In this document: positions 1-64,000 of the stretch, piece after piece
Position numbering within the stretch: the first letter of the stretch is position 1
Layout of the letters: every line of letters begins with the position of its first letter
From: Dehalogenimonas sp. W
GTDB taxonomy: Bacteria > Chloroflexota > Dehalococcoidia > Dehalococcoidales > Dehalococcoidaceae
Direction: 5' to 3'
Length of the DNA stretch: 64,000 nt
Assembly: GCF_037094495.1 (NCBI RefSeq)
Contig: NZ_CP146612.1
Span: 930,001 to 994,000, forward strand
Translations under genes and position numbers: made by a program
Notes under the pieces: generated by a model
What the model was told of the DNA's origin: nothing
The model's input: only the letters and a program-made list of their open reading frames with translations
Databases searched by the model: none

Positions 1-52
1 CATCATCGGGATGGGCAAATATGACCATCACTTTTCCATTTATTTCAGTCAT
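1..52 (-). CDS. PIG-L/LmbE family deacetylase, N-terminal fragment
   Basis: Only the first 17 codons lie in the window, read leftwards from an ATG whose first base is 52. They encode MTEINGKVMVIFAHPDD, which is the classic beginning of the LmbE/PIG-L deacetylase fold: a hydrophobic strand followed by the zinc-binding HPDD motif. Family members are zinc-dependent N-deacetylases acting on GlcNAc-type sugars or related amides. The substrate cannot be guessed from this fragment. No strong ribosome binding site is visible. It is the next gene downstream of the CGGC/ArsR pair and on the same strand. Confidence 0.6.
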   Translation of the reverse strand, partial: MTEINGKVMVIFAHPDD

Positions 53-90
53 TGTGTTCACGTCCGTGTTGTGCTAACCGTGTCTGTCGC

Positions 91-423
91 TCAGTGCGTG
101 TAATCGATGATGCGTATGGTGTCGCCGACTTTACGCTCAATCGCCGGGCGCATCTGGTCGATATGCGGGCACGCGAAGCCTATCGGGTTGCCTCTGGTGA
201 TGCATGAGGCCAGCACGATGGTATCGGCACCTCTTTTGACCATCTCCGCTGCCCGGGTTACCGCCTTCTTACCAGGACAGCCGCCACAGGTATTCACCCC
301 GACAATTTCAATGTCCTCTTCGATTTCTTCGAACGCCAGCTTTTTGGTATCCATAACCTTAAAACAGACCGTTGCCGGACACATATCCTCGGTCTGTAAG
401 CATCGTATCAATCCTACCTTCAT
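91..423 (-). CDS. CGGC domain protein, putative metal-binding
   Basis: This 110-residue cytoplasmic protein carries the CGGCPGKK motif at about residues 46-53 that defines the CGGC family (DUF1847-like, proposed metal binding). Other cysteines at about residues 8, 15, 20, 74 and 85 could add ligands. The start is placed at the ATG at 423, preceded by GAGG, rather than at an in-frame TTG at 438. It follows the ArsR gene by 18 nt on the same strand, so the two are probably co-transcribed. A role in metal or redox sensing or handling is inference; no reaction is known to me. Confidence 0.75.
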   Translation of the reverse strand: MKVGLIRCLQTEDMCPATVCFKVMDTKKLAFEEIEEDIEIVGVNTCGGCPGKKAVTRAAEMVKRGADTIVLASCITRGNPIGFACPHIDQMRPAIERKVGDTIRIIDYTH

Positions 424-441
424 TTTTCGTATCCTCAAATA

Positions 442-753
442 TTATTGAATTAAAGCTGCGTCATGCCTGATTTGCTCAAACAGCATTTCCCGCATCATGT
501 CAAAGCACCGGACAAGCTTGGGATTAACAATCCGGTAGTAGACCATATTACCTTCCTTTCGGGAGATCAGGATGCGACGCTCCTTCATCATGGATAAATG
601 CTGCGACAGATTTCCCACATTAAGGCCCAGCTTGTGCGCCAACTCTGACACCGACAGCTCCCCATCCCTGAGAAGGTTGATGGCCTCCAACCTTTTAGCA
701 TGCGAAAATACCTGGCACATCTCTGCGTGGTATTGGTAAATCTCGTCTTCCAT
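442..753 (-). CDS. ArsR/SmtB-family transcriptional regulator
   Basis: This 103-residue winged-helix protein matches the ArsR family along its whole length, with the recognition helix segment LAHKLGLNVGNLSQHL followed by the wing around RKEGNMVYYRI. Canonical metal sensors have an ELCVCDL motif in helix 3; here it reads ELSVSEL, so the usual As/Cd-binding cysteines are absent and the inducer is unclear. Cys13 and a C-terminal cysteine remain. A GGGGG ribosome binding site precedes the ATG. It leads the operon with the CGGC protein and probably binds the repeated ATACTA region just upstream. Confidence 0.9.
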   Translation of the reverse strand: MEDEIYQYHAEMCQVFSHAKRLEAINLLRDGELSVSELAHKLGLNVGNLSQHLSMMKERRILISRKEGNMVYYRIVNPKLVRCFDMMREMLFEQIRHDAALIQ

Positions 754-762
754 ATATCCCCC

Positions 763-802
763 TATAGTACTTAAGATAATACTAAAATACTATAATACTA
801 TA
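763..802. promoter_or_regulatory. Repeat array upstream of arsR-type gene, putative operator
   Basis: Three copies of ATACTA sit exactly 8 bp apart at 779, 787 and 795. A further inverted copy, TATAGTA at 763-769, pairs with TACTATA at 796-802. The array lies immediately upstream of the regulator start and overlaps AT-rich promoter-like sequence. Autoregulation by the ArsR protein is inference. Confidence 0.45.
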
Positions 803-1045
803 ACGACGAAATGCCGTCAATTTTCCGATAATCCATTGGACGAAACTCCTCTTGGTATTCCAGATGCTGAAAGGGGATTGAAAGAATAGGTCTATCATAA
901 TCCACAGAGTAAAAAAACCCGGGATAAAAAATCAAAAATTCGCCAGATTCAAAGCGAGACTGACGGATAGAAAGCAATTTCCTGGAAATTTGACATATGT
1001 TAATCCAATAGCGACCTCAATACGGACCCTGTTAACATCGTGTAA

Positions 1046-1075
1046 TTAGACCTGAGCAGCAAATCTTGCTATATT
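1046..1075 (+). promoter_or_regulatory. Putative sigma-70 promoter of acyl-CoA ligase
   Basis: TTAGAC at 1046-1051 and TATATT at 1070-1075 are separated by 18 bp. A start site near 1082 would give a leader of about 100 nt before the ATG at 1182. The rest of the 430-nt gap between the arsR-type gene and the ligase shows nothing else I can name. Confidence 0.45.
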
Positions 1076-1181
1076 CTGAACGATCATTCAGCGGTTATCG
1101 CAGGTGCTGCCTTTCAATCTGGACAAGTATCAGGTGCTAACGGGACTGATTTCAGTATCCCCCACAGTAGAAGGAGGTGTC

Positions 1182-3089
1182 ATGTCAGGACAATATGAGA
1201 AGGCTTTTCTTGAATCCATTGAGCACCCAGAAGCTTTTTGGGGGAAAGCGGCTGAGCAGATTCACTGGCACAAGCCTTTCCAGCAAGTACTGGATCAGTC
1301 AAAGGCCCCTTTTTACGATTGGTTTTCCGGCGGGGAATTAAATACCTGCTATAACGCTGTTGATGCGCACGTTAACGCCGGGAGAGGCGAACAGACTGCG
1401 GTAATCTATGACAGCCCGGTTACCAATACGATCACCAAATACACTTATGCTCAATTATTGGATAAGGTAGCTAAATTTGCCGGCGTCCTGGTGAACAACG
1501 GGGTAGTCAAAGGCGACCGGGTCATTATATATATGCCGATGATACCGGAAACAGTGATTGCCATGCTGGCGTGTGCCCGCATTGGCGCGGTGCATTCCGT
1601 GGTATTCGGCGGATTCGCCCCTCAGGAACTGGCGGTCCGTATCAACGATGCCCAGCCGAAGCTTATTCTGTCCGCGTCGTGCGGCATAGAAGGCGCCCGC
1701 GTTATTGAGTACAAGCCGTTATTAGACCGGGCGATGGATTTAGCAACTTACAAACCGGATAAATGCATCATTTTTCAGCGGCCTCAGGTCCGGTCTAATC
1801 TGTTTGAGGGCCGTGATCTTGACTGGGCGGAACAGGAACAGCACGCCGAACACGTCGGTTGCACCATGGTTAAGTCCACCGATCCCCTGTATATTCTCTA
1901 TACTTCCGGGACTACCGGCATACCAAAGGGGATCGTCCGGGATAACGGCGGGCATGCTGTCGCATTAAAGTGGACCATGAAGAACATCTATAACGTAGAG
2001 CCGGGTGACGTATTCTGGGCCGGGTCTGATGTGGGATGGGTCGTAGGCCACTCTTACATCGTGTATGCCCCGTTGTTATACGGCTGTACTACGGTGCTGT
2101 ATGAAGGCAAACCGATTGGGACCCCCGATCCGGGCGCATTCTGGAGAGTGATTTCGCAGCATAACGTTAAAGTGTTATTTTGCGCGCCGACCGTATTGCG
2201 GGCCATCAAGAAGGAAGACCCGAACGGTGAGTACCTGAAAAAATATGATCTTGCCGGTTTCAAATATCTGTTTCAAGCCGGCGAGAGACTTGATCCGGAT
2301 ACGTATCACTGGGCCAGTAATCTCCTGAAGGTGCCGGTGATAGACCACTGGTGGCAAACCGAAACCGGTTGGGCGGTTGCGTCTAACTGTGTCGGCCTGG
2401 AACTCTTGCCGATTAAGGCCGGGTCTCCGACGAAACCGGTGCCGGGCTATCAGGTCGTTGTCATGGATGAAGAAGGACAGGTGCTGCCCCGGGGAAAAGA
2501 GGGCACTATTGCCATCAAACTCCCGTTACCCCCGGGCAACCTGACAACACTCTGGCAAAATGACCAGAAATACAAGGAATCTTATCTGGAGCATTATCCG
2601 GGTTTCTATCTCACTGGCGACGGAGGATATTTTGATCAGGACGGATATATCTACATCATGGGCCGGATAGATGATGTGATTAATGTTGCCGGACACCGCC
2701 TTTCTACCGGGGCTATGGAAGAGATACTGGCCTCTCATGATGAAGTGGCAGAGTGCGCCGTTATCGGGGTGGCGGACGGTCTGCGCGGCGAAATTCCTCT
2801 GGGGTTTGTGGTGCTGAAAAACGGAGTGACCAAGGCTCCCGGTATTATTGTTCAGGAACTCATAAGTATGGTTAGAGACAGGATTGGGGCTTTTGCCTAT
2901 CTGCGAAATGTGGCGGTGGTAAAACGGCTGCCGAAGACCCGGTCAGGCAAAATACTGAGAAGTACGATGCGTAAAATCGCCGACAGCCAGGCTTATGTTG
3001 TTCCGCCGACGATTGATGACCCGGTAATTCTGGGGGAAATAACCAGTTCTTTACAGACAATCGGTTATGCTGCGGGCACTCAGAGATAA
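1182..3089 (+). CDS. prpE: Propionate/acetate-CoA ligase (AMP-forming)
   Basis: This 635-residue member of the acyl-adenylate family activates a short-chain acid to its CoA thioester using ATP. The phosphate-binding TSGTTGIPKG loop begins at about residue 241, and the C-terminal PKTRSGKILR motif (about residue 585) carries the lysine that is acetylated in acetyl-CoA synthetases. The stretch VRDNGGHAVALKW after the loop is typical of PrpE/ACSS3 rather than Acs. In an organism that needs acetate as carbon source, acetate is also a plausible substrate. The start is fixed by AAGGAGG at 1171-1177, not the longer frame from 1104. A strong hairpin follows the stop. Confidence 0.88.
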   Translation: MSGQYEKAFLESIEHPEAFWGKAAEQIHWHKPFQQVLDQSKAPFYDWFSGGELNTCYNAVDAHVNAGRGEQTAVIYDSPVTNTITKYTYAQLLDKVAKFAGVLVNNGVVKGDRVIIYMPMIPETVIAMLACARIGAVHSVVFGGFAPQELAVRINDAQPKLILSASCGIEGARVIEYKPLLDRAMDLATYKPDKCIIFQRPQVRSNLFEGRDLDWAEQEQHAEHVGCTMVKSTDPLYILYTSGTTGIPKGIVRDNGGHAVALKWTMKNIYNVEPGDVFWAGSDVGWVVGHSYIVYAPLLYGCTTVLYEGKPIGTPDPGAFWRVISQHNVKVLFCAPTVLRAIKKEDPNGEYLKKYDLAGFKYLFQAGERLDPDTYHWASNLLKVPVIDHWWQTETGWAVASNCVGLELLPIKAGSPTKPVPGYQVVVMDEEGQVLPRGKEGTIAIKLPLPPGNLTTLWQNDQKYKESYLEHYPGFYLTGDGGYFDQDGYIYIMGRIDDVINVAGHRLSTGAMEEILASHDEVAECAVIGVADGLRGEIPLGFVVLKNGVTKAPGIIVQELISMVRDRIGAFAYLRNVAVVKRLPKTRSGKILRSTMRKIADSQAYVVPPTIDDPVILGEITSSLQTIGYAAGTQR

Positions 3090-3096
3090 CCGGGTG

Positions 3097-3132
3097 AACC
3101 TTTGGCTTAGACCTGCGCCTAAGCCAAAGGTT
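3097..3132 (+). terminator. Perfect 14-bp hairpin after acyl-CoA ligase
   Basis: AACCTTTGGCTTAG at 3097-3110 pairs perfectly with CTAAGCCAAAGGTT at 3119-3132 across an 8-nt loop. The T tract after it is short and interrupted. It lies between two convergent genes and may serve both. Confidence 0.7.
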
Positions 3133-3178
3133 TATGTGTTTTATGCGGGATTACCTGGTCCGGTGTGAATGATAGCTC

Positions 3179-4291
3179 TTATTGCACGGGTAATGCTTTC
3201 TCAACCCTCTCAATGATTTGATTCAGTGTAGCCGACCCGTTTGCCGGATTTTGGTTTTGACAACTCACCCATTGTCGCAACTTCGCCAGAGCCAGGCCGG
3301 AGGCGATTATCTCTTTTGCCGCCTTATAGCCTTCAACGATAGTGGACGTCTGTCCGCCGAGATACAGCAGCGGGGCGGCGTTCACGGCCACCATGTCCTC
3401 CCGGGCACCACCCAGTTTGCCTGCCAGCAGTTGGACCATCATGGCGGCTTCGGTCTCAAGGTCTCCCGGTACCAGTTCGCTGTCATCGGCCTCGGCAATA
3501 TTAAAATCAGATGGTGTCATGGTAAAGGTGGTAATCCGGTTATCCTTGATTTCGGCAAAAATCGTTTCACCCAGGATTGAGACTTCATCCAGTCCCAGTC
3601 CTTTACCGTTGGACCCGTGGAAAATAAGGGCGTTAGTGTAACCAATTACTTTCATGAGTTCAGCCACCGGCAGCACCATGCCATGAGCAAAGACACCGCG
3701 CGCACCGTAGTGCGGCAGCGCAGGATTAGCAAGAGACGCCGAGATGTTAAGCGTACTGCCGAAATGGATCTGCGACAGAATCCTGAATAAAGCCTGCGGG
3801 TGGATCCGGGCGCTCATGCCGTTGAAAATCCCGATGCCGCATTGCTCCACGCTGGTTTTGACCATGAGCGCCGGGCATTCCACGTCCACGCCGAGCGCTT
3901 CAACCAGATCTATGGTGCCACAACGTGAAGACAGGGCCCGGGCTCCGTGGCGAGCCATGTAGTTCCCCGCAGCTGCCGATACCAGCGCCGCTCCGGTGCT
4001 GACATTGAACGTCTTGAAAGTGTCCATGCCGGTGCCGCTGTTTTCCAGCAGCGGTTTGGGGGTGACAGGTGATGCCTTCACCGTATCCATCTCGTAAATA
4101 GCTTCCCAGGCCCCGGCCATCTCCTCAGATGTTTCGCCCTTAGCGGATAAGGCTGCCAGAAAGGCCCCCTGCTGTAAGTCCGGTTGAGAGTTCGTCATCA
4201 GCTCATCGAACATCTCCCGGGTTTCCCGGCGAGTGAGGTTGCCTTTGCCGATAAGGCGTGAAATCCGGGCACCGAATTCTTTGTTTTCCAT
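3179..4291 (-). CDS. TrpD-like phosphoribosyltransferase under cobalamin riboswitch
   Basis: This 370-residue protein belongs to the anthranilate phosphoribosyltransferase / nucleoside phosphorylase family. The PRPP loop reads GTGMD (86-90; GTGGD in TrpD), followed by ARHGAR (113-118; KHGNR in TrpD), and the Mg-binding acidic pair is conserved in LDEVS (D235, E236). So the fold and metal site look active, but the substrate loops are altered. No tryptophan gene lies nearby. It is the second gene behind a cobalamin riboswitch, 17 nt after the dehydrogenase, with a GGAGG ribosome binding site. A role in corrinoid lower-ligand activation or salvage is inference; an actual tryptophan role is the alternative. 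Confidence 0.8.
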   Translation of the reverse strand: MENKEFGARISRLIGKGNLTRRETREMFDELMTNSQPDLQQGAFLAALSAKGETSEEMAGAWEAIYEMDTVKASPVTPKPLLENSGTGMDTFKTFNVSTGAALVSAAAGNYMARHGARALSSRCGTIDLVEALGVDVECPALMVKTSVEQCGIGIFNGMSARIHPQALFRILSQIHFGSTLNISASLANPALPHYGARGVFAHGMVLPVAELMKVIGYTNALIFHGSNGKGLGLDEVSILGETIFAEIKDNRITTFTMTPSDFNIAEADDSELVPGDLETEAAMMVQLLAGKLGGAREDMVAVNAAPLLYLGGQTSTIVEGYKAAKEIIASGLALAKLRQWVSCQNQNPANGSATLNQIIERVEKALPVQ

Positions 4292-4308
4292 AATATCCTC
4301 CTTATTTT

Positions 4309-5343
4309 TTACGCATTGAAACAGACCATAGCCCGCAGCCCCTGGTGGTCATTGGTGTGCTCAATTCCTGCACTTATTTCGTCAATACTCAGTGTTTTGG
4401 TTATCAGGTCTTCAACCGGAAAGCCGCCGGCAATCAAGTCCAGGGCGGTGGTATTTTGTGCCGGAGTGGAACCGAAGGCCCCGGTTACCTCTAATTCGCG
4501 ATAATGAATCTGGTTGATATCAAACCGCTCAAAACTCAAATCTTTACTGATGCCGGCAAACAGCGATAATCGCCCGCCTTCAACCAGAAGGGGAAGCAGA
4601 TTAACAACCGGCAATGCATTGGAGGCCAGAAGGATAACATTGACGCCCCGGCTGCCGGTTTCGTCTGAAATCACCTGGGGAATTCGCTCCATACCGATGT
4701 TGATGACCCTGTCCGCCTGGGCTAATTCCCCCGCCAATTCCAGGCGACGGTCATCTATCTCGGTAATAAGAATCCTGGCGGCGCCAAGATGCCTGGCCAG
4801 ACGGCTGTGCAGGAGGCCCAAGGGGCCCGCTCCCAATATCAGCACCGTGTCGCCTTGCCCGACTCTGGCCTTCTCCTGGGCGTTGATACAACTGGCCAGA
4901 GGTTCGCTTAACGCGGCCTGACTGTCGCTGACATTCCGGGGGATGAGATTGACTCCGCCTGAAGTAATGGAACTCTCCTCAAGTGAAATATACTCGGCGA
5001 AACCGCCGTCAGCGGAGAACCCCATGGTCTTTAACGAAATGCAACGGCGGGGTTCGCCGCGCCGGCAGGCGGAACAGTGACCGCAACTCAACCCGGGGTA
5101 TATCTGAACTCTGTCACCCGGAACAAAACAGCTATTCCGGCTTTCATCCACCACCCCGGAAAGTTCGTGACCGGGAATTCTGGGGTAAACCAATCCCTGA
5201 TGGCCCTTGAGCACCATCCTGGCGTCACTGGAACAGATGGCGCAGCAGACCACCCTTACCAGCAACCCTCCAGCCGGGCAAACCGGCCGGCTGAGGTGGT
5301 TGACCGACAGCATGTTGGGGCCTGATAGAATTGCCGCTTTCAT
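4309..5343 (-). CDS. Zinc-dependent alcohol dehydrogenase-like protein
   Basis: This 344-residue medium-chain dehydrogenase/reductase has the catalytic zinc ligands C37 and the GHE pair H59/E60, the structural zinc cysteines C87, C90, C93 and C101, and the NAD(P)-binding GAGPLG loop near residue 170. The start is the ATG at 5343; the longer frame from a TTG at 5355 reads through the ribosome binding site. It is the first gene after the cobalamin riboswitch and its tandem terminators and is followed closely by the TrpD-like gene. The substrate is unknown. Its control by cobalamin suggests a role in corrinoid or lower-ligand metabolism, which is inference. Confidence 0.85.
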   Translation of the reverse strand: MKAAILSGPNMLSVNHLSRPVCPAGGLLVRVVCCAICSSDARMVLKGHQGLVYPRIPGHELSGVVDESRNSCFVPGDRVQIYPGLSCGHCSACRRGEPRRCISLKTMGFSADGGFAEYISLEESSITSGGVNLIPRNVSDSQAALSEPLASCINAQEKARVGQGDTVLILGAGPLGLLHSRLARHLGAARILITEIDDRRLELAGELAQADRVINIGMERIPQVISDETGSRGVNVILLASNALPVVNLLPLLVEGGRLSLFAGISKDLSFERFDINQIHYRELEVTGAFGSTPAQNTTALDLIAGGFPVEDLITKTLSIDEISAGIEHTNDHQGLRAMVCFNA

Positions 5344-5361
5344 TATTTCCCCCAATAAAAA

Positions 5362-5388
5362 ATCCCCGGACCTGTTAAGGCCGGGGAT
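5362..5388 (-). terminator. Second (promoter-distal) riboswitch terminator
   Basis: Reading leftwards, ATCCCCGG pairs with CCGGGGAT with an inner AGG/CCT extension around a 4-nt loop, followed directly by TTTTTTA. It ends 18 nt before the dehydrogenase ATG, so it can only act as an attenuator. Confidence 0.85.
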
Positions 5389-5395
5389 AATACAA

Positions 5396-5427
5396 AAATC
5401 CCCGAACCTTCTGTGGTTCAGGGATTT
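5396..5427 (-). terminator. First (promoter-proximal) riboswitch terminator
   Basis: Reading leftwards, AAATCCC-T-GAACC pairs with GGTTC-G-GGGATTT with one internal mismatch and a 6-nt loop, followed by a T run. It lies about 30 nt after the aptamer and only 7 nt before a second terminator hairpin. Confidence 0.8.
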
Positions 5428-5457
5428 ACCTTCTCCCGAACTTTTCCTCGCGGGCTA

Positions 5458-5625
5458 TATGCTACGGCAGGTCTTCTGGCTTCTGGCTCAAGCCTACTTC
5501 CGGCGCCTTCCCATCTTTTTCCAGAGATAGTGGCTGCTTGCCGGGTTCGTCACCAGTTACAGCGGCGGGACCGTATCCGAATTACACGGACTTCCCTATT
5601 AAGCTCTTGCGAGCACCGTACGCCC
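5458..5625 (-). ncRNA. Cobalamin riboswitch
   Basis: Read leftwards, the strand shows the conserved cobalamin aptamer elements in order: CGGTGCTCGC, then AATAGGGAAGTCCGTGTAAT, the B12 box CCCGCCGCTGTAACTGGTGA (5550-5569), and AAGCCAGAAGACCTGCC at the 3' side. Two terminators follow before the dehydrogenase gene. This architecture predicts that cobalamin binding lowers transcription of the dehydrogenase and TrpD-like genes. The exact ends of the RNA are estimates. Confidence 0.95.
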
Positions 5626-5643
5626 GATATTCAATTGGAGGGC

Positions 5644-5672
5644 ATTTTAAGTGATTTAAGGGTGGTAGTCAA
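5644..5672 (-). promoter_or_regulatory. Sigma-70 promoter of the riboswitch operon
   Basis: On the minus strand TTGACT (5672-5667) and TAAAAT (5649-5644) are separated by exactly 17 bp. The implied start near 5637 lies just before the aptamer. Confidence 0.75.
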
Positions 5673-5817
5673 GTGAACCGAATACGAACTTTTAGGAACC
5701 CCGGATTCTAGTGAACAGGAATCGGCATTGATGCAGGCCTTTTGACAAGGCTAATGGGTGAGCATAAAATATTAGTCATTAGATTCATAAGCAGGGCTGT
5801 ATAGCCGGGTAGTACTT

Positions 5818-7812
5818 ATGGAAGTCCTCCAAGGGCTTCCTTCTGTTTTCTACCCTTTGGACATTAATAAAATGATACTGGGGCTTTTTTTAACCGGGGG
5901 AGTGTTTCTTCTGCTGGCAGCCATTGCGGCTGTGTTTGGCAGGGAAACGTCCGGGCTGAAACGCCGTCAGGCATCGCTGCTCCTGATAATAACCGGGTGC
6001 CTGGCCTGGTTAATTTCGTCCGGCTTGATTTTGGCCGCGGACTCAAGCCTGTATCTGGAACTTTATCAACTGACGCCCTCGCTAACTATTTCCTTCCACC
6101 TGGACCGGCTGGCGGCCTTTTTCATCCTGATTATCGCACTGGTGGCCGTTTGCGTCGCCATTTATTCATTCAAATACATGGAACACTCCGGCACCAACCG
6201 GCAACGAAATTTCATGGCGGCAGCCATGGCTTCTTTTATTCTGGCGATGGCGTTGACCGTGGCTTCGGCCAATTTTTTCTCCTTCATTTTCTTCTGGGAA
6301 ATAATGTCGTTGAGCTCTTTATTTTTAGTGCTCTACGAACGAGACCACGCGGAAACGCCCAAGGCCGGCATCTACTACCTGGTAATGACTCAGTTTTCCA
6401 CTTTGTTCCTGTTGCTGGGGGCGCTACTGCTGAATCTTTACACCGGGACGCTGGACATCACCGCCGCTGAAGGATTGCTGCCGGTTAACGCCGGCATTAT
6501 CTTTCTGGTTTTCCTGGTGGGGTTCGGCACCAAAGCCGGGGTAATGCCCTTTCACAAATGGCTGCCGTTTGCCCATGCCGCCGCACCATCAAATATCTCG
6601 GCACTGATGTCCGGGGTGATGCTTAAGGTGGCGATTTACGGTTTGGTGCGCCTGATTCTTGACGTGATGACGCCGGAGTTGTGGTGGGGGATGGTGCTGC
6701 TGGGTTTCGGTACTGTTTCCGCAGTCCTGGGGGTTATTTATGCCCTCAAGGAACACGACCTCAAGAAATCATTGGCTTACCATTCCATAGAAAACATCGG
6801 TATCATCGTTATCGGCCTGGGGCTGTTTATTATTTTTAGCGTTTTCGACCTGAGGGTACTGGCGGAGTTATCTCTCTTCGGTGCCTTGTTCCACACCCTG
6901 AATCATGCGATCTTTAAAAGCCTGCTGTTCATGACCGCCGGTTCTGTGGTAGTGGCGACGCATACCAGGAATATTGAGGACATGGGCGGACTGGTGAAAC
7001 GGATGCCGGGCACCGCGATCATCTTTCTCATCGGCGCTGCCGCTATCTCCGCCTTGCCGCCGCTTAATGGATTTGCTTCTGAATCGATGTTGTTTCAGGC
7101 ATTTCTGGGGGCTTTCCAGTTGCCCAGTCAGGTGGTGGCGATATTGCTATTTGTGGCATTGGCGGCCTATGCGTTGATGAGCGCCCTGGCGGCGGCTTGG
7201 CTCGTCAGGGTATTCGGCGCGGTTTTTCTGGCATTGCCTCGTTCAACCAGCGCCGAACATGCCCATGAAGCACCCAGAGTGATGCTGATCGGCCCGGGTA
7301 TTTTAGCCGGAATATGCGTGGTGCTGGGCATCTTCAGTTATCAAATCATCAGAGGCATAGGTTTGGAGTTACCTCTGCCGGACCTGCTGCCGATAAGTTT
7401 GATTATCATTATCGTTATTTTCGGGGCGGTTCTGGCGGTGCGCCGAACCAAAACCCCGGTCAGGATTTCCGAAACCTGGGCTTGCGGTATTCATCGGCAG
7501 ACTGCCAAAATGGAATACACGGCGTCGGGTTTTTCCGAGCCGATCATTACCATTTTCAGCCCGATTTTCCGCACCAGAAAGACGGCGCAACGGAAATTTG
7601 CTGATAAAGCCAGGGCTATCGTCACAGGCGGCAAGGGGGAAATCCACTCTCTGCAATTCTTTGAGGAACATATTTACCTGCCTATTGCGAAACTGACCTA
7701 CCGGATTGCGGGCTTTGTTTCTCGGCTCCATAACGTGGATCTTGATGCCTTTATCCTTTATACCTTCGTGCTTATCGTTATCATGGTGGCGGTGGCGGGG
7801 TGGTGGTTGTGA
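5818..7812 (+). CDS. hyfB: Hydrogenase-4 component B-like antiporter subunit
   Basis: This 664-residue polytopic membrane protein belongs to the Mrp/NuoL/NuoN/HyfB family that conducts protons or sodium ions in complex I and group 4 hydrogenases. Its length equals that of E. coli HyfB. The channel-forming core around KAGVMPFHKWLPFAHAAAPSNISALMSG and the later lysine/histidine helices (LKKSLAYHSIENIG, HTLNHAIFKSLLF) are intact. It opens a six-gene operon whose stop codons overlap or abut the next starts. No strong ribosome binding site precedes the ATG at 5818; an ATG at 5872 is a less likely alternative. Confidence 0.9.
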   Translation: MEVLQGLPSVFYPLDINKMILGLFLTGGVFLLLAAIAAVFGRETSGLKRRQASLLLIITGCLAWLISSGLILAADSSLYLELYQLTPSLTISFHLDRLAAFFILIIALVAVCVAIYSFKYMEHSGTNRQRNFMAAAMASFILAMALTVASANFFSFIFFWEIMSLSSLFLVLYERDHAETPKAGIYYLVMTQFSTLFLLLGALLLNLYTGTLDITAAEGLLPVNAGIIFLVFLVGFGTKAGVMPFHKWLPFAHAAAPSNISALMSGVMLKVAIYGLVRLILDVMTPELWWGMVLLGFGTVSAVLGVIYALKEHDLKKSLAYHSIENIGIIVIGLGLFIIFSVFDLRVLAELSLFGALFHTLNHAIFKSLLFMTAGSVVVATHTRNIEDMGGLVKRMPGTAIIFLIGAAAISALPPLNGFASESMLFQAFLGAFQLPSQVVAILLFVALAAYALMSALAAAWLVRVFGAVFLALPRSTSAEHAHEAPRVMLIGPGILAGICVVLGIFSYQIIRGIGLELPLPDLLPISLIIIIVIFGAVLAVRRTKTPVRISETWACGIHRQTAKMEYTASGFSEPIITIFSPIFRTRKTAQRKFADKARAIVTGGKGEIHSLQFFEEHIYLPIAKLTYRIAGFVSRLHNVDLDAFILYTFVLIVIMVAVAGWWL

Positions 7813-8747
7813 TGCTGGAAACGCTGATCTATGTGATTCTTAATCTGGCGTTTGTCATTCTGATATCACCGTTGGTGATGATGCTGACCAGAAAGGTGAA
7901 GGCGCTGGCTCAGGGGCGGGTGGGGCCGCCGCTGCTACAGGGCTATTTTAATTTATTCAAATTGCTTCATAAGGAAATTATCTATTCGCCGAACGCCTCG
8001 TTTATCACCCGGCTGGCGCCTTACCTGAGTTTTGGCTTTGTCATGGGCGCGGCGGCGATGGTCCCGGTAGTGTTCATACCGTCCGGCGGCCTGACCGGTA
8101 ATATAATCCTGTTTCTGTACCTCCTGGTGTCAGCCAAGTTCTTCATGGCTCTCACCGGCCTTGATGCCGGTTCAACCTTCGGTGGTATGGGCGCCTCCCG
8201 GGAAATGAGCCTTTCGGCCATCATGGAACCGGTCACCATTACCGCGGTGGCAGCTCTGGCTTTCGTGCTAAAGACGATTGAGATACCGCAGATGTTTGCG
8301 CTGACGACGGCGGGTTCGCTGGCGCAGTACCCGACGCTTATCCTGATTGCCTTATCGCTGTTTATTGTTCTGATTGTGGAAACAGCCAGAATACCGGTGG
8401 ATAATCCGGAAACGCATCTGGAACTGACGATGATCCATGAAGCGATGACGCTGGAGCAGACAGGTCCTAAATTGGCGCTGATGGAGCTTTCGCACGGGGT
8501 AAAACAGACTGTCCTTATGGCTCTACTCATCAACATCATCTTTCCCTGGGGGCTGGCGACCGAGCTGTCTTTTTCCGGGGTTCTTCTGTCCCTTGTGAGT
8601 TTTGCCGTAAAAGCGGCAGTTCTGGCGGTGGTGATCGGCATTTTTGAGTCGGTGCTGGCCAAAATCCGCCTGTTCCGGCTGCCCAGCTTTATGACACTGG
8701 CGTTATTCTTTTCTTTTGCCACCATCGTTTTTGAGCTGCTGGCATGA
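7812..8747 (+). CDS. hyfC: Hydrogenase-4 component C-like / NuoH-like membrane subunit
   Basis: This 311-residue membrane subunit matches HyfC/NuoH, which connects the soluble arm to the ion-pumping arm. The signature cytoplasmic loops are present: KALAQGRVGPPLLQGYFN near the N-terminus and ETARIPVDNPETHLELTMIH in the middle, with the acidic residues thought to relay protons. The start is taken as the ATG at 7812, which shares its A with the stop of the preceding gene (TGATG); an upstream GTG at 7800 is also in frame. The good conservation here contrasts with the degenerate soluble subunits encoded downstream. Confidence 0.92.
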   Translation: MLETLIYVILNLAFVILISPLVMMLTRKVKALAQGRVGPPLLQGYFNLFKLLHKEIIYSPNASFITRLAPYLSFGFVMGAAAMVPVVFIPSGGLTGNIILFLYLLVSAKFFMALTGLDAGSTFGGMGASREMSLSAIMEPVTITAVAALAFVLKTIEIPQMFALTTAGSLAQYPTLILIALSLFIVLIVETARIPVDNPETHLELTMIHEAMTLEQTGPKLALMELSHGVKQTVLMALLINIIFPWGLATELSFSGVLLSLVSFAVKAAVLAVVIGIFESVLAKIRLFRLPSFMTLALFFSFATIVFELLA

Positions 8748-9421
8748 ACGAATTATTATTCACCGATGACCTGATAAAAATTCTGCTGGTGCTGGTATTG
8801 GGCACCGCGGCGCTGATTATCACTCAGCGTTCGCTGTTATCTCTATTCTCCATCTATTCCGTGCAGTCGGTTTTGTTAGCGATGATTGCGCTCCTTCTCT
8901 TTTCAGAAGAGGGTTTTACCAGTTTACTGTTAATAGCGGCTTTGACTATCGTATCCAAAGTGATCATCATTCCTGTATTCCTCAAACGGTTGCTGGCAGC
9001 CATGCCAATTAAACGCGATTTAGAGTTCAACTATCTGACACCGATAGGATCAATCATTCTGTCAGCGGTGCTGTTTTTCATTGTGTACCAGGCTTTTGTC
9101 GGTTTTTCTGAAGCGCTGGATGTCAGCCGATTGTTCATTCTTGGTGCGGTCATCGGAGTGTCGCTGACCTTGATGGGTATGATGGTTATCATGAGCCGCC
9201 GGAAGGTCATTACCAAGATAATCGGTTATCTTTCCATGGAGAACGGAGTGCTGCTTTTTTCGCTGTTTATCGCCGAAATGCCCTTTATTATTGAAGTGCT
9301 GATTGTGGTGGACCTGCTGATGATTATCATCCTGTCCGCCATTCTGGCGTTCGGTATTGATTCCAGCGTGGAGGCTTTCCACAAGCGATTGAATCAATTG
9401 GGGCTGGATTTTGAGGAATGA
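8744..9421 (+). CDS. hyfE: Hydrogenase-4 component E-like membrane subunit
   Basis: This 225-residue protein has about seven hydrophobic segments and ends in a short polar tail. Position between hyfC and hyfF and length (E. coli HyfE is 216 residues) support HyfE, whose N-terminal part resembles the MrpC/NuoK type of subunit. It overlaps the upstream stop by ATGA and the downstream start by four bases, so translation is probably coupled. It has no catalytic motif of its own; it should form part of the ion channel of the complex. Confidence 0.85.
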   Translation: MNELLFTDDLIKILLVLVLGTAALIITQRSLLSLFSIYSVQSVLLAMIALLLFSEEGFTSLLLIAALTIVSKVIIIPVFLKRLLAAMPIKRDLEFNYLTPIGSIILSAVLFFIVYQAFVGFSEALDVSRLFILGAVIGVSLTLMGMMVIMSRRKVITKIIGYLSMENGVLLFSLFIAEMPFIIEVLIVVDLLMIIILSAILAFGIDSSVEAFHKRLNQLGLDFEE

Positions 9422-10896
9422 TGGATAGCCTGATTATCTTCGCCTTCGCTCTGCCGGCAACCATAGTCGCTGCTTTGTCCTTTTATTATGGCCGCCATCG
9501 GGCCTCAGGCGACCATCGCAGACTGCTCAACACACTGGTGATTGTTGAGGCCGTCTGGTACCTGGGATTGAGTTCCTGGCTGTTAATGGCTGATAACCCA
9601 CGGTTTTTAATGGACAACCATTATTTGTTTATTGATACGCTGGGCGGTTATGAAGCGGTTATAACCTCTGTTTTATTCCTGCTGGCCGCAGTTTATGCCC
9701 GCGGGTATATCGCCTCGCTGTTGGATTCAGATGAAATTGAGAGTTCACTACTGGGGGTGTTTTATGCTGCCCTGGCCTTGTTACCGCTGGTAATCATAAT
9801 GGGATTTCTGTCTAATAATCTGGCGCTGCTGTGGATCTTTATTGAATTATCCACGCTGATTTCCGTGGTGCTACTGGTGACGCTTAAGGCGCGGGAGAAT
9901 ATTACCGCTGCTTTGAAATATGTTTTTGTGACTTCTACGGCGATGCTGTTTGCCTTTATCGGCATTATTCTTTTATTCGCATTGTCCCGAGAGGTGATAG
10001 TCGGCGGCAGTCTGAACTGGACGGAACTGATGGCAACGGCCTCAACTCTTTCCCCCCGTTTGTTCAGTTTTGCCTTTGTTTTTCTGTTCATCGGGTTTGC
10101 GGCCAAATCAGGGATTGTACCTTTCCATACCTGGTTGCCGGCAGCCTATGTCCGAGCGCCTTCGGTGGTGGCGGTGATGTACGGTGCCGTCATCAACCTG
10201 GGTCTTTATGCGGTCATAAGAATCTATGCCATTGGTCGGGCAGCAGGTGACGAGGCGTTTCTCCAGCCGATACTTATTGGGTTTGGCCTTGTCAGTATTT
10301 TGATAGGGGCGCTGGCCATCATCGCCCGAACCAATACCAAGAAGCTCATCGCTTTTTCCGGGGTGGAACAGGCCGGTTTGATATTGCTGGCGTTTGGACT
10401 GAGCACACCGGTAGCGCTGTTCTGGGCTTTGTTTCATAAGTTTGGTAACGCGCTGGTCAAAACCCTGCTCTTTTTCTCCGCCGGGATTTTTCACCGGCAA
10501 TACCGGTCAAACAAGTATTTTGCGGTCAAAAACCCGTTCGGTGTACAGCCACTGGCAGCCTGGGGTTTGATTGCGGGCTCTGCAGCCGCCATCGGTGTAC
10601 CGGCGCTGCCGGTATTTTTGGCTAAATTCAATATCCTGACCGTAGCGGCATCGGAGTCAGTCCTATTGTTCGTGGCGGTGCTGGTCGGTTTTCTACTGAC
10701 GGCTGCGGGTTTCGGGTATTACCTGATTCGGGCCTTTTCCAATGAAACCAGCGATGATGGCGTACGATACCGGACTCCACTGGCAATGAAACTGCCGATC
10801 ATAGCGACGCTTGTAGCACTCTTCACCATGGGTTTGTATCTACCGGGCTGGCTGGAAACGGTACTCAATAATATCGTGATTGATCTTGGCTGGTAA
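9418..10896 (+). CDS. hyfF: Hydrogenase-4 component F-like antiporter subunit
   Basis: This 492-residue integral membrane protein is a second NuoN/NuoL-type antiporter subunit. It has the family's core helix pattern, including AAKSGIVPFHTWLPAAYVRAPS with its buried lysine and histidine, and the later KKLIAFSGVEQAG and HKFGNALVKTLLFFSAG segments. Length is close to E. coli HyfF (526). With hyfB it gives the complex two predicted ion-translocating modules, as in energy-converting hydrogenases. It starts at an ATG overlapping the hyfE stop. Confidence 0.9.
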   Translation: MMDSLIIFAFALPATIVAALSFYYGRHRASGDHRRLLNTLVIVEAVWYLGLSSWLLMADNPRFLMDNHYLFIDTLGGYEAVITSVLFLLAAVYARGYIASLLDSDEIESSLLGVFYAALALLPLVIIMGFLSNNLALLWIFIELSTLISVVLLVTLKARENITAALKYVFVTSTAMLFAFIGIILLFALSREVIVGGSLNWTELMATASTLSPRLFSFAFVFLFIGFAAKSGIVPFHTWLPAAYVRAPSVVAVMYGAVINLGLYAVIRIYAIGRAAGDEAFLQPILIGFGLVSILIGALAIIARTNTKKLIAFSGVEQAGLILLAFGLSTPVALFWALFHKFGNALVKTLLFFSAGIFHRQYRSNKYFAVKNPFGVQPLAAWGLIAGSAAAIGVPALPVFLAKFNILTVAASESVLLFVAVLVGFLLTAAGFGYYLIRAFSNETSDDGVRYRTPLAMKLPIIATLVALFTMGLYLPGWLETVLNNIVIDLGW

Positions 10897-10906
10897 TGGG
10901 GCAGTA

Positions 10907-12481
10907 GTGAATAGTTTAACTTTAGCGATAGAGCAACAGTTAAAGAAAAAGGGATTTGTCGGCCGGTCCCGCCGCGGCCGGGGCGGTGAGGTTTACCTGA
11001 CGGTCAGCGTGGTTGCCCTGGTGGAAATCACAGGGATATTGAAAAGCCGTTCGGATGTCAGGCTGATCGGTTTGTGGGCGGCGGAAAACTTTGAGGGAAG
11101 CGGAATCTCACTTTTTTATTGCTTTGAACAACGGGGCAATAACGAACTTCTGATACTGGATATTCGCCTTATTGGTAATCAGGGACTCTCCATAGCCGCC
11201 GACTTTCCCGTGGCCAGTTATTTTCAGCGGGAAATCGCCGACGGATTTGGTGTTGTTTTTGAAGGTGCTTTTGATAAACGCCGTCTGTTTTTACATGACG
11301 CCTATCCCGATGACTTTCATCCGCTCAGGAAATCAGTTAAAAATGAGAAGATTGAACCAACGGCGGTGACCCCCAGGCGGGAATACCAGTTTCGGGAATT
11401 CACCGGCGAGGGGATGTATCAGATTCCGGTAGGACCGGTGCATGCCGGTATTATTGAACCGGGACATTTCCGTTTCAGTGTTATCGGGGAGACGATATTT
11501 AACCTGGAAATCCGTCATTTCTGGAAACACCGGGGGCTGGAAAAATTGGCGGAAGGCCGGACGCCGGACGCTGCGGTGTCTCTTGCCGAGGCGGTCTCCG
11601 GTGATGAGAGCGCGGCGAACGCCTGCGCTTTCGCGATGGCAATAGAAATAATCAGCGGTGCAACGGTGCCGAAGCGGGCGAACGCGTTGCGAGTGGTAAT
11701 GCTGGAATTGGAGCGGATCTACTCGCATCTGGGGGGTCTGGCCGGCATGGTGACCGACGTGGCTTACCCGATGGGGGCGGCACCGTTTTTTATCCTGCGT
11801 GAAGAGATTTTACGCTGGAACGCCGAGCTGATCGGTTCCCGCTTTCTTAAGGGTATCATAGTGCCCGGCGGCATGAGCAAGGATATCAATGAAGACCGAC
11901 TACGTGATTTGGTTACTTATATGGGGACCTTTGCCAAGCGGTTGGCCACGGCTTTGAAGACTACCCACGAATCCTCTTGGGCAGTTGACCGGATGGAAAC
12001 GACCGGGGCAATCAAACCTGAGTTGATTGCCGCTTTGAATCTAACCGGGCCGACGGCGAGGGCTTCCGGCGACGGCGGCGATACCCGGCTGGACCACCCT
12101 TACGGAGGATATGAATCCATTTTTCTAAAGGCGATAACCGCCGTTGAGGGTGATGTATATGCCCGTTTTCAGGTGAAAGCTGGTGAAATAAGTGAATCGG
12201 TACGAGTTATCAAGGAGTCGGTTAAAGCCGCGGGCGATGGCCCGGTCAGAGTAGATTGTGTTCCCCGTAACGGTTATGCCGTGGCACTGGTGGAGTCAGC
12301 CCGGGGGCAGAACCTGCATTGGGTCTATGTTAAAGACGGTGTAATTGACCGCTGGAAAGTGCGCACGGCATCTTTCTGCAACTGGCCGGCCATAGAACAC
12401 GCAGTCATAAATAATATCGTACCGGACTTCCCGTTGATCAACAAGAGCCTGAATCTGTCTTACGCGGGGAACGATTTATGA
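10907..12481 (+). CDS. Ehr-type large subunit: HyfG-like without NiFe ligands
   Basis: This protein of 524 residues fuses a NuoC-like N-terminal domain (about 1-150, ending near LHDAYPDDFHPLRKS) to a NuoD/hydrogenase-large-subunit domain beginning at VGPVHAGIIEPGHFRF. In true group 4 hydrogenases the motif RVCGIC binds NiFe; here the same place reads AVSGDES (229-235), with serine and glutamate for the cysteines. The C-terminal DPCxxC is also missing. The protein therefore cannot hold a NiFe site and fits the energy-converting-hydrogenase-related (Ehr) group. A GTG at 10907 is preferred over an in-frame TTG at 10880 that lies inside hyfF. Confidence 0.88.
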   Translation: MNSLTLAIEQQLKKKGFVGRSRRGRGGEVYLTVSVVALVEITGILKSRSDVRLIGLWAAENFEGSGISLFYCFEQRGNNELLILDIRLIGNQGLSIAADFPVASYFQREIADGFGVVFEGAFDKRRLFLHDAYPDDFHPLRKSVKNEKIEPTAVTPRREYQFREFTGEGMYQIPVGPVHAGIIEPGHFRFSVIGETIFNLEIRHFWKHRGLEKLAEGRTPDAAVSLAEAVSGDESAANACAFAMAIEIISGATVPKRANALRVVMLELERIYSHLGGLAGMVTDVAYPMGAAPFFILREEILRWNAELIGSRFLKGIIVPGGMSKDINEDRLRDLVTYMGTFAKRLATALKTTHESSWAVDRMETTGAIKPELIAALNLTGPTARASGDGGDTRLDHPYGGYESIFLKAITAVEGDVYARFQVKAGEISESVRVIKESVKAAGDGPVRVDCVPRNGYAVALVESARGQNLHWVYVKDGVIDRWKVRTASFCNWPAIEHAVINNIVPDFPLINKSLNLSYAGNDL

Positions 12482-12996
12482 GTATGACCGTATTGTTAAG
12501 CAATATCTTCGGTGCCAAGCCGGCGATGAGGGTTGTGCGCTCGGATGAATCGTTTGAACAGGCGGGCAAGGCCCTTAAGAGTGAGATAGCACGCGTTTTC
12601 GGCCGCAGTCTGGCGATCCGGGAAGTGGATTCCGGCAGCGATAATGCCGCTGAAATTGAACTCAATAATCTGACGACGCCTTATTATGATATTGAGCGTT
12701 TTGGTATCACCTTTGTGGCCTCACCCCGGCATGCCGATATTATTGTCGTCACCGGTGCGGTGACCGTGGCAATGGCCGAAGCGGTGCGCAAGACCTATGA
12801 CGCCATGCCTCAACCGGGCTGGGTCATTGCGGTGGGTGATGATGCCTGCGGTATCGGGATTCTCAACGACAGTTATGCCGTGCTCGGCGGTGCCGATAAG
12901 ATATTGACGGTGGATTTCAAGATTCCCGGTAACCCGCCGACGCCCTGCGATATAATGGTGGGATTGTTGGGTTTTATAAAAGGACTTGGTGTGTAA
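12478..12996 (+). CDS. Ehr-type small subunit: HyfI/NuoB-like without FeS ligands
   Basis: This 172-residue protein is clearly NuoB/HyfI-like: SPRHADIIVVTGAVT (82-96) and the PPTP segment (153-156) are in place. But the ligands of the proximal 4Fe-4S cluster are changed. The usual CNGC reads DNAA (55-58), the GDC position reads GDDAC (120-124), and PGCPP reads PGNPP (150-154). Only C124 and C157 remain, so a normal N2-type cluster is unlikely. It overlaps the large subunit by ATGA and ends the operon. No ferredoxin-like HyfA or HyfH gene follows. Confidence 0.88.
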   Translation: MSMTVLLSNIFGAKPAMRVVRSDESFEQAGKALKSEIARVFGRSLAIREVDSGSDNAAEIELNNLTTPYYDIERFGITFVASPRHADIIVVTGAVTVAMAEAVRKTYDAMPQPGWVIAVGDDACGIGILNDSYAVLGGADKILTVDFKIPGNPPTPCDIMVGLLGFIKGLGV

Positions 12997-13161
12997 CGAC
13001 TGCCGAGCCAGGATGACCGGTGGGGATAATTAGAAGCGAAGTGCCTAATTCTGGCAGGGGCAAAAAGTGTGATGTTATCCGCATTCTAAAACCCGGGGCG
13101 ACTTGTGTATTACATGTTGCTAAATATTATATTAGACTTGTTGATGACTGGAGACTGAAAT

Positions 13162-13434
13162 TTGGAGACTCAGGAATTGCTTGGGTTTATGGGTGGTCTG
13201 ATAACGACCGGTGGATTTGTTCCTCAGGTTTGGCGGCTTTTCAAACTTAAAAGTGCGGTTGAAATCAGTCTGTTTTTTACGGTGTTCTTTGTTATTGGCA
13301 TTTCATTCTGGCTGGTTTATGGAATCGTAGCTGGGTTGCCATCGGTTATTCTTTGGAATTCAATAACCTTGATTCTTGGTATGAGTATGCTTTACGCCAA
13401 GGTGAAATATGGTGGCCCCATTCACGATAAGTAG
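13162..13434 (+). CDS. SemiSWEET-type PQ-loop transporter
   Basis: This 90-residue protein has three predicted membrane helices and the PQ-loop proline-glutamine in GGFVPQVWRLFKLKS (about 18-32), matching bacterial SemiSWEET half-transporters that dimerise to move small sugars or other solutes. The start is a TTG preceded by TGGAGA. It lies alone between the hydrogenase-like operon and the sensor kinase, with about 165 nt of apparently empty sequence on each side. A sugar transporter is unexpected in an organism not thought to use sugars, so the substrate is open. Confidence 0.85.
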   Translation: METQELLGFMGGLITTGGFVPQVWRLFKLKSAVEISLFFTVFFVIGISFWLVYGIVAGLPSVILWNSITLILGMSMLYAKVKYGGPIHDK

Positions 13435-13526
13435 CGGGTACTGATTTTGTGTCTCACAGGTGACCGCTAGCCTGTAAGTTATATTTCCCAAAGGCCACCA
13501 CCATCAATATAATGTTCCGGTTATTA

Positions 13527-13564
13527 ACCTAATTAATACCGGGTATTAGGTCTTATGCTATAAT
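13527..13564 (+). promoter_or_regulatory. Promoter with nested inverted repeats before sensor kinase
   Basis: TATAAT lies at 13559-13564. Just upstream, TAATACC-G-GGTATTA (13534-13548) is a perfect 7-1-7 palindrome, and ACCTAAT (13527-13533) with ATTAGGT (13545-13551) forms a second, overlapping inverted repeat. A third ACCTAAT lies at 13589-13595 in the leader. The palindrome would cover the -35 region, so a repressor or self-regulating site is plausible. Confidence 0.5.
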
Positions 13565-13620
13565 GCTGGAAAATGTAGTCCGGCAATGACCTAATAATGA
13601 CATATAGGAGCACCGATACG

Positions 13621-16600
13621 GTGATGAAGCTTTCTATCAGGTCTAAGATTCTGGTCAGCCTGTTTGCTCTGGTGATGCTGGTTATCCTCGGATTGTACCT
13701 GTCCTCCCAGAGTGTGCTGCTGGGCAGTTACCTGGAACTGGAACATGAGGCGATGCACGTCAATCTGGAGCGGGTTGGTTTGGCGCTGGATGACGAATTG
13801 ACCAAGATGGGCGTAATCAACAGAGATTGGGCTGTCTGGGACGACACCTATGGTTTTGTTCAGGACGCTAATCAGGATTTCATTGACGCCAATATGGATA
13901 ACGATACCCTGAGTAACCTTGGTTTGGATTTCATGCTTTTTGTACGCAACGATGGTGAGATAGTGTATGAAAAAGTTGTTGATCTGGATACCCAGGAAGC
14001 GGTGTCACTGCCCGAAGGGATCAAAGACTACTTTCAGCCCGGCAGTCATCTGTTGCAGCACCCCGTTCCCGACCATCTTTATCGCGAAATCATTACCGTC
14101 TCCGAGGGCACCTATCTGATAGTATCCGGCCCGATATTGCCGACCAGCGGTGAAGGCGGGATTGCCGGGAGCCTGGTGTTGGGGCGTCTGATTTCGGAAC
14201 GACTGATTAACAACATTGCCCACATCACCCAAATCTCCTTTACCGTTTGGGATTATTCAGCCGATGCCTTACCTGGTGATATCAGCCGGGCCAAATTTGA
14301 ATTGTCTGCCGAAGATCATTTTATAGAGTCCAGCGACAGCCAGACTCTGGCCGGTTATATTGCGATTCAAGATTACAACAGCCAGCCGGTACTAATTATC
14401 CGGGTGGAAATGCCGCGCGATATTTATCTTCAGGGACAGGCCACTGTTAATTTCTACCTCCTGGCCGCCGCCCTGGCCAGCATCAGCCTGGGGCTGATTA
14501 TTTATTTGTTGATGGGGCGTCTGGTCATAAGACGGCTGAGCCTGCTGGCCACTCAGGTTCAAACGGCCGGCCAAACGGGGGTATTCCCCCAAGTCAGGAT
14601 GGATTCAAAAGGCGATGAAATCAGTTTGTTGTCCGGGGAAATGGCGACCACTTTTCAAAAACTGAAAACCATCAATGAAGAGCTGAGTGAGTCCGAGGAA
14701 CGCTACAAGGTGCTGGTGTCCCTGGGTACTGAGTCCGGTGAGGCCATCGTCATGCTGTCGGATGCGGATCATCTGGAGGGCAGGCAGGTATTTGTTAGTG
14801 ATTCCTGGGCCAGGCTGACGGGTTACACTTTCGCTGAGTTAAACAGCATGTCGTTTTTTCAGTTGGTATCACCGGAGTTTCAGCAGGATTCTCTGAACCG
14901 GCACCGACAGAAAATCCGGGGGAATAGTCTGCCGGGGTTCTTCCAGATGACCATTCAAACCAAGAATGGATCCGAAGTACCCATTGAACTCACCAGTTCC
15001 ATGACCATTTACCGTGGGCAGCCGGTGAATGTGTTGTACATTCGTGACATAACCGAACGCAGACACATGGAAGAGACGCTCCGGCGGGAAGAAGAGCAAC
15101 TGGAGCGATTGCTCAATGATACGGTGGAGATCATTCAGAGCGTGGCTCCGGACGGGAAGTATATCTTCGTCAACCAGGCCTGGCATGACTTGCTGGGTTA
15201 TACCGCAACCGACTTGAAACGGCTTACTCTGTTTGAGGTCATTCATTCAGACAGCCTGGAACACTGCAGGGAATTGTTCAACCAGATACTGGCCGGTCAG
15301 GCCAAGAGTAATGTCAGTGCCGGCTTTCTGGCCAAAGATGGCCGGGTGGTTAATGTTGAAGGCAACATCGTACCCCGGATTGAAGGCGGCAAGGTGACGG
15401 CCACCCATGGTTTCTTCCGTGACGTGACGGAGCGCACCCAGATAGAACAAGCCCGGCGTGAGAGTGAACGGATGTATGCCACGCTGGTGGACAATTTGCC
15501 CGGGTTTGTTTACCGGTGCGCTAATGACCGGAATTGGACCATGCTTTTTGTCAGCGATGGTTGTTTGCCGGTCACCGGTTATCGGCCGGAGGATTTTATC
15601 AATAATCAGCGATTGGCTTTTGGCGATATCATTCAGCCGGACTACCGGGAAGAGATATCTCAGCAATGGGAGGATGTACTCAGCCGGCGAGAGGCTTTTG
15701 AGAAGGAATACCCCATTACCACGGCTTCCGGAGAGACCCGCTGGGTTTGGGAACGAGGTCAGGGAGTGTTTTCCGACAACGGTGAGGTTCTTTTCCTGGA
15801 GGGTTTTATTACTGACATTACGGAGCGCCGGAGCGCTGAAGCCAAAGAGAAGCAACTCCGGGACAAGGCCGAAATGTCCAGCCGCCTGGCGGCGGTGGGG
15901 GAGATGGCAGCCGGTATCGCCCATGAGATAAACAATCCCTTGACCGGTGTCATCGGGTTTTCCGAGATGCTGATGACCCGCGAAGGCCTGCCGAATGATA
16001 TTCAGGAAGACCTTAAGATTATCAATGACGGCAGCCAAAGGGTAAAGGAAATCATACGGCGCATGCTGATCTTTGCCCAGCAGTCCAAACCGTCCAGTCA
16101 TTTGTCAGATATTCACGAACTCATTGAAAATACTCTGGAACTGCGGAGTTATGTCTTACGGACAGCCAATATTGAGGTGGTTCGCGAGTATGCTGCTGAT
16201 TTGCCGCCGATTATGGTGGATCCCGGACAAATGCAACAGGTGTTTCTCAATTTGATCGTCAATGCGGAATATGCCATGAAGAATGCTCATGATCGGGGAC
16301 TGTTGACTATCAGGACGGAACAGGTGGGCCAGTGGATTCGTATTACTTTTGAGGATGACGGCGGCGGTATTCCCGCCGAGGCTAAAACCAAATTGTTCCA
16401 GCCGTTTTATACTACCAAGGAACCCGGTGAAGGTACCGGGCTGGGCCTGAGCCTGTCCCGCGGTATTATTCTGGAGCACGGCGGTACTATTGAAGAATCA
16501 GGCGAAGCAGGTGTGGGTGCCAGGTTCGTGATCACTCTGCCGATGGTGACTCTGTCGGAGATAACCCAGGCGGAGCGTCCATCCGGTGAAACAGCCCGTA

Positions 16601-17010
16601 CCACTGCCGCTCTACGGGATTTGCAGGTGCTGGTGGTGGATGATGAATCTTCCGTCCGATCCTACGTTAAAGCGATGCTAACGAGCAGCGGTAATCGGGT
16701 GGATGAGGCGGGGGCATACCAGGACGCCATGCAACTGCTGGCGGAGCGGGATTATGAGGTCGTCCTGCTGGATATCCGCATGCCGGGTAAAAGCGGCATT
16801 GAACTCTATTCAGAGATTACAGCCCTGTACCCTCATCTTTCCCGGCGAATTATCTTTATTACCGGTGACATTTCTGATCAGGGGATAAAAGAATATCTGG
16901 AGCAGCGGGATTTGCGCTGGGTAACCAAGCCCTTTGACCGGGCCACGCTGGAACAGCGGATTGGTGAGATGTTGCAGGATACTGAATCGGGCGAAGGTTC
17001 TTCGCCCTGA
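13621..17010 (+). CDS. Hybrid sensor histidine kinase with CHASE4, HAMP, three PAS and receiver
   Basis: This protein of 1129 residues has an N-terminal membrane helix (about 5-27), a CHASE4-like extracytoplasmic sensor domain (about 40-260, with NRDWAVWDDTYGF), a second helix (about 277-300), HAMP, and PAS domains at roughly 360-480, 490-606 and 614-737. The HisKA phosphoacceptor is H768 in AGIAHEINNP. The ATPase domain has NAEYAM, DDGGGIP and GEGTGLGLSL. A C-terminal receiver domain carries D1051 and K1103. The GTG at 13621 lies 10 nt after AGGAG. No DNA-binding regulator lies next to it, so its output partner is unknown. Confidence 0.92.
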   Translation: MMKLSIRSKILVSLFALVMLVILGLYLSSQSVLLGSYLELEHEAMHVNLERVGLALDDELTKMGVINRDWAVWDDTYGFVQDANQDFIDANMDNDTLSNLGLDFMLFVRNDGEIVYEKVVDLDTQEAVSLPEGIKDYFQPGSHLLQHPVPDHLYREIITVSEGTYLIVSGPILPTSGEGGIAGSLVLGRLISERLINNIAHITQISFTVWDYSADALPGDISRAKFELSAEDHFIESSDSQTLAGYIAIQDYNSQPVLIIRVEMPRDIYLQGQATVNFYLLAAALASISLGLIIYLLMGRLVIRRLSLLATQVQTAGQTGVFPQVRMDSKGDEISLLSGEMATTFQKLKTINEELSESEERYKVLVSLGTESGEAIVMLSDADHLEGRQVFVSDSWARLTGYTFAELNSMSFFQLVSPEFQQDSLNRHRQKIRGNSLPGFFQMTIQTKNGSEVPIELTSSMTIYRGQPVNVLYIRDITERRHMEETLRREEEQLERLLNDTVEIIQSVAPDGKYIFVNQAWHDLLGYTATDLKRLTLFEVIHSDSLEHCRELFNQILAGQAKSNVSAGFLAKDGRVVNVEGNIVPRIEGGKVTATHGFFRDVTERTQIEQARRESERMYATLVDNLPGFVYRCANDRNWTMLFVSDGCLPVTGYRPEDFINNQRLAFGDIIQPDYREEISQQWEDVLSRREAFEKEYPITTASGETRWVWERGQGVFSDNGEVLFLEGFITDITERRSAEAKEKQLRDKAEMSSRLAAVGEMAAGIAHEINNPLTGVIGFSEMLMTREGLPNDIQEDLKIINDGSQRVKEIIRRMLIFAQQSKPSSHLSDIHELIENTLELRSYVLRTANIEVVREYAADLPPIMVDPGQMQQVFLNLIVNAEYAMKNAHDRGLLTIRTEQVGQWIRITFEDDGGGIPAEAKTKLFQPFYTTKEPGEGTGLGLSLSRGIILEHGGTIEESGEAGVGARFVITLPMVTLSEITQAERPSGETARTTAALRDLQVLVVDDESSVRSYVKAMLTSSGNRVDEAGAYQDAMQLLAERDYEVVLLDIRMPGKSGIELYSEITALYPHLSRRIIFITGDISDQGIKEYLEQRDLRWVTKPFDRATLEQRIGEMLQDTESGEGSSP

Positions 17011-17081
17011 GATTAACCCTCAACATTCCTATCAGGAGTGGGTTTATTTAGGCCGTTAAGTCGTCAAGGGTGCGGCCCCGG

Positions 17082-17111
17082 TTCACATTACTCCGTTACC
17101 AAGGTTATAAT
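17082..17111 (+). promoter_or_regulatory. Promoter of ABC-F gene giving a very short leader
   Basis: TTCACA (17082-17087) and TATAAT (17106-17111) are 18 bp apart. The ATG follows 13 nt after the -10 box, so the mRNA leader would be about 6 nt with no room for a ribosome binding site. Confidence 0.6.
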
Positions 17112-17124
17112 AGGCTGACGTTTT

Positions 17125-19095
17125 ATGCTCAGTCTGAATAATGTTTCCAAATCTTTCGGCGCCCGCTGTCTGTTCAGCGGCGTCGGCTTTCATATCGGCG
17201 CCCGTGACCGCACGGCTCTTTTAGGGCCGAACGGCGCGGGTAAAACCACGCTGTTTGAAATTATCAGCGGTACCGCATCGGCCGACGGCGGCACTATTAC
17301 CCGGCCTAAGGACATCACCATCGGTTACCTGCGGCAGGAAGTGGACAATCGGTCGCCACGGCCGCTCCTGGAACAGGTAACGGCGGCTGCCGGGCATATA
17401 ACATCATTGGAACATCGCATGAATGTGTTGCAGGAGGAGCTGGGCGAAGCGGATCCGGAAACCGACCGGACGGCGATACTCAATGAACTGGGGGAGCTGC
17501 AACACCGTTTTGAGGCCTACGGTGGCTATGACCTGGAGCAGACAGCCAGAGTGATTCTGACCGGGCTGGGCTTCAAGGAGTCGGATTTTAATAGGCCTTT
17601 GGGTAATTTCAGCGGCGGCTGGCTGATGCGGGCGGAGCTGGGCAAGATGTTATTGCAAAATCCTGATCTGTTGCTGCTGGATGAGCCGACTAATCACCTT
17701 GACCTGGAAACCCAGATGTGGTTTGAGAATTATCTGGCGGCTTATCAGGGGGCGGTGTTGCTGACCTCCCATGATAGGGCATTTCTGAACCGGGTAGTGA
17801 CCCGGGTGGTGGCGCTGGAGAACGGGACGGCGGCGGTTTACCGCGGTAATCACGATGACTATGTCCTGACGCGGCAGCTGGAAATGGAAACATTGGAAGC
17901 GGCGGCGGCCCGGCAGGCAGTTAAGATTGAAAAGGAAACTCAGTTTATTGAACGTTTCCGCGCCAAGGCTACCAAAGCACGGCAGGTGCAGTCCCGCATC
18001 AAGGCATTGGACAAGGTTAAACGGATTGAAGTCCCGCGGCTGGTAAAACGGATTAACTTCAGTTTTCCGGAACCGCCCCGTCCCGGTGAAGAGGTTATCT
18101 GCCTGGAACACCTGCATAAAAGCTACGGTGATAATGTGGTGTATCGCGACCTGAATCTGACGCTGCGGCGGGGCGACAAGGCAGCGATTATCGGGCCGAA
18201 CGGCGCCGGCAAGAGCACTTTGTTGAAGGTGCTGGCCGGGGTGCTGCCTTTTGAAAAGGGCCGGCGGCAACTCGGGTACAACGTGACCAGCGCCTATTAC
18301 GCGCAGCATCAGCTGGAATTGCTGGAGCCCCGGAACACCATGCTGGCGGAGCTATGGCGGGCGGCACCGGATGCGGCGGATCAGAAGTTACGGGCGATAC
18401 TGGGCGGCTTTTTATTCAGCGGCGATGATGCCTTAAAAAAGGTTGAGGTTTTGTCCGGCGGCGAACGGGCGCGGCTGGCGCTGGCCAAGATGCTGACGCA
18501 ACCGGCCAACCTGCTGCTGTTAGACGAACCCACCAACCATCTGGATATTGCTTCCCGGGAGATACTGGCGGACGCGTTGCAGGATTACAACGGTACGCTG
18601 TGTTTTATCACCCATGACCGGACGCTGATCCGTCAGGCGGCCAACCGGATAATTGAGGTCAGGGACGGGCGGGCTGAGGTTTTTCCGGGCACCTATGATG
18701 AATATCTGTACCATCAGGAATCAGCCGGGGCGCCGCAGCCGTCCGGAGTCAAAACAGTCAACGGGCTGACGGTGGTCAAGCCGTCCTCTGGTCAACGTCA
18801 GCGCACCGGGGCGCTCCGCAATGAGTTTAATCGTAAAATTACACCAATCCGGAAACAATTAGACCGGATTGAACAGGATTTGGCGGCTGAAGAAGCCGAC
18901 CTGGCCGTTATTGAAGCTGAGTTTGCCGGGTCTGACTCTTATGGAGATTCCAAAAAGGTGGTGGCCCGGATTGAGCGGCACAAGACGCTTAAAGAGAGCA
19001 TCAAGCGCCGCACGGAGGAATGGGAACGGCTGGCCGCCGAGGAAGAGCAGCTCCGTAATAAGTTAGAGGCTGCGCTGGCGCAGTCTGTTGACTGA
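17125..19095 (+). CDS. ABC-F family ATPase
   Basis: This 656-residue soluble protein has two ABC nucleotide-binding domains and no membrane segment. The first has [10 protein letters not shown] near residue 34, signature FSGGW and [12 protein letters not shown]; the second has [10 protein letters not shown] near residue 355, signature LSGGERARL and [11 protein letters not shown]. An ABC-F linker rich in charged residues lies between, and a coiled-coil C-terminal domain (about 560-656) resembles Uup/YfmR/YdiF. ABC-F proteins act on stalled or antibiotic-bound ribosomes. The first signature, [11 protein letters not shown], is the usual ABC-F variant. It is monocistronic. Confidence 0.93.
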
Positions 19096-19109
19096 CTTAC
19101 CGCGAAGTG

Positions 19110-19943
19110 TCAATTTGGATGATCTACACTTACCAGCTCTATCTCAAAAAGCCACGGCCAAAGTTTCCCGGTGACGAACAACCGGTCACCGGCGGCGTCA
19201 TAGGCAATACCGTTCAATATGTCTACGGGATTATTACCCTTTAATTCAGCTGTGAGCAGTCCGGTCAGGTCAATCCAGCCGGTAACGCGTCCGTCGGTCG
19301 GGTCTATGACGGCAATCCTGTCGGTCTGCCAGACGTTGGCATAAATCCGGCCGTTGACGTATTCCAGTTCATTCAACTGCGCAACCGGTGTTTCAGCATC
19401 GTGTACTGAAACGCTGCCGGTGATGGTAAATGTCTTCGGGTCCAGAAAATATAAGGTGGCGGTACCGTCGCTCATAATCAGCCGGCTGCCGTCATGAGTC
19501 AGCCCCCAACCTTCGGTGACATAACTGAAACTTTGCGTTACTTCAAAATTGTCCCGCTGGTAGACAAAGCCGGTGTTTGATTGCCAGGTCAGTTGTATGA
19601 GCGAATCCTGCCATAAAGCCAACCCTTCACTGAAGTAACCTGGGGCCAGTGTTAATGTCTGCGTGACCTGCCCGGTAACCAAGTCAACTTTGCGGAGTGA
19701 AGAATGGCCGAATAACCCGGTGCTCTCGTATAATATGCCATTGTCATAAACCAACCCCTGGGTGAAAGCTCCGGGATCATGAGGGTAGGTGTTGATGACC
19801 CGATAGGTGTAGTTGACGACTGAAGGCTGGTTGATACCAGGCGGGGTATTCGGAGCGCAGGCCGCCGGTGTGGTGACGATGACGGCCGCCAACAGTAATT
19901 GCAGCAACCATTTTATTGAACGGCGGGGTGTCGGCGGGGGCAT
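19110..19943 (-). CDS. Glutaminyl-peptide cyclotransferase-like lipoprotein
   Basis: This 277-residue protein matches the plant/bacterial type glutamine cyclotransferase family, a five-bladed beta-propeller that turns N-terminal glutamine into pyroglutamate. Family-typical stretches are PHDPGAFTQGLVYDNGILYESTGLFGHS in part, TEGWGLTHDG, LNELEYVNGRIYANVW and LNGIAYD. The N-terminus is a signal peptide ending in a cysteine after TTPAAC, so it may be a lipoprotein outside the membrane. It converges with the ABC-F gene, 14 nt apart. Its target is unknown. Confidence 0.88.
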   Translation of the reverse strand: MPPPTPRRSIKWLLQLLLAAVIVTTPAACAPNTPPGINQPSVVNYTYRVINTYPHDPGAFTQGLVYDNGILYESTGLFGHSSLRKVDLVTGQVTQTLTLAPGYFSEGLALWQDSLIQLTWQSNTGFVYQRDNFEVTQSFSYVTEGWGLTHDGSRLIMSDGTATLYFLDPKTFTITGSVSVHDAETPVAQLNELEYVNGRIYANVWQTDRIAVIDPTDGRVTGWIDLTGLLTAELKGNNPVDILNGIAYDAAGDRLFVTGKLWPWLFEIELVSVDHPN

Positions 19944-20023
19944 ATATTGCTTTCAGGTTCAAAAATATTCATCTAATCATACTCCCGCGGAACGGGAGCC
20001 GTAAATCAGACCTATACAGCAAC

Positions 20024-20066
20024 TTGACCTATATCATGTTTGTTCCGGGCATTTTAGAATTATACT
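20024..20066 (+). promoter_or_regulatory. FNR/DNR-like box and -10 upstream of hcp
   Basis: TTGAC-CTAT-ATCAT at 20024-20037 matches the FNR/CRP-family pattern TTGAT-N4-ATCAA at 8 of 10 arm positions. A TATACT -10 box lies at 20061-20066. The implied start near 20072 puts the centre of the box at about -41.5, the usual class II activator position. Control by an NO- or redox-responsive Crp/Fnr protein is inference. Confidence 0.55.
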
Positions 20067-20119
20067 GGCTAAGTCGCGTTCCATGGGGACGTGAAAAAAT
20101 TATAAAGGGAGTTTTTCTA

Positions 20120-21685
20120 TTGAGCGACATGTTTTGTTTTCAGTGCGAGCAGGCAGTGGGCGGCAAGGGCTGCACCAAAGTGGGTGCCTGCGGTAAATCC
20201 GCAACTACTGCCGGCAAGCAGGATGAACTGACGGCGGCATTGGTTGACCTGGCGCTGGCGGTTGGGGATAAGACGCCTGAGGTGAGTACTGACAGTCTGG
20301 TTATGCGCGGACTGTTTGCCACGGTAACCAATGTTAATTTTGATGATTCGCGGCTGGATGAGCTTCTGGCTCAGGTGCGGGCTGAAACCCGCCGGCTGGG
20401 CGGCGGGCAAGATTTTGACGCGGCAGGATTGTGGCAGGGTGATGCCGACATCGTTTCGCTGCGTTCCACGCTGCTGTTTGGGCTGCGGGGTATGGCGGCT
20501 TATGCCTGGCATGCCTTTGTGCTGGGGAAAACAGATGCGGCGGTGACGGCGTGGCTGTATAAAGGACTGCGGGAAATGGCGGCGGAGCATACGGTTGCCG
20601 AGTGGCTGGGCCTGCTGATGGAATTCGGTCTGGTGAACCTGAAGTGTATGGAACTGCTGGATGGGGCCAATACCGGCGCCTTCGGTCACCCGGTACCGAC
20701 CAAAGTCAGCACCGTTATTGAACCGGGCCCGTTCATCATTATCAGCGGTCACGACCTTTTGGACTTGAAAGAACTGCTGGAGCAGACTGAGGGCCGGGGA
20801 GTAAATGTCTATACCCACGGTGAAATGCTGCCGGCTCACGCCTATCCGGGATTAAAGAAGTACAGTAATCTAAAGGGCAATTTTGGTACCGCCTGGCAGA
20901 ATCAACAGAAGGAATTTGACGCAGTTCCCGGTGCGGTGGTGTTCAATACCAACTGTCTGATGCCGCCGAAGCCGTCTTACGCGGATCGGGTGTTTACCTC
21001 TGCCGTGGTGGCCTATCCCGGACTGGTTCATTTGCCGGCAACCGACGGTCGGATTGACTATACGCCGGCGATTGAAAAAGCGCTGGCGCTGGGCGGTTAT
21101 CAGGAATCCTGTGAACTGACCGGAATCAACGGCGGTAAGGAACTAACCACTGGTTTCGGCCGGGACGCGGTCATGGGCGTAGCCGGTGCCGTCATTGATG
21201 CAGTGAAAAGCGGTGCCGTTAAGCATTTCCTGCTGGTGGGCGGTTGTGATGGTGCCCGTCCCGGACGTAATTACTACACTGAACTGGTGGAAAAGTCTCC
21301 GGCGGACACGGTCATTCTGACGCTGGCCTGCGGCAAATATCGCTTCAACGACCTTGATTTGGGCACCGTGGGCGGGCTGCCGCGGCTGCTGGATATCGGG
21401 CAGTGCAACGACGCTTATTCAGCCATTAAGATTGCCCTGGCTCTGGCGGACGCCTTTGAGTGCGGCGTGAATGACCTGCCCCTGTCGCTGGTGCTGTCAT
21501 GGTACGAACAGAAGGCGGTTTGTATTCTATTGACGCTGCTGGCGCTGGGCATCAAGAACATCCGCATCGGGCCGACCCTGCCGGCTTTCATTTCCCCCAA
21601 TGTACTGGGAGTGTTGGTGGAGCAGTTCGGGCTGACCCCGGTGGGTACGCCTGAGGCTGATCTGGCAGCGATACTGGCAAAATAA
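20120..21685 (+). CDS. hcp: Hybrid-cluster protein (hydroxylamine reductase / NO reductase)
   Basis: This 521-residue prismane protein has the N-terminal cluster motif C-x2-C-x8-C-x5-C beginning CFQCEQ, typical of the class found in strict anaerobes. The hybrid-cluster ligands are visible in YTHGEMLPAH, FNTNCLMPP, VGGCDGARPGR, LACGKYRFN and GQCNDAYS. The reaction attributed to the family is reduction of hydroxylamine or nitric oxide, protecting against nitrosative stress. The start is the TTG at 20120, 8 nt after AAGGGAG; the frame itself is open back to 19916. An FNR-like site lies upstream and a 13-bp terminator follows. Confidence 0.95.
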   Translation: MSDMFCFQCEQAVGGKGCTKVGACGKSATTAGKQDELTAALVDLALAVGDKTPEVSTDSLVMRGLFATVTNVNFDDSRLDELLAQVRAETRRLGGGQDFDAAGLWQGDADIVSLRSTLLFGLRGMAAYAWHAFVLGKTDAAVTAWLYKGLREMAAEHTVAEWLGLLMEFGLVNLKCMELLDGANTGAFGHPVPTKVSTVIEPGPFIIISGHDLLDLKELLEQTEGRGVNVYTHGEMLPAHAYPGLKKYSNLKGNFGTAWQNQQKEFDAVPGAVVFNTNCLMPPKPSYADRVFTSAVVAYPGLVHLPATDGRIDYTPAIEKALALGGYQESCELTGINGGKELTTGFGRDAVMGVAGAVIDAVKSGAVKHFLLVGGCDGARPGRNYYTELVEKSPADTVILTLACGKYRFNDLDLGTVGGLPRLLDIGQCNDAYSAIKIALALADAFECGVNDLPLSLVLSWYEQKAVCILLTLLALGIKNIRIGPTLPAFISPNVLGVLVEQFGLTPVGTPEADLAAILAK

Positions 21686-21713
21686 TAATTATTTGGTTAG
21701 AAACATGACAGGG

Positions 21714-21742
21714 AAGCGGGCACCCCACTGGGGTGCCCGCTT
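21714..21742 (+). terminator. Terminator hairpin between hcp and usp
   Basis: AAGCGGGCACCCC (21714-21726) pairs perfectly with GGGGTGCCCGCTT (21730-21742) around a 3-nt loop. It lies between convergent genes and could stop transcription from both sides. Confidence 0.75.
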
Positions 21743-21770
21743 GGCCGTTAGTATTAATCAGTAAAACAGG

Positions 21771-22760
21771 TTATTCCGTGCCGGGTGGCTGCGGTTTTTC
21801 CGGCCGGAGCAACAGGACAGAAGCCTCCACCGTGCGCAGTATCCGGTCGGCAGTGCTACCCATGAGGTAGCGACCGATGCCGGTGCGGGCGTGGCAGGCC
21901 ATGACAATCATGGCGGCACAGGTATCTGTGGTGTAAGCGGCTATTTCTTCCTCCGGCTTACCGGCGCGTACCTGATGGTTGACGGTAACGCCGGCGGCTT
22001 CCAGTGTGGCCCCGGATTGCTTCAGGTAAGCGGCGGCCTGTTCAAAATAAAGTTCCGCTTTATCGCCGGCTTTACACCAGGCAGGGTCAACCACGTTCTC
22101 CAGGAATGTCTGGCTGGGTTCGTCAGTGGTGGCGACGCGGCGCTCCGGGGCGACATGAACCAGATTGACGGTCATGCCCTGACCGGACATTTTGGCTGCC
22201 ATATCCTCAACCACCCGTAAGGCGGATTCCGCCATGGCCGAACCGTCCAGCGGGACAACGATATTGCGGCAGATCTGACTTGGGGTTTTGGCGGCCTCAC
22301 CATCCGGCCTGACCAGGAGTACCGGCATACCACAGCCATGGACGATGGCATCAGCCACACTGGATAAGGCCACCCGGCGCAAGCCCGAATAACCGTGAGT
22401 GGCCATTATGATGATGGAAGCGCCATGAGCGGCGGCGGCACCGATGATTTCTGAGGTAGGGTGCCCCAAGTCTTTGCTCGGAGTATCTTCCTCAATCAGG
22501 TCTTCTTCCTCAATTTCCGGCACCAGTAACGGCGTGACCGTCACATCCGGTCCGCCGCCGTCCAGTATGCGTGTTTGGAGATCGGCAGCGCGGGAGTTCA
22601 GGTAGCAACGGAAGAGGTTTTCATACTGGTCGGCGCCGGATTCCAGGACACTGACAAGGATAACCTGTGAACCCATGCGGCCGGCCATTTCCTCGGCACA
22701 AGGCAGGGCGACCTCGGCCAGTGTTGAACCGTCCAGCGGTACCAGTATTCTTCTGAACAT
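21771..22760 (-). CDS. Tandem-domain universal stress protein
   Basis: This 329-residue cytoplasmic protein is two UspA domains in a row. Each begins with the family pattern of a strand followed by VPLDGS (FRRILVPLDGSTLAE at the start and RNIVVPLDGSAMAES near 165) and ends with an ATP-binding-like glycine segment, such as ATHGYSGLRRVALSS in the first half and ACHARTGIGRYLMGS in the second (G-x2-G-x9-G-S/T type). Such proteins bind ATP and help survival under stress, without a known single reaction. It is monocistronic and lies just downstream of dnaK on the same strand. Confidence 0.93.
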   Translation of the reverse strand: MFRRILVPLDGSTLAEVALPCAEEMAGRMGSQVILVSVLESGADQYENLFRCYLNSRAADLQTRILDGGGPDVTVTPLLVPEIEEEDLIEEDTPSKDLGHPTSEIIGAAAAHGASIIIMATHGYSGLRRVALSSVADAIVHGCGMPVLLVRPDGEAAKTPSQICRNIVVPLDGSAMAESALRVVEDMAAKMSGQGMTVNLVHVAPERRVATTDEPSQTFLENVVDPAWCKAGDKAELYFEQAAAYLKQSGATLEAAGVTVNHQVRAGKPEEEIAAYTTDTCAAMIVMACHARTGIGRYLMGSTADRILRTVEASVLLLRPEKPQPPGTE

Positions 22761-22878
22761 GGCCTTACCCTCCTTTACCCATTATTGACTAAATACCCAT
22801 ATATAATAATAGCACGGCGGTAAAGATCTCCTGGCAATCAGCTGCAAGGAGTAAAGGTTTTTGGCGGTGTTTTGATAG

Positions 22879-22911
22879 AAGAAGGGAGGGGCAACGTACC
22901 CCTCCCTTCTT
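22879..22911 (-). terminator. Terminator of the hrcA-grpE-dnaK operon
   Basis: AAGAAGGGAGGGG (22879-22891) pairs perfectly with CCCCTCCCTTCTT (22899-22911) around a 7-nt loop, 20 nt after the dnaK stop. Read leftwards it is followed by a pyrimidine-rich TTCTTCTAT tract. Confidence 0.85.
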
Positions 22912-22931
22912 TTGGAATCACTTAAGCGTGA

Positions 22932-24854
22932 TTAGACCTCGCGGAATTCACCCTCTACGGTGCCGTCGTCTTTGGGCGTTTCCCCGCCCTCAGCGGGTCC
23001 CTCGGCACCTTCAGCCCCAGGCTGCTGCTGCTGGGCCTGCTGACTGTAGACCGCGTTACCCATTTTCTGCATTGACTGATTGAGTTCCTCAATGGCGGCT
23101 TTGAGCGCCGGGGTGTCGGAGCCCTGAAGCGCCTGTTTTACGGCCTCAATCTTGCCGGTAACCTCGGTGGCTAACTCTTCCGGTACCTTGTCTTTGTTAT
23201 CATTAAGCATTTTCTCGGACTGGTAGGCCAGGGTATCACCCTGGTTCTTGGCTTCAGCCAGTTCCTTGCGGGCGGTATCTTCGGCGGCGTGGGCCTCGGC
23301 GTCCTTTTGCATCTTCGCCACTTCTTCCTTGGACAAGCCGGAGGAGGAGGTGATGGTAATCTTCTGTTCTTTGCCGGTGCCCTTGTCCTGAGCGCGGACG
23401 GAGAGAATACCGTTGGCATCAATATCAAAGGTAACTTCAACCTGCGGCAGGCCGCGGGGGGCCGGCAGAATGCCGTCCAGCATGAAGCGGCCCAGGGTGC
23501 GGTTATCGGCAGCCATCGGGCGCTCACCCTGCAGGACATGAATCTCAACGCTGGGCTGGTTGTCCGCGGCTGTGGAGAAGACCTGACTTTTGCTGGTCGG
23601 GATGGTGGTGTTGCGCGGAATCAGGGGCGTAGCCACACCGCCCAGGGTCTCAATACCCAATGTCAGCGGGGACACATCCAATAGAAGTACATCAGAAACA
23701 TCACCCTTGATAACGCCGGCCTGGATAGCGGCGCCGATAGCGACGACTTCATCCGGGTTAACGCTCATATTGGGTTCCTTGCCGAAGAACTCCTTAACCT
23801 TGGCGCGTACCAGCGGCATACGGGTCTGTCCGCCGACCAGAATGACCTCATCAATCTGGGCCGCTGTCTTGCCGGCGTCGGTCAGCGCCTGGCGGGAGGG
23901 GCCGATGGTCTTTTCCACCAGGTCGGCTACCAACTGCTCCAGCTTGGAACGGGTCAGAGTGATATTCAGATGCTTGGGGCCGGAAGCATCTGCGGTGATA
24001 AAGGGCAGATTGACCTCGGTCTGCTGGACAGAGGAAAGCTCAACCTTGGATTTTTCTGCAGCTTCCTTGAGGCGCTGCATGGCTGTCTTATCCTTGGACA
24101 GGTCAATGCCCTGGTCTTTCTTGTATTCGGCTACCAGCCAGTCAATGATTTTCTGATCAAAGTCATCGCCGCCCAGGTGGGTGTCGCCGTTAGTGGATTT
24201 TACCTGGAAAGTGCCGTCACCCAGTTCCAGAATGGAGATGTCAAAGGTACCGCCACCCAGATCATAGACCGCGACTGTTTCCTCCTTTTTCTTGTCCAGA
24301 CCGTAGGCCAGAGCGGCGGCGGTGGGTTCATTGACGATACGCAGGACGTTCAGACCGGCAATCTGCCCGGCATCCTTGGTGGCCTGACGCTGCGCGTCAT
24401 TGAAATAGGCCGGAACGGTGATGACCGCCTCGGTGACCTTGTCGCCCAGGAAGGCTTCGGCGTCCGCCTTGAGTTTTTGTAAAATCATGGCCGAAATTTC
24501 CGGCGGGGAATATTCCTTGCCGCCGAGAGCGACTTTGACCTCATTATTAGCGCCCTTGGTGACCTTGTAAGGCTTGCGCTTGGCGTCATCTTCTACCGGA
24601 AGTTCACGCCCGGCGGGTTCACCCCAGGTGCGGCCCATGAAACGCTTGATGGAATAGATGGTGTTATCCGGATTCAATACCGCCTGGTTCTTGGCCTGAC
24701 GACCGACCAGTCGTTCGCCATTCTTGTTGACGGCCACGACCGATGGCACCAGACTGCCGCCTTCGGCTGAAGGGATAACTACCGGTTCGCCGGCTTGAAT
24801 AACGGCGACCTCTGAATTAGTGGTACCCAGATCAATGCCTACTACTCTACCCAT
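22932..24854 (-). CDS. dnaK: Molecular chaperone DnaK (Hsp70)
   Basis: This 640-residue Hsp70 has the ATPase domain ([13 protein letters not shown] at the start, [26 protein letters not shown]) and the substrate-binding domain ([14 protein letters not shown]). It ends in a glutamine- and glycine-rich lid tail terminating in [12 protein letters not shown], a form of the usual EEVD-like end. It refolds client proteins with DnaJ and GrpE. It is the last gene of the CIRCE-controlled operon; dnaJ is not in this operon. Length is normal for the family. Confidence 0.99.
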
Positions 24855-24928
24855 GGTTTGGAATCCTCCTTATTAAGTACGATTTGATTATACAACGGTA
24901 AAACGCTTAGTCAATAACAGTGAATCAG

Positions 24929-25447
24929 CTATTCGGTGATGTCCTCGCAGGCCACTTTGACCTGAGCCTGGCGCAACACCTTGTCCTTGTACATGTAACC
25001 GGTGGAAAGTTCATCAACGATGATGCCTTCTTCGCCCGGACAGCGGAGCACAGCTTCGTGAAAGGCCGGGTCAAAAGGCTGGCCGACGGTATTCATCGGG
25101 GTAACGCCTTCCTTTTCCAGCAGGGTGCGGAACTTTTTCTCAATTAACTGCATGCCCTGCACCCAGGAATTATCCGCCTGTTCCGGGGGGACGGCGGCCA
25201 GGGCACGGGAAAGGTCATCCAGCACCGGCAGGATGGATAGATAGGCCAGGCTCTTGCCGAAGCCGACCGATTCGGTCTTTTCCTGATCAGTGCGGCGCTT
25301 GTAATTAATGAAATCCGCCTGAGCACGTTTGAAGTTATTGAGGTTTTCCTCAGCACGGCTTTTTTCCTGTTCCAGCGCGGTATTCAGGTTTTCAAACTCT
25401 GCCTGAAGCGATTGCTCGTCGGAGCCTTCCGAATGTCTTTTTGTCAT
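24929..25447 (-). CDS. grpE: Nucleotide exchange factor GrpE
   Basis: This 172-residue protein has the GrpE layout: an N-terminal long coiled coil (about 10-60, FENLNTALEQEKSRAEENLNNF in part) and a C-terminal beta domain containing GVTPMNTVGQPFDPAFHEAV and GYMYKDKVLRQAQVKV. It releases ADP from DnaK. It is encoded between hrcA and dnaK, 74 nt before dnaK, so all three should be made from the CIRCE-regulated transcript. Confidence 0.98.
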   Translation of the reverse strand: MTKRHSEGSDEQSLQAEFENLNTALEQEKSRAEENLNNFKRAQADFINYKRRTDQEKTESVGFGKSLAYLSILPVLDDLSRALAAVPPEQADNSWVQGMQLIEKKFRTLLEKEGVTPMNTVGQPFDPAFHEAVLRCPGEEGIIVDELSTGYMYKDKVLRQAQVKVACEDITE

Positions 25448-25490
25448 CAGTTTCCCCTTGTGTTAGAAAATTAGCTTGCGACGCCGGGGC

Positions 25491-26537
25491 TCAGACCTGA
25501 TTTTCGTCAGCGACGGCACCGGGGTCGCGGCCGTAAAGTTCGGCGACCAGGGCGCTCATTACCAGCGATAGATAACGCACCGCGGCGATGGTTTTTTCAT
25601 AGTTCATCCGGGTTGGGCCGATTACTCCCAGCATGCCGCGGGCCTCGTCGGCCAGCCCGAAGCTGCCCAGTACCACCGAGTAATCCCTGATGCTTTCCTC
25701 CCGGTTTTCCTGGCCGATGAAGACCTTGATATCTTCGTCAAATTCCTCTTCCGCCAGCATCCGGCCCAGGCGGCGTTTCTCCACCAGTTCCATCAGTGAC
25801 TGGGCACGCTGGCTCTTGGCGAATTCCGGCTGTTCCAGGAGGTAGTTTAAACCTTCCAGGTAGGGTTCTTCGTTACGTTGCTCATCCTCGCCCTGTAACA
25901 TCCTGACGACCGCTTCACGGACCTTTTTCTCGGTTTCGCTGAGGCAGAGGTTGTGCTGTTCAACCTTGCTCTTGCTCAGGCCATCGTAAGCCTCATTCAA
26001 TTTACCAGATATAGTGTTGAGCTCAAACTGACTGATGGGGGCGTCAAAACTGACCAACTGCTGGCGTACCCGGGCACCGCGCATGATGAGCACCGCCAGC
26101 ACCAGGCTTTCCTGCAGTGTGACCAGTTCCAAGTGATGGTATCGGGCGCTGGTCTGTTTGGGCTGGGTAACCACGGCTACATTATGAGCCCGCTGGGAAA
26201 CCAGTCCGGCCGCCAGTGAAAGCCAGTTTTCCATCTCTTTTTCCACTTGATGGAAGAGATGATTGATCAGCGTTTGTTCCGCAACGGGCAGTCGTACATT
26301 TTTAATGCTCTCAACAAAGTAACGGTAGCCTTTATCCGAAGGTATGCTGCCGGCGGAATGATGGGGTTTGACGATATACCCCTCTTCCTCCAGGCGCCCC
26401 ATCTCATTCCTGACCGTGGCGGAACAGACATCCAGGCCGCATTCGGAGATAACAGCCGAAGACGACACCGGTGCGGCACTGCTCACATACTGGCGGATTA
26501 TACTGGAGAGTATTGTCTCAGAGCGTTGACTGAGCAT
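25491..26537 (-). CDS. hrcA: Heat-inducible transcription repressor HrcA
   Basis: This 348-residue repressor begins with a winged helix (LSSIIRQYVSSAAPVSSSAV and SATVRNEMGRLEEEGYIVKPHHSAGSIPS in pieces) and continues with the GAF-like dimerisation domain, ending with IGPTRMNYEKTIAAVRYLS. HrcA binds CIRCE and is kept active by GroEL in known systems. A matching CIRCE site lies 17 nt upstream of its start, so the operon is expected to be self-repressed and heat inducible. Confidence 0.98.
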   Translation of the reverse strand: MLSQRSETILSSIIRQYVSSAAPVSSSAVISECGLDVCSATVRNEMGRLEEEGYIVKPHHSAGSIPSDKGYRYFVESIKNVRLPVAEQTLINHLFHQVEKEMENWLSLAAGLVSQRAHNVAVVTQPKQTSARYHHLELVTLQESLVLAVLIMRGARVRQQLVSFDAPISQFELNTISGKLNEAYDGLSKSKVEQHNLCLSETEKKVREAVVRMLQGEDEQRNEEPYLEGLNYLLEQPEFAKSQRAQSLMELVEKRRLGRMLAEEEFDEDIKVFIGQENREESIRDYSVVLGSFGLADEARGMLGVIGPTRMNYEKTIAAVRYLSLVMSALVAELYGRDPGAVADENQV

Positions 26538-26553
26538 AGATTTTATACCTGTT

Positions 26554-26580
26554 TAGCACTCTAACTGCTTGATTGCTAAT
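26554..26580 (-). promoter_or_regulatory. CIRCE operator
   Basis: TTAGCACTC-N9-GATTGCTAA matches the consensus TTAGCACTC-N9-GAGTGCTAA with one mismatch in the right arm. It lies immediately upstream of hrcA. Confidence 0.95.
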
Positions 26581-26681
26581 GTTGTTAATTTAACACCATT
26601 AAGGTGATTTTGTCAAGGTTTGGAGCCGGATTTTACCGGGCGGTGTCTCAATAATGATGGTTTTAATTGGACGGCGGGGGT

Positions 26682-26687
26682 TATAAT
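26682..26687 (+). promoter_or_regulatory. -10 box 6 nt before a start codon (leaderless)
   Basis: TATAAT is followed by six bases and then the ATG at 26694. Transcription would begin at or next to the start codon. No good -35 box is visible. Confidence 0.45.
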
Positions 26688-26693
26688 GGATGT

Positions 26694-27143
26694 ATGAATA
26701 AGGCACAATTACTGATTATTATGCTGGTTCTGGGGCTGGCAGCGGCCGGATGCCAGGCGGCGGTTCAGTCACAAGCCCCGACCACTGATGGTGCGACCAA
26801 TGACTATATCTCCGCGGTTCAGGCTATCGGTCTGGCCGAAAAGCTGATGCCTGAGGGTTATCTTGATCAGTTCACCTTAACCGCTGAACAAACCGGCGAT
26901 GTCTGGAAAGTGAAGGCGGCGTTGTACCGCAACGTCCTGGTCGCTGAGGAGTTGGATTGGCCTGCCGGGGAGACCAGTTATTTAAATTATGGTCTGTTGC
27001 CGGAGGGGGAAGTCCGGATGCTGGTTGTGGAACTTGATGCCGCATCCGGTGAGGTTCGGCATCTGACAGCCTCGGATTCCCTATCCATGCCGGAGGGCGA
27101 CCTCCCGAACGCCGTGTCACCGGCCTGCGGCGGCTGTGAATAG
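26694..27143 (+). CDS. Hypothetical lipoprotein
   Basis: This 149-residue protein starts with a lipoprotein signal peptide: MNKAQLLIIMLVLGLAAAG then cysteine, with the lipobox AAGC. The mature part is about 130 residues and resembles a small periplasm-side globular domain with no motif I recognise; it ends in a cysteine-containing CGGCE tail. The ATG at 26694 follows a TATAAT box by six bases, so the message is probably leaderless. The prolipoprotein transferase gene lgt lies 1.3 kb downstream on the other strand. Confidence 0.75.
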   Translation: MNKAQLLIIMLVLGLAAAGCQAAVQSQAPTTDGATNDYISAVQAIGLAEKLMPEGYLDQFTLTAEQTGDVWKVKAALYRNVLVAEELDWPAGETSYLNYGLLPEGEVRMLVVELDAASGEVRHLTASDSLSMPEGDLPNAVSPACGGCE

Positions 27144-27161
27144 AGTTTGCCGGGAAGAGCT

Positions 27162-27190
27162 TTGACCGTTCAGTCCGGCCTTGTTATAAT
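27162..27190 (+). promoter_or_regulatory. Sigma-70 promoter for a leaderless gene
   Basis: TTGACC (27162-27167) and TATAAT (27185-27190) are exactly 17 bp apart. The ATG at 27197 begins 6 nt after the -10 box, so transcription should begin at the start codon. Confidence 0.8.
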
Positions 27191-27196
27191 CGCGCC

Positions 27197-27829
27197 ATGG
27201 AAATTAAATATCTCGGACATTCATGCTTCCGCATCAAGGGCAAAAATACCACGGTCATTACCGACCCGTTTTCGCCGGATACCGGACTAACGCTGGGGAA
27301 ACAGACGGCTAATATTGTTACCGTCAGTCATCAGCATGCCGGGCATAATCATACCGAAGGTGTCGGCGGGACGCCGCGGATTGTCAGCCGGCCGGGTGAA
27401 TACGAGATCGGAGACGCTATCATCATCGGCCAGGCTGCCTTCCATGATGCCGAAAAAGGGCTCATCCGTGGCAAGAATGTGGTCTTTGTGGTGGCGATGG
27501 ATGAATTGACTATCTGTCATCTCGGCGACCTGGGGACGCCGCTCAAGGAGAGCGAAATAGAGGAACTGGGCAAGGTTGATATTCTGATGGTGCCGGTGGG
27601 TGACATGAGCGCGCTCAATGCCGCCGCCGCCGCCCGGCTGGTGCGCCAGATTGAGCCAGCTATCGTTATCCCCATGCACTACCAACTCCCTGACAACAAC
27701 CGGGAACTGGAGCCGGTAGGGCGTTTTCTATCTGAAATGGGTACCGAAGGTATTGTGCCCCAGGCTAAACTGACGATCACGCGCAGCAATCTGCCGCTGA
27801 CGACCCAGGTGATAGTCTTGGAAGTATAA
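27197..27829 (+). CDS. Metallo-beta-lactamase-fold hydrolase-like protein
   Basis: This 210-residue protein begins MEIKYLGHSCFRIKG and carries VITDPFSP, a histidine motif SHQHAGHNH, CHLGDLG and IPMHY, the order seen in small zinc-dependent hydrolases of the UPF0173/YtkL type. The usual HxHxDH motif reads HQHAGH, so the catalytic/zinc-binding aspartate is replaced by glycine; activity may be changed or lost. Substrate unknown. It has a clear promoter giving a leaderless mRNA and a strong terminator, so it forms its own transcription unit. Confidence 0.85.
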   Translation: MEIKYLGHSCFRIKGKNTTVITDPFSPDTGLTLGKQTANIVTVSHQHAGHNHTEGVGGTPRIVSRPGEYEIGDAIIIGQAAFHDAEKGLIRGKNVVFVVAMDELTICHLGDLGTPLKESEIEELGKVDILMVPVGDMSALNAAAAARLVRQIEPAIVIPMHYQLPDNNRELEPVGRFLSEMGTEGIVPQAKLTITRSNLPLTTQVIVLEV

Positions 27830-27848
27830 GGTAATTTCTAAGAATTAG

Positions 27849-27877
27849 AAGCCCCCGCAAAGCGGGGGCTTTTTTTT
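27849..27877 (+). terminator. Rho-independent terminator
   Basis: AAGCCCCCGC pairs with GCGGGGGCT around an AAA loop and is followed by eight T. It lies 20 nt after the metallo-beta-lactamase-fold gene. Confidence 0.95.
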
Positions 27878-27887
27878 ATCACCGGAT

Positions 27888-28052
27888 TTAGGAACCCGGG
27901 GGCTTATCCCGGCGGTCTTTCAGGCGGCTCTGTGCCAGGGAAGTCCAGCCCAGGACACCGACGGCGGTCATCACCGCCTCTTTTTCCTCGGTGCTGAGAG
28001 CCGGTTTTTGGGCCAGTTTAAGCAAAATATCAATGGCTGTCTTGTGGTCCAT
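27888..28052 (-). CDS. Small hypothetical protein overlapping lgt
   Basis: This 54-residue protein begins MDHKTAIDILLKLAQKPALS, looks amphipathic and ends in a charged, proline-containing tail. The ATG at 28052 has GGGAGAAG 4-5 nt upstream; a longer frame from 28178 lies inside lgt and is unlikely. It overlaps the lgt end by 23 nt on the same strand, implying translational coupling. I do not recognise a family. The overlap and the ribosome binding site support it as a real gene. Confidence 0.6.
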   Translation of the reverse strand: MDHKTAIDILLKLAQKPALSTEEKEAVMTAVGVLGWTSLAQSRLKDRRDKPPGS

Positions 28053-28824
28053 GGTCTTCTCCCACGACGGCGTCTGGTTGTTTTCGGTGCCGGTACCACA
28101 GGACGGCGACGCCGATGATGACCGCCGCGCCGGTAATCCAGCGTGCGGTGGGAATGCCGCCGACGGTCCAGACATCAATCTTAAAACCTTCCAGAATGAA
28201 ACGTCCGATGCCGTAATAGATTAAATACAGGATGAAGATATCGCCGGTTTTTAATTTGTCGGCCCATTTTCGTCCGATAATCATCAGGAAGGCGAACCCG
28301 GACAGATTCCAAAGCGATTCGTACAGGAACATCGGGTGGAAGTGGGTGTATTGCTCAAACCCCGGCAGACGATTAACGGGATCAATAAAAATGCCCCAGG
28401 GGACGTCGGTAGGGTAACCGTAGAGTTCCTGATTGAAATAATTGCCCCAGCGGCCGACAGACTGGGCCAGGATGACGCCGGGGGCGATGGAATCCAGCCA
28501 CGGCAGGGGGTTGAGCCGCCGCCAGGTGGTATATATCAACAAGCCGGCTACGCCGCCAATGAGGGCACCGAAGATACCCAGGCCGGCGCCGCCGATAATC
28601 TGACCGGGATTTTGTGAGTAGTAGCCCCATTGGTCAATGACATGGTAAGCCCGGGCGCCGATAACACCCATCGGCAGCACGATAAGGGCCATGTTAAACA
28701 AATGGTCCAGATTCAGGCCGCGACGTTTAGTCTCAATATAGGCGATTATTACGCCGGCCAGCGCGCCCAGCGCCAGCACGATGCCGTAGACATGGATAGT
28801 TAAAGGGCCGAGTTCAAATGCCAT
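28030..28824 (-). CDS. lgt: Prolipoprotein diacylglyceryl transferase
   Basis: This 264-residue polytopic membrane enzyme attaches diacylglycerol to the lipobox cysteine of prolipoproteins. The Lgt signature is present as SVGRWGNYFNQELYGYPT, and a second conserved block reads HPMFLYESLWNL. The family's usual length is about 260-290. It is followed by, and overlaps, a small hypothetical gene. Lipoprotein substrates in this window include ZnuA and the protein at 26694. Confidence 0.97.
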   Translation of the reverse strand: MAFELGPLTIHVYGIVLALGALAGVIIAYIETKRRGLNLDHLFNMALIVLPMGVIGARAYHVIDQWGYYSQNPGQIIGGAGLGIFGALIGGVAGLLIYTTWRRLNPLPWLDSIAPGVILAQSVGRWGNYFNQELYGYPTDVPWGIFIDPVNRLPGFEQYTHFHPMFLYESLWNLSGFAFLMIIGRKWADKLKTGDIFILYLIYYGIGRFILEGFKIDVWTVGGIPTARWITGAAVIIGVAVLWYRHRKQPDAVVGEDHGPQDSH

Positions 28825-28894
28825 TGGATATTCTCCATCAAATCAGGGATACAGTGTTACCGGGTACTGTTCCGGGCCTGAGCATAATCTGTTC

Positions 28895-29797
28895 TTATTG
28901 TAACCCGTCAACGACCTTGGTGGTCAAATCTGACATAAAGGTGAAGTATGAACCGTCCGCAGGTAACCGGGTGGGTGCCAGTTCCATTACCTTGATGCCG
29001 GTGGCGGCCGATATTTGCTGCACTACGGAGGGTGAAGTGCCGGTTTCGGTAAAAATGGCTTTAACGCCGGAAATCTTGATCTGAGTGACCAGAGCGGCGA
29101 TGTCTGAGGCGGATATCGCCGCCTGAGAGGACAGATTAGGTACTACTGAGCCGATGATTTCAAAGCCGTAGCGTCGGGCAAAATAGCCCATTGAATCGTG
29201 TCCGGTAACCAATTTACGGTCGGCAGGGGCGACGCCGCTGACCAGGTTTTCTATTTCAGCGTGGAGGCTGTCCAGACGGCTTTCCAAACTGCGGGCGGCG
29301 ACTGCGGTGTTCACGCCCAGAGTGGCTTGTATAACCGGAGCCAGAGCAGTGGCGACGCTTTTTACAGCCAGTGGGTCCAGCCAGAAATGGGGATCGGCAG
29401 CCCCGGTTTCCTGTGCTTCCTCGTTCAGCTCGCCTTCACCAACATACCGGATTTCAATATGATCGGCGGCAGTGAAAAGGCGCACGCCCCCGGCTGCGGC
29501 CTTGGCCACGGCCGATTCAATGCTGACTTCCAGGTGAAGTCCGTTCCAGACGATAAGGGCGGCCTTGTTCAGCTTCTCAATATCCCGAGCCGATGGCTCC
29601 CAGTCATGGGGGTCGGCCCCGTCAGGCATCAGAATGGTCACATTGGCGGTATTACCGACCAGTTCTTTGACAACCGCTCCCAGGATTGAATGGGTAACAA
29701 CGATGGATTGTTCGCTGACAGCTTTGCAGCCGACCACCAGTGTTGAACTGCTGACCAGCAGGAGCGCGAGTGCTGCCAATATCGACGGTCTTTTCAT
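28895..29797 (-). CDS. znuA: Zinc/manganese ABC transporter substrate-binding lipoprotein
   Basis: This 300-residue protein of the ZnuA/TroA cluster 9 family has a lipoprotein signal ending LLVSSSTLVVGC. Metal-binding residues are in the expected places: DPHDWEPS (about 62), DPHFWLDP (about 136), TGHDSMGYFARRYGF (about 198) and the late acidic FTETGTSP. It captures zinc (or manganese) outside the membrane for an ABC importer. It directly follows the Fur-type regulator (TGAATG junction). The cognate permease and ATPase are probably the pair at 34511-36140, 4.3 kb away. Confidence 0.92.
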   Translation of the reverse strand: MKRPSILAALALLLVSSSTLVVGCKAVSEQSIVVTHSILGAVVKELVGNTANVTILMPDGADPHDWEPSARDIEKLNKAALIVWNGLHLEVSIESAVAKAAAGGVRLFTAADHIEIRYVGEGELNEEAQETGAADPHFWLDPLAVKSVATALAPVIQATLGVNTAVAARSLESRLDSLHAEIENLVSGVAPADRKLVTGHDSMGYFARRYGFEIIGSVVPNLSSQAAISASDIAALVTQIKISGVKAIFTETGTSPSVVQQISAATGIKVMELAPTRLPADGSYFTFMSDLTTKVVDGLQ

Positions 29798-30220
29798 TCA
29801 GGCTTCCTGACAACTCCGGCAGTAACCGGCGAATTCCAGAGTATGTTCGGTGATGCGGAAACCGGTGTTCCGTTCAACGGCGGATTGCAGTTCCAGCGGA
29901 CAATGGTCGGTAAAATCCACCACATTGCCGCAGCCGCGGCAGACCAGATGGTGATGGTGTTCCGGTGGGCCGGCTCTGAAGCTGATGTGGTCGCCGTAAT
30001 TAAAACGGCAGAGCAGACCAAGTTTATCAAGCAAGGCCATCGTCCGATATACGGTTACCAATCCGATTTCCGGGTGGTCCGGCTTCAGTGCAGCGTGCAG
30101 GGATTGGTTGGTGACTGGATTAGCGCTTTTGACCAGGGCTGCAATCACCGCCCGGCGCTGGGGGGTTAATTTGTAACCGGCGGTTTTCAGCTGGTTGAGT
30201 AGTTGTTGTTGAGTGGACAT
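29798..30220 (-). CDS. zur: Fur-family regulator, probably Zur
   Basis: This 140-residue Fur-family protein has the winged helix (LTPQRRAVIAALV and GLVTVYRTMALLDKLGL) and the metal-rich HHHHLVCRGCG segment. Structural zinc cysteines are C94, C97, C134 and C137. Its stop abuts the znuA start, which makes a zinc-responsive role (Zur) more likely than iron. A short inverted repeat lies just upstream at 30234-30248. Confidence 0.88.
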   Translation of the reverse strand: MSTQQQLLNQLKTAGYKLTPQRRAVIAALVKSANPVTNQSLHAALKPDHPEIGLVTVYRTMALLDKLGLLCRFNYGDHISFRAGPPEHHHHLVCRGCGNVVDFTDHCPLELQSAVERNTGFRITEHTLEFAGYCRSCQEA

Positions 30221-30233
30221 TGCCCTATCTAAA

Positions 30234-30248
30234 TGAAAAACGGTTTCA
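30234..30248 (-). promoter_or_regulatory. Small inverted repeat upstream of zur
   Basis: TGAAA-AACGG-TTTCA is a 5-5-5 inverted repeat 14 nt before the zur start. It could be an autoregulatory site but is short and does not match a Zur consensus I know. Confidence 0.3.
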
Positions 30249-30302
30249 ATTAGATGTTAACAAAGGTTCAGCCGTGTGTCAACAGCCTGAATGATGCGAT
30301 GA

Positions 30303-31706
30303 CTAAGAGTTGTTTTGAGAAAACTTATTGCCGCGGGGCCAGGAGGCGAATACACCGACCAGACATAAACCGGTGAACATGGCGAAGGCTACCCGCAGAC
30401 TGGATACCAGCTCAACGTGGACTTCCGGTGAAATCTGGACCCGACCGATAATCAGGGCAAAGAGCAGCATCACGATACCGAGGGAAAACATCTGACCCAC
30501 CAGGCGCATGGTGGACAGTGTGGCTGAAGCGATGCCGTACTGACGCCGGGGTACAGCGCCCATGACGGCCGAGGAGTTGGGGGAGGAGAAGAACCCGAAA
30601 CCGGTACCCAGGATGATTAAAGCGGCAATCAGATAAAGCATGGCGGTGTTTTCGCTGATGAAGACCAGCATCGCCAGACCTGCCGTTGATAAACCCATGC
30701 CGATGGTCGCTAATGTTCGGGGATCAAAACGGTCAGCCAGCCGGCCGGCGTAGGGTGAAATAAAGGCCATCAGGATGGGCTGGGCCACTAAAATCAGGCC
30801 GGCTTCTGCCGGTGAAAAACCCTTGACGAACTGGAGATAAAGCGACAGCAAAAACCCTGTGGCGAAGGTGGCGGCGTAATTGATGAGGGTGGCGGCATTG
30901 GACAGGGCAAACACGGTGTTATAGCGGAATAGATTCAGTGAGAGAATCGGGTGCGGGGTGTGCCCTTCCAGAGCGATAAATCCCGCCATGCCTACGATAC
31001 CGATAACGGTCAGGATGAAGCCGGTGGTATCCGGTAACTCTGAAAAGCCCAGCATCAGTGTTGTCAGGCTCAAGCCGTATACCACAGCGCCTTTCAGGTC
31101 AAATCGCTCGTTGCTGGCTTCCTGCCATTCGGTTTTCAGCCGGGTAACGATGAAAAACAGCGCCACCAGGGCGATGGCGGCGGTAACGAAAAAGATACTG
31201 CGCCAGCCGAAGGATGAGGTCAGCAGGCCGCCGGCGGTTGGTCCCAGTGACAGGCCGATATAGACGGCGGCGGCGTTGATGCCCAATACCCGGCCGCGCT
31301 CCGCGGGCGGATAGACAGAGGTCAGGATGGCGATGCCGGTGCCGAACAGCAGTGCCGCGCTGATGCCCTGAGCGGCCCGCAGGCCAATGAGCTGGGCTCC
31401 GTTTTGGCTGAAGCCGATGGCAACGGAAACCAGGGTGTAAAGCACCAGCCCGGAGATGAAAATACGGCGGCGGCCTTTGATATCGGCCAGACGGCCGAAA
31501 GGCAGAAGGAATACCGCTGCGGCCAGGATATAGGTCGTGGCGACCCAGCCCAGGGTGATTGCATCCAGACCGAATTCCCGGCCGATAACCGGCAGGGCGA
31601 TATTGACCGAAGACCCCATGAACGGTGTCAGGAAGGAAGCTAGAACGGCGGCCGCCAGGGTCGCCCGCCGCACGGCGCGATTTGAGTTCTCGGCGGCGTC
31701 AGTCAA
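30303..31706 (-). CDS. MFS multidrug exporter (DHA2-like)
   Basis: This 467-residue membrane transporter has MFS motif A as FGRLADIKGRRRIFISG (about 72-88) and the motif C-like GLSLGPTAGGLLTSSFGWRSIF (partly shown) of drug:proton antiporters. About 14 hydrophobic segments fit the EmrB/QacA type. The start is a TTG at 31706 with GAGG upstream, 3 nt after the pyrD stop, so it is co-transcribed with pyrD. The substrate is unknown. Confidence 0.9.
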   Translation of the reverse strand: MTDAAENSNRAVRRATLAAAVLASFLTPFMGSSVNIALPVIGREFGLDAITLGWVATTYILAAAVFLLPFGRLADIKGRRRIFISGLVLYTLVSVAIGFSQNGAQLIGLRAAQGISAALLFGTGIAILTSVYPPAERGRVLGINAAAVYIGLSLGPTAGGLLTSSFGWRSIFFVTAAIALVALFFIVTRLKTEWQEASNERFDLKGAVVYGLSLTTLMLGFSELPDTTGFILTVIGIVGMAGFIALEGHTPHPILSLNLFRYNTVFALSNAATLINYAATFATGFLLSLYLQFVKGFSPAEAGLILVAQPILMAFISPYAGRLADRFDPRTLATIGMGLSTAGLAMLVFISENTAMLYLIAALIILGTGFGFFSSPNSSAVMGAVPRRQYGIASATLSTMRLVGQMFSLGIVMLLFALIIGRVQISPEVHVELVSSLRVAFAMFTGLCLVGVFASWPRGNKFSQNNS

Positions 31707-31709
31707 GGC

Positions 31710-32621
31710 TTACCTCGCTGCGCCGGTCAGGCAAGCCAGGTCGTTCAGGTTGTGCTGCCTCAGATAGGCGTCTAATCCATTAATAATGTCCAGCGGTGCC
31801 TGGGGGTTGACCAGGGCCGCGGTACCGACCTCGACCGCTGAGGCGCCGGCCATGATGAACTCCAGCGCGTCTTCGGCCGACATGATGCCCCCGCCGCCGA
31901 TGATGGGGATGGACACCGCTCCGGCGACCTGCCAGACCATGGCCAGGGCTACCGGTTTGATGGCCGGACCGGAGAGCCCACCGGTGATATTGCCCAGCAC
32001 CGGCTTGCGGTTTTTGACGCTTATGGCCATACCCCGCAGGGTGTTAATCAGTGATACGGCATCAGCGCCGGCTTTTTCCACCGCCCGTGCCAGCGCGGCG
32101 ATATCGGCGGTGTTGGGAGTGAGTTTGATGATAATCGGCAGGGATACCGCTTGTTTAACGGCGGCAGTCACTGTCGCAGCGGATTCCGGCGTGGAGCCGA
32201 ACTCCAGACAACCCGCTTTAACGTTAGGGCAGGAAATATTAATCTCTAACGCGGCGATACCGGGTATACCGTCAAGACGGCGGGCGAGCGACGCATATTC
32301 TTCCACCGAATCCGCGGCGATATTGACGATGACCGGGGTCGGCCATTGTCGCCACAGAGGGCTGTATTTTTCAATAACCGCCTCAACCCCGGGGTTTTGC
32401 AGGCCGATGGCGTTAAGCATGCCATAAGGCGTTTCCATGATGCGGGGCTGGGGGTTGCCGGCGCGGGGCTTCAGGGTGGTGCCTTTACAGATGAAAGCGC
32501 CGAGGTCGGCGATGTCATACAGGCGGTCCGGTTCATCACCGTAACCGGCAGTACCCGAAGCGGCAATGACAGGGTTTTTCAGTTTAAGACCGGGGAGCAG
32601 TTCTACGGAAAGGTTGGGCAT
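31710..32621 (-). CDS. pyrD: Dihydroorotate dehydrogenase, catalytic subunit
   Basis: This 303-residue flavoenzyme oxidises dihydroorotate to orotate in pyrimidine synthesis. It is the class 1B type: GTAGYGDE, NAIGLQNPG, INISCPNVK with the catalytic cysteine, NTLRGMA, GGLSGPAIKP and the FMN-phosphate loop GGGGIMSAEDALEF. Class 1B enzymes normally need PyrK, which is not adjacent. The start is the ATG at 32621; the frame stays open far upstream into rdhA1 but that part is not coding for this protein. Confidence 0.96.
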   Translation of the reverse strand: MPNLSVELLPGLKLKNPVIAASGTAGYGDEPDRLYDIADLGAFICKGTTLKPRAGNPQPRIMETPYGMLNAIGLQNPGVEAVIEKYSPLWRQWPTPVIVNIAADSVEEYASLARRLDGIPGIAALEINISCPNVKAGCLEFGSTPESAATVTAAVKQAVSLPIIIKLTPNTADIAALARAVEKAGADAVSLINTLRGMAISVKNRKPVLGNITGGLSGPAIKPVALAMVWQVAGAVSIPIIGGGGIMSAEDALEFIMAGASAVEVGTAALVNPQAPLDIINGLDAYLRQHNLNDLACLTGAAR

Positions 32622-32679
32622 GTGTTGATTATAAACCGCCTGTGGGGGGCGGGGCAAACGAGAGACGGGATAATATAGA

Positions 32680-32712
32680 GAAAGGCCTCCGCTGATTCGG
32701 CGGAGGCCTTTC
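32680..32712 (-). terminator. Terminator of rdhA1
   Basis: GAAAGGCCTCCGC (32680-32692) pairs with GCGGAGGCCTTTC (32700-32712) around the loop TGATTCG. The same stem follows rdhA2 at 39525-39555, but there the loop is the reverse complement, CGAATCA. Confidence 0.85.
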
Positions 32713-32730
32713 TGAGGGTCAATTGAAGGA

Positions 32731-34110
32731 TTAGTGATATTTCTGAGCGACATCGGAGCGGAGGCCACCGATGGGCTGAGCGGTAGTCCAAAACTCATCG
32801 GGGTCGCGCAGGCCGTAGCCCATGAGTTCGTCCATCTGGCGGAAGAATCCGTTGAAGACGGAGGTGGTGGAAGAAACAGCCTTGACGGTCTCGTGGACGA
32901 TGGCGTCGGTGTATTTGGTGAAGGTGCAGACACCGAGGCAGCGGCCGGCAACGCAGGAGTCAGCGTCCATCTTCCAGGCGCGGCACTTGCGGGAATCTTC
33001 AAACCAAGCCTCGTGGCCGGGGTTGTTCCAGGGGCCGACGGTGTCCCAGGTGGGATTGGTTTCGTGGGACAGGGCACCCTCGCCGCAGTGGTCGGCACAG
33101 AGTTTACAGGTGTAGCAGAAGCGGCGCATGCCGGCGTCAATGGGCTTGTCGTTGGGCAGGGGCATATTGGTGTAGTAGCGGAAGATGCCGACAGTAGGGC
33201 CGTATTCGGGGGTAATCATCCGGTTCATGCGGCCCATTTCACCGAGGCCGGAAACACCGCCGAAGCCGCAGGCATTGCCGGTATCGTTGTGACCTTTGGC
33301 GAGACACCAGTAGCCGAGGGTGCGGACGAAGCCCTGAGTGCGCTCCTGGATATTGGCGGCGCGGCCGTAGCGGATCTGGGCCATCAGCCAGGTGGGATTG
33401 TATTTGAAGAGGTCCTGGGATTCCATGTTGGATTGGGTGATGACGTTCATGCAGTCATTGGGGTGGACCTGCTTGTCAGTGGTTTCATAGGGGGCGTCAA
33501 CATCTTCCCAGACGAGTTGCTGGCGGTTGTTGGGGCCCCAGGAATAGGTAAGTTTGAAGGTAGTAGCCGGGTCCATCTGGGTGAAGCCGACGCTCATGGA
33601 ACCGAAGAAGCGCATGGCGGTACGCAGGAGGGCGGCGTTTTCTTCGGGGGTGCCGTTCCAGCGGGGAATGCCCAGCGATTCGGGGGTAGAGGTATTGGGA
33701 CCGATGAATGTATTGGAAACGGAACCGCGGTTAACGTTACTTGTAAATGCTTTATCAGCAAGAGAATAACCGGCCTTGTCCTGCGCGTTGTAACCTGCTT
33801 CAATCTCGGCCTTTTTATCCTTGCGGGCGTTCTGGTCTTCTACTGAGATATAGGTAGGCATATAGGTGCCGGCACTGCCGCGCATGGTGTCGCCTTCGCG
33901 GAAGCGTTTGTACTGGGTCCAGTCAACTTCGTTGGTGGTCTTGTCAACGGTTTTGACCCACCAGGGGCGATTGAAAGAGCCGGCCTGGATCATTTCATCA
34001 AGGTCATTGAATTTGGGGGCGACAAGGGAAGTGACGCCGAGGCCGGCCCCGGCAAAGCCGAGGGCTTTCATGAAATCCCGGCGGGAAACAGTACTGTGAA
34101 AATTAGACAT
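32731..34110 (-). CDS. rdhA: Reductive dehalogenase RdhA, copy 1
   Basis: This 459-residue corrinoid/FeS enzyme should reduce an organohalide as terminal respiratory electron acceptor outside the membrane. It has a Tat signal (SRRDFMK at 9-15), a corrinoid-binding region with RTQGFVRTLGYWCL, and two cluster motifs: C332-x2-C335-x2-C338-x3-C342 and C376-x9-C386-x4-C391-x3-C395. The second motif has an x4 gap where many RdhAs have x2, and no proline after the last cysteines. The ATG at 34110 follows AAGGAGAG; 49 open codons upstream belong to the leader. It differs from rdhA2 almost only at residues 91-124. No rdhB is adjacent. Substrate unknown. Confidence 0.95.
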   Translation of the reverse strand: MSNFHSTVSRRDFMKALGFAGAGLGVTSLVAPKFNDLDEMIQAGSFNRPWWVKTVDKTTNEVDWTQYKRFREGDTMRGSAGTYMPTYISVEDQNARKDKKAEIEAGYNAQDKAGYSLADKAFTSNVNRGSVSNTFIGPNTSTPESLGIPRWNGTPEENAALLRTAMRFFGSMSVGFTQMDPATTFKLTYSWGPNNRQQLVWEDVDAPYETTDKQVHPNDCMNVITQSNMESQDLFKYNPTWLMAQIRYGRAANIQERTQGFVRTLGYWCLAKGHNDTGNACGFGGVSGLGEMGRMNRMITPEYGPTVGIFRYYTNMPLPNDKPIDAGMRRFCYTCKLCADHCGEGALSHETNPTWDTVGPWNNPGHEAWFEDSRKCRAWKMDADSCVAGRCLGVCTFTKYTDAIVHETVKAVSSTTSVFNGFFRQMDELMGYGLRDPDEFWTTAQPIGGLRSDVAQKYH

Positions 34111-34134
34111 TAAACTCTCCTTAATATTTCTCTT

Positions 34135-34169
34135 GCGGTCTTGCCCGCCGTCATCCGGTCTCTCCCGGA
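34135..34169 (-). ncRNA. Tandem-hairpin RNA leader of rdhA1
   Basis: Read leftwards: TCCGG-GAGAGA-CCGGA (34169-34154), a 5-nt linker, then GCGG-GCAAGA-CCGC (34148-34135), ending 24 nt before the start codon. Both loops are six bases of the form GNNAGA. The same pair precedes rdhA2 and rdhA3. The rest of the 400-nt gap up to znuC is AT rich; I see no palindrome or promoter like those of rdhA2 and rdhA3. Confidence 0.65.
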
Positions 34170-34510
34170 AGTCAGAGTCATTAAAACCTCCACGCATATA
34201 GTTGTTAATAACGACGTAATTATGATAACGCCTTTTAGTGTTTATGCCATCGTCCAAAAGGACTAGTGGCTCTAAGCATTTTGGGTATAGACAAAGGTAT
34301 AAAAAATACGCGACTAAAGTATATTAATAAGAAAAATGAGACTAAAATATTCGGACCATGATAAGACAGCCGGTTTTGGAGTGCGGTGAAAAACAGCAGG
34401 AATAGTACTGCAGACGAGGATATCTTTGGACAAACAGGTCTATATTTACATGCAGATTTACGGTTGAAGGAGTTGCCGGATTTAAAAAATTCGGTGGTTT
34501 GTTGATATTC

Positions 34511-35296
34511 CTATTTTCGTTCGTGATCGTGACTGTGACCACATTCCAGAATTGTGATGGGTTTCTGGTTAGGGTCAATAGCTATACCAAAGGTGTCCAT
34601 GAGTGACTGGGTGGTGATGACTTCAGCCGGCGGGCCCAGGGCTACCACCCGGTGCGCCATCAGCATGACCTGATGGCAGAGCGAGGCCTCTTCATGGATG
34701 TCATGGGTGGCCACCACTACGGCAGCGCCGCGACAGAGTTCATCCCGAGCGGCTTGAAGGTAGAGTTCCCGGCCGCCGGCATCAAGCCCGGAAGTCGGCT
34801 CATCCAGAATCAGCAGGTCGGCATGGTGCGCCAGTACCTGGGCCAGATAGATGCGCTGTTGCTGGCCGCCGGAAAGCGAACGCAACGGGGCATCAGCGAG
34901 TCCGGTGACTCCCATAACTTTCATGGCGTCCTGAACGCGGGCTTCATCATCTCCGGTAAATTGACCAAGTAGACCACGATGCGGAAAGCGACCCATGCGC
35001 ACTACGTCAACCGCCCGCAGCGGCAGGACAAACCCGGAGGCGTGAAACTGTCCCAAATAAGCGATGCGTTTGGGCTGACGTCCCGGCCGGGAGTTGAAAA
35101 CATTTATCTCGCCTGATAGCGGCGGCAGTAATCCGGCGATGGTTTTCAACAGGGTGGATTTGCCTGAGCCGTTGGTGCCGATGAGGGCGATTCCCTGACC
35201 GGAATTGAGCCCAAAATTAATATCTGCTACGACCGAAACGCCTTCGTAACCGATATTGAGGCTACTGGCGGCAATTACTGCTGAATCAGCCATCAT
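34511..35296 (-). CDS. znuC: Zinc/manganese ABC transporter ATP-binding protein
   Basis: This 261-residue ABC ATPase has Walker A GTNGSGKS, signature LSGGQQQR and Walker B LLILDEPTSGLD. The histidine-rich tail CGHSHDHERK and the neighbouring family 3 permease mark it as a zinc/manganese importer component. Two ATGs start the frame (35296, 35293); the second has better spacing from GGAGGG. It overlaps the permease end by about 10 nt. The binding protein is probably ZnuA at 28895. Confidence 0.9.
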   Translation of the reverse strand: MMADSAVIAASSLNIGYEGVSVVADINFGLNSGQGIALIGTNGSGKSTLLKTIAGLLPPLSGEINVFNSRPGRQPKRIAYLGQFHASGFVLPLRAVDVVRMGRFPHRGLLGQFTGDDEARVQDAMKVMGVTGLADAPLRSLSGGQQQRIYLAQVLAHHADLLILDEPTSGLDAGGRELYLQAARDELCRGAAVVVATHDIHEEASLCHQVMLMAHRVVALGPPAEVITTQSLMDTFGIAIDPNQKPITILECGHSHDHERK

Positions 35297-36140
35297 GCCC
35301 TCCGGTTTCCGGCAGTGCGGCGCGCGGTTTAAGATTCTTAACGATAAAAACGGTAAAGAATATCAGGGTAGCCACCAGAATAACTGAGGCGCCGGCGGCC
35401 AGATTAAAGTGGTAACTTAATAGCAGGCCGATATACATTGACAGCGAGCCGAACAGCGCGGCCCAGGCCATCATGGCCCCGATGCGTCGGGCAATCAGCG
35501 CACCGGCCCCCGCCGGCGCTATCAACAGGCCGAAAACCAGCAGCGTGCCCACGGTCTGGAAAGAGATGATGATGGTCGCGGCAATCATTATCAGCATGAT
35601 ATTGTGATAGAGCCCGGACGAAAAACCAGCCACCTGAGCCTGTTCCGGATCAAAAGCCAGCAACAGGAAGCCCCGGGCGAAAATAAAGGCGACAAGGGCG
35701 ATAATTAAAGTGGCGATAAATTGAAGCAGAATATCACTCCATGATGTCCCCAGTAATTCGCCAAAGAGGATGCGGGTCAGGTCACCGGAAAAAGAGCTTG
35801 ATTGGGAGACGATTACCACGCCCAGCGCCAGCATCCCGACGAATAGCAGCCCGATAGCGGTATCCGACGACAGGCGGGAACGGCGGGTAATCAGGCTGAC
35901 GCCGCCAATCATTACCGCAGCACCGATGGCGGCACCGATAATGCCTGAAAAACCCATAATCACCGCCAGAGCGATACCGGGCAATACGCCGTGAGCCAGG
36001 GCATCGCCGATAAAGGCCAATCCCCGCAACACCATAAATGTTCCGGCAACGGCGCAGGCCACTGACACCAGTATTCCGGCTGTCAGCGCCTGGGTCATGA
36101 AAAGATTATCGGAAAAAGGGGCAATCAGGGCGTCAAACAT
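35286..36140 (-). CDS. znuB: Zinc/manganese ABC transporter permease
   Basis: This 284-residue membrane protein is an ABC-3 family (ZnuB/MntB/TroC) permease with about eight helices. The family hallmarks GLAFIGDALAHGVLPGIALA and the late LLVFGLLIAPAGAGALIARR are present. It is the first gene of a two-gene operon with the ATPase. It and the ATPase are separated from znuA-zur by the MFS, pyrD and rdhA1 genes. Confidence 0.93.
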   Translation of the reverse strand: MFDALIAPFSDNLFMTQALTAGILVSVACAVAGTFMVLRGLAFIGDALAHGVLPGIALAVIMGFSGIIGAAIGAAVMIGGVSLITRRSRLSSDTAIGLLFVGMLALGVVIVSQSSSFSGDLTRILFGELLGTSWSDILLQFIATLIIALVAFIFARGFLLLAFDPEQAQVAGFSSGLYHNIMLIMIAATIIISFQTVGTLLVFGLLIAPAGAGALIARRIGAMMAWAALFGSLSMYIGLLLSYHFNLAAGASVILVATLIFFTVFIVKNLKPRAALPETGGHDG

Positions 36141-36224
36141 TGACGGGATAACCCCCGTTTTCCCAACAGTCAGGTGCGCAAGATTTCAGCATTTGCCGTC
36201 CATTATAGGTTCGTTGCCTCTGCC

Positions 36225-39083
36225 TTACAATACCCGGCGGTTTCTGACGGTTACAGCCAGTACCAACAGCAGCAGGACGATGGCACCGCCCATGCCGGCT
36301 AATGTCAGGCCGAGCCATTCAGGGATGGCCATTTCTAGCCCTTGGGGGACTGTAGTGGTGACGGTCGGTGTCGGTTGAGGGGGTTCTGGTACGGCCACCG
36401 GCGGAGCCACGGCAAAACCGGATACGGCGCTCCAGGCGGAGTTGGTGGCGGTACTTACCGCCCTGACTTTCCAGTAATAGGTTTTGCCCGCCTCAAGCGA
36501 TGTTTCCGATTGCCAGGCGTTGCCGGCAATCGCCGTCTGATTGATTATAATCCCGGCGAATCCGGAGTCAGTCGCTACCATCAGGTCATAGGTGTCGGCA
36601 TCGCTGACCGGTCTCCACTGGAAGATCGGTCTCAGTCCCAGGTCCACTGCCCCGGGGGCGGGGGTAATCAGCTCGGGTACGGTAAAAGTTCCGCCCAGGG
36701 CGGTGGTGAAAGACCACTTATCCGACCACGGTCCTGGTACCGGTGTGGCGGCACGAACACGCCAGTAATAAGTGGTATTCGGCTCCAGGTTATTCAGCTT
36801 TGCGGTTAGGGCGGTAGTTGTGTCTTCAAAAAGAGGTGACGACATACCTGTACTGTCATTGACCTGCCACTCATAGCTGCCGGCACCGCTGATTGACTGC
36901 CATTTGAGGTTAATGCCGGAGATGGCACCGGAGGAAAAATCACCCAGACCTCCGGCAGCGGCTGTTGGTGATGTCAGCTGCACCGGCTCCGCCAGGGTAT
37001 CGGTATAGGTCATTATGCGTTGATTGGTTGTATCCAGCGTCCATATTTGGCGTCCGATGACAGCGATGCCCTCCAAGGTTGCACCGTCCGGCAAACCGGC
37101 GCGAGTCAGGAACCATGAGGCGTCATCGGATAATGCCCGAATCAGGCCGCCGGTAGTGTCGCTGATCTCGGTATAACTTGAGGCGTAGATGATGTTGTCC
37201 CTGGTTACGGCCAGCCCGCTGATCAGGGTATCAGCCGGCAAACCTGAATCAAGCCTGTCCCAGTCGGTACCACCGATGGTGAAACGGTGAATACCTTTAT
37301 CCAAGCTATCATTTGCGGCATAAATTTTGCCGCTTGTACTGAAATCCGGATCAAAAACCAGCCGGATTTCGCCGGAAAGCGGTAGGTCGGGCAGCGAGGT
37401 GAAGGTGACGCCGGCGTTCGTAGAAATCAGGACTTTGCCGTCGTCAGCGGTGGCGACTAACGTTTGATCTGTTGTGAAAGCCGGGGAAAGTTCAAGCGCG
37501 GTTATCCGCTGGTCACCGGCGGCAACGGGGGTAAAGAACTGGGCGTCTCGGTGCCAGACTTGAGCCAGCGTACCGTCATCAGTGGAGAATATTAGCTGAT
37601 TTGTATTTTCTACCGCCAACCGCGAAGAATTATTAATCGGAACCGGCAAGTCCAGAACTTCAAATGTCGTACCTTTGTTATCTGAAATCAGACAAATTCC
37701 GTTACCGGAGGTCTGTGCCAGAATATATAAAGATCCACTATCAGTGATGGTGATTTGCGGGACTTCGCTGATGCCGTATTCTCCGGCATCAAGGATCATT
37801 TGCCAGGACAAGCCGGCATTTTCTGTCAGCCAAAGAGTATGACCTGAATTGAAGCCCAACACATAAAGCGTTTGGTCGGAGGCATAATTCGGGGATGGCA
37901 GGACTTTTACCAGAGTGCCGGCGCCGTTTTGGTCAATCAAGGCGGTGGGTAACCAAGTTGAACCCTGGTCAACCGATTTATATATTCCGCTGCCGGCACC
38001 TGAAGACGCGGCATAAACTGTTCCTCCCAGGTCGGTTAAAGCCGAGATACTGTCGCCGGCAGGGTTCCTCACGGCTGTCTGCCAGTTAATGCCGCCATCG
38101 GCGGAATTATATACATTGCCCGATGCTGTGCCACCGGTAAGGCTGTAACTGCCGGATAAGCCTCTGACTGACATGCAGGTGAAATCCTCATTCAAGTTTG
38201 AAGCTATTGGAAAAACCACCGGAAGCTGTGGTCCTGCCTGGTAGAAACCCAGCCACACGCCGCCTTTATCAGCATCTCCACTGTCAATGCCGACATAAAA
38301 TTGGGCATTGTTCAGAAGTGCGAAGTCTTCAGGCAAAACCAGGTTGCCGGCAATAGCCGTTACGCTGGCGGTGTCATCGTGTTTTAATTCGGTTTGACCC
38401 CAGATGCCGGCGTTGAAAACCATGATAAAAGTATCGTTGCCATCGGTGGCCAGCGCCAACAGCGTGCGATCAGTCTCAAAGGTCGGAGAAAAACTGACGT
38501 CCAGGGCATCATAGCTGCCAATACCGGTATCTATCCAGCTGCCGGAGAAGGCGGTTTCATCGTATAAATAGACGCCGCCCGACATTCCCGGAGCCGTATC
38601 GGTTACGGAAACCGCGATAAGGTTGCCTTGTGCCCGGCGGTAGATAGACATACCGGTAACCTGCTTGTCGGGACCTCCCGGTTGGGAGGCTATTTGTTGG
38701 AAAGTCCCGCCGTCGTCTATGGAACGGAATACGGCTGTTTCAGTGGCATAATAGATATGACCTTCGGCAGTTATGTTCAGGGCGACCGGAATATTGATTG
38801 AAGCGTACACTCTGGTGAATTTATCATCTGAGGTATTGGTTCGGAATAGCCCTCCACCGTCCCCGGTGACCCAGGCATAAAGCCGTCCGTACTGGTCGGT
38901 AGTCAGGTGAGTCACATCGGTCCCCGGCGCCAGTGCCCAACCGCCGGCAGCTTCCGTTCGGGGGAGGGGTATTTCCGACCAGCGGGCGTCAGCAGCGGCA
39001 GAGGGATGAGGATTGGGAATCAGCAGGAAGGTCAGGGACAGGAGCAGAGAAGCGGCCAGACGGGTGAAAGAAGTAGTTTTCAT
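36225..39083 (-). CDS. Large secreted beta-propeller/FnIII-like protein, membrane anchored
   Basis: This protein of about 952 residues begins with a signal peptide (KTTSFTRLAASLLLSLTFLL then PSAAA). Residues about 35-700 are BNR/Vps10-type repeats with many Asp-box-like pieces such as SIDDGGTF, SADGGINW, SVDQGSTW and TENAGLSW, predicting a beta-propeller. Two fibronectin III-like segments follow (GSYEWQVNDS...TTYYWRVRA and KTYYWKVRAVS), then a proline/threonine linker and a C-terminal helix with a basic RNRRVL stop. It is thus exported and held by its C-terminus. Start codon uncertain: 39083, 39092 and 39140 are all in frame. Binding to a sugar or protein partner is possible; no enzyme motif is seen. 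Confidence 0.82.
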   Translation of the reverse strand: MKTTSFTRLAASLLLSLTFLLIPNPHPSAAADARWSEIPLPRTEAAGGWALAPGTDVTHLTTDQYGRLYAWVTGDGGGLFRTNTSDDKFTRVYASINIPVALNITAEGHIYYATETAVFRSIDDGGTFQQIASQPGGPDKQVTGMSIYRRAQGNLIAVSVTDTAPGMSGGVYLYDETAFSGSWIDTGIGSYDALDVSFSPTFETDRTLLALATDGNDTFIMVFNAGIWGQTELKHDDTASVTAIAGNLVLPEDFALLNNAQFYVGIDSGDADKGGVWLGFYQAGPQLPVVFPIASNLNEDFTCMSVRGLSGSYSLTGGTASGNVYNSADGGINWQTAVRNPAGDSISALTDLGGTVYAASSGAGSGIYKSVDQGSTWLPTALIDQNGAGTLVKVLPSPNYASDQTLYVLGFNSGHTLWLTENAGLSWQMILDAGEYGISEVPQITITDSGSLYILAQTSGNGICLISDNKGTTFEVLDLPVPINNSSRLAVENTNQLIFSTDDGTLAQVWHRDAQFFTPVAAGDQRITALELSPAFTTDQTLVATADDGKVLISTNAGVTFTSLPDLPLSGEIRLVFDPDFSTSGKIYAANDSLDKGIHRFTIGGTDWDRLDSGLPADTLISGLAVTRDNIIYASSYTEISDTTGGLIRALSDDASWFLTRAGLPDGATLEGIAVIGRQIWTLDTTNQRIMTYTDTLAEPVQLTSPTAAAGGLGDFSSGAISGINLKWQSISGAGSYEWQVNDSTGMSSPLFEDTTTALTAKLNNLEPNTTYYWRVRAATPVPGPWSDKWSFTTALGGTFTVPELITPAPGAVDLGLRPIFQWRPVSDADTYDLMVATDSGFAGIIINQTAIAGNAWQSETSLEAGKTYYWKVRAVSTATNSAWSAVSGFAVAPPVAVPEPPQPTPTVTTTVPQGLEMAIPEWLGLTLAGMGGAIVLLLLVLAVTVRNRRVL

Positions 39084-39171
39084 GGAGCGCATTTTACGAG
39101 GCAAATGACGGGGCGTCAAGAAACTGCCGGCGTGATTCAATCCGGCTGGTGAAAGCAGTCAGTAAGTAAAG

Positions 39172-39456
39172 CTATTCCGGTAACTCTGCTCCGCTGCCGC
39201 GAGAACCTGAATCATCCATTTTTTCCACTTCAATGGTACATTCAGTCACCAGCGCGGCAAAAGCACCGATTGCGGCCAGTACCGGGGCTGCCAGAATACC
39301 GACCGCCGCTACCGGAGCGCCTACCGATAGCGGGATGTCTATAATGGTACGCCCGTCATGGATTAGTCTCACCCGCCGGATGTTGCCCTCCCGAATCAGT
39401 TCCTTGATTCTGGATAAGACTTTGTCACCGGATACGGTAAATTTCTCAGTTGCCAT
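39172..39456 (-). CDS. DUF4342 family protein
   Basis: This 94-residue protein matches the DUF4342 family: an N-terminal UBA-like helical part (SGDKVLSRIKELIREGNIRRV), a short beta segment LIHDGRTIIDIPLSVG, and a hydrophobic glycine/alanine stretch (PVAAVGILAAPVLAAIGAFAAL) that may enter the membrane. Function unknown. It lies alone between the secreted propeller protein and rdhA2, on the same strand, with an AGGAGG-like sequence before the start. Confidence 0.8.
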   Translation of the reverse strand: MATEKFTVSGDKVLSRIKELIREGNIRRVRLIHDGRTIIDIPLSVGAPVAAVGILAAPVLAAIGAFAALVTECTIEVEKMDDSGSRGSGAELPE

Positions 39457-39524
39457 TTCAGCCTCCTGGCAGATTTCTTATCTTCTACTATAGCACTCGT
39501 CAGGGCGTGTTGGAAGCGCTAAAA

Positions 39525-39555
39525 AAAGGCCTCCGCCGAATCAGCGGAGGCCTTT
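39525..39555 (-). terminator. Terminator of rdhA2
   Basis: AAAGGCCTCCGC (39525-39536) pairs with GCGGAGGCCTTT (39544-39555) around the loop CGAATCA. Read leftwards it runs into a T tract (AAAA on the plus strand). The sequence shared with rdhA1 ends exactly here, and the loop is inverted relative to rdhA1. Confidence 0.9.
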
Positions 39556-39574
39556 CTGAGGGTCAATTGAAGGA

Positions 39575-40954
39575 TTAGTGATATTTCTGAGCGACATCGG
39601 AGCGGAGGCCGCCGATGGGCTGAGCGGTAGTCCAAAACTCGTTGGGGTCGCGCAGGCCGTAGCCCATGAGTTCGTCCATCTGGCGGAAGAAGCCGTTGAA
39701 GACGGAGGTGGTGGAAGAAACAGCCTTGACGGTCTCGTGGACGATGGCGTCGGTGTATTTGGTGAAGGTGCAGACACCGAGGCAGCGGCCGGCAACGCAG
39801 GAGTCGGCATCCATCTTCCAGGCGCGGCACTTGCGGGAATCTTCAAACCAGGCCTCGTGGCCGGGGTTGTTCCAGGGGCCGACGGTGTCCCAGGTGGGAT
39901 TGGTTTCGTGGGACAGGGCACCCTCGCCGCAGTGGTCGGCGCAGAGTTTGCAGGTGTAGCAGAAGCGGCGCATGCCGGCGTCAATGGGCTTGTCGTTGGG
40001 CAGGGGCATGTTGGTGTAGTAGCGGAAGATGCCGACAGTGGGACCGTATTCGGGGGTAATCATCCGGTTCATGCGGCCCATCTCGCCGAGGCCGGAAACA
40101 CCGCCGAAGCCGCAGGCATTGCCGGTATCGTTGTGACCTTTGGCGAGACACCAGTAGCCGAGGGTGCGGACGAAGCCCTGAGTGCGCTCCTGGATATTGG
40201 CGGCGCGGCCGTAGCGGATCTGGGCCATCAGCCAGGTGGGATTGTATTTGAAGAGGTCCTGGGATTCCATGTTGGATTGGGTGATGACGTTCATGCAGTC
40301 ATTGGGGTGGACCTGCTTGTCAGTGGTTTCATAGGGGGCGTCAACATCTTCCCAGACGAGTTGCTGGCGGTTGTTGGGGCCCCAGGAATAGGTAAGTTTG
40401 AAGGTAGTAGCCGGGTCCATCTGGGTGAAGCCGACGCTCATGGAACCGAAGAAGCGCATGGCGGTACGCAGGAGGGCGGCGTTTTCTTCGGGGGTGCCGT
40501 TCCAGCGGGGAATGCCCAGCGATTCGGGGGTAGAGGTATTGGGACCGATGAATGTATTGGAAACGGAACCGCGGTTAACGTTATCAGTAAAAGCTTTATC
40601 AGCTAATGTATAACCGGCCTTGCTCTGAGAATTGTAGTTATATTCAACCTCCTTTTTTTTGTCCTGACGGGCCTTCTGATCATCCACCGAGATGTAAGTA
40701 GGCATATAGGTACCGGCGCTGCCGCGCATGGTGTCGCCTTCACGGAAGCGTTTGTACTGGGTCCAGTCGACTTCGTTGGTAGTCTTGTCAACGGTTTTGA
40801 CCCACCAGGGGCGGTTGAAAGAGCCGGCCTGAATCATTTCATCAAGGTCATTGAATTTGGGGGCGACAAGGGAAGTGACGCCAAGGCCGGCCCCGGCGAA
40901 GCCGAGGGCTTTCATGAAATCCCGACGGGAAACGGTACTGTGAAAATTGGACAT
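39575..40954 (-). CDS. rdhA: Reductive dehalogenase RdhA, copy 2
   Basis: This 459-residue RdhA is identical to copy 1 except for 11 substitutions clustered between residues 91 and 124 and one D/N change at 438. It has the same Tat signal and FeS cysteines (332, 335, 338, 342; 376, 386, 391, 395). The variable patch lies just N-terminal to the corrinoid-binding core. Its promoter, with a palindrome like that of rdhA3, lies 140-185 nt upstream, and it has the tandem-hairpin leader. No rdhB is adjacent. The near-identity shows recent duplication or gene conversion. Confidence 0.95.
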   Translation of the reverse strand: MSNFHSTVSRRDFMKALGFAGAGLGVTSLVAPKFNDLDEMIQAGSFNRPWWVKTVDKTTNEVDWTQYKRFREGDTMRGSAGTYMPTYISVDDQKARQDKKKEVEYNYNSQSKAGYTLADKAFTDNVNRGSVSNTFIGPNTSTPESLGIPRWNGTPEENAALLRTAMRFFGSMSVGFTQMDPATTFKLTYSWGPNNRQQLVWEDVDAPYETTDKQVHPNDCMNVITQSNMESQDLFKYNPTWLMAQIRYGRAANIQERTQGFVRTLGYWCLAKGHNDTGNACGFGGVSGLGEMGRMNRMITPEYGPTVGIFRYYTNMPLPNDKPIDAGMRRFCYTCKLCADHCGEGALSHETNPTWDTVGPWNNPGHEAWFEDSRKCRAWKMDADSCVAGRCLGVCTFTKYTDAIVHETVKAVSSTTSVFNGFFRQMDELMGYGLRDPNEFWTTAQPIGGLRSDVAQKYH

Positions 40955-40978
40955 TAGAATCTCCTTAATATTTCTCTT

Positions 40979-41013
40979 ACGGTCTTGCCCGCCGTCATCC
41001 GGTCTCTCCCGGA
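40979..41013 (-). ncRNA. Tandem-hairpin RNA leader of rdhA2
   Basis: Read leftwards: TCCGG-GAGAGA-CCGGA (41013-40998), a 5-nt linker, then GCGG-GCAAGA-CCGT (40992-40979), where the outer pair becomes G-U, so the stem is kept. It ends 24 nt before the start codon. Confidence 0.65.
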
Positions 41014-41093
41014 AGTCAGTCTGGCAGTGTGTCCTCCTTAAATAAAATCCAACCCACTTAATATAAGTTAAGGATGCTTACCTTACAGTATTT

Positions 41094-41138
41094 ATTATCA
41101 GTTAAAAAGGAGAATCGGTCAATACGCCAAATGGCGTA
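41094..41138 (-). promoter_or_regulatory. rdhA2 promoter with abutting palindrome
   Basis: On the minus strand TACGCCATTTGGCGTA (41138-41123, arms of 7 around 2) is followed directly by a -35 TTGACC (41122-41117), 17 bp, and a -10 GATAAT (41099-41094). The implied start near 41087 gives a leader of about 130 nt. rdhA3 has the same arrangement. Confidence 0.75.
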
Positions 41139-41198
41139 ATTATAATTAGAATATCTTAATAAAAATTGGGGAATTGTAATTTCAAAAATACAAAAGGG

Positions 41199-41226
41199 AA
41201 GGGAGGGGCAACTTAGCCCCTCCCTT
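41199..41226 (-). terminator. Terminator of rdhA3
   Basis: AAGGGAGGGGC (41199-41209) pairs with GCCCCTCCCTT (41216-41226) around a 6-nt loop, followed leftwards by CCCTTTTG. It lies between rdhA3 and the rdhA2 promoter. Confidence 0.8.
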
Positions 41227-41248
41227 AAGAGATTTACTGTTAAAAGAA

Positions 41249-42631
41249 CTAGTAGTTTTCCAGGCCGACCGAGCCTTCCACGCCGAAGATTGGAACCGGC
41301 TGCTCCCAGAAGGTGGCCGGGTCTTTGAGACCGTCGCCGTAGAAGATATCGTCCATGCTGCGGAAGAAGCCGTTGAAGAGCGGAGTAGTAGAAGCAATGC
41401 CTTTCACAAAACTGTGAACCGAAGCCTTCTCGTACTTGGTGAAGGTGCAGACCGAGAGACAGCGGCCGGCATTGCAGGTGCCGGGCAGCATCTTCCAGGC
41501 ACGGCATTTGCGGGAATCTTCAAACCATTCTTTGTGGCCGGGATTGTTCCACGGGCCGGAAACATCCCAGGTCGGCTCCTTCTCAAAGGAGATGGCACCT
41601 TCGCCGCAACCGTCAGCGCATTTCATGCAGGTCTGGCAGAAGCGCATGAAACCGGCGTCAATGGGTTTTTCATCGGGCAGGGGCAGGTCGGTGACATAAC
41701 GGAAGACACCGACCGTGGGACCCCATTCGGTGGAGATCATGCGGTTCATGCGACCCATTTCACCCATACCGGCCATAACGCCGAAAGCCGGGGCGATGCC
41801 GGTACCGTTACCGCCCTCAGACAGAGCGTAATAACCCAGAGAAGTCATGAAGCCCTGGAATAGCGACTGAATCCACTGACCGCGGGGATAGCGGATTTGC
41901 ACCTGGAGGGGAGTGGGGTTGCGTTTCCAGAGTTCCTGACTTTCCTGATTGACAACGGTGATGACCCATTTGCACTTGCGGGGGTAGATTTGTTCGGTGG
42001 AGGTTTCTGATGCCGTATCCACGTCGGCAAAGGTGTATTTTACCTTGTTGTTAGGCCCGTACTCGTACATCAGCTTCATGGTGGTGTCTTCATGGAGCTC
42101 GGTAAAACCAACGGCCATCATGCCGTGGAAACGGAGGAAGGTGCGGACCATCGCGGCATTCTCTTCTTTGGTGCCTTCCCATTTGGGGACGCCGGTTTTT
42201 TCCGGTGAATTAGCGGCTGGTCCCAGGAATGTATTGGCACTTAGGCCCTTGGTAGCATTACCAGCGAAAGCGTAGTCACGGGTGGTGTAGCCGGGTTTCT
42301 TTTCGGCTTTCCACGCAGTCTCAGTTTCTGATTTATCGGCCGCCCGGCGTTTCTGTTCATCAGCGTCGATATAAGTCAACTGATATTCGGTACCTTTGCC
42401 GCGCATGGTGTTGCCTTCACTGAACTTCTTCATTTGAGTCCAGTCAACTTCAGAGGTGGGATTGTCAACGGTGCGGGCCCACCAGGGGCGGGAGATGCTG
42501 CCGCGGGAAATGACATCGTCAAGGTCCTTAAAACCGGGAGCCGCCAGAGCGGCGCCGCCGACACCAGCGGTAGCAAAGCCGAGCCCTTTCATGAAATCTC
42601 TGCGGGAAACGGTGCTGTGAAAATTGGTCAT
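41249..42631 (-). CDS. rdhA: Reductive dehalogenase RdhA, copy 3 (diverged)
   Basis: This 460-residue RdhA is a clear paralogue of copies 1 and 2, roughly half identical by eye. The Tat signal reads VSRRDFMKGLGFATAG. First cluster motif: FCQTCMKCADGC (C-x2-C-x2-C-x3-C). Second: C-x9-C-x4-C-x3-C in KCRAWKMLPGTCNAGRCLSVC. The LGY segment (FMTSLGYYAL), which includes a candidate catalytic tyrosine, is conserved. Start at 42631 with AGGAGA upstream. It shares the promoter type and palindrome with rdhA2 and the leader hairpins with both. No rdhB is adjacent. Substrate unknown. Confidence 0.95.
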   Translation of the reverse strand: MTNFHSTVSRRDFMKGLGFATAGVGGAALAAPGFKDLDDVISRGSISRPWWARTVDNPTSEVDWTQMKKFSEGNTMRGKGTEYQLTYIDADEQKRRAADKSETETAWKAEKKPGYTTRDYAFAGNATKGLSANTFLGPAANSPEKTGVPKWEGTKEENAAMVRTFLRFHGMMAVGFTELHEDTTMKLMYEYGPNNKVKYTFADVDTASETSTEQIYPRKCKWVITVVNQESQELWKRNPTPLQVQIRYPRGQWIQSLFQGFMTSLGYYALSEGGNGTGIAPAFGVMAGMGEMGRMNRMISTEWGPTVGVFRYVTDLPLPDEKPIDAGFMRFCQTCMKCADGCGEGAISFEKEPTWDVSGPWNNPGHKEWFEDSRKCRAWKMLPGTCNAGRCLSVCTFTKYEKASVHSFVKGIASTTPLFNGFFRSMDDIFYGDGLKDPATFWEQPVPIFGVEGSVGLENY

Positions 42632-42658
42632 TAGAATCTCCTATAATTTAATCTTTTC

Positions 42659-42694
42659 GCGGTCTTTGCCCGCTGTCATCCGGTCTCTCCCGGA
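42659..42694 (-). ncRNA. Tandem-hairpin RNA leader of rdhA3
   Basis: Read leftwards: TCCGG-GAGAGA-CCGGA (42694-42679), a 5-nt linker, then GCGG-GCAAAGA-CCGC (42673-42659), here with a 7-nt loop. It ends 27 nt before the start codon. The flanking leader has diverged from rdhA1/2 but the hairpins have not. Confidence 0.65.
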
Positions 42695-42773
42695 GGTCAT
42701 TAAAGAAGGGAATTCTCCTTTCAAGTATTTATAAACTAAGAAAATATAAAGAAACTTAGCTCAGATGGAATGT

Positions 42774-42818
42774 ATTATCCACCAAAACCTAATCAAAGAC
42801 AATACGCCATATGGCGTA
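42774..42818 (-). promoter_or_regulatory. rdhA3 promoter with abutting perfect palindrome
   Basis: On the minus strand TACGCCATATGGCGTA (42818-42803) is followed directly by a -35 TTGTCT (42802-42797), 17 bp, and a -10 GATAAT (42779-42774). The palindrome extends to 18 bp (ATACGCCATATGGCGTAT, 42802-42819). The geometry matches rdhA2 base for base. Confidence 0.75.
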
Positions 42819-42944
42819 TAAATAATTAGGAAATGATAACCTTGTTATTTCCCGGCGGTCTGGAGGCGATAAATCGCCGGTTGCCTTTAGCTCAGCTTTA
42901 GCGATAAAATAATAAACCGCATTTTGCCCGGGAAGAGGACTTAT

Positions 42945-43232
42945 ATGGCTATTGAACTGGTACACATCGGGTTCGGCAACATTCTGGCAATGAATCGCCT
43001 GATCGCCATCGCTCCGCCTAACTCCGCTCCAATAAAGCGGGTTATCCAGGAAAGCCGCGGCAAAGGGATGTTGATTGACATGACCAACGGCCGCAAGACC
43101 AAGGCGGTGTTATTTACTGATTCCGGGCATGTGGTGCTGGCCGCGCTAGCACCGGAAACGATTACCGGCAGGGTGACGGTTGGTCGTGGTGCGGCTAAAA
43201 CCGAAGTGGCCGAGGTTCCGCTTGACCTTTAG
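42945..43232 (+). CDS. remA: RemA-like protein (DUF370)
   Basis: This 95-residue protein matches the RemA/YlzA (DUF370) family of DNA-binding proteins: [18 protein letters not shown], then [28 protein letters not shown] (in pieces), with the conserved arginines of the DNA-binding ring. RemA controls matrix genes in Bacillus; in many other phyla it simply sits next to gmk, as here. The ATG at 42945 follows GGAAGAGGA. Its end overlaps the gmk start. Confidence 0.93.
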
Positions 43233-43833
43233 TCGGCCGAATTTATCGCCGGTCATGGTGGTATTGTCAGGGCCTTCCGGGGTCGGCAAGGACGCCGTGT
43301 TGGCGCGGATGAAGCATCAGGGATTATCCTTGGATTACATCACTACCGCTACCACCCGGCCGATACGTCCCAAAGAAATTGAAGGCCGGGACTATTATTT
43401 CTACAAAAAGGAAGATTTCCGCGCCCTCATTGATCAGGATGAATTGCTGGAATGGGCGGAAGTTTACGGCAATTATTACGGCGTGCCCAAGGCTCCGGTG
43501 CGTGAGTCATTAAAAAATGGCCGGGACGTCATGGTCAAGGTAGATGTTCAGGGGGCGGCCAGCATCAAGCGGATGGCGCCCGAGGCGATCTTCATCTTTC
43601 TGTTGCCGCCGTCTCTGGAGGAATTGAATAAGCGGTTGTCACACCGTCTGACCGAATCTCCGGAAACGCTCAAAAGGCGGCTTGATACAGCCCCAAAGGA
43701 ATTGGCTGAGCTTCAGATGTTTGATTACTTTGTGGTCAATGAAGAAGGCCGGATTGACCAGGCTGTTGACACCATTTCGGCTATTATTACTGCTGAAAAA
43801 GCCCGGATTCATCCTCGCCGGATTGACCTTTAG
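43222..43833 (+). CDS. gmk: Guanylate kinase
   Basis: This protein of about 203 residues phosphorylates GMP to GDP. It has the P-loop GPSGVGKD, the GMP-binding [18 protein letters not shown] region and the late [14 protein letters not shown] segment. The start is best placed at a TTG at 43222, 6 nt after GAGG and overlapping the remA end; an ATG at 43255 lacks a ribosome binding site. The remA-gmk order is common in Gram-positive-type genomes. Confidence 0.95.
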
Positions 43834-43855
43834 CACAGCCGAAAACCGCGCTAAA

Positions 43856-44854
43856 TCAGAATAGCTTCAGGATTGAAGCCACGAGAAAGGCCAGTGCGCC
43901 GCAGGCCGGAAAAGTCACCACCCAGGCGGTTAGAATATTGCCTGCCACGCTCCAGCGCACCGCCGAAAAACGGCGGGTGGCCCCGACGCCCATAATAGCT
44001 GCGCTCATTGAATGGGTGGTGCTGACCGGAATACCCAGATTGGACGCCAGTTCAATGATGCCGGCCGCGCCGGTCTGAGCGACAAAGCCTTGCGCCGGTT
44101 TCAGGTTGGTGACTCGGAAACCCAGCGTCTTCATTACCCTCCAGCCGCCGATAGCGGTGCCCATACTGATGGCTGTCGCCGACACGATGATAACCCACCA
44201 CGGAATGCCGTCCCATAATCCGCTGTTGCCGGTGTAAATCACCAGGGCCATGGTGATAACGCCGATAGGCATCTGCCCATCATTTTTACCGTGGGTATAG
44301 GCCATAAACATAGAGGACAGCACCTGACCGTTGGAAAAGATGTGACGGATTCTTGAAGGCAGACTGTCCTTGAACAACCAGTAGACCGCCAGCATCAGGA
44401 AGAAGGCTCCGACAAAACCCAGCATCGGCGCGGTGAATACCGCCGAGATGATTTTACCCAAGACAGTTATATTCACAGCGTCAAAACCGCCCACTGCCAG
44501 GCCGGCAAAAGCCAGACCGGACACCAGGCCATGGGTCAGGCTGATTGGCAGGCCGAAAAAGGTAGCCGCACCGCCCCAAATCACAATAGCCGCCAGGGCG
44601 GCGATGATAACATTAAAGGTGATGAACTCGGGATGCAGGATGCCCTTGCCGATAGTGGCGGCGACAGCGGTGCCGGTGGCCGCGCCCAGCAGGTTGGCGA
44701 AAGCCGCCATGATAATGGCCGTCCGTGGCGACAGCACCCGGGTGCCGACGACGGTGGCGATGGCGTTGGCGGCATCGTTCATGCCGTTAACGAAGCCGAG
44801 ACCAACAGCCAGGACAACGATAAAGATTAGAACGCCTAAAGCGGCTTCAGGCAT
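43856..44854 (-). CDS. pit: Inorganic phosphate transporter PiT
   Basis: This 332-residue membrane protein of the PiT family carries both signature repeats: GFVNGMNDAANAIATVVGTRVLSPR (partly shown) near the N-terminus and AYTHGKNDGQMPIGVIT in the second half, followed by PVSTTHSMSAAIMGVG. It moves phosphate by symport with H+ or Na+. It overlaps the upstream DUF47 gene by 8 nt; this pairing is typical of Pit systems. Confidence 0.95.
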   Translation of the reverse strand: MPEAALGVLIFIVVLAVGLGFVNGMNDAANAIATVVGTRVLSPRTAIIMAAFANLLGAATGTAVAATIGKGILHPEFITFNVIIAALAAIVIWGGAATFFGLPISLTHGLVSGLAFAGLAVGGFDAVNITVLGKIISAVFTAPMLGFVGAFFLMLAVYWLFKDSLPSRIRHIFSNGQVLSSMFMAYTHGKNDGQMPIGVITMALVIYTGNSGLWDGIPWWVIIVSATAISMGTAIGGWRVMKTLGFRVTNLKPAQGFVAQTGAAGIIELASNLGIPVSTTHSMSAAIMGVGATRRFSAVRWSVAGNILTAWVVTFPACGALAFLVASILKLF

Positions 44855-45473
44855 TCTTCAGGGCAACCCCTTCAAAAACGTTGGCCACGTCTTCGCAACG
44901 GTCAGTAGCGCTCTCCATGGCTTCAAAAATCTCTCGCCATTTGATTACGTCGGCCATATTCTGTTCGTCAAATAATTCCACCAGCGCCGCCCGGAACTCC
45001 TGGTCGGCCAGATTCTCCAGCCGGTTGATTTCAATACAGTGTTCAAACAGTTTTTTCATGGTAGCGGTTTTGCGGAGTTTGGGCGCCGCGGCGGCTATTT
45101 CCCGGGCGGCCGTGACAATCAGCCCGGCCAGGCTCTGGACCCGGGGGCCGGGTGTGCCGACTTTATACAGCAGCATATAGTCCGCCGAGGAGTGAATAAG
45201 ATCGGTAACATCATCCATGGAATGAGCCAGCAGGGCGATGTCTTCGCGGTCAAAGGGGGTGACGAAGCTGCGGTGCAGCAGGGCGATGATCTGGTGGGTG
45301 ACTGAGTCTCCGGCGTGCTCCAGGTCGGCTATTTTGGATATTTTATCCGGTACATCACGCCAGTCATCTACCAGATCCTTGAAGGCAACGGCAATCTCCA
45401 CCATATTGGCGGCGGCAGCCTCAATAAGATCAAAAAATTTTTCCTCACGGGGCATAAGTGAAAGCTTGACCAC
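44847..45473 (-). CDS. DUF47 / Pit accessory PhoU-like protein
   Basis: This 208-residue, mostly helical protein belongs to the DUF47 (PhoU-like) family. E/DxxxD-type acidic patches that bind metals in PhoU relatives are visible (IADLEHAGDSVTHQ, EDIALLAHSMDDVTDL and WREIFEAMESATDRCEDVANV, partly shown). It is the first gene of the operon with pit and probably regulates phosphate transport through it. Confidence 0.92.
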   Translation of the reverse strand: MVKLSLMPREEKFFDLIEAAAANMVEIAVAFKDLVDDWRDVPDKISKIADLEHAGDSVTHQIIALLHRSFVTPFDREDIALLAHSMDDVTDLIHSSADYMLLYKVGTPGPRVQSLAGLIVTAAREIAAAAPKLRKTATMKKLFEHCIEINRLENLADQEFRAALVELFDEQNMADVIKWREIFEAMESATDRCEDVANVFEGVALKNA

Positions 45474-45571
45474 CGGCGCCTCCAGGCTTCAGATTAGACA
45501 ATTACTTAATAGCTGTTATGATAATAGGAAAGAGCTAAAAAAACAACCGTTAATTTCGCTCAGGAACAACC

Positions 45572-46507
45572 ATGCAGCAACACACGCACTCCCATTCCGC
45601 CGGTGGCCGGTTGAAGTTGGGAATCATCATCTCCAGCTTAATATTCTTAGCCGAGATAATCGGTGGATTATTAGCCAATAGTCTGGCGCTGCTGTCAGAC
45701 GCCGGTCATGTCCTGACTGACATCGTGGCGCTGTCGCTTTCAGCCTACGCCCTGCGTCAGGCCCAGAGACCCCCAGACCACCGCATGACCTTCGGTTATC
45801 ACCGGTTGGGGGTTGTGGTGGCGGTAGTCAATGCCCTGGCGATCTTCGGCATCGCCGGTTTTATTATCTATGAGGCGGTACAACGTCTGCAGGCACCGCC
45901 GGATGTGGACAGCCCCGTCATGCTGGGTGTGGCGGTCATCGGTCTGACGGCCAATCTGGTGGTGGCATTTTGGTTGCGGGAAGCGCAGAAAGAAAGTATC
46001 AATATTAAGAGTGCTTTCCTTCATGTCGTCGGCGACGCACTGGCTTCAATCGGAGTCATCATCGGGGCGATAATCATCATGCTTACCGGTCTGACGGCCG
46101 CTGATGCCGTCGTCAGCGTGGTTATTGCCCTGATAATTGCGGTTTCCGCCTGGGGGATTCTGTCCGAAGCGGTCAAGGTATTATTGGAGGCGGCGCCCGG
46201 TCATGTCAACCTGGTGGTGCTGGCCGGGGAGATTGCAGCAATTCCGGGTGTTGAAGGTGTTCACGACCTTCATGTCTGGAGCCTGACGCCTCAGCTCCAT
46301 GCTCTTTCGGCTCACATTGTCATCGGCGACCGGATGACCTCGGAAACGGCCAGAGTCAGGGGTGACGTAGAACGGCTGCTGGGCGACCAATATGGCATAA
46401 CCCACACAACTTTACAGGTTGAATGCCTTAATTGCGGCCCGGGTGGAATTCTCTGTAATCCGGAGAACGGCAATCACCTGTTGCCGCCACACCAACCAGA
46501 TCAATGA
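45572..46507 (+). CDS. Cation diffusion facilitator, CzcD/ZitB-like
   Basis: This 311-residue efflux protein starts with a histidine-rich tail (QQHTHSHSAGG) and has six membrane helices. The metal sites are the paired HxxxD-type motifs LLSDAGHVLTD in helix 2 and AFLHVVGDALAS in helix 5, the ZnT/CzcD pattern, followed by a cytoplasmic domain with VEGVHDLHVWSLTP. It exports zinc or a similar ion by proton antiport. It is transcribed divergently from the DUF47-pit operon. Confidence 0.93.
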   Translation: MQQHTHSHSAGGRLKLGIIISSLIFLAEIIGGLLANSLALLSDAGHVLTDIVALSLSAYALRQAQRPPDHRMTFGYHRLGVVVAVVNALAIFGIAGFIIYEAVQRLQAPPDVDSPVMLGVAVIGLTANLVVAFWLREAQKESINIKSAFLHVVGDALASIGVIIGAIIIMLTGLTAADAVVSVVIALIIAVSAWGILSEAVKVLLEAAPGHVNLVVLAGEIAAIPGVEGVHDLHVWSLTPQLHALSAHIVIGDRMTSETARVRGDVERLLGDQYGITHTTLQVECLNCGPGGILCNPENGNHLLPPHQPDQ

Positions 46508-46605
46508 CCGCTGGAATCGTCATGGGGTTGACATCACCACAGTTAAGGCCTAAAATGCCCCTTCAGTTGAATATGACGATACAAAGCAAATCGCTTGAGA
46601 GGGTC

Positions 46606-46761
46606 ATGAAAACAGAATCATACGTTCCGGGGCAAGCTACAACCCCCCGCCCCGGCGACCGTGTCATCCGCATCCATCGTCAATCCTCCGGTAAATTGTC
46701 AGGCTTTCTGCATCATGTGGCATCCCTGCTGCATCTGGGGAGAACGCCGAGGGTCAGGTAA
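46606..46761 (+). CDS. Small hypothetical protein before trkA
   Basis: This 51-residue, basic, histidine-containing peptide begins MKTESYVPGQATTPRPGDRV. A GAGAGGG sequence lies just before the ATG at 46606 and its stop directly abuts the trkA start, which suggests coupling. A longer frame begins at 46504, overlapping the preceding gene. I do not recognise it; it could be a leader peptide or chance. Confidence 0.4.
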   Translation: MKTESYVPGQATTPRPGDRVIRIHRQSSGKLSGFLHHVASLLHLGRTPRVR

Positions 46762-48126
46762 ATGAGGATCATTATTGCCGGCGGCGGGGTCGTTGGTTCC
46801 AATATCGCCGAGCTGCTGTCCGTTGAAAATCATGACGTAGTGGTCATTGAAGAATCAGCCGCTCTGGTGGAAACAATTCAACGCCAACTTGATGTGCAGG
46901 TAATCAAGGGTAATGCGGCGACGCCACGGATTCTGCGCGAGGTTGAGGCCAACCGTGCTGACCTGGTACTCGCAGTTACCGATTCCGATGAAACCAACAT
47001 GGTTATCTGTTTCATCGCCAAGGAAATGGGAGCCGCCCGGACTGCCGCCCGTATTCGCAATCCTGATTACAGCGGTTATTTTCAGCTGCCGGCTAAAAGT
47101 CCCGGCGCGACCCGGCGTATCGTGCGGCCCAAGAGCCTGGGTATTGACATATTTATCAACCCGGAAGCCGAGATGGCTGCGGAAATCCTGTCCATTTTAG
47201 CCGGGTTCTACTCTACCCCGGCTGAACAGTTCGGTGATGGAGTGGTGCAACTACGCGAATTCAAGGTTGAAGACCAGTCGCTGTTTGACAAAAAGCTTGC
47301 TGATATTAAAGACTCCATCCCGTTTCATATCGTGGCGGTCGGCCACTCTGACGGCGGCGTCATTGCTCGACCGGATGTAGTACTACATGAAGGTGATACC
47401 ATCTATATTGCCGCCGCCGGCGACCAACTGGAGAGACTGGGGCGGATATTTGCGATTCCCAAGCGGCCGACCCGCAGTGTCGCTGTTATCGGCGGCGGTC
47501 GGGTCGGATGTCTGGTAGCCGAAGGTCTGGCGCGGCGGGGTGTCCGGGTCAAACTGGTGGAGCGTGATCAGGATAAAGCCGAAGAGATCGCTGCTAAACT
47601 GGAAAATATTTCCGTACTGCAGGGTGACCCCACTGAACGTGATTTTTTGGTGCAGCAGGGCATCGGCAATGCCGATGCGGTTGTCGCGGCCACCGAAAAT
47701 GATGAACTTAATATTCTAGCCAGTCTGCTGGCCAAAAACCTCGGCGTTGGCCGTACTTTGACGGTAATTAATAAACCGGACTATATTCCTCTGGCTGAGG
47801 CCGCCGGCATTGATGTGGCGGGGTCTCCAGCTATCATTGCGGCGCGGAAGATTGCCCATTATGTTTTGCGTGGCGGCGCGATCGCTGCTGCGGTATTGGA
47901 ACAATCTACTCTGGAAGCGATTGAGTTCGTGGTTACCCCCGTGGCGGCACTGGCCGGAAAGATGCTGTCGGAGGTGACCATTCCCGACGAATCAGTCGTT
48001 GCGGCCATTATCAGGAACGGGCGGCCTGTCGTGCCGCCGGATGACGGCGTTATTGAATCCGGTGACCACATTCTGATGATTTCCACCCTGGCGGCGATCC
48101 CGGCAGTGGAGAACCTGTTCAAGTAA
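46762..48126 (+). CDS. trkA: Trk potassium uptake regulator TrkA
   Basis: This 454-residue cytoplasmic protein has two RCK units in tandem, each with a Rossmann NAD(H)-binding part (GGGVVGSNIAEL at residue 5; GGGRVGCLVAEG near 242) and a TrkA-C ligand-binding part. It gates the TrkH channel. The trkH gene follows after 7 nt. Confidence 0.96.
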   Translation: MRIIIAGGGVVGSNIAELLSVENHDVVVIEESAALVETIQRQLDVQVIKGNAATPRILREVEANRADLVLAVTDSDETNMVICFIAKEMGAARTAARIRNPDYSGYFQLPAKSPGATRRIVRPKSLGIDIFINPEAEMAAEILSILAGFYSTPAEQFGDGVVQLREFKVEDQSLFDKKLADIKDSIPFHIVAVGHSDGGVIARPDVVLHEGDTIYIAAAGDQLERLGRIFAIPKRPTRSVAVIGGGRVGCLVAEGLARRGVRVKLVERDQDKAEEIAAKLENISVLQGDPTERDFLVQQGIGNADAVVAATENDELNILASLLAKNLGVGRTLTVINKPDYIPLAEAAGIDVAGSPAIIAARKIAHYVLRGGAIAAAVLEQSTLEAIEFVVTPVAALAGKMLSEVTIPDESVVAAIIRNGRPVVPPDDGVIESGDHILMISTLAAIPAVENLFK

Positions 48127-48133
48127 CACGGTT

Positions 48134-49585
48134 ATGAACTTAATCACCATCGTTCATTTTCTAAGTCTGCTGGTCACGCTGCTGGGCGGTGTGATGGCCG
48201 TACCGACGGCCCTTAGTCTGGTTCAGGGCGAACCATCAGCCGGCGCCATGTCGGCGGCTACGATTATTACGACCTTCGGTGGCGGGTTGGTTTTCCTCTT
48301 GACCCGTTCCCGGCGTCAGAAACTGGCCCAGCGCGATGTTTTTGTCCTTGTCGTTGCTGCCTGGGTGGCGGCTTGCATATTCGGGGCGTTACCGTATTAC
48401 TTCTCCGGAGCGCTTCCGACTTTTCTGGATGCCTTTTTTGAAGCAATGAGCGGCTTCACCACCACCGGGGCCACGGTGATGACGCACATCAGCGATCAGT
48501 CCCAGGGTATTCTGCTGTGGCGTTCCCTTACCCAGTGGTTGGGCGGCATGGGCATCATCACTCTCTTTGTCGCTTTATTCCCACTGCTGGGCATTGGTGC
48601 CGCGCAAATGGCCGATGCCGAGATGCCGGGAGAAGCCGGCGAGCGAATGACCTCCCGTATCCGGGAGACCGCCAAAGTATTGTGGCTAATTTACATCAGT
48701 TTTACTGTTCTGTGTTTCGGTTCGTTGATGGTCGCCGGATTACCCCTTTTTGACAGCGTTAATATTTCACTGACCACTTTACCCACCGGTGGCTTTGCGC
48801 CGGTCAATCTGAGTATTGAGGAATACGGCAATACCGCGGTGCAGCTTATCGTTAATTTCTTCATGCTGCTGGCTGGTATCAATTTTGCCCTGTTCTACTA
48901 TCTTTTTATGAAGCGAAAGCCGGGCAAGCTTTTCAAAAACCCTGAGTTTCAGCTTTACATAGGGCTGATGGCGGCGGCAATATTGTTCATTACCTTTAAC
49001 CTGGTGGTTAACGATGTGATGCCGTTTGCCGATGCCCTGCGACAGGGCAGTTTTCAAGCCACCTCCATCATGACGACTACCGGTTATACCAGCGCCAATT
49101 ATGATACCTGGCCGGTTTTCAGCCGAGCGATAATTCTGATGTTGATGGTCGTTGGCGGCTCAGCCGGGGCAACCGCCGGCGGTATTAAGGTTATCCGGCT
49201 GCTGGTTCTCATCAAGTATTCTTATCGCCGGGTGGTACTAGCCTTCAACCCCAACGCAGTTATCCCCTTGAAGGTTGGTGATACGGTCATGCCGGAAAAA
49301 ACCGTCTCCCGGATTATGAGCCTGACCGTGCTGTATCTGGCCATTCTCTGGGGCGGCTTTTTGGTGATGAGTGCGCTTGGCCTTGATATTGAAACCGCTT
49401 TATCGGCAGTTGTCTCCGCTATTTCCAATGTCGGTCCCGGTCTGGGCGGCGTCGGTCCCTACGAAAACTTTGCCTGGATACCGGATGCCGGCAAGGGAGT
49501 ATTGATCGTATTGATGCTGGCCGGGCGGCTGGAACTGTTTACCCTGCTGGTGCTGTTTGTACCATCATTCTGGCGGCGGTATTAA
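48134..49585 (+). CDS. trkH: Trk potassium uptake membrane subunit TrkH
   Basis: This 483-residue membrane protein has four P-loop/helix repeats of the TrkH/KtrB superfamily, with selectivity-filter glycines visible in SGFTTTGATVM, LTTLPTGGFAPVN, MTTTGYTSANYDTW and ISNVGPGLGGVGPY. The LGGMGIITLFVALFP segment is also typical. With TrkA it forms the potassium importer. It ends 18 nt from a convergent cation-efflux gene. Confidence 0.96.
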   Translation: MNLITIVHFLSLLVTLLGGVMAVPTALSLVQGEPSAGAMSAATIITTFGGGLVFLLTRSRRQKLAQRDVFVLVVAAWVAACIFGALPYYFSGALPTFLDAFFEAMSGFTTTGATVMTHISDQSQGILLWRSLTQWLGGMGIITLFVALFPLLGIGAAQMADAEMPGEAGERMTSRIRETAKVLWLIYISFTVLCFGSLMVAGLPLFDSVNISLTTLPTGGFAPVNLSIEEYGNTAVQLIVNFFMLLAGINFALFYYLFMKRKPGKLFKNPEFQLYIGLMAAAILFITFNLVVNDVMPFADALRQGSFQATSIMTTTGYTSANYDTWPVFSRAIILMLMVVGGSAGATAGGIKVIRLLVLIKYSYRRVVLAFNPNAVIPLKVGDTVMPEKTVSRIMSLTVLYLAILWGGFLVMSALGLDIETALSAVVSAISNVGPGLGGVGPYENFAWIPDAGKGVLIVLMLAGRLELFTLLVLFVPSFWRRY

Positions 49586-49603
49586 GCCACATGGATTCAG
49601 TTA

Positions 49604-50539
49604 TTAACCTGCTTGCCGCCGGGGTTTCTTTCTGGTTTTTCTTTCCGGACAGGTAACGGCGCACAGGGGACAATTTTCATCTTCGCATGGTTCAACATGC
49701 AACGTAATTTCCAGCATCGGCAGTCTTGATTTCAGGTCTTCCTCCAGGTGGTCGCATACCCGATGGGCTTCGTCAACCGACAGATATCGGGGCATGACCA
49801 GATGGAGTTCGGCAAAACGCTGGGAGCCCGCCTTACGGGTGCGGAGGCCATGGAAACCGGCCAGTTTCTCCCGATGAGCGTTGATAATGTCGGCAATTAC
49901 TGCCTGTTCTTCATCCGGCAGCCCGGTATCAACGATACTGCCGAACGATTTCCGGAGAATATCATAAGCCGCCTTGATGATGATGAGCGCTACAAAGATA
50001 GCAATCACCGGGTCCAGAATCTCCAATCCGGTTAACTGGACCAGCGCCAATCCGATCAGTACCCCGGCAGAGGTCATGACATCCGTCCTCAGGTGCTGGC
50101 CGTCAGCTTCCAGGGCTACAGACTCCGTGGCTTTGGCGACCTTGAATAGTCGGCGGCTGACCAGGGTATTGGCGACGACCGAAACCAGCATGACTGCAAT
50201 ACCCCAGCCCAGCATTTCTACCGCCGCATTGTGCAGGATGCGGTTGACTGCCTCGTATATTATCCACACGGCGGCGATAAAAATCAGTACCGCTTCAATA
50301 GTGCCGGACACATTTTCCCACTTGCCGTGACCGAACGGGTGCTCCTGGTCAGCCGGCTTGTCGGCGGCACGCACCCCGAAAAAAGCGATTATGGCCGCCA
50401 CCAGATCCAGGGCGGAATGAATTGCCTCGGCCAGGATGCTGACGGCACCGGTCATGATGCCGGCGATCACCTTCAGGATGATCAGAGCGGCATTGGAGGC
50501 GACGGAAATAGCGGCGGTGCGGCTTTTCAGGTGACTCAT
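49604..50539 (-). CDS. Cation diffusion facilitator, FieF-like
   Basis: This 311-residue protein is a second CDF efflux pump, distinct from the one at 45572. It has the iron/zinc/manganese-type sites ILAEAIHSALDLVAA in helix 2 and ALEADGQHLRTDVMTS in helix 5, plus DQEHPFGHGKWEN after helix 2, as in FieF/MntE proteins. The tail is cysteine-rich (CEDENCPLCAVTC), which may add a metal site. It is divergent from the rubrerythrin gene. Confidence 0.93.
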   Translation of the reverse strand: MSHLKSRTAAISVASNAALIILKVIAGIMTGAVSILAEAIHSALDLVAAIIAFFGVRAADKPADQEHPFGHGKWENVSGTIEAVLIFIAAVWIIYEAVNRILHNAAVEMLGWGIAVMLVSVVANTLVSRRLFKVAKATESVALEADGQHLRTDVMTSAGVLIGLALVQLTGLEILDPVIAIFVALIIIKAAYDILRKSFGSIVDTGLPDEEQAVIADIINAHREKLAGFHGLRTRKAGSQRFAELHLVMPRYLSVDEAHRVCDHLEEDLKSRLPMLEITLHVEPCEDENCPLCAVTCPERKTRKKPRRQAG

Positions 50540-50691
50540 TAATCCTTATCCAAGAATATTTTAGGCCTTCAAATATCGGGCCAAAGTGGAAAAATGTCAA
50601 ATTAGTTCATTCGGCAATGATACGCGGGGATTAGGGCTTGGCTGCCAGGCCGCCATCGGTTATTATTTACAAGGTATTAAGGAGGGATGTT

Positions 50692-51192
50692 ATGGGAAAC
50701 ACGGAACAGAATCTGGCCGCCGCTTTTGCTGGAGAAAGCCAGGCCAGCCGGAAATACTTGTTTTTTGCTGAGAAAGCCGAGACGGAGGGATTGCCTCAGA
50801 TAGCCCGCCTCTTCCGGGCAGCTTCAGAGGCCGAGACGGTTCATGCCCGGAACCATTTGAGGGTTATCAAGGGGATTGAGGACACGTCGTCAAACCTCAA
50901 GGCGGCCATCAGCGGGGAACAGCATGAATTCAGCTCCATGTATCCGGATTTCATTGAGCAGGCCCGGAAAGAGGGACAGGAGCGGGCTGAACTCAGTTTT
51001 CAGAGTGCCAATGCGGTAGAAAAAATCCATCATTCACTCTTCCAGAAGGCTTTGAATGACGTCGGCCTGGGGATGAAAATTGAAGAGAAACCGTATTTTG
51101 TCTGCCAGGTCTGCGGCAATACCGTCCTTGAGGTGCCGGATAATTGCCCCATTTGCAACGCGCCCCGGACGTCATTCAAAAAGGTTGATTAA
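50692..51192 (+). CDS. rbr: Rubrerythrin
   Basis: This 166-residue non-haem iron protein reduces hydrogen peroxide in anaerobes. The four-helix di-iron domain shows repeated ExxH-type ligands (AGESQASRKYLFFAEKAE, SEAETVHARNH, VEKIHHSLF) and the rubredoxin-like C-terminus has CQVCGN and CPICNAP for a single iron. The ATG at 50692 is preceded by a strong AAGGAGGGA; an in-frame start at 50638 is not needed. Confidence 0.97.
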   Translation: MGNTEQNLAAAFAGESQASRKYLFFAEKAETEGLPQIARLFRAASEAETVHARNHLRVIKGIEDTSSNLKAAISGEQHEFSSMYPDFIEQARKEGQERAELSFQSANAVEKIHHSLFQKALNDVGLGMKIEEKPYFVCQVCGNTVLEVPDNCPICNAPRTSFKKVD

Positions 51193-51196
51193 ACCG

Positions 51197-52492
51197 CTAC
51201 AGCCGGTTTATTGAGTCTTCTCCCGGCTGGGCGAGAAAAGCCAGCCGGGAAACAACGAAGTCTGCTTCTTCGGTGCGGCTGGTGATTCGGCCGTCCAGCC
51301 GCCGGTCCCTTATCTCTTCCAGTAATCGTCCGATTTCAGGCCCGCGGGGGACGCCCATCGCCTGTAACTCATCTCCGGTAAGTTGCGGGGCAACCTGAGC
51401 CCAAACGGAAATGAACTCCTGGATGTTCCGGCGGGCGCGGTCCGGCAGCGGAGTCGCCAGGGCGGCCTGCAATACCGTTGTATCCAGCCCGGCCAGCAGT
51501 GCCGTCAAACGGGATGGCGCCGCCTGGATTGAATTCAGCAGGGGCAGCCCTTCACCGATGACGGTGGACTCTGCCAGTACCCGATACTGTTTTCGGGTTA
51601 AGCGGAGCGTTTTGGCCAGCGCCTCTTTCTGCTGAGGGGTCAGGCGCCAGCACAGGAGCGCCAGGTACAGAAGGGGCGACGGTTCCCCAAACAACAACCT
51701 GGCCTGTTGAAAGGCGGCTGCCAGCCAGGCGTCGCCCTGAAAGACGGGGTGCCATAATTTGAGTAATCCCAGGCTATCGGCCCGCTGAAGGGCTTTCTCC
51801 GGTTCCGGTTCGCCAAGAGCGCATTCTAGTTCGTAGCGCTGCCGGTCCGGCGTAATTGCGGTAATCATGCCCCGATCCCGCTGGAAAAGTTTGAGGGTTT
51901 CGGCTTCCAGCGTGAATCCCAGCCGTTGTTCGTAACGCACCGCCCGCCATAATCGGGTGGCGTCGTCAATAAAACTGTGGGGATGGAGGACCCGAATCAG
52001 CCCGGCGTTCAGGTCGTCCCGGCCGTGGTGAAGGTCAATCAATTCCCCGCAATCATCCGCATTCAGCGATATCGCCATGGCGTTGATACTGAAATCCCGT
52101 CGTATCAGATCGGCCCTGATAGGGCCCGGTCGCACCGTTGGCAGGGCGCCGGGACGGGCGTAGGTTTCCGCCCGGCTGCGGGCCAGGTCCAGGTGATAGC
52201 CGTTCAATAGAAGCCGGGCGGTATTGAAGCGGTGATGCACCGTTACCTGTTCATCACTGGTTGCCAGTGCCTTAGCCAGTTCAATGGCGTCGCCTTCCAC
52301 GGACAGGTCCAGGTCAAAGCCGGACCGGCCCAGCAGGATATCCCGCACTGCCCCGCCAACCAGATAGACCCGGTAGCCGTGCTCCGCAGCAGCGGTTGTG
52401 GCCCGGCGCAGAAGGCCTGCGGCCAGCGGGGGCAAGGCCTGTGTCAGTTTTTCGGCGAGATTTGTCGGCATTTCCATGTTTTGTCGGGACAT
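51197..52492 (-). CDS. cca: CCA-adding tRNA nucleotidyltransferase / poly(A) polymerase family
   Basis: This 431-residue class II nucleotidyltransferase has the catalytic head VYLVGGAVRDILLG followed by FDLDLSVEGDA with the two metal-binding aspartates, and the RRDFSINAMA and RAVRYEQRLGFTLE motifs. It completes or repairs the CCA end of tRNA, or adds poly(A); sequence alone does not separate these well. It converges with rubrerythrin, 4 nt apart. Confidence 0.92.
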   Translation of the reverse strand: MSRQNMEMPTNLAEKLTQALPPLAAGLLRRATTAAAEHGYRVYLVGGAVRDILLGRSGFDLDLSVEGDAIELAKALATSDEQVTVHHRFNTARLLLNGYHLDLARSRAETYARPGALPTVRPGPIRADLIRRDFSINAMAISLNADDCGELIDLHHGRDDLNAGLIRVLHPHSFIDDATRLWRAVRYEQRLGFTLEAETLKLFQRDRGMITAITPDRQRYELECALGEPEPEKALQRADSLGLLKLWHPVFQGDAWLAAAFQQARLLFGEPSPLLYLALLCWRLTPQQKEALAKTLRLTRKQYRVLAESTVIGEGLPLLNSIQAAPSRLTALLAGLDTTVLQAALATPLPDRARRNIQEFISVWAQVAPQLTGDELQAMGVPRGPEIGRLLEEIRDRRLDGRITSRTEEADFVVSRLAFLAQPGEDSINRL

Positions 52493-52611
52493 ATTATAGC
52501 ATGGAGGTTTAACAATTTGGCGTTGTGCCGGTTCCGAGGGGCGAACCGTTTAATACCGAGCGGAATAATAATAATAATCTTATTTATGGCTGAATTTCCT
52601 TGATTAGGCGG

Positions 52612-53217
52612 ATGACCGATGATAATATTGGCTCCGAGGAGTACATTAACGTGCGCTTACAGCAATACGACCCTCCGAAATCAATTCCCTATACCCGACT
52701 TTTGGATTCCGTGGTACGCGGCTTTGCCGAAATCAGGAAGCCGGAAGACATTATCAGGGTTCTGGGTGCGGATTATCTGACGGATATCACGCATACTCCG
52801 GAACTTGAAGGCGGGGCGGGCATCAGGCTGTATGATGGCGGTGATGAACGGGTATATCAGTTCAAGGAAACCGATGACCGGGGCGGCACCCTTGATGTTG
52901 TCTTTAACCACGGCCGGCTTGAGAGTTTCAGCGCCCGGTTATATTTTTCCGGTATGTGGGGCAAGCTCCGGGCGACTGCGTATTCCAGTTTGAGATTTGC
53001 CCGGTTAATCCACGGCTATGTCGGCCGAAGCAATGTCCGCTATGACGACACAACCCATTACTTTTATTGTTACCGCGACGGGCTCATAATCAGTTATACC
53101 CACCAGTTGGAACTGGGCCTGCCGTCCCTAAGTACCTATATCGTCAGTCGTCAGGATTGCGGCCACTGCGCGGTTGGGGAAGAACGGCGGCAGCTTGCAG
53201 TATGCTCCTGCTGCTGA
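52612..53217 (+). CDS. Hypothetical protein with cysteine-rich C-terminus
   Basis: This protein of about 201 residues (ATG at 52612, or TTG at 52600) matches nothing I know. It is soluble, mostly alpha/beta in character, with many charged residues and a C-terminus that holds DCGHCAV and ends CSCC, so it may bind a metal or form disulfides. It has a terminator directly after it and no close partner; polA begins 61 nt downstream. Confidence 0.7.
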   Translation: MTDDNIGSEEYINVRLQQYDPPKSIPYTRLLDSVVRGFAEIRKPEDIIRVLGADYLTDITHTPELEGGAGIRLYDGGDERVYQFKETDDRGGTLDVVFNHGRLESFSARLYFSGMWGKLRATAYSSLRFARLIHGYVGRSNVRYDDTTHYFYCYRDGLIISYTHQLELGLPSLSTYIVSRQDCGHCAVGEERRQLAVCSCC

Positions 53218-53238
53218 ATCAAGCTGGAAACATCTAAA

Positions 53239-53262
53239 AAAACCGCCTTGAATGGCGGTTTT
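53239..53262 (+). terminator. Terminator between hypothetical gene and polA
   Basis: AAAACCGCC (53239-53247) pairs with GGCGGTTTT (53254-53262) around TTGAAT. The right arm ends in a short T run. It lies immediately upstream of the polA -10 box. Confidence 0.8.
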
Positions 53263-53266
53263 CTGT

Positions 53267-53272
53267 TATAAT
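53267..53272 (+). promoter_or_regulatory. -10 box 6 nt before polA start (leaderless)
   Basis: TATAAT at 53267-53272 is followed by six bases and the ATG at 53279. There is no space for a ribosome binding site after the predicted transcription start. Confidence 0.5.
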
Positions 53273-53278
53273 TCGGGT

Positions 53279-56011
53279 ATGAATACGCCGCTTCTTGTCA
53301 TCTTTGATGCCTCTGCACTGGTCCACCGTGCCTTTCATGCTTTCAAGTATAGCCGGCAGTTAACTGTCAGTAAAACCGGCGAGGTTACCAGTGCTGTTTT
53401 TGGTTTTACCAATATCCTGCTCAAGGTACTTGCTGACCTCAAGCCCGATTATTACGCTATTGCCTTTGACCGCAAGGGGCCGACCTTTCGGCATGAGTTA
53501 TCGGATAAATACAAAGCTCACCGGCCGGAGACCGCGCCGGAGCTGATCGCGCAACTGGGCCGGGTGCGGCAAATGGTGGAGGCCTTTGATATTCCGATAT
53601 TTGAACAGCAGGGCTATGAAGCTGATGATTTGATCGGGACACTGGCCGGCTGCGCCGTCAGGGCCGGGACCAGGGTCATCATCGTTACCGGAGATGCCGA
53701 TGCCATGCAGTTGGTCAACGATGATATCAAAGTCCTTTATCCCAAACCGGGCGGGACATTTTCCGACACCAGATTGTTTGATGCTGAAGCTGTGAACGAG
53801 AAATTTGGCGTGCCGCCGTCCCTGGTAGCGGCTTACAAAGCTCTGGTGGGTGACACCTCGGATAATATCAAAGGGGTGCCGGGCATTGGTCAGAAGACAG
53901 CGGTTAGACTGCTGAACGACTATGACGGTATTGACGCTATATATGAGAATATTGAGCTGATTCGGCCGGAAAAACTGAGGGAAACGCTCCGGCGGGAGGA
54001 ATCCGCAGCTCGTCAAAGTTTGACGCTGTCCACTATTGTGACCGACCTTCCGGTGGATTTTAAGCTGGAACAGTGCCATGCCGGCCGTTTTAACCGTGAA
54101 AAAGTCGTGCCGCTGTTGCGGGAACTGGAGTTTACCTCTTTAATCAATCGGCTGCCGCAACCGCCTTCGGCCAGTGCCTCTGCGGAGGTGCCGTCGGTAC
54201 TGCCGCCGCCGGAAATTGACTGTCGTTATCAGCTGGTTGATACGCCGGAGCAGCTGGCGGCCCTGGCGGCGCGGCTGACTGAAGCCGGGCGGTTTGCCTT
54301 GGACACCGAGACCACGGGATTAGACACAATGACGGCCGAGCTGGTCGGTCTCTCAGTAGCGCCCGCGACCGGCGAAGGTTATTACCTGCCGGTAGGCCAC
54401 CTTGAAGCTGTCGGTCGGCAATGGTTGATTTCCGAGCTTTCAACCGCCCTGGATCCGGTTTTAGCCGATCCCAATATCAAGAAAATCGCTCACAACGCCA
54501 AGTACGACCTGCAGATACTCAGGCGGGCGGGTTTTACTGTAGCCGGGCTGGATTTTGATACCATGCTGGCGGCTCATTTGCTGGGAGAGAAGTCGTTATC
54601 GTTAAAAGGGCTGGCCTTTAGTCGTCTGGGAGTAGAGATGACGCCGATCACCGCGCTGATCGGCGAAGGAAAAAGGCAGATATGTATCTCACGGTGTGAC
54701 CTCAAGGAAACCGCTGATTATGCCTGCGCCGACGCCGACATGACCTTCCGGCTGTATGAGTTGCTGGCGCCGGAATTGGAACGGGAAAATCAGTCCCGCT
54801 TATTCCACGAGGTAGAGATGCCGCTGGTGCCGGTCATCATGGATATGGAAAGTGCCGGTATCACCCTTGATACCGGCCTGCTGAAGGGGATGTCCGGGCG
54901 GCTGGCGGCGCAACTGGAGAAAATTGAAACCGGTATTTATGAACTTGCCGGACATCCCTTTAATATCGCCTCACCCAAACAACTGGGGGCTGTACTTTTT
55001 GATGAACTCCATCTGCCGACAGGCCGCAAAACCCACACCGGTTATTGTACCGATGCCGCAGTGCTGGACGAGCTTAAAGACCAGCATGAAATCGTCCGCC
55101 TGATTCTGGAGTACCGCACCCTGGCGAAATTGAAATCCACCTATGTGGATACTCTACCGGTGATGGTGGCTGCTGAAGACGGGCGTCTGCATACCAGTTT
55201 CAATCAGGCGCGGACGGCGACCGGGCGGCTGTCCTCCAGCGAACCAAATTTGCAAAATATCCCGGTACGCGGCGAACTGGGGCGCGAAATCCGCCGGGCT
55301 TTTACGGCACCGCCGGGACACCTGTTGTTAGCCGCGGATTATTCTCAGATTGACCTGAGGGCGCTGGCCCACCTGTCCGGTGACCGCGAGTTGATCAATG
55401 CTTTTCAGAATGACGATGATATTCATACCGCCACTGCCATGCGGCTGTACGGGCTGCCTCAGGCAGAGATTACACCAGATATGCGGCGGTTCGCCAAGAC
55501 CGTCAATTTCGGTGTGATTTACGGTATGAGCGGCTACGGGCTGGAACAGGCGACTGAACTTACCCGGGAGGAATCAACCAGATTCATTACGACCTATTTT
55601 GAGCGTTATCCCGGGGTTCGGGCGTATCTTGATGCCACCAAGGGACAGGCGCGGGCCCGCGGTTATGTGGAAACCATCCTCGGCCGGCGTCGCTATATAC
55701 CGGATATCAACGCGGCCAACCGTCAGGTACGGGAAGCGGCGGAAAGAATGGCCATCAATATGCCGGTGCAGGGTACGTCGGCGGACATCATTAAGGTGGC
55801 CATGCTGGACGTCCGCCGGGAAATGGCCCGGCAAAAACTGCAAAGCCGACTGCTGCTGCAGGTCCACGATGAACTTATTTTTGAAGTACCCCAGCAGGAA
55901 ATGTTCTTTATGTCGGAACTGGCCCCGCGCCTGATGGCCGAGGCGGTTAAACTGGATGTACCGCTTAAGGTTGATCTGAAATATGGGGCCAACTGGGGAG
56001 AGATGGAATAG
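53279..56011 (+). CDS. polA: DNA polymerase I
   Basis: This 910-residue enzyme has the 5' nuclease domain (about 1-290, ending with helix-hairpin-helix GVPGIGQKTAVRLL), a 3'-5' exonuclease domain (about 315-500) and the family A polymerase domain. The exonuclease motifs look active: FALDTETTGLD, HNAKYDLQIL and YACADADM. Polymerase motifs are ADYSQIDLRALAHLSGD, RRFAKTVNFGVIYG and QVHDELIFE. The PolA here therefore probably proofreads. It starts at the ATG at 53279; its message looks leaderless. Confidence 0.98.
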   Translation: MNTPLLVIFDASALVHRAFHAFKYSRQLTVSKTGEVTSAVFGFTNILLKVLADLKPDYYAIAFDRKGPTFRHELSDKYKAHRPETAPELIAQLGRVRQMVEAFDIPIFEQQGYEADDLIGTLAGCAVRAGTRVIIVTGDADAMQLVNDDIKVLYPKPGGTFSDTRLFDAEAVNEKFGVPPSLVAAYKALVGDTSDNIKGVPGIGQKTAVRLLNDYDGIDAIYENIELIRPEKLRETLRREESAARQSLTLSTIVTDLPVDFKLEQCHAGRFNREKVVPLLRELEFTSLINRLPQPPSASASAEVPSVLPPPEIDCRYQLVDTPEQLAALAARLTEAGRFALDTETTGLDTMTAELVGLSVAPATGEGYYLPVGHLEAVGRQWLISELSTALDPVLADPNIKKIAHNAKYDLQILRRAGFTVAGLDFDTMLAAHLLGEKSLSLKGLAFSRLGVEMTPITALIGEGKRQICISRCDLKETADYACADADMTFRLYELLAPELERENQSRLFHEVEMPLVPVIMDMESAGITLDTGLLKGMSGRLAAQLEKIETGIYELAGHPFNIASPKQLGAVLFDELHLPTGRKTHTGYCTDAAVLDELKDQHEIVRLILEYRTLAKLKSTYVDTLPVMVAAEDGRLHTSFNQARTATGRLSSSEPNLQNIPVRGELGREIRRAFTAPPGHLLLAADYSQIDLRALAHLSGDRELINAFQNDDDIHTATAMRLYGLPQAEITPDMRRFAKTVNFGVIYGMSGYGLEQATELTREESTRFITTYFERYPGVRAYLDATKGQARARGYVETILGRRRYIPDINAANRQVREAAERMAINMPVQGTSADIIKVAMLDVRREMARQKLQSRLLLQVHDELIFEVPQQEMFFMSELAPRLMAEAVKLDVPLKVDLKYGANWGEME

Positions 56012-56012
56012 G

Positions 56013-56612
56013 GTGCGCTCTTTCCCTGTCATCGGTTATTTTATAATTCTGTTTTTTTTCGTGGTGCTGGCGGGATTGGCGTGGTATAGTCCGCAACCGT
56101 TTGACCGCTGGTTGTTTGAAACAGTCCAAGGCTGGCAGGGGCCGGTACTTGACCCGCTGATGCGAATGGTGCAATTTCTCGGGGAGACCGGTCCTTCAAT
56201 AGTGTTGCCGGGCATTGTTGCGGTCTGGCTCTGGGTCAGCGGTCACCGGCAAGAGGCTGTTTGGCTGACGGCGGCACTGGCGGCGGAGTCACTGCTGGCC
56301 GGCGGGTTGAAAGGCCTGATTGACCGCCCCCGGCCGAATGGCGGCGACTTCAGTTTTGTGTCCGGGCATACCGCTTATTTTACTGTCTTCAGCGGCTTCC
56401 TGTTTTTCCGGCTGAAGAAGATTGTCGCCGACACCCGGTGGCTGACCGTCTGGCGGGTTCTTCTGACGGCGCTGCTGGTTCTGACTGGTATTTCCCGGAT
56501 GTATCTGGGGGTTCACTGGCCGACCGACGTACTGGGCGGATTTATGCTGGGAGTGCTGGTGCTGATTCCGGTTTTGTGGCGGTTGAACGGCCAAGTTCAA
56601 CGGGCGATTTAA
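56013..56612 (+). CDS. PAP2-family membrane phosphatase
   Basis: This 199-residue membrane protein has the three phosphatase motifs: KGLIDRPRP, FVSGHTAYF and SRMYLGVHWPTDVLGG. Such enzymes dephosphorylate undecaprenyl pyrophosphate or lipid phosphates at the outer face of the membrane. The start is a GTG one base after the polA stop, preceded by GGGGAGAGATGG inside polA, so it is probably coupled to polA. Confidence 0.88.
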   Translation: MRSFPVIGYFIILFFFVVLAGLAWYSPQPFDRWLFETVQGWQGPVLDPLMRMVQFLGETGPSIVLPGIVAVWLWVSGHRQEAVWLTAALAAESLLAGGLKGLIDRPRPNGGDFSFVSGHTAYFTVFSGFLFFRLKKIVADTRWLTVWRVLLTALLVLTGISRMYLGVHWPTDVLGGFMLGVLVLIPVLWRLNGQVQRAI

Positions 56613-56654
56613 CCGGGGTAATTACCGGAATTATATTTAAGGCGAGGGGGAATC

Positions 56655-57467
56655 ATGCCTGAATTACCCGAAGTTGAGACGGTTACCAATGAGCTAAGGC
56701 CGTATGTTACCGGCCGGCGTATTGTTGAAGTTAAGGTTTACTGGCCAGGAACGGTAAAAGGTCATACACCGGAAGAATTTATTGCCGGTCTGGAGGGGCA
56801 AACCGTTGACGGAGTTTACCGGCGGGCTAAATATATCGTCTGGAATCTGTCCGGCGGGTTGAGGCTGTTGACCCATCTGAAAATGACCGGCTCCCTGATT
56901 GCTGCGGCGCCGGGAAGTGACGCGCCGCCGTATAACCGGGTGGAACTAACGCTCGACGATGGCCGGAAAATCTATTTCAGGGACCCGCGGAAGTTCGGCC
57001 GAATGAAACTGATTGCGGGGATCCGCCCTCTGGATGAACTGGGGCCGGAGCCGCTGGAGCCAGCATTTACCGCCGGGGTTTTTGAGTCTATTTTAAAAAA
57101 ACGTAAAAGCCCCATCAAGCCGACGCTGCTGGACCAGACGCTGATCGCCGGTATCGGTAACATGTATGCCGATGAATCATTGTATGAGGCGAGAATTCAC
57201 CCGCTTCGGGCGGCTGACAGCCTGACAGGCGAGGAGTATCGCACGCTGCACCAGGCTATCCAGCATATTCTCCAGGCGGCCATTGACAGCAAGGGTGCCA
57301 GTATCTCCAATTACATCCGCCCCGGCGGGGAACTGGGGCACGCCCACTTTGCCTTTAAGGTCGCCCATAAGCGCGGAGAACATTGTGACCGCTGCGGCAC
57401 GCTGCTGGAGCGGATTGTCGTAAGAGGCCGGGGCACCTACCTTTGTCCTTCCTGTCAGCAGTTATGA
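56655..57467 (+). CDS. mutM: Formamidopyrimidine-DNA glycosylase
   Basis: This 270-residue repair glycosylase removes oxidised purines such as 8-oxoguanine and nicks the strand. It starts with the catalytic PELPEVETV (proline 2 being the nucleophile). The QTLIAGIGNMYADESL helix-two-turn-helix region and the C-terminal zinc finger CDRCGTLLERIVVRGRGTYLCPSC (split here) are complete. It overlaps the next gene by ATGA. Confidence 0.98.
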   Translation: MPELPEVETVTNELRPYVTGRRIVEVKVYWPGTVKGHTPEEFIAGLEGQTVDGVYRRAKYIVWNLSGGLRLLTHLKMTGSLIAAAPGSDAPPYNRVELTLDDGRKIYFRDPRKFGRMKLIAGIRPLDELGPEPLEPAFTAGVFESILKKRKSPIKPTLLDQTLIAGIGNMYADESLYEARIHPLRAADSLTGEEYRTLHQAIQHILQAAIDSKGASISNYIRPGGELGHAHFAFKVAHKRGEHCDRCGTLLERIVVRGRGTYLCPSCQQL

Positions 57468-58372
57468 GCGATTGGGTTCTGATTGCCGTTCTGGGTACGG
57501 TGACGCTGGGTGCGGTGAATGTCCTTGACAGCCATCTTATCGGCCGTCGCCTGCCGTCGCTGCGGGCCTTTCTGTTGCCGGCCAGTACTTTTATTCTGCT
57601 CTTGACGCTGGTGGTCATGTTTTTGGCCCCTTTGCCGGTCGGGGTCAGCGGCGGAACGCTGGCAGCGGCGATTGCCTCCGGAATCATCAGGGCGATATCC
57701 ATTGTGCTGCTGTTGAATATCTATCGCTCAGAGGAAGTGTCCTGGGCGGTGCCGGTGTATCATACCTATCCGGTATTTGTGGCGCTGATGGCGGTGCCGT
57801 TTCTGGGCGAATCACTGGGTCTGCTGCAATGGCTGGCCATCGGTGTCATGGTCAGCGGGACGCTGCTAATCGCTATTCGCCGCAACGCAGCCGGCGGGAT
57901 TCGCTGGCTAGGCAGGCCATTGTTGCTGCTTCTGGCGGCGGCCTTGTTAAATGCTGTGGCTGATGTGACCGGAAAATACGCGCTGGGGGAAATTTCCTTC
58001 TGGAATATGTACTGGATCGGTTCGTTGTGCCTGGTGGTCATGTTCCTGGGTTTTTCATTACGGCGTTCAGTGCTTCGTGAGGTACTAGCCCTGCCTCGCC
58101 TCGGCCGGCTGGGTGCGCTGATGGTGTTCAATGAAACACTGGCTATGGTTGGAATTCTGCTGGTGTTTCAGGCGATGGCTCTGGGGCCGGTTTCGCTGGT
58201 GTCGGCCATAACCGGTGCCCGCCCAATATTTGTCTTTTTCCTGGCGCTGGCGATTAACCGGCTGTTGCCGGGGTCGCTGTTGCGGGTGGATACAGGCCGG
58301 CGGGCGGTGCTGCTGCGTCTGGCGGCGACGCTGCTTATTGGGATCGGTATCGCGTTGATCTATCTGGCTTAA
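57464..58372 (+). CDS. EamA/DMT-family transporter
   Basis: This 302-residue membrane protein has ten hydrophobic segments in two similar halves, the EamA pattern; conserved-type pieces are VPVYHTYPVFVALMAVPFLGE and the later VSLVSAITGARPIFVFFLALAI. The ATG at 57464 overlaps the mutM stop, so a longer frame from 57443 is unlikely. Substrate unknown; drug/metabolite exporters of this family are diverse. Confidence 0.85.
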   Translation: MSDWVLIAVLGTVTLGAVNVLDSHLIGRRLPSLRAFLLPASTFILLLTLVVMFLAPLPVGVSGGTLAAAIASGIIRAISIVLLLNIYRSEEVSWAVPVYHTYPVFVALMAVPFLGESLGLLQWLAIGVMVSGTLLIAIRRNAAGGIRWLGRPLLLLLAAALLNAVADVTGKYALGEISFWNMYWIGSLCLVVMFLGFSLRRSVLREVLALPRLGRLGALMVFNETLAMVGILLVFQAMALGPVSLVSAITGARPIFVFFLALAINRLLPGSLLRVDTGRRAVLLRLAATLLIGIGIALIYLA

Positions 58373-58395
58373 TAAATATCTGGAGTGAACAAAAT

Positions 58396-59088
58396 ATGAA
58401 AACAGTCGGTCTTCTGGGGGGCATGAAATGGGAGTCAACCGGACATTATTACCGGTTGATTAACGTCGGTGTGTCTCAGCAAGCCGGAGGCACTCATTCT
58501 ACCAAAATATTTCTGGGCAGTTTTGATTTTGACGAAATTGAGCGGCTGCGCACCGTCGGTCAGCGGGCTGAGGCGGTGGCTTTATTGTCGCGGGCGGCCG
58601 ATTCTCTGAAGGGAGCGGGGGCGGATTATCTGGTTATCTGCGGCAATGAGATGCACTCTATGGCAGATGATATGACAACGCCCTCTGCCGCTTCACTGCT
58701 GCGTATTACCGATGCGGTGGGTGAAGCGTTGCAACAACAGGGATTGCGGCGGGTGGGGTTGCTGGGCCCAGGATTTTTTGTCAGTGAAGCCCTGGACCGA
58801 CGCCGGCTGGCCGAACAGTTTAATCTTGAAACGTGCCTGCCGGAAACTGCTGACCAGCGGGTAATTGATGGCATTATTTGTGATGAGCTGGCTCACGGTG
58901 TTATCAATGACACCTCCCGCCGCACCTGTTTGGCCGTCGCTCAAAAATTGATCAATCAAGATCTGGAAGGTCTTATTCTGGGGTGTCCGGAACTCACGCT
59001 TATCATAACCTCCGAGGATGTCGCCGTACCGGTATTTGACTCGTTGGAAGTGCATGCCGGGGTAATAGTGAAGCGGTTGACCGTGTAA
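58396..59088 (+). CDS. Aspartate/glutamate racemase family protein
   Basis: This 230-residue protein belongs to the cofactor-independent Asp/Glu racemase family (YgeA-like). It begins KTVGLLGGMKWEST and has the two catalytic cysteines in VICGNEMH and ILGCPELTLI. It probably interconverts D- and L-aspartate or glutamate. Clear GGAG 11 nt before the ATG. It follows the EamA transporter with 23 nt between, which suggests a shared transcript. Confidence 0.9.
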   Translation: MKTVGLLGGMKWESTGHYYRLINVGVSQQAGGTHSTKIFLGSFDFDEIERLRTVGQRAEAVALLSRAADSLKGAGADYLVICGNEMHSMADDMTTPSAASLLRITDAVGEALQQQGLRRVGLLGPGFFVSEALDRRRLAEQFNLETCLPETADQRVIDGIICDELAHGVINDTSRRTCLAVAQKLINQDLEGLILGCPELTLIITSEDVAVPVFDSLEVHAGVIVKRLTV

Positions 59089-59105
59089 AACCAGTGCCGT
59101 TGTAC

Positions 59106-59134
59106 TTGACAGCCAGCTCCGGAAAGTTCAGAAT
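59106..59134 (+). promoter_or_regulatory. Promoter of rpsU
   Basis: TTGACA (59106-59111), 17 bp, and CAGAAT (59129-59134). The -35 box is perfect and the -10 matches at 4 of 6. Confidence 0.6.
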
Positions 59135-59191
59135 AAGATGTTGTCCTTTCAGGATGATACTTATTCCCAGATAGGAAGTAGGTGATTCTTT

Positions 59192-59395
59192 TTGACCGAA
59201 GTCAGACCGGAATATAATGAAAGTTTTGAAGGTATGCTCAAGCGGTTCAACCGTAAGGTTCAGCTTGATGGCATTATCCGCGAATCCCGCCGGCGTGCCC
59301 GTTTTGAAAAACCGCTAACCCGGCGCAAGCGTAAGGAAACAGCTACCCGGCGCGCTGCGATCAAGGCCGCCCGCAAGGTAGCAGGCCGAAGATAG
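59192..59395 (+). CDS. rpsU: 30S ribosomal protein S21
   Basis: This 67-residue, strongly basic protein matches S21: ESFEGMLKRFNRKVQLDGII, then RESRRRARFEKPLTRRKRKE (adjoining). It binds the small subunit near the anti-Shine-Dalgarno region. It starts at a TTG with AGGAAGTAGG upstream. It has its own promoter and terminator. Confidence 0.96.
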   Translation: MTEVRPEYNESFEGMLKRFNRKVQLDGIIRESRRRARFEKPLTRRKRKETATRRAAIKAARKVAGRR

Positions 59396-59418
59396 GTTTA
59401 GCTTAACAGGAAAAATCC

Positions 59419-59447
59419 GAAGCCCCCGCTTTAGAAGCGGGGGCTTC
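59419..59447 (+). terminator. Terminator after rpsU
   Basis: GAAGCCCCCGC (59419-59429) pairs with GCGGGGGCTTC (59437-59447) around a 7-nt loop. No T tract follows, so efficiency is uncertain. Confidence 0.75.
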
Positions 59448-59529
59448 GCCAGTTCCAAACCCCGCATTTTTGGTTTTGTAGCTGCGGACATGATATAATG
59501 CCAACTCAGTTTGTCAGGAGAAAAATAAC

Positions 59530-59664
59530 ATGGTGAAACAGGCCGAAATGGACAAGAAACCGGTGGAACTCAAGACATTTATTGAGAACGTCAATAAAAA
59601 AGACAAGGTCAGTGGTCACAAGATCCACTTTGCCTTCTGTAACCGCAAACGCAAAGGCGGCTAG
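59530..59664 (+). CDS. 44-residue hypothetical protein
   Basis: This small gene encodes a lysine-rich peptide beginning MVKQAEMDKKPVELKTFIEN and ending with HFAFCNRKRKGG. A GGAG ribosome binding site lies 9 nt before the ATG, a TATAAT box lies at about 59493, and a strong terminator follows the stop, so it looks like a complete transcription unit. I do not recognise a family. The basic tail suggests nucleic acid or ribosome binding, which is inference. Confidence 0.65.
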   Translation: MVKQAEMDKKPVELKTFIENVNKKDKVSGHKIHFAFCNRKRKGG

Positions 59665-59693
59665 TTCAACCCGCTGGTTTCACAAGTTACAAT

Positions 59694-59725
59694 AAAACCC
59701 ATCGCGAAAAAAGCGATGGGTTTTT
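59694..59725 (+). terminator. Rho-independent terminator after small gene
   Basis: AAAACCCATCGC (59694-59705) pairs with GCGATGGGTTTT (59713-59724) around a GA-rich 7-nt loop and ends in TTTTT. Confidence 0.95.
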
Positions 59726-59771
59726 CTATTATCGTGAATTATTAAGGGCTGGAAAACCTGTAACCGCCCGG

Positions 59772-60761
59772 TCAGCCCCTTTCAAACGGGTGGTCTTCAC
59801 GGTTGAAATCCGGCAGATAATAGTCCTGGGAGCTATCATCCTGCAACCAGCCGTTTTCCATTCCCAGCACGTCCAGCAGATTGATCACCCGGCGGTATTC
59901 CGCCGCATTGATGCTGCGGGACAGAAGCGGTACTTCCAAAGCCCGGTGACGGGGTGTGTACTGGGCCATCAAGCTGATTGGAACCGAGCGCGAAAGTTCA
60001 CCGGCGATCCACTTAACACTGGCTTCACTGCCGGCCAGGTCATTAGGCAGAATCAGATGCCGGATGATAAGCCCGGAAACGGCGATGTCGTCCTCATCCA
60101 GCTCCAGTTCGCCCGTCTGGCGGTACATTTCTTTAATCGCCGCCCGGGCGGTCGGCACATAATGCGGCACGTCCGAAAGCCGTGCTGCCAGATTGGAATC
60201 GGCGTATTTTAAATCGGGCAGGTAGATACTGATGACGCCTTCCAGTTCCGCCAGCGTCTCAACGTCATCATAGGCGTTGGTATTATAGACCAGCGGCAGG
60301 CGCAGTCCCTGGGGCACCGCTTCAAAGATGGCCTGCAAAATCTGCGGGATGTAATGCGTCGGCGATACCAGATTGATATTGTGGCAGTTAAGTTCATTCT
60401 GCAGGTACAGCATTCGGTTGGCCAGGCGTGACGGGGACACCTGATTGGAGCGCTGGCGGTCAGGATCCTGCGATATCTGATGGTTCTGACAGTACACGCA
60501 TCTCATATTGCAGTTGCCGAAAAAGATGGTGCCGGAACCGCGGCTGCCGCTCAGCACCGGTTCTTCGCCGTGGTGGGCGCATACTGAAGCGACAGCCACC
60601 AGCTTGCCGGCGTTGCAGGAACCGGTTTCATTCTTCAGTCGGTTGGCGCCGCAACGGCGGGGGCAGATGTCGCATTCTTCCAGCCGGGCTTCCAGCCGGG
60701 CAGCCCGGCGTTCCAGTTCGCCGGATTCGTAAAGTTCAATATAGGGTGGCGGTTGAGCCAA
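59772..60761 (-). CDS. Radical SAM protein, PflA-like
   Basis: This 329-residue protein has the radical SAM cluster motif C84-x3-C88-x2-C91 in GNCNMRCVYCQNH. An N-terminal cysteine set (C30, C33, C37, C49) may bind a further cluster or zinc. The family is annotated as pyruvate-formate-lyase activating enzyme-like, but no glycyl radical enzyme gene lies nearby, so the real target is unknown. The following gene on the same strand lies upstream at 60783, 21 nt away, so the two may form an operon. Confidence 0.88.
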   Translation of the reverse strand: MAQPPPYIELYESGELERRAARLEARLEECDICPRRCGANRLKNETGSCNAGKLVAVASVCAHHGEEPVLSGSRGSGTIFFGNCNMRCVYCQNHQISQDPDRQRSNQVSPSRLANRMLYLQNELNCHNINLVSPTHYIPQILQAIFEAVPQGLRLPLVYNTNAYDDVETLAELEGVISIYLPDLKYADSNLAARLSDVPHYVPTARAAIKEMYRQTGELELDEDDIAVSGLIIRHLILPNDLAGSEASVKWIAGELSRSVPISLMAQYTPRHRALEVPLLSRSINAAEYRRVINLLDVLGMENGWLQDDSSQDYYLPDFNREDHPFERG

Positions 60762-60782
60762 AATGGTCTCCTGACGGCCTGT

Positions 60783-61058
60783 TTAGTGCCCTTTTCCCGG
60801 GAGTTTGCCTTGTTCCCTGAGGACGTGTTCAATATTGCTGCGAACCGTGGCGCAGTCGGCCTCGGTCTTTAGCGCAAGCAGTTTGACTACTCCCGGCCAG
60901 GCTTGTTCTTCAGACTCGCGGCTGATGAAGGGGACGCTACCCTTCTTAACATCGGCTTTGCGGAACATGGCCTTGTTGTCAATGGAGTCCCAGTAGGGGA
61001 TGATACCGAATTTGACCAGCCAATCCAGGGCATCCTGAGCGGTTAGCGAACTTGGCAT
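60783..61058 (-). CDS. Hypothetical protein
   Basis: This 91-residue soluble protein begins MPSSLTAQDALDWLVKFGII and shows no motif or membrane segment I recognise. It lies between gltX and the radical SAM gene on the same strand and is 21 nt from the latter, so it may be co-transcribed with it. A GAGGG sequence precedes the ATG. Confidence 0.65.
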   Translation of the reverse strand: MPSSLTAQDALDWLVKFGIIPYWDSIDNKAMFRKADVKKGSVPFISRESEEQAWPGVVKLLALKTEADCATVRSNIEHVLREQGKLPGKGH

Positions 61059-61129
61059 AGCTTAAGTTTTACCCTCCTTCTTCTAACTTCTTAACTTTAG
61101 CGTTATTTCCTTTGGAGAAGCAAGCCCGG

Positions 61130-62608
61130 TCAGAGTCCGGCTTGTTCTAGTAACTGTCGTACTTTAGCTACGGCTGCATGAAGGCGTTTGGTGGTGCGCT
61201 CCCGCCCCAGCACCGCCATGGTCTCAAATAGCGGCGGTGAGACGTTCTGCCCGGTGACGGCTACCCGCAGACTACCGAAAAGTTGTCCCGGCTTGAGTTC
61301 TAATTCTTCGGCCAGGCTGCGGAGGCTGATTTCCATGGCATCAATGGTAAACTCCGGCATAGCTTCAATCCGGGCAAGCGAGGTTTCCAGCGCGGCCAGC
61401 GTCGGGGCCGCCGTCATTTTCTTGCCGATGAGGTCGGCAGGTAAATAAGCCAGTTCGTCGGTGAAAAAGAAACGGGTCAGCTCCGGCTGGTCCCGCAATT
61501 CTCCCAGTTTTTTCACCCGCTCCTGAACCAAGGCCAGCGCGTTCTTGACATAAACACGGTCAAAGTCGCCGGCTTCCGGTATTCCGGAAGTCAGAAAAGG
61601 TGTGGCGCGGTCGGTGAACTCATCCAGACTCAAGTCCCGGATGTAAACACCGTTCATCCAGTCCAGCTTTTCTACGTTGAAAATGGCGGCGGTTTTGGAA
61701 ACGCGGTCAATTGAGAAATTTTCAATAATCTGCCCGATAGTCATCAGTTCGGTCTTGTCATCCAAAGACCAGCCCAGCAGCGTCAGGAAATTAAGCATGG
61801 TTTCCGGCAGATAACCTTGTTCCTTGTAATCAATAATGGATACCGCACCGTGGCGCTTGGACAGTTTGGAACGGTCGGTGCCCAGAATCATCGGCAAATG
61901 GGCGAACAATGGTGGTTCATAGCCCAGAGCCCGGTAGAGCATCACATGGCGTGGGGCGCTGGACAGCCATTCCTCACCGCGGATGACATGGCTGATTTTC
62001 ATCTCGTGGTCATCCACGATATTAGCCAGGTGGTAGGTGGGAAAGCCGTCGCTCTTGAGTAATACAAAGTCATCCAGCAGGGAGTTGTCAAAGGTGACTT
62101 CGCCCCGAATCAGGTCGTTAAAGGTGGTGTTGCCGGACAACGGCACCTTGAATCTAACTACGGATTTAAGGCCTTCACCGGTAATAGTCTCCCGATCCCG
62201 ACAGTGGCGGTCATAACCGGGTGGCAGCTTGGCGGCGGTTTGGGCGGCTCGCAACTCTTCCAACCGTTCGGAGGAACAGATGCAGCGGTAGGCGAAGCCG
62301 TCGGCGATGAGTTTTTCAGCCGCCGCCTGGTATTTTCCCAGCCGTTCGGACTGAAAATAGGGCCCGTAATCCCCGCCCTTTATCGGGCCTTCGTCCCAGT
62401 TCAGACCCAGCCAGCGCAGACCGTCAAGGATGGCGTCCACTGCGCCTTCAACGTATCTGGTGCGGTCGGTGTCCTCAATCCGAACCAGGAAACTGCCGCC
62501 GTGATGCCGGGCGAACAGCCAGTTAAATAAGGCGGCGCGGATGTTGCCGACATGCGGGTAGCCAGTGGGTGAGGGTGCGTAACGCACCCTGATTTGCTTG
62601 TTCATCAT
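61130..62608 (-). CDS. gltX: Glutamyl-tRNA synthetase
   Basis: This 492-residue class I synthetase charges tRNA with glutamate. It has the HIGH-type motif as YPHVGNIR near residue 18 and the KMSKS-type motif as DRSKLSKRHG near 246, with the anticodon-binding helical domain after residue 320. Length is normal. Two adjacent ATGs start the frame (62608 and 62605), with AGAGGT upstream. Whether it is discriminating cannot be read from the sequence alone. Confidence 0.98.
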   Translation of the reverse strand: MMNKQIRVRYAPSPTGYPHVGNIRAALFNWLFARHHGGSFLVRIEDTDRTRYVEGAVDAILDGLRWLGLNWDEGPIKGGDYGPYFQSERLGKYQAAAEKLIADGFAYRCICSSERLEELRAAQTAAKLPPGYDRHCRDRETITGEGLKSVVRFKVPLSGNTTFNDLIRGEVTFDNSLLDDFVLLKSDGFPTYHLANIVDDHEMKISHVIRGEEWLSSAPRHVMLYRALGYEPPLFAHLPMILGTDRSKLSKRHGAVSIIDYKEQGYLPETMLNFLTLLGWSLDDKTELMTIGQIIENFSIDRVSKTAAIFNVEKLDWMNGVYIRDLSLDEFTDRATPFLTSGIPEAGDFDRVYVKNALALVQERVKKLGELRDQPELTRFFFTDELAYLPADLIGKKMTAAPTLAALETSLARIEAMPEFTIDAMEISLRSLAEELELKPGQLFGSLRVAVTGQNVSPPLFETMAVLGRERTTKRLHAAVAKVRQLLEQAGL

Positions 62609-62671
62609 ACCTCTGGTGTGAATAATACCGGTCTTTTTTATCGTCCTGTTCCGGGTCAGGAACGGCGGGAA

Positions 62672-63187
62672 TCAGGCACCCGCCGGCGGTGCGGCTCTCT
62701 CAGTTTCCGGCAGCCGGGGCACCTTGACGACATAAGTCTCCGCTATTTTATCATGCCAGCCCTGGCGGCGTTCATCAAAGGCGATCCACAACAGACCGAA
62801 GAAAAGCGGCAAGGTGGAAACTATTGTACCCAGCAACCGGGTGATGCCGTGTCCGGTGTCTACGTCGGTACCGTCGGTGCGGATTAACTTGATGCCGGCA
62901 GTAATCATGCCCAGCGTCTGGCCGCGCCAGGCCCACAAGGCCACGAAATATACACCGCTGAGCATTGCGGACACCGGATTGGCGATGGCCACAAAGGGAA
63001 TGGCTAGCAACGGCACATCAATGAAACCGCTCAGGTCAAAGAAATTACCGAAACCGAACCAGTGAAACGGAGTCAGGAACGAGGCAACGGCGCCCAGAAC
63101 CGACAGGTCAATAATGAAAGCCCCGAATCTTCGCCAGAATCCGGCGAATTCCAGAGCCAGCGGTGCTTTGTTCTTCTCAGAAATCAA
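62672..63187 (-). CDS. RDD-family membrane protein
   Basis: This 171-residue protein has the RDD pattern with three to four hydrophobic segments: FAGFWRRFGAFIIDLSVLGAV at the start (arginine-rich then aspartate) and WRGQTLGMITAGIKLIRTDG in the middle. Family function is unknown; some members are linked to sodium or proton antiport. It lies between gltX and the pseudouridine synthase on the same strand. Confidence 0.9.
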   Translation of the reverse strand: MISEKNKAPLALEFAGFWRRFGAFIIDLSVLGAVASFLTPFHWFGFGNFFDLSGFIDVPLLAIPFVAIANPVSAMLSGVYFVALWAWRGQTLGMITAGIKLIRTDGTDVDTGHGITRLLGTIVSTLPLFFGLLWIAFDERRQGWHDKIAETYVVKVPRLPETERAAPPAGA

Positions 63188-63249
63188 TCAGGACTCCCGC
63201 GGATGCTCGGATAACCGGGGCATATTATACAACGAAGGCGGAGCCGGAG

Positions 63250-64000
63250 CTAGGTCAAGCCGGACAGGGGCACGGCCAGATCAGCGGGCAGGTCCGAGGA
63301 AAAGGTCATTGCCGCCCCGGTTACCGGGTGCCGGAAGGCGAGACGGTGAGCGTGCAGGAACTGCCGGGGGAATCTTTCTGACTTCACACCATAAGTTGTG
63401 TCGCCCACCACCGGATAGCCGATGGCCGCCAGATGGACGCGAATCTGGTGTGTTCGGCCGGTAAATATACGGATTTCCAACAGTGTGTGGCCTTTGAACC
63501 GCTGCACAACCTTAAACTGGCTGCGGGCTTCCCGGCCGTTTTCGGTCACTGCCATCTTCTTCCGGTTGACCTGAGCCCGGCCGATGGACGCTTCAATAAT
63601 CCCTTCGGCCGGTTCTACGTTGCCTTTGACCAGCGCCAGATAAACCTTGGTCACCTCCCGGAGTTTGAACTGCTCTGAAAGAGCCGCCTGAATCTGCCTT
63701 GAGCGGGCCACTACCATCAAACCGGAAGTATCTTTGTCCAATCGGTGGACAATGCCCGGCCGTTCCCCACCGGCTTCAACCAGTTCAGGGAATCTGGCCA
63801 GGAGGGCATTCAGGAGCGTCCCTGAGGTGTGGCCGGGTGCGGGATGGGTGGTTAGCCCGGCGGGTTTGTTAATCACCGCCAGGTTGGCATCTTCATAGAC
63901 AACCTCAACATGGATGTTTTCTGCCATCGCTTCAATCGGCAGCGGTGGAGGAATCTCCAGTGAGATGAGGTCGCCGGATTTCAACGGATGAGACGGCTTC
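63250..64000 (-). CDS. RluD-family pseudouridine synthase, N-terminus outside the window
   Basis: The frame is open to the window edge and its first visible residues, KPSHPLKSGDLISLE, look like the end of an S4 RNA-binding domain, so the true start lies beyond 64000. The catalytic domain has HRLDKDTSGLMVVA with the essential aspartate, and the late GRTHQIRVHLAAIGYPVVGD block. It converts uridine to pseudouridine in ribosomal RNA, most like RluD. An internal TTG at 63984 is not the start. Confidence 0.95.
   Translation of the reverse strand, partial: KPSHPLKSGDLISLEIPPPLPIEAMAENIHVEVVYEDANLAVINKPAGLTTHPAPGHTSGTLLNALLARFPELVEAGGERPGIVHRLDKDTSGLMVVARSRQIQAALSEQFKLREVTKVYLALVKGNVEPAEGIIEASIGRAQVNRKKMAVTENGREARSQFKVVQRFKGHTLLEIRIFTGRTHQIRVHLAAIGYPVVGDTTYGVKSERFPRQFLHAHRLAFRHPVTGAAMTFSSDLPADLAVPLSGLT

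Follow-up and report, generated by a model that had tools for sequence, protein, structure and literature searches.

We consider the paired hairpins that precede the reductive dehalogenase genes (rdhA) of Dehalogenimonas sp. W to be copies of a conserved structured RNA element, and we have hardly any doubt that this element is real. Its unit consists of a UGRC motif, 1-2 nt, a stem of 4-5 bp and a loop of the GARAGA type, and each leader carries one to three such units. The best model that our analysis offers, which we hold tentatively and at somewhat less than even confidence, is that these leaders dock a ribosome and thereby protect the rdhA mRNA.

The window analyzed here, a stretch of 64,000 nucleotides, contains three rdhA genes, all located on the minus strand, as are the leader features described below, and all assigned to PF13486: rdhA1 (32731..34110, E 3e-21, with the start codon ATG at 34110-34108), rdhA2 (39575..40954, E 3.2e-20) and rdhA3 (41249..42631, E 1.4e-19). 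A previous sequence-only reading had described two small hairpins before each gene, and their coordinates and sequences were confirmed. In the rdhA1 leader, a putative upstream ribosome-docking site (SD1, GGAGG, 34187..34191), which belongs to a GGAGG-like site conserved across leaders, is followed by an AUG (AUG1, 34179..34181), the first UGAC motif (34171..34174), hairpin 1 (TCCGG-GAGAGA-CCGGA, 34154..34169) and hairpin 2 (GCGG-GCAAGA-CCGC, 34135..34148). In the rdhA2 leader, SD1 is again GGAGG (41033..41037), an AUG is absent at the usual distance, and the first UGAC motif (41015..41018) precedes hairpin 1, with the sequence found in rdhA1 (40998..41013), and hairpin 2 (40979..40992), in which a base change does leave the last, outer pair as G-U. 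The rdhA3 leader contains SD1 as GGAG (42715..42718), the first UGAC motif (42696..42699), hairpin 1, again TCCGG-GAGAGA-CCGGA (42679..42694), and hairpin 2 (42659..42673), the latter with the seven-base loop GCAAAGA that had been noted. These hairpins were identified by sequence, fold and a match to our covariance model R1, and hairpin 2 of rdhA2 by sequence and the R1 match. Hairpin 2 ends 24, 24 and 27 nt before the start codons of rdhA1, rdhA2 and rdhA3, respectively, as had been claimed, and the hairpins of rdhA3 have indeed been kept while the remaining leader has diverged. The 49-50 nt hairpin cores of the three loci fold more stably than shuffled sequences, by 2.0-3.2 sd. The rdhA1 fold also shows an enclosing CUCU/AGAG helix, which was rejected, being absent from the other copies inspected. 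The earlier reading had not mentioned the upstream SD with its frequent AUG, the UGRC motif of each hairpin, the copies with one or three hairpins, or the predicted promoters upstream.

The search that had been proposed as a check, with a covariance model built from the copies, was performed and found matches before other rdhA genes together with compensatory changes. In the genome of Dehalogenimonas sp. W, model R1 places the element upstream of 12 rdhA genes (E<1e-6); "Ca. Dehalogenimonas loeffleri" W reportedly has 28 rdhA genes. The same model yields 7-23 matches per genome in all 11 of the Dehalococcoidaceae genomes examined, which belong to two genera. Because of the 12 rdhA-linked matches here and the 7-23 matches in each of the 11 genomes, the hairpin copies cannot be attributed to chance. 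The statistics that follow come from a reading of approximately 90 distinct rdhA leaders. All nine stem pairs covary, 95.4% of the stem cells are paired, and two-sided changes number 70 compared with 21 in shuffles. This covariation persists when the alignment is anchored on the loop alone, and the proposal of selection for RNA structure is therefore strongly supported. The copies might instead be relics of duplication, or sites for recombination or protein binding at the DNA level, with no RNA function, and it is true that rdhA1 and rdhA2 are close duplicates and that the rdhA islands of Dehalococcoides are mobile (PMC3146451). However, compensatory covariation over two genera contradicts this explanation; the fixed spacing to SD1, the invariable location of the element on the rdhA sense strand and the divergence of the rest of the leaders also count against it, and we give it practically no credence.

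Within the Dehalococcoidaceae, the element is nearly confined to rdhA, and related units also precede a few unrelated exported-protein genes. A scan of 393 genomes of the class for the tandem-loop pattern returned few scattered matches beyond the Dehalococcoidaceae and one related family. Weak covariance model matches (from R1 with E above about 1e-4, and several from model R2 in other families with E down to 1e-5 or 1e-6) were inspected; most of them lie in coding sequences, and we took them as chance. In some folds, the UGRC motifs on either side of hairpin 1 pair with each other, but copies with a single hairpin retain a UGRC that has no second motif to pair with; thus, this pairing is not general. 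Likewise, the existence of one-hairpin copies indicates that the tandem structure is not essential.

The arrangement of the upstream signals is more regular than their distance from the gene. In most of the 90 leaders, SD1 lies 12-15 nt before UGRC, and its distance to the first pair of the hairpin is tight (18.6±2.2 nt), whereas the first pair and the rdhA start are separated by a looser 64±7.5 nt, the SD and the start codon of the gene itself being located approximately 50-85 nt downstream of that pair. The mean pairing with the 16S end is 6.4 nt for SD1, 5.8 for the gene's own SD and 3.3 for a control stretch. An AUG follows SD1 in 55/90 leaders. In most copies this AUG1 falls within a window 6-9 nt before the first UGRC, and it occurs at 7-9 nt in 49/89 leaders, compared with approximately 1.6 expected per position. 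The first pair lies 12.9±1.2 nt after the A of AUG1 (i.e., at about +14), a position that would correspond to the front edge of a ribosome during initiation.

A start codon this well placed raises the possibility of leader-peptide attenuation, in which a short upstream frame (encoding an xGRDRMTAGKT-like peptide) is conserved and the hairpins are by-products of its codons. In rdhA1, the frame opened by AUG1 has 23 codons and closes with a stop that overlaps the start of the gene, and many copies have a comparable open frame. However, relative to the hairpins AUG1 is distributed over all three frames (21/20/14), its open reading frames range from 1 to 39 codons, about a dozen of them being only 1-3 codons long, and a start codon is missing at this position in 24/90 leaders; moreover, paired changes in the stems alter the would-be amino acids. 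No conserved AUG1 peptide was found across the approximately 90 leaders read, the rdhA1 peptide included. The three frames, the spread of frame lengths and the leaders without a start show that the position of AUG1 matters and that its peptide does not. Attenuation is largely refuted by the frames and lengths, and we regard it as very improbable.

According to the ribosome-docking model, the element is transcribed in the 5′ leader of the rdhA mRNA and would act in cis through SD1, the usual AUG and one to three UGRC-hairpin units. A 30S subunit or an initiating ribosome would dock at SD1, and the first hairpin would lie at the mRNA entry edge of the docked ribosome and hold it in place. The docked ribosome would shield the 5′ end from 5′-to-3′ decay by RNase J, as in the STAB-SD leaders of Bacillus, and may also supply ribosomes to the rdhA start. 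The outcome would be a long-lived and well-translated mRNA, whatever the upstream transcription regulator, for an enzyme that slow-growing cells need in large amounts. In bacteria that lack RNase E, mRNAs are known to be stabilized by strong SD sites that have no start codon (PMC3997798), and the STAB-SD leaders of the cryIIIA type resemble the rdhA leaders in having a strong SD, a dispensable start codon and RNase J in the same cell (PMC3997798). The rdhA leaders have a strong SD in the 5′ UTR with no needed start codon, and RNase J (TIGR00649) was found above the cut-off in 11/11 genomes. We know of no STAB-SD leader with an array of UGRC hairpins at a fixed distance. Against the docking model, the element is nearly restricted to rdhA, whereas other genes would also benefit from a protected mRNA, and one-hairpin copies occur.

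The sequence of the unit is also more constrained than a plain steric block would need. The commonest loops are GAGAGA, GAAAGA, GCAAGA and CAAAGA; in hairpin 1, loop position 1 is G in 75/82 and position 4 is A. The AGA bases of the loop and the UGRC motif vary less than the stems do, which suggests that the sequence is recognized by something. Accordingly, the units could be sites for an RNA-binding protein that controls how the rdhA set as a whole is translated or degraded, with the electron acceptor or redox state as a conceivable signal. The repetition of one to three units per leader, as is common for protein sites, and the sharing of the element across the family by rdhA genes with differing promoters agree with this explanation, which we consider possible but doubtful: no candidate protein was identified, and the tight spacing of SD1 and AUG1 is unexplained unless the protein blocks them. 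CsrA, for one, is rejected, its domain (PF02599) being found in 0/11 genomes with the control positive in 3, and the GGA expected in its loops is formed only when the closing pair is included or in the less common loop GGAAGA. Targets of ANTAR proteins resemble the element in that they, too, are located in mRNA leaders and consist of a pair of short tandem hairpins, each with a six-base loop; however, the rdhA loops are of the GARAGA type, with G at position 1 and A at position 4 instead of A1/G4, and overlap no terminator. A search for ANTAR-domain genes returned 0/11 genomes and was silent in the control genomes as well. The earlier judgment that the loops fit neither the ANTAR nor the CsrA consensus is thus upheld.

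Its companion statement, that no leader element had been described for rdhA genes, is outdated. A screen by comparison of intergenic regions reported an "rdhA motif", WRC-34-1, that occurs mostly in Dehalococcoides, and classed it, on the basis of 18 representatives, among the weak riboswitch candidates (Narunsky et al., 2024; PMC11109978). As described there, WRC-34-1 is a candidate structured RNA located, like the present element, directly before reductive dehalogenase genes, and it may be part of the same element. The comparison is with its text description only and sets 18 representatives against approximately 90 leaders from two genera; the portion of that text consulted gives no unit, SD1 geometry or mechanism. 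This listing favors a riboswitch-like aptamer with a small-molecule ligand, for which a corrinoid or a halogenated compound would be examples. Against it, the unit is only approximately 20 nt long, with a hexaloop and no junction, and the folds showed neither a terminator nor a switch that would sequester the SD. Moreover, related units occur in tmRNA and before the exported-protein genes, where sensing an rdhA ligand would make little sense. Some small riboswitches do consist of tandem small hairpins, among them guanidine-II (mini-ykkC), in which two short hairpins precede the gene's SD; that RNA differs in having ACGR tetraloops instead of GARAGA hexaloops, and the present element has copies with one and three hairpins. 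Rfam 15 gave no match over the element at the gathering score or up to E 5, and a mir-198 match that overlaps one leader (L046) lies on the opposite strand and was dismissed as chance. We regard a riboswitch as improbable.

In Acidimicrobiia and Sumerlaeota, the tmRNA pseudoknot region contains tandem units of a UGAC motif and a hairpin with a GAAAGA/GAGAGA loop. These units differ from those before rdhA in being part of a stable RNA rather than of an mRNA leader. The rdhA islands insert at ssrA. The UGRC-hairpin motif was not found in the tmRNA of the Dehalococcoidaceae, and derivation of the element from their own tmRNA was therefore rejected. It is conceivable, albeit rather unlikely, that UGRC with its GARAGA-loop hairpin represents a general ribosome-contacting module, used in tmRNA pseudoknot arrays and, in the leaders of Dehalococcoidia, at the mRNA entry of a parked ribosome that controls or protects the rdhA mRNAs as a new type of leader. 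If the resemblance is real, this would be a small ribosome-facing RNA module as yet unnamed.

Reductive dehalogenases are the working enzymes in the bioremediation of chlorinated solvents, and most of what has been described of rdhA control concerns transcription, with MarR-type and two-component regulators. A leader shared by genes with different regulators would add a post-transcriptional layer common to them; it could explain which rdhA transcripts yield protein, and it bears on the use of rdhA mRNA as a biomarker. Predicted promoters of at least three classes, representing several unrelated types, precede the same element. Upstream of rdhA1 lies a putative activator box of one such class (CTTAGAGCCACTAGTCCTTTTGGACGATG, 34248..34278), a type common to 17/90 leaders. 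Sigma-70 promoters are predicted upstream of the element at rdhA2 (TTGACC-17-GATAAT, 41094..41122) and at rdhA3 (TTGTCT-17-GATAAT, 42774..42802); the palindrome TACGCCAAATGGCGTA (41123-41138) adjoins the former, and the palindrome ATACGCCATATGGCGTAT (42802-42819) is located at the latter.

The three reductive dehalogenase genes of the window, rdhA1 (32731-34110), rdhA2 (39575-40954) and rdhA3, all encode PF13486 proteins from the minus strand, and each is preceded by an RNA leader element of tandem hairpins. Sequence inspection places both hairpins where the sequence-only reading had put them (34135-34169, 40979-41013 and 42659-42694), 24, 24 and 27 nt from the start codons of rdhA1, rdhA2 and rdhA3, respectively, and the G-U pair of the rdhA2 copy, the seven-base loop of the rdhA3 copy and the divergence of the rdhA3 leader outside the hairpins are likewise present. 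The element cores of these three leaders fold 2.0-3.2 sd lower than dinucleotide shuffles. rdhA1 and rdhA2 are near-identical paralogues with approximately 6.8 kb between them, and no obvious rdhB was noticed beside either. Zinc/manganese ABC uptake-like genes (a binding protein, a Fur-type regulator, an ATPase and a permease, named from their translations) flank rdhA1 on both sides (28895-36140). RdhA enzymes require a corrinoid, and a cobalamin riboswitch (103 bits) lies at 5449-5635 on the minus strand.

The genome is a single contig of 1,772,240 bases, and "Candidatus Dehalogenimonas loeffleri" strain W has 28 rdhA genes (PMC11737167). The proposed covariance-model search yielded further copies upstream of other rdhA genes. 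With model R1, built from five equal-length copies of this genome, 12 copies were found in it at E<1e-6, each preceding an rdhA, and matches occurred in all 11 Dehalococcoidaceae genomes analysed (7-23 per genome at E<=0.1; two genera covered). Approximately 100 loci were oriented and the downstream gene of each was checked; matches inside other genes, with E above ~1e-4, were set aside, and the remainder precede an rdhA. Model R2, built from 49 copies, also recovered strong copies upstream of rdhA in one additional family of the order (L118, L166 and L174). Three genes for non-RdhA exported proteins in other families of the order (L119, L120 and L121) are preceded by GGGAAAGACC hairpins, one or two per gene. 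Named from sequence, two of the products are secreted proteins, one large and one small, and the third is a TRAP-type substrate-binding lipoprotein.

From 5′ to 3′, the element comprises SD1 (an extra upstream Shine-Dalgarno site), the motif UGRC, 1-2 bases, hairpin 1, a second UGRC, hairpin 2 and finally the SD and start codon of the gene itself. SD1 resembles AAGGAGGT, matching it at 5 or more of 8 positions in 89 of the 90 distinct leaders, and usually lies 11-15 nt from UGRC. Hairpin 1 has a stem of approximately five pairs, typically NYCGG/CCGRN, and a GAGAGA or GAAAGA loop; hairpin 2 has four stem pairs, whose sequence varies greatly, and a GAAAGA, CAAAGA or GCAAGA loop, and the stretch after it, with the gene's own SD and start codon, measures 15-45 nt. 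By a simple rule or reading by eye, on which the counts rest, hairpin number varies, with one in some copies and three in a few (L030, L041 and L045; third loop GACAGA or GAAAGA).

In A7, an alignment of element copies fitted to the covariance model, standard pairs occupy 95.4% of cells, and 70 two-sided cells were observed versus 21±4 in shuffles. Because of this fitting, covariation was retested on a loop-only alignment, in which all four stem pairs of hairpin 2 and pairs 2 and 5 of hairpin 1 exceeded every one of 5,000 shuffles; such shuffle tests overstate significance because homologous copies are not independent. The stems typically change from CCGG/CCGG to CTGG/CCAG or TCAG/CTGA, or from GCGG/CCGC to TTTGG/CCAAA or TATAG/CTA. 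The earlier proposal of selection for RNA structure is supported by these two-sided changes beyond shuffles on both alignments, and the compensatory changes it called for occur at all nine A7 pairs.

Of 90 leaders, 66 have a start codon after SD1, and in 55 it is AUG (AUG1). The AUGs are concentrated 7-9 nt before UGRC (49 of 89 leaders versus ~1.6 expected per position). A conserved leader peptide is ruled out by the AUG1 frames relative to the hairpins, all three of which are used (21/20/14), and by the lengths of the ORFs from the upstream start (1-39 codons). The conserved feature is an initiation site, without conservation of its product.

Pairing to the 16S 3′ end, for which the standard sequence stood in for this genome's own, averages 6.4 nt at SD1, compared with 5.8 at the SD of the gene itself and 3.3 in a control stretch. 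Hairpin 1 opens with a pair located 18.6±2.2 nt downstream of SD1 and 12.9±1.2 nt downstream of the A of AUG1, and the distance to the rdhA start is more variable (64±7.5 nt). An initiating ribosome has its leading edge at approximately +14 (toeprints at +15/+16), and it is chiefly because the first pair sits near this position that we favor a ribosome-centred model, in which a ribosome would dock on the leader, be kept in place by the hairpins and protect the mRNA. In Bacillus, strong SD sites that lack a start codon stabilise mRNAs (PMC3997798). All 11 Dehalococcoidaceae genomes encode RNase J. As the main rival reading, a specific RNA-binding protein could equally recognise the element, the loop and UGRC both being constant; CsrA is absent, and no ANTAR was found in a search whose control was likewise silent.

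The element has no match in Rfam 15. The sequence-only reading knew of no described rdhA leader, a claim that is outdated: according to text passages of a 2024 screen, an "rdhA motif" (WRC-34-1, a weak riboswitch candidate) with 18 representatives, mostly from Dehalococcoides, was already published upstream of reductive dehalogenase genes (PMC11109978). Compared by text description only, WRC-34-1 may be this very element, a subset of it or something structurally different; those passages mention neither the wide distribution nor the unit, SD1, the geometry or the peptide exclusion.

At rdhA2 (TTGACC-17-GATAAT) and rdhA3 (TTGTCT-17-GATAAT), promoters are predicted upstream of the element, and the palindrome TACGCC-n-GGCGTA (41123-41138 and 42802-42819, respectively) adjoins or overlaps their -35. 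Several other copies have a TATAAT-like hexamer 50-55 nt before SD1, implying a leader of ~120 nt; no sharp -10 hexamer peak appears over all copies pooled. At least three operator types occur among the copies, namely the palindrome (13 of 90 leaders), which is probably a repressor site, a AGTCCTTTnGTACGATG box (17) and ATCGTATAC repeats (6), with perhaps a fourth in 3 copies; therefore, the element is not linked to a single regulator. The AGTCCTTTnGTACGATG-type box, located at 34248-34278 upstream of the rdhA1 leader, may be a response-regulator site because a LuxR-type response regulator gene precedes one such rdhA (L004). In a 2026 comparative Dehalogenimonas study, MarR-family control of rdhA is discussed and a term search returned no leader element (PMC13390414).

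A search of 84,980 species with an exact pattern of two linked units returned 20 records: 2 from Dehalococcoidia, 17 from Acidimicrobiia or Sumerlaeota, and L199, probably a chance match. A tmRNA was confirmed at 15 of the 17 (Rfam, ARAGORN or both), and the other two have the same look by sequence. Like the rdhA element, the pseudoknot region of these tmRNAs (L188-L207) carries tandem units of UGAC and a GARAGA-loop hairpin, in arrays with GAAAGA, GAGAGA or GACAGA loops by eye. These matches come from two phyla and are non-independent within each, and the likeness may have arisen by convergence on a stable hairpin, or it may reflect a common ribosome-facing module.
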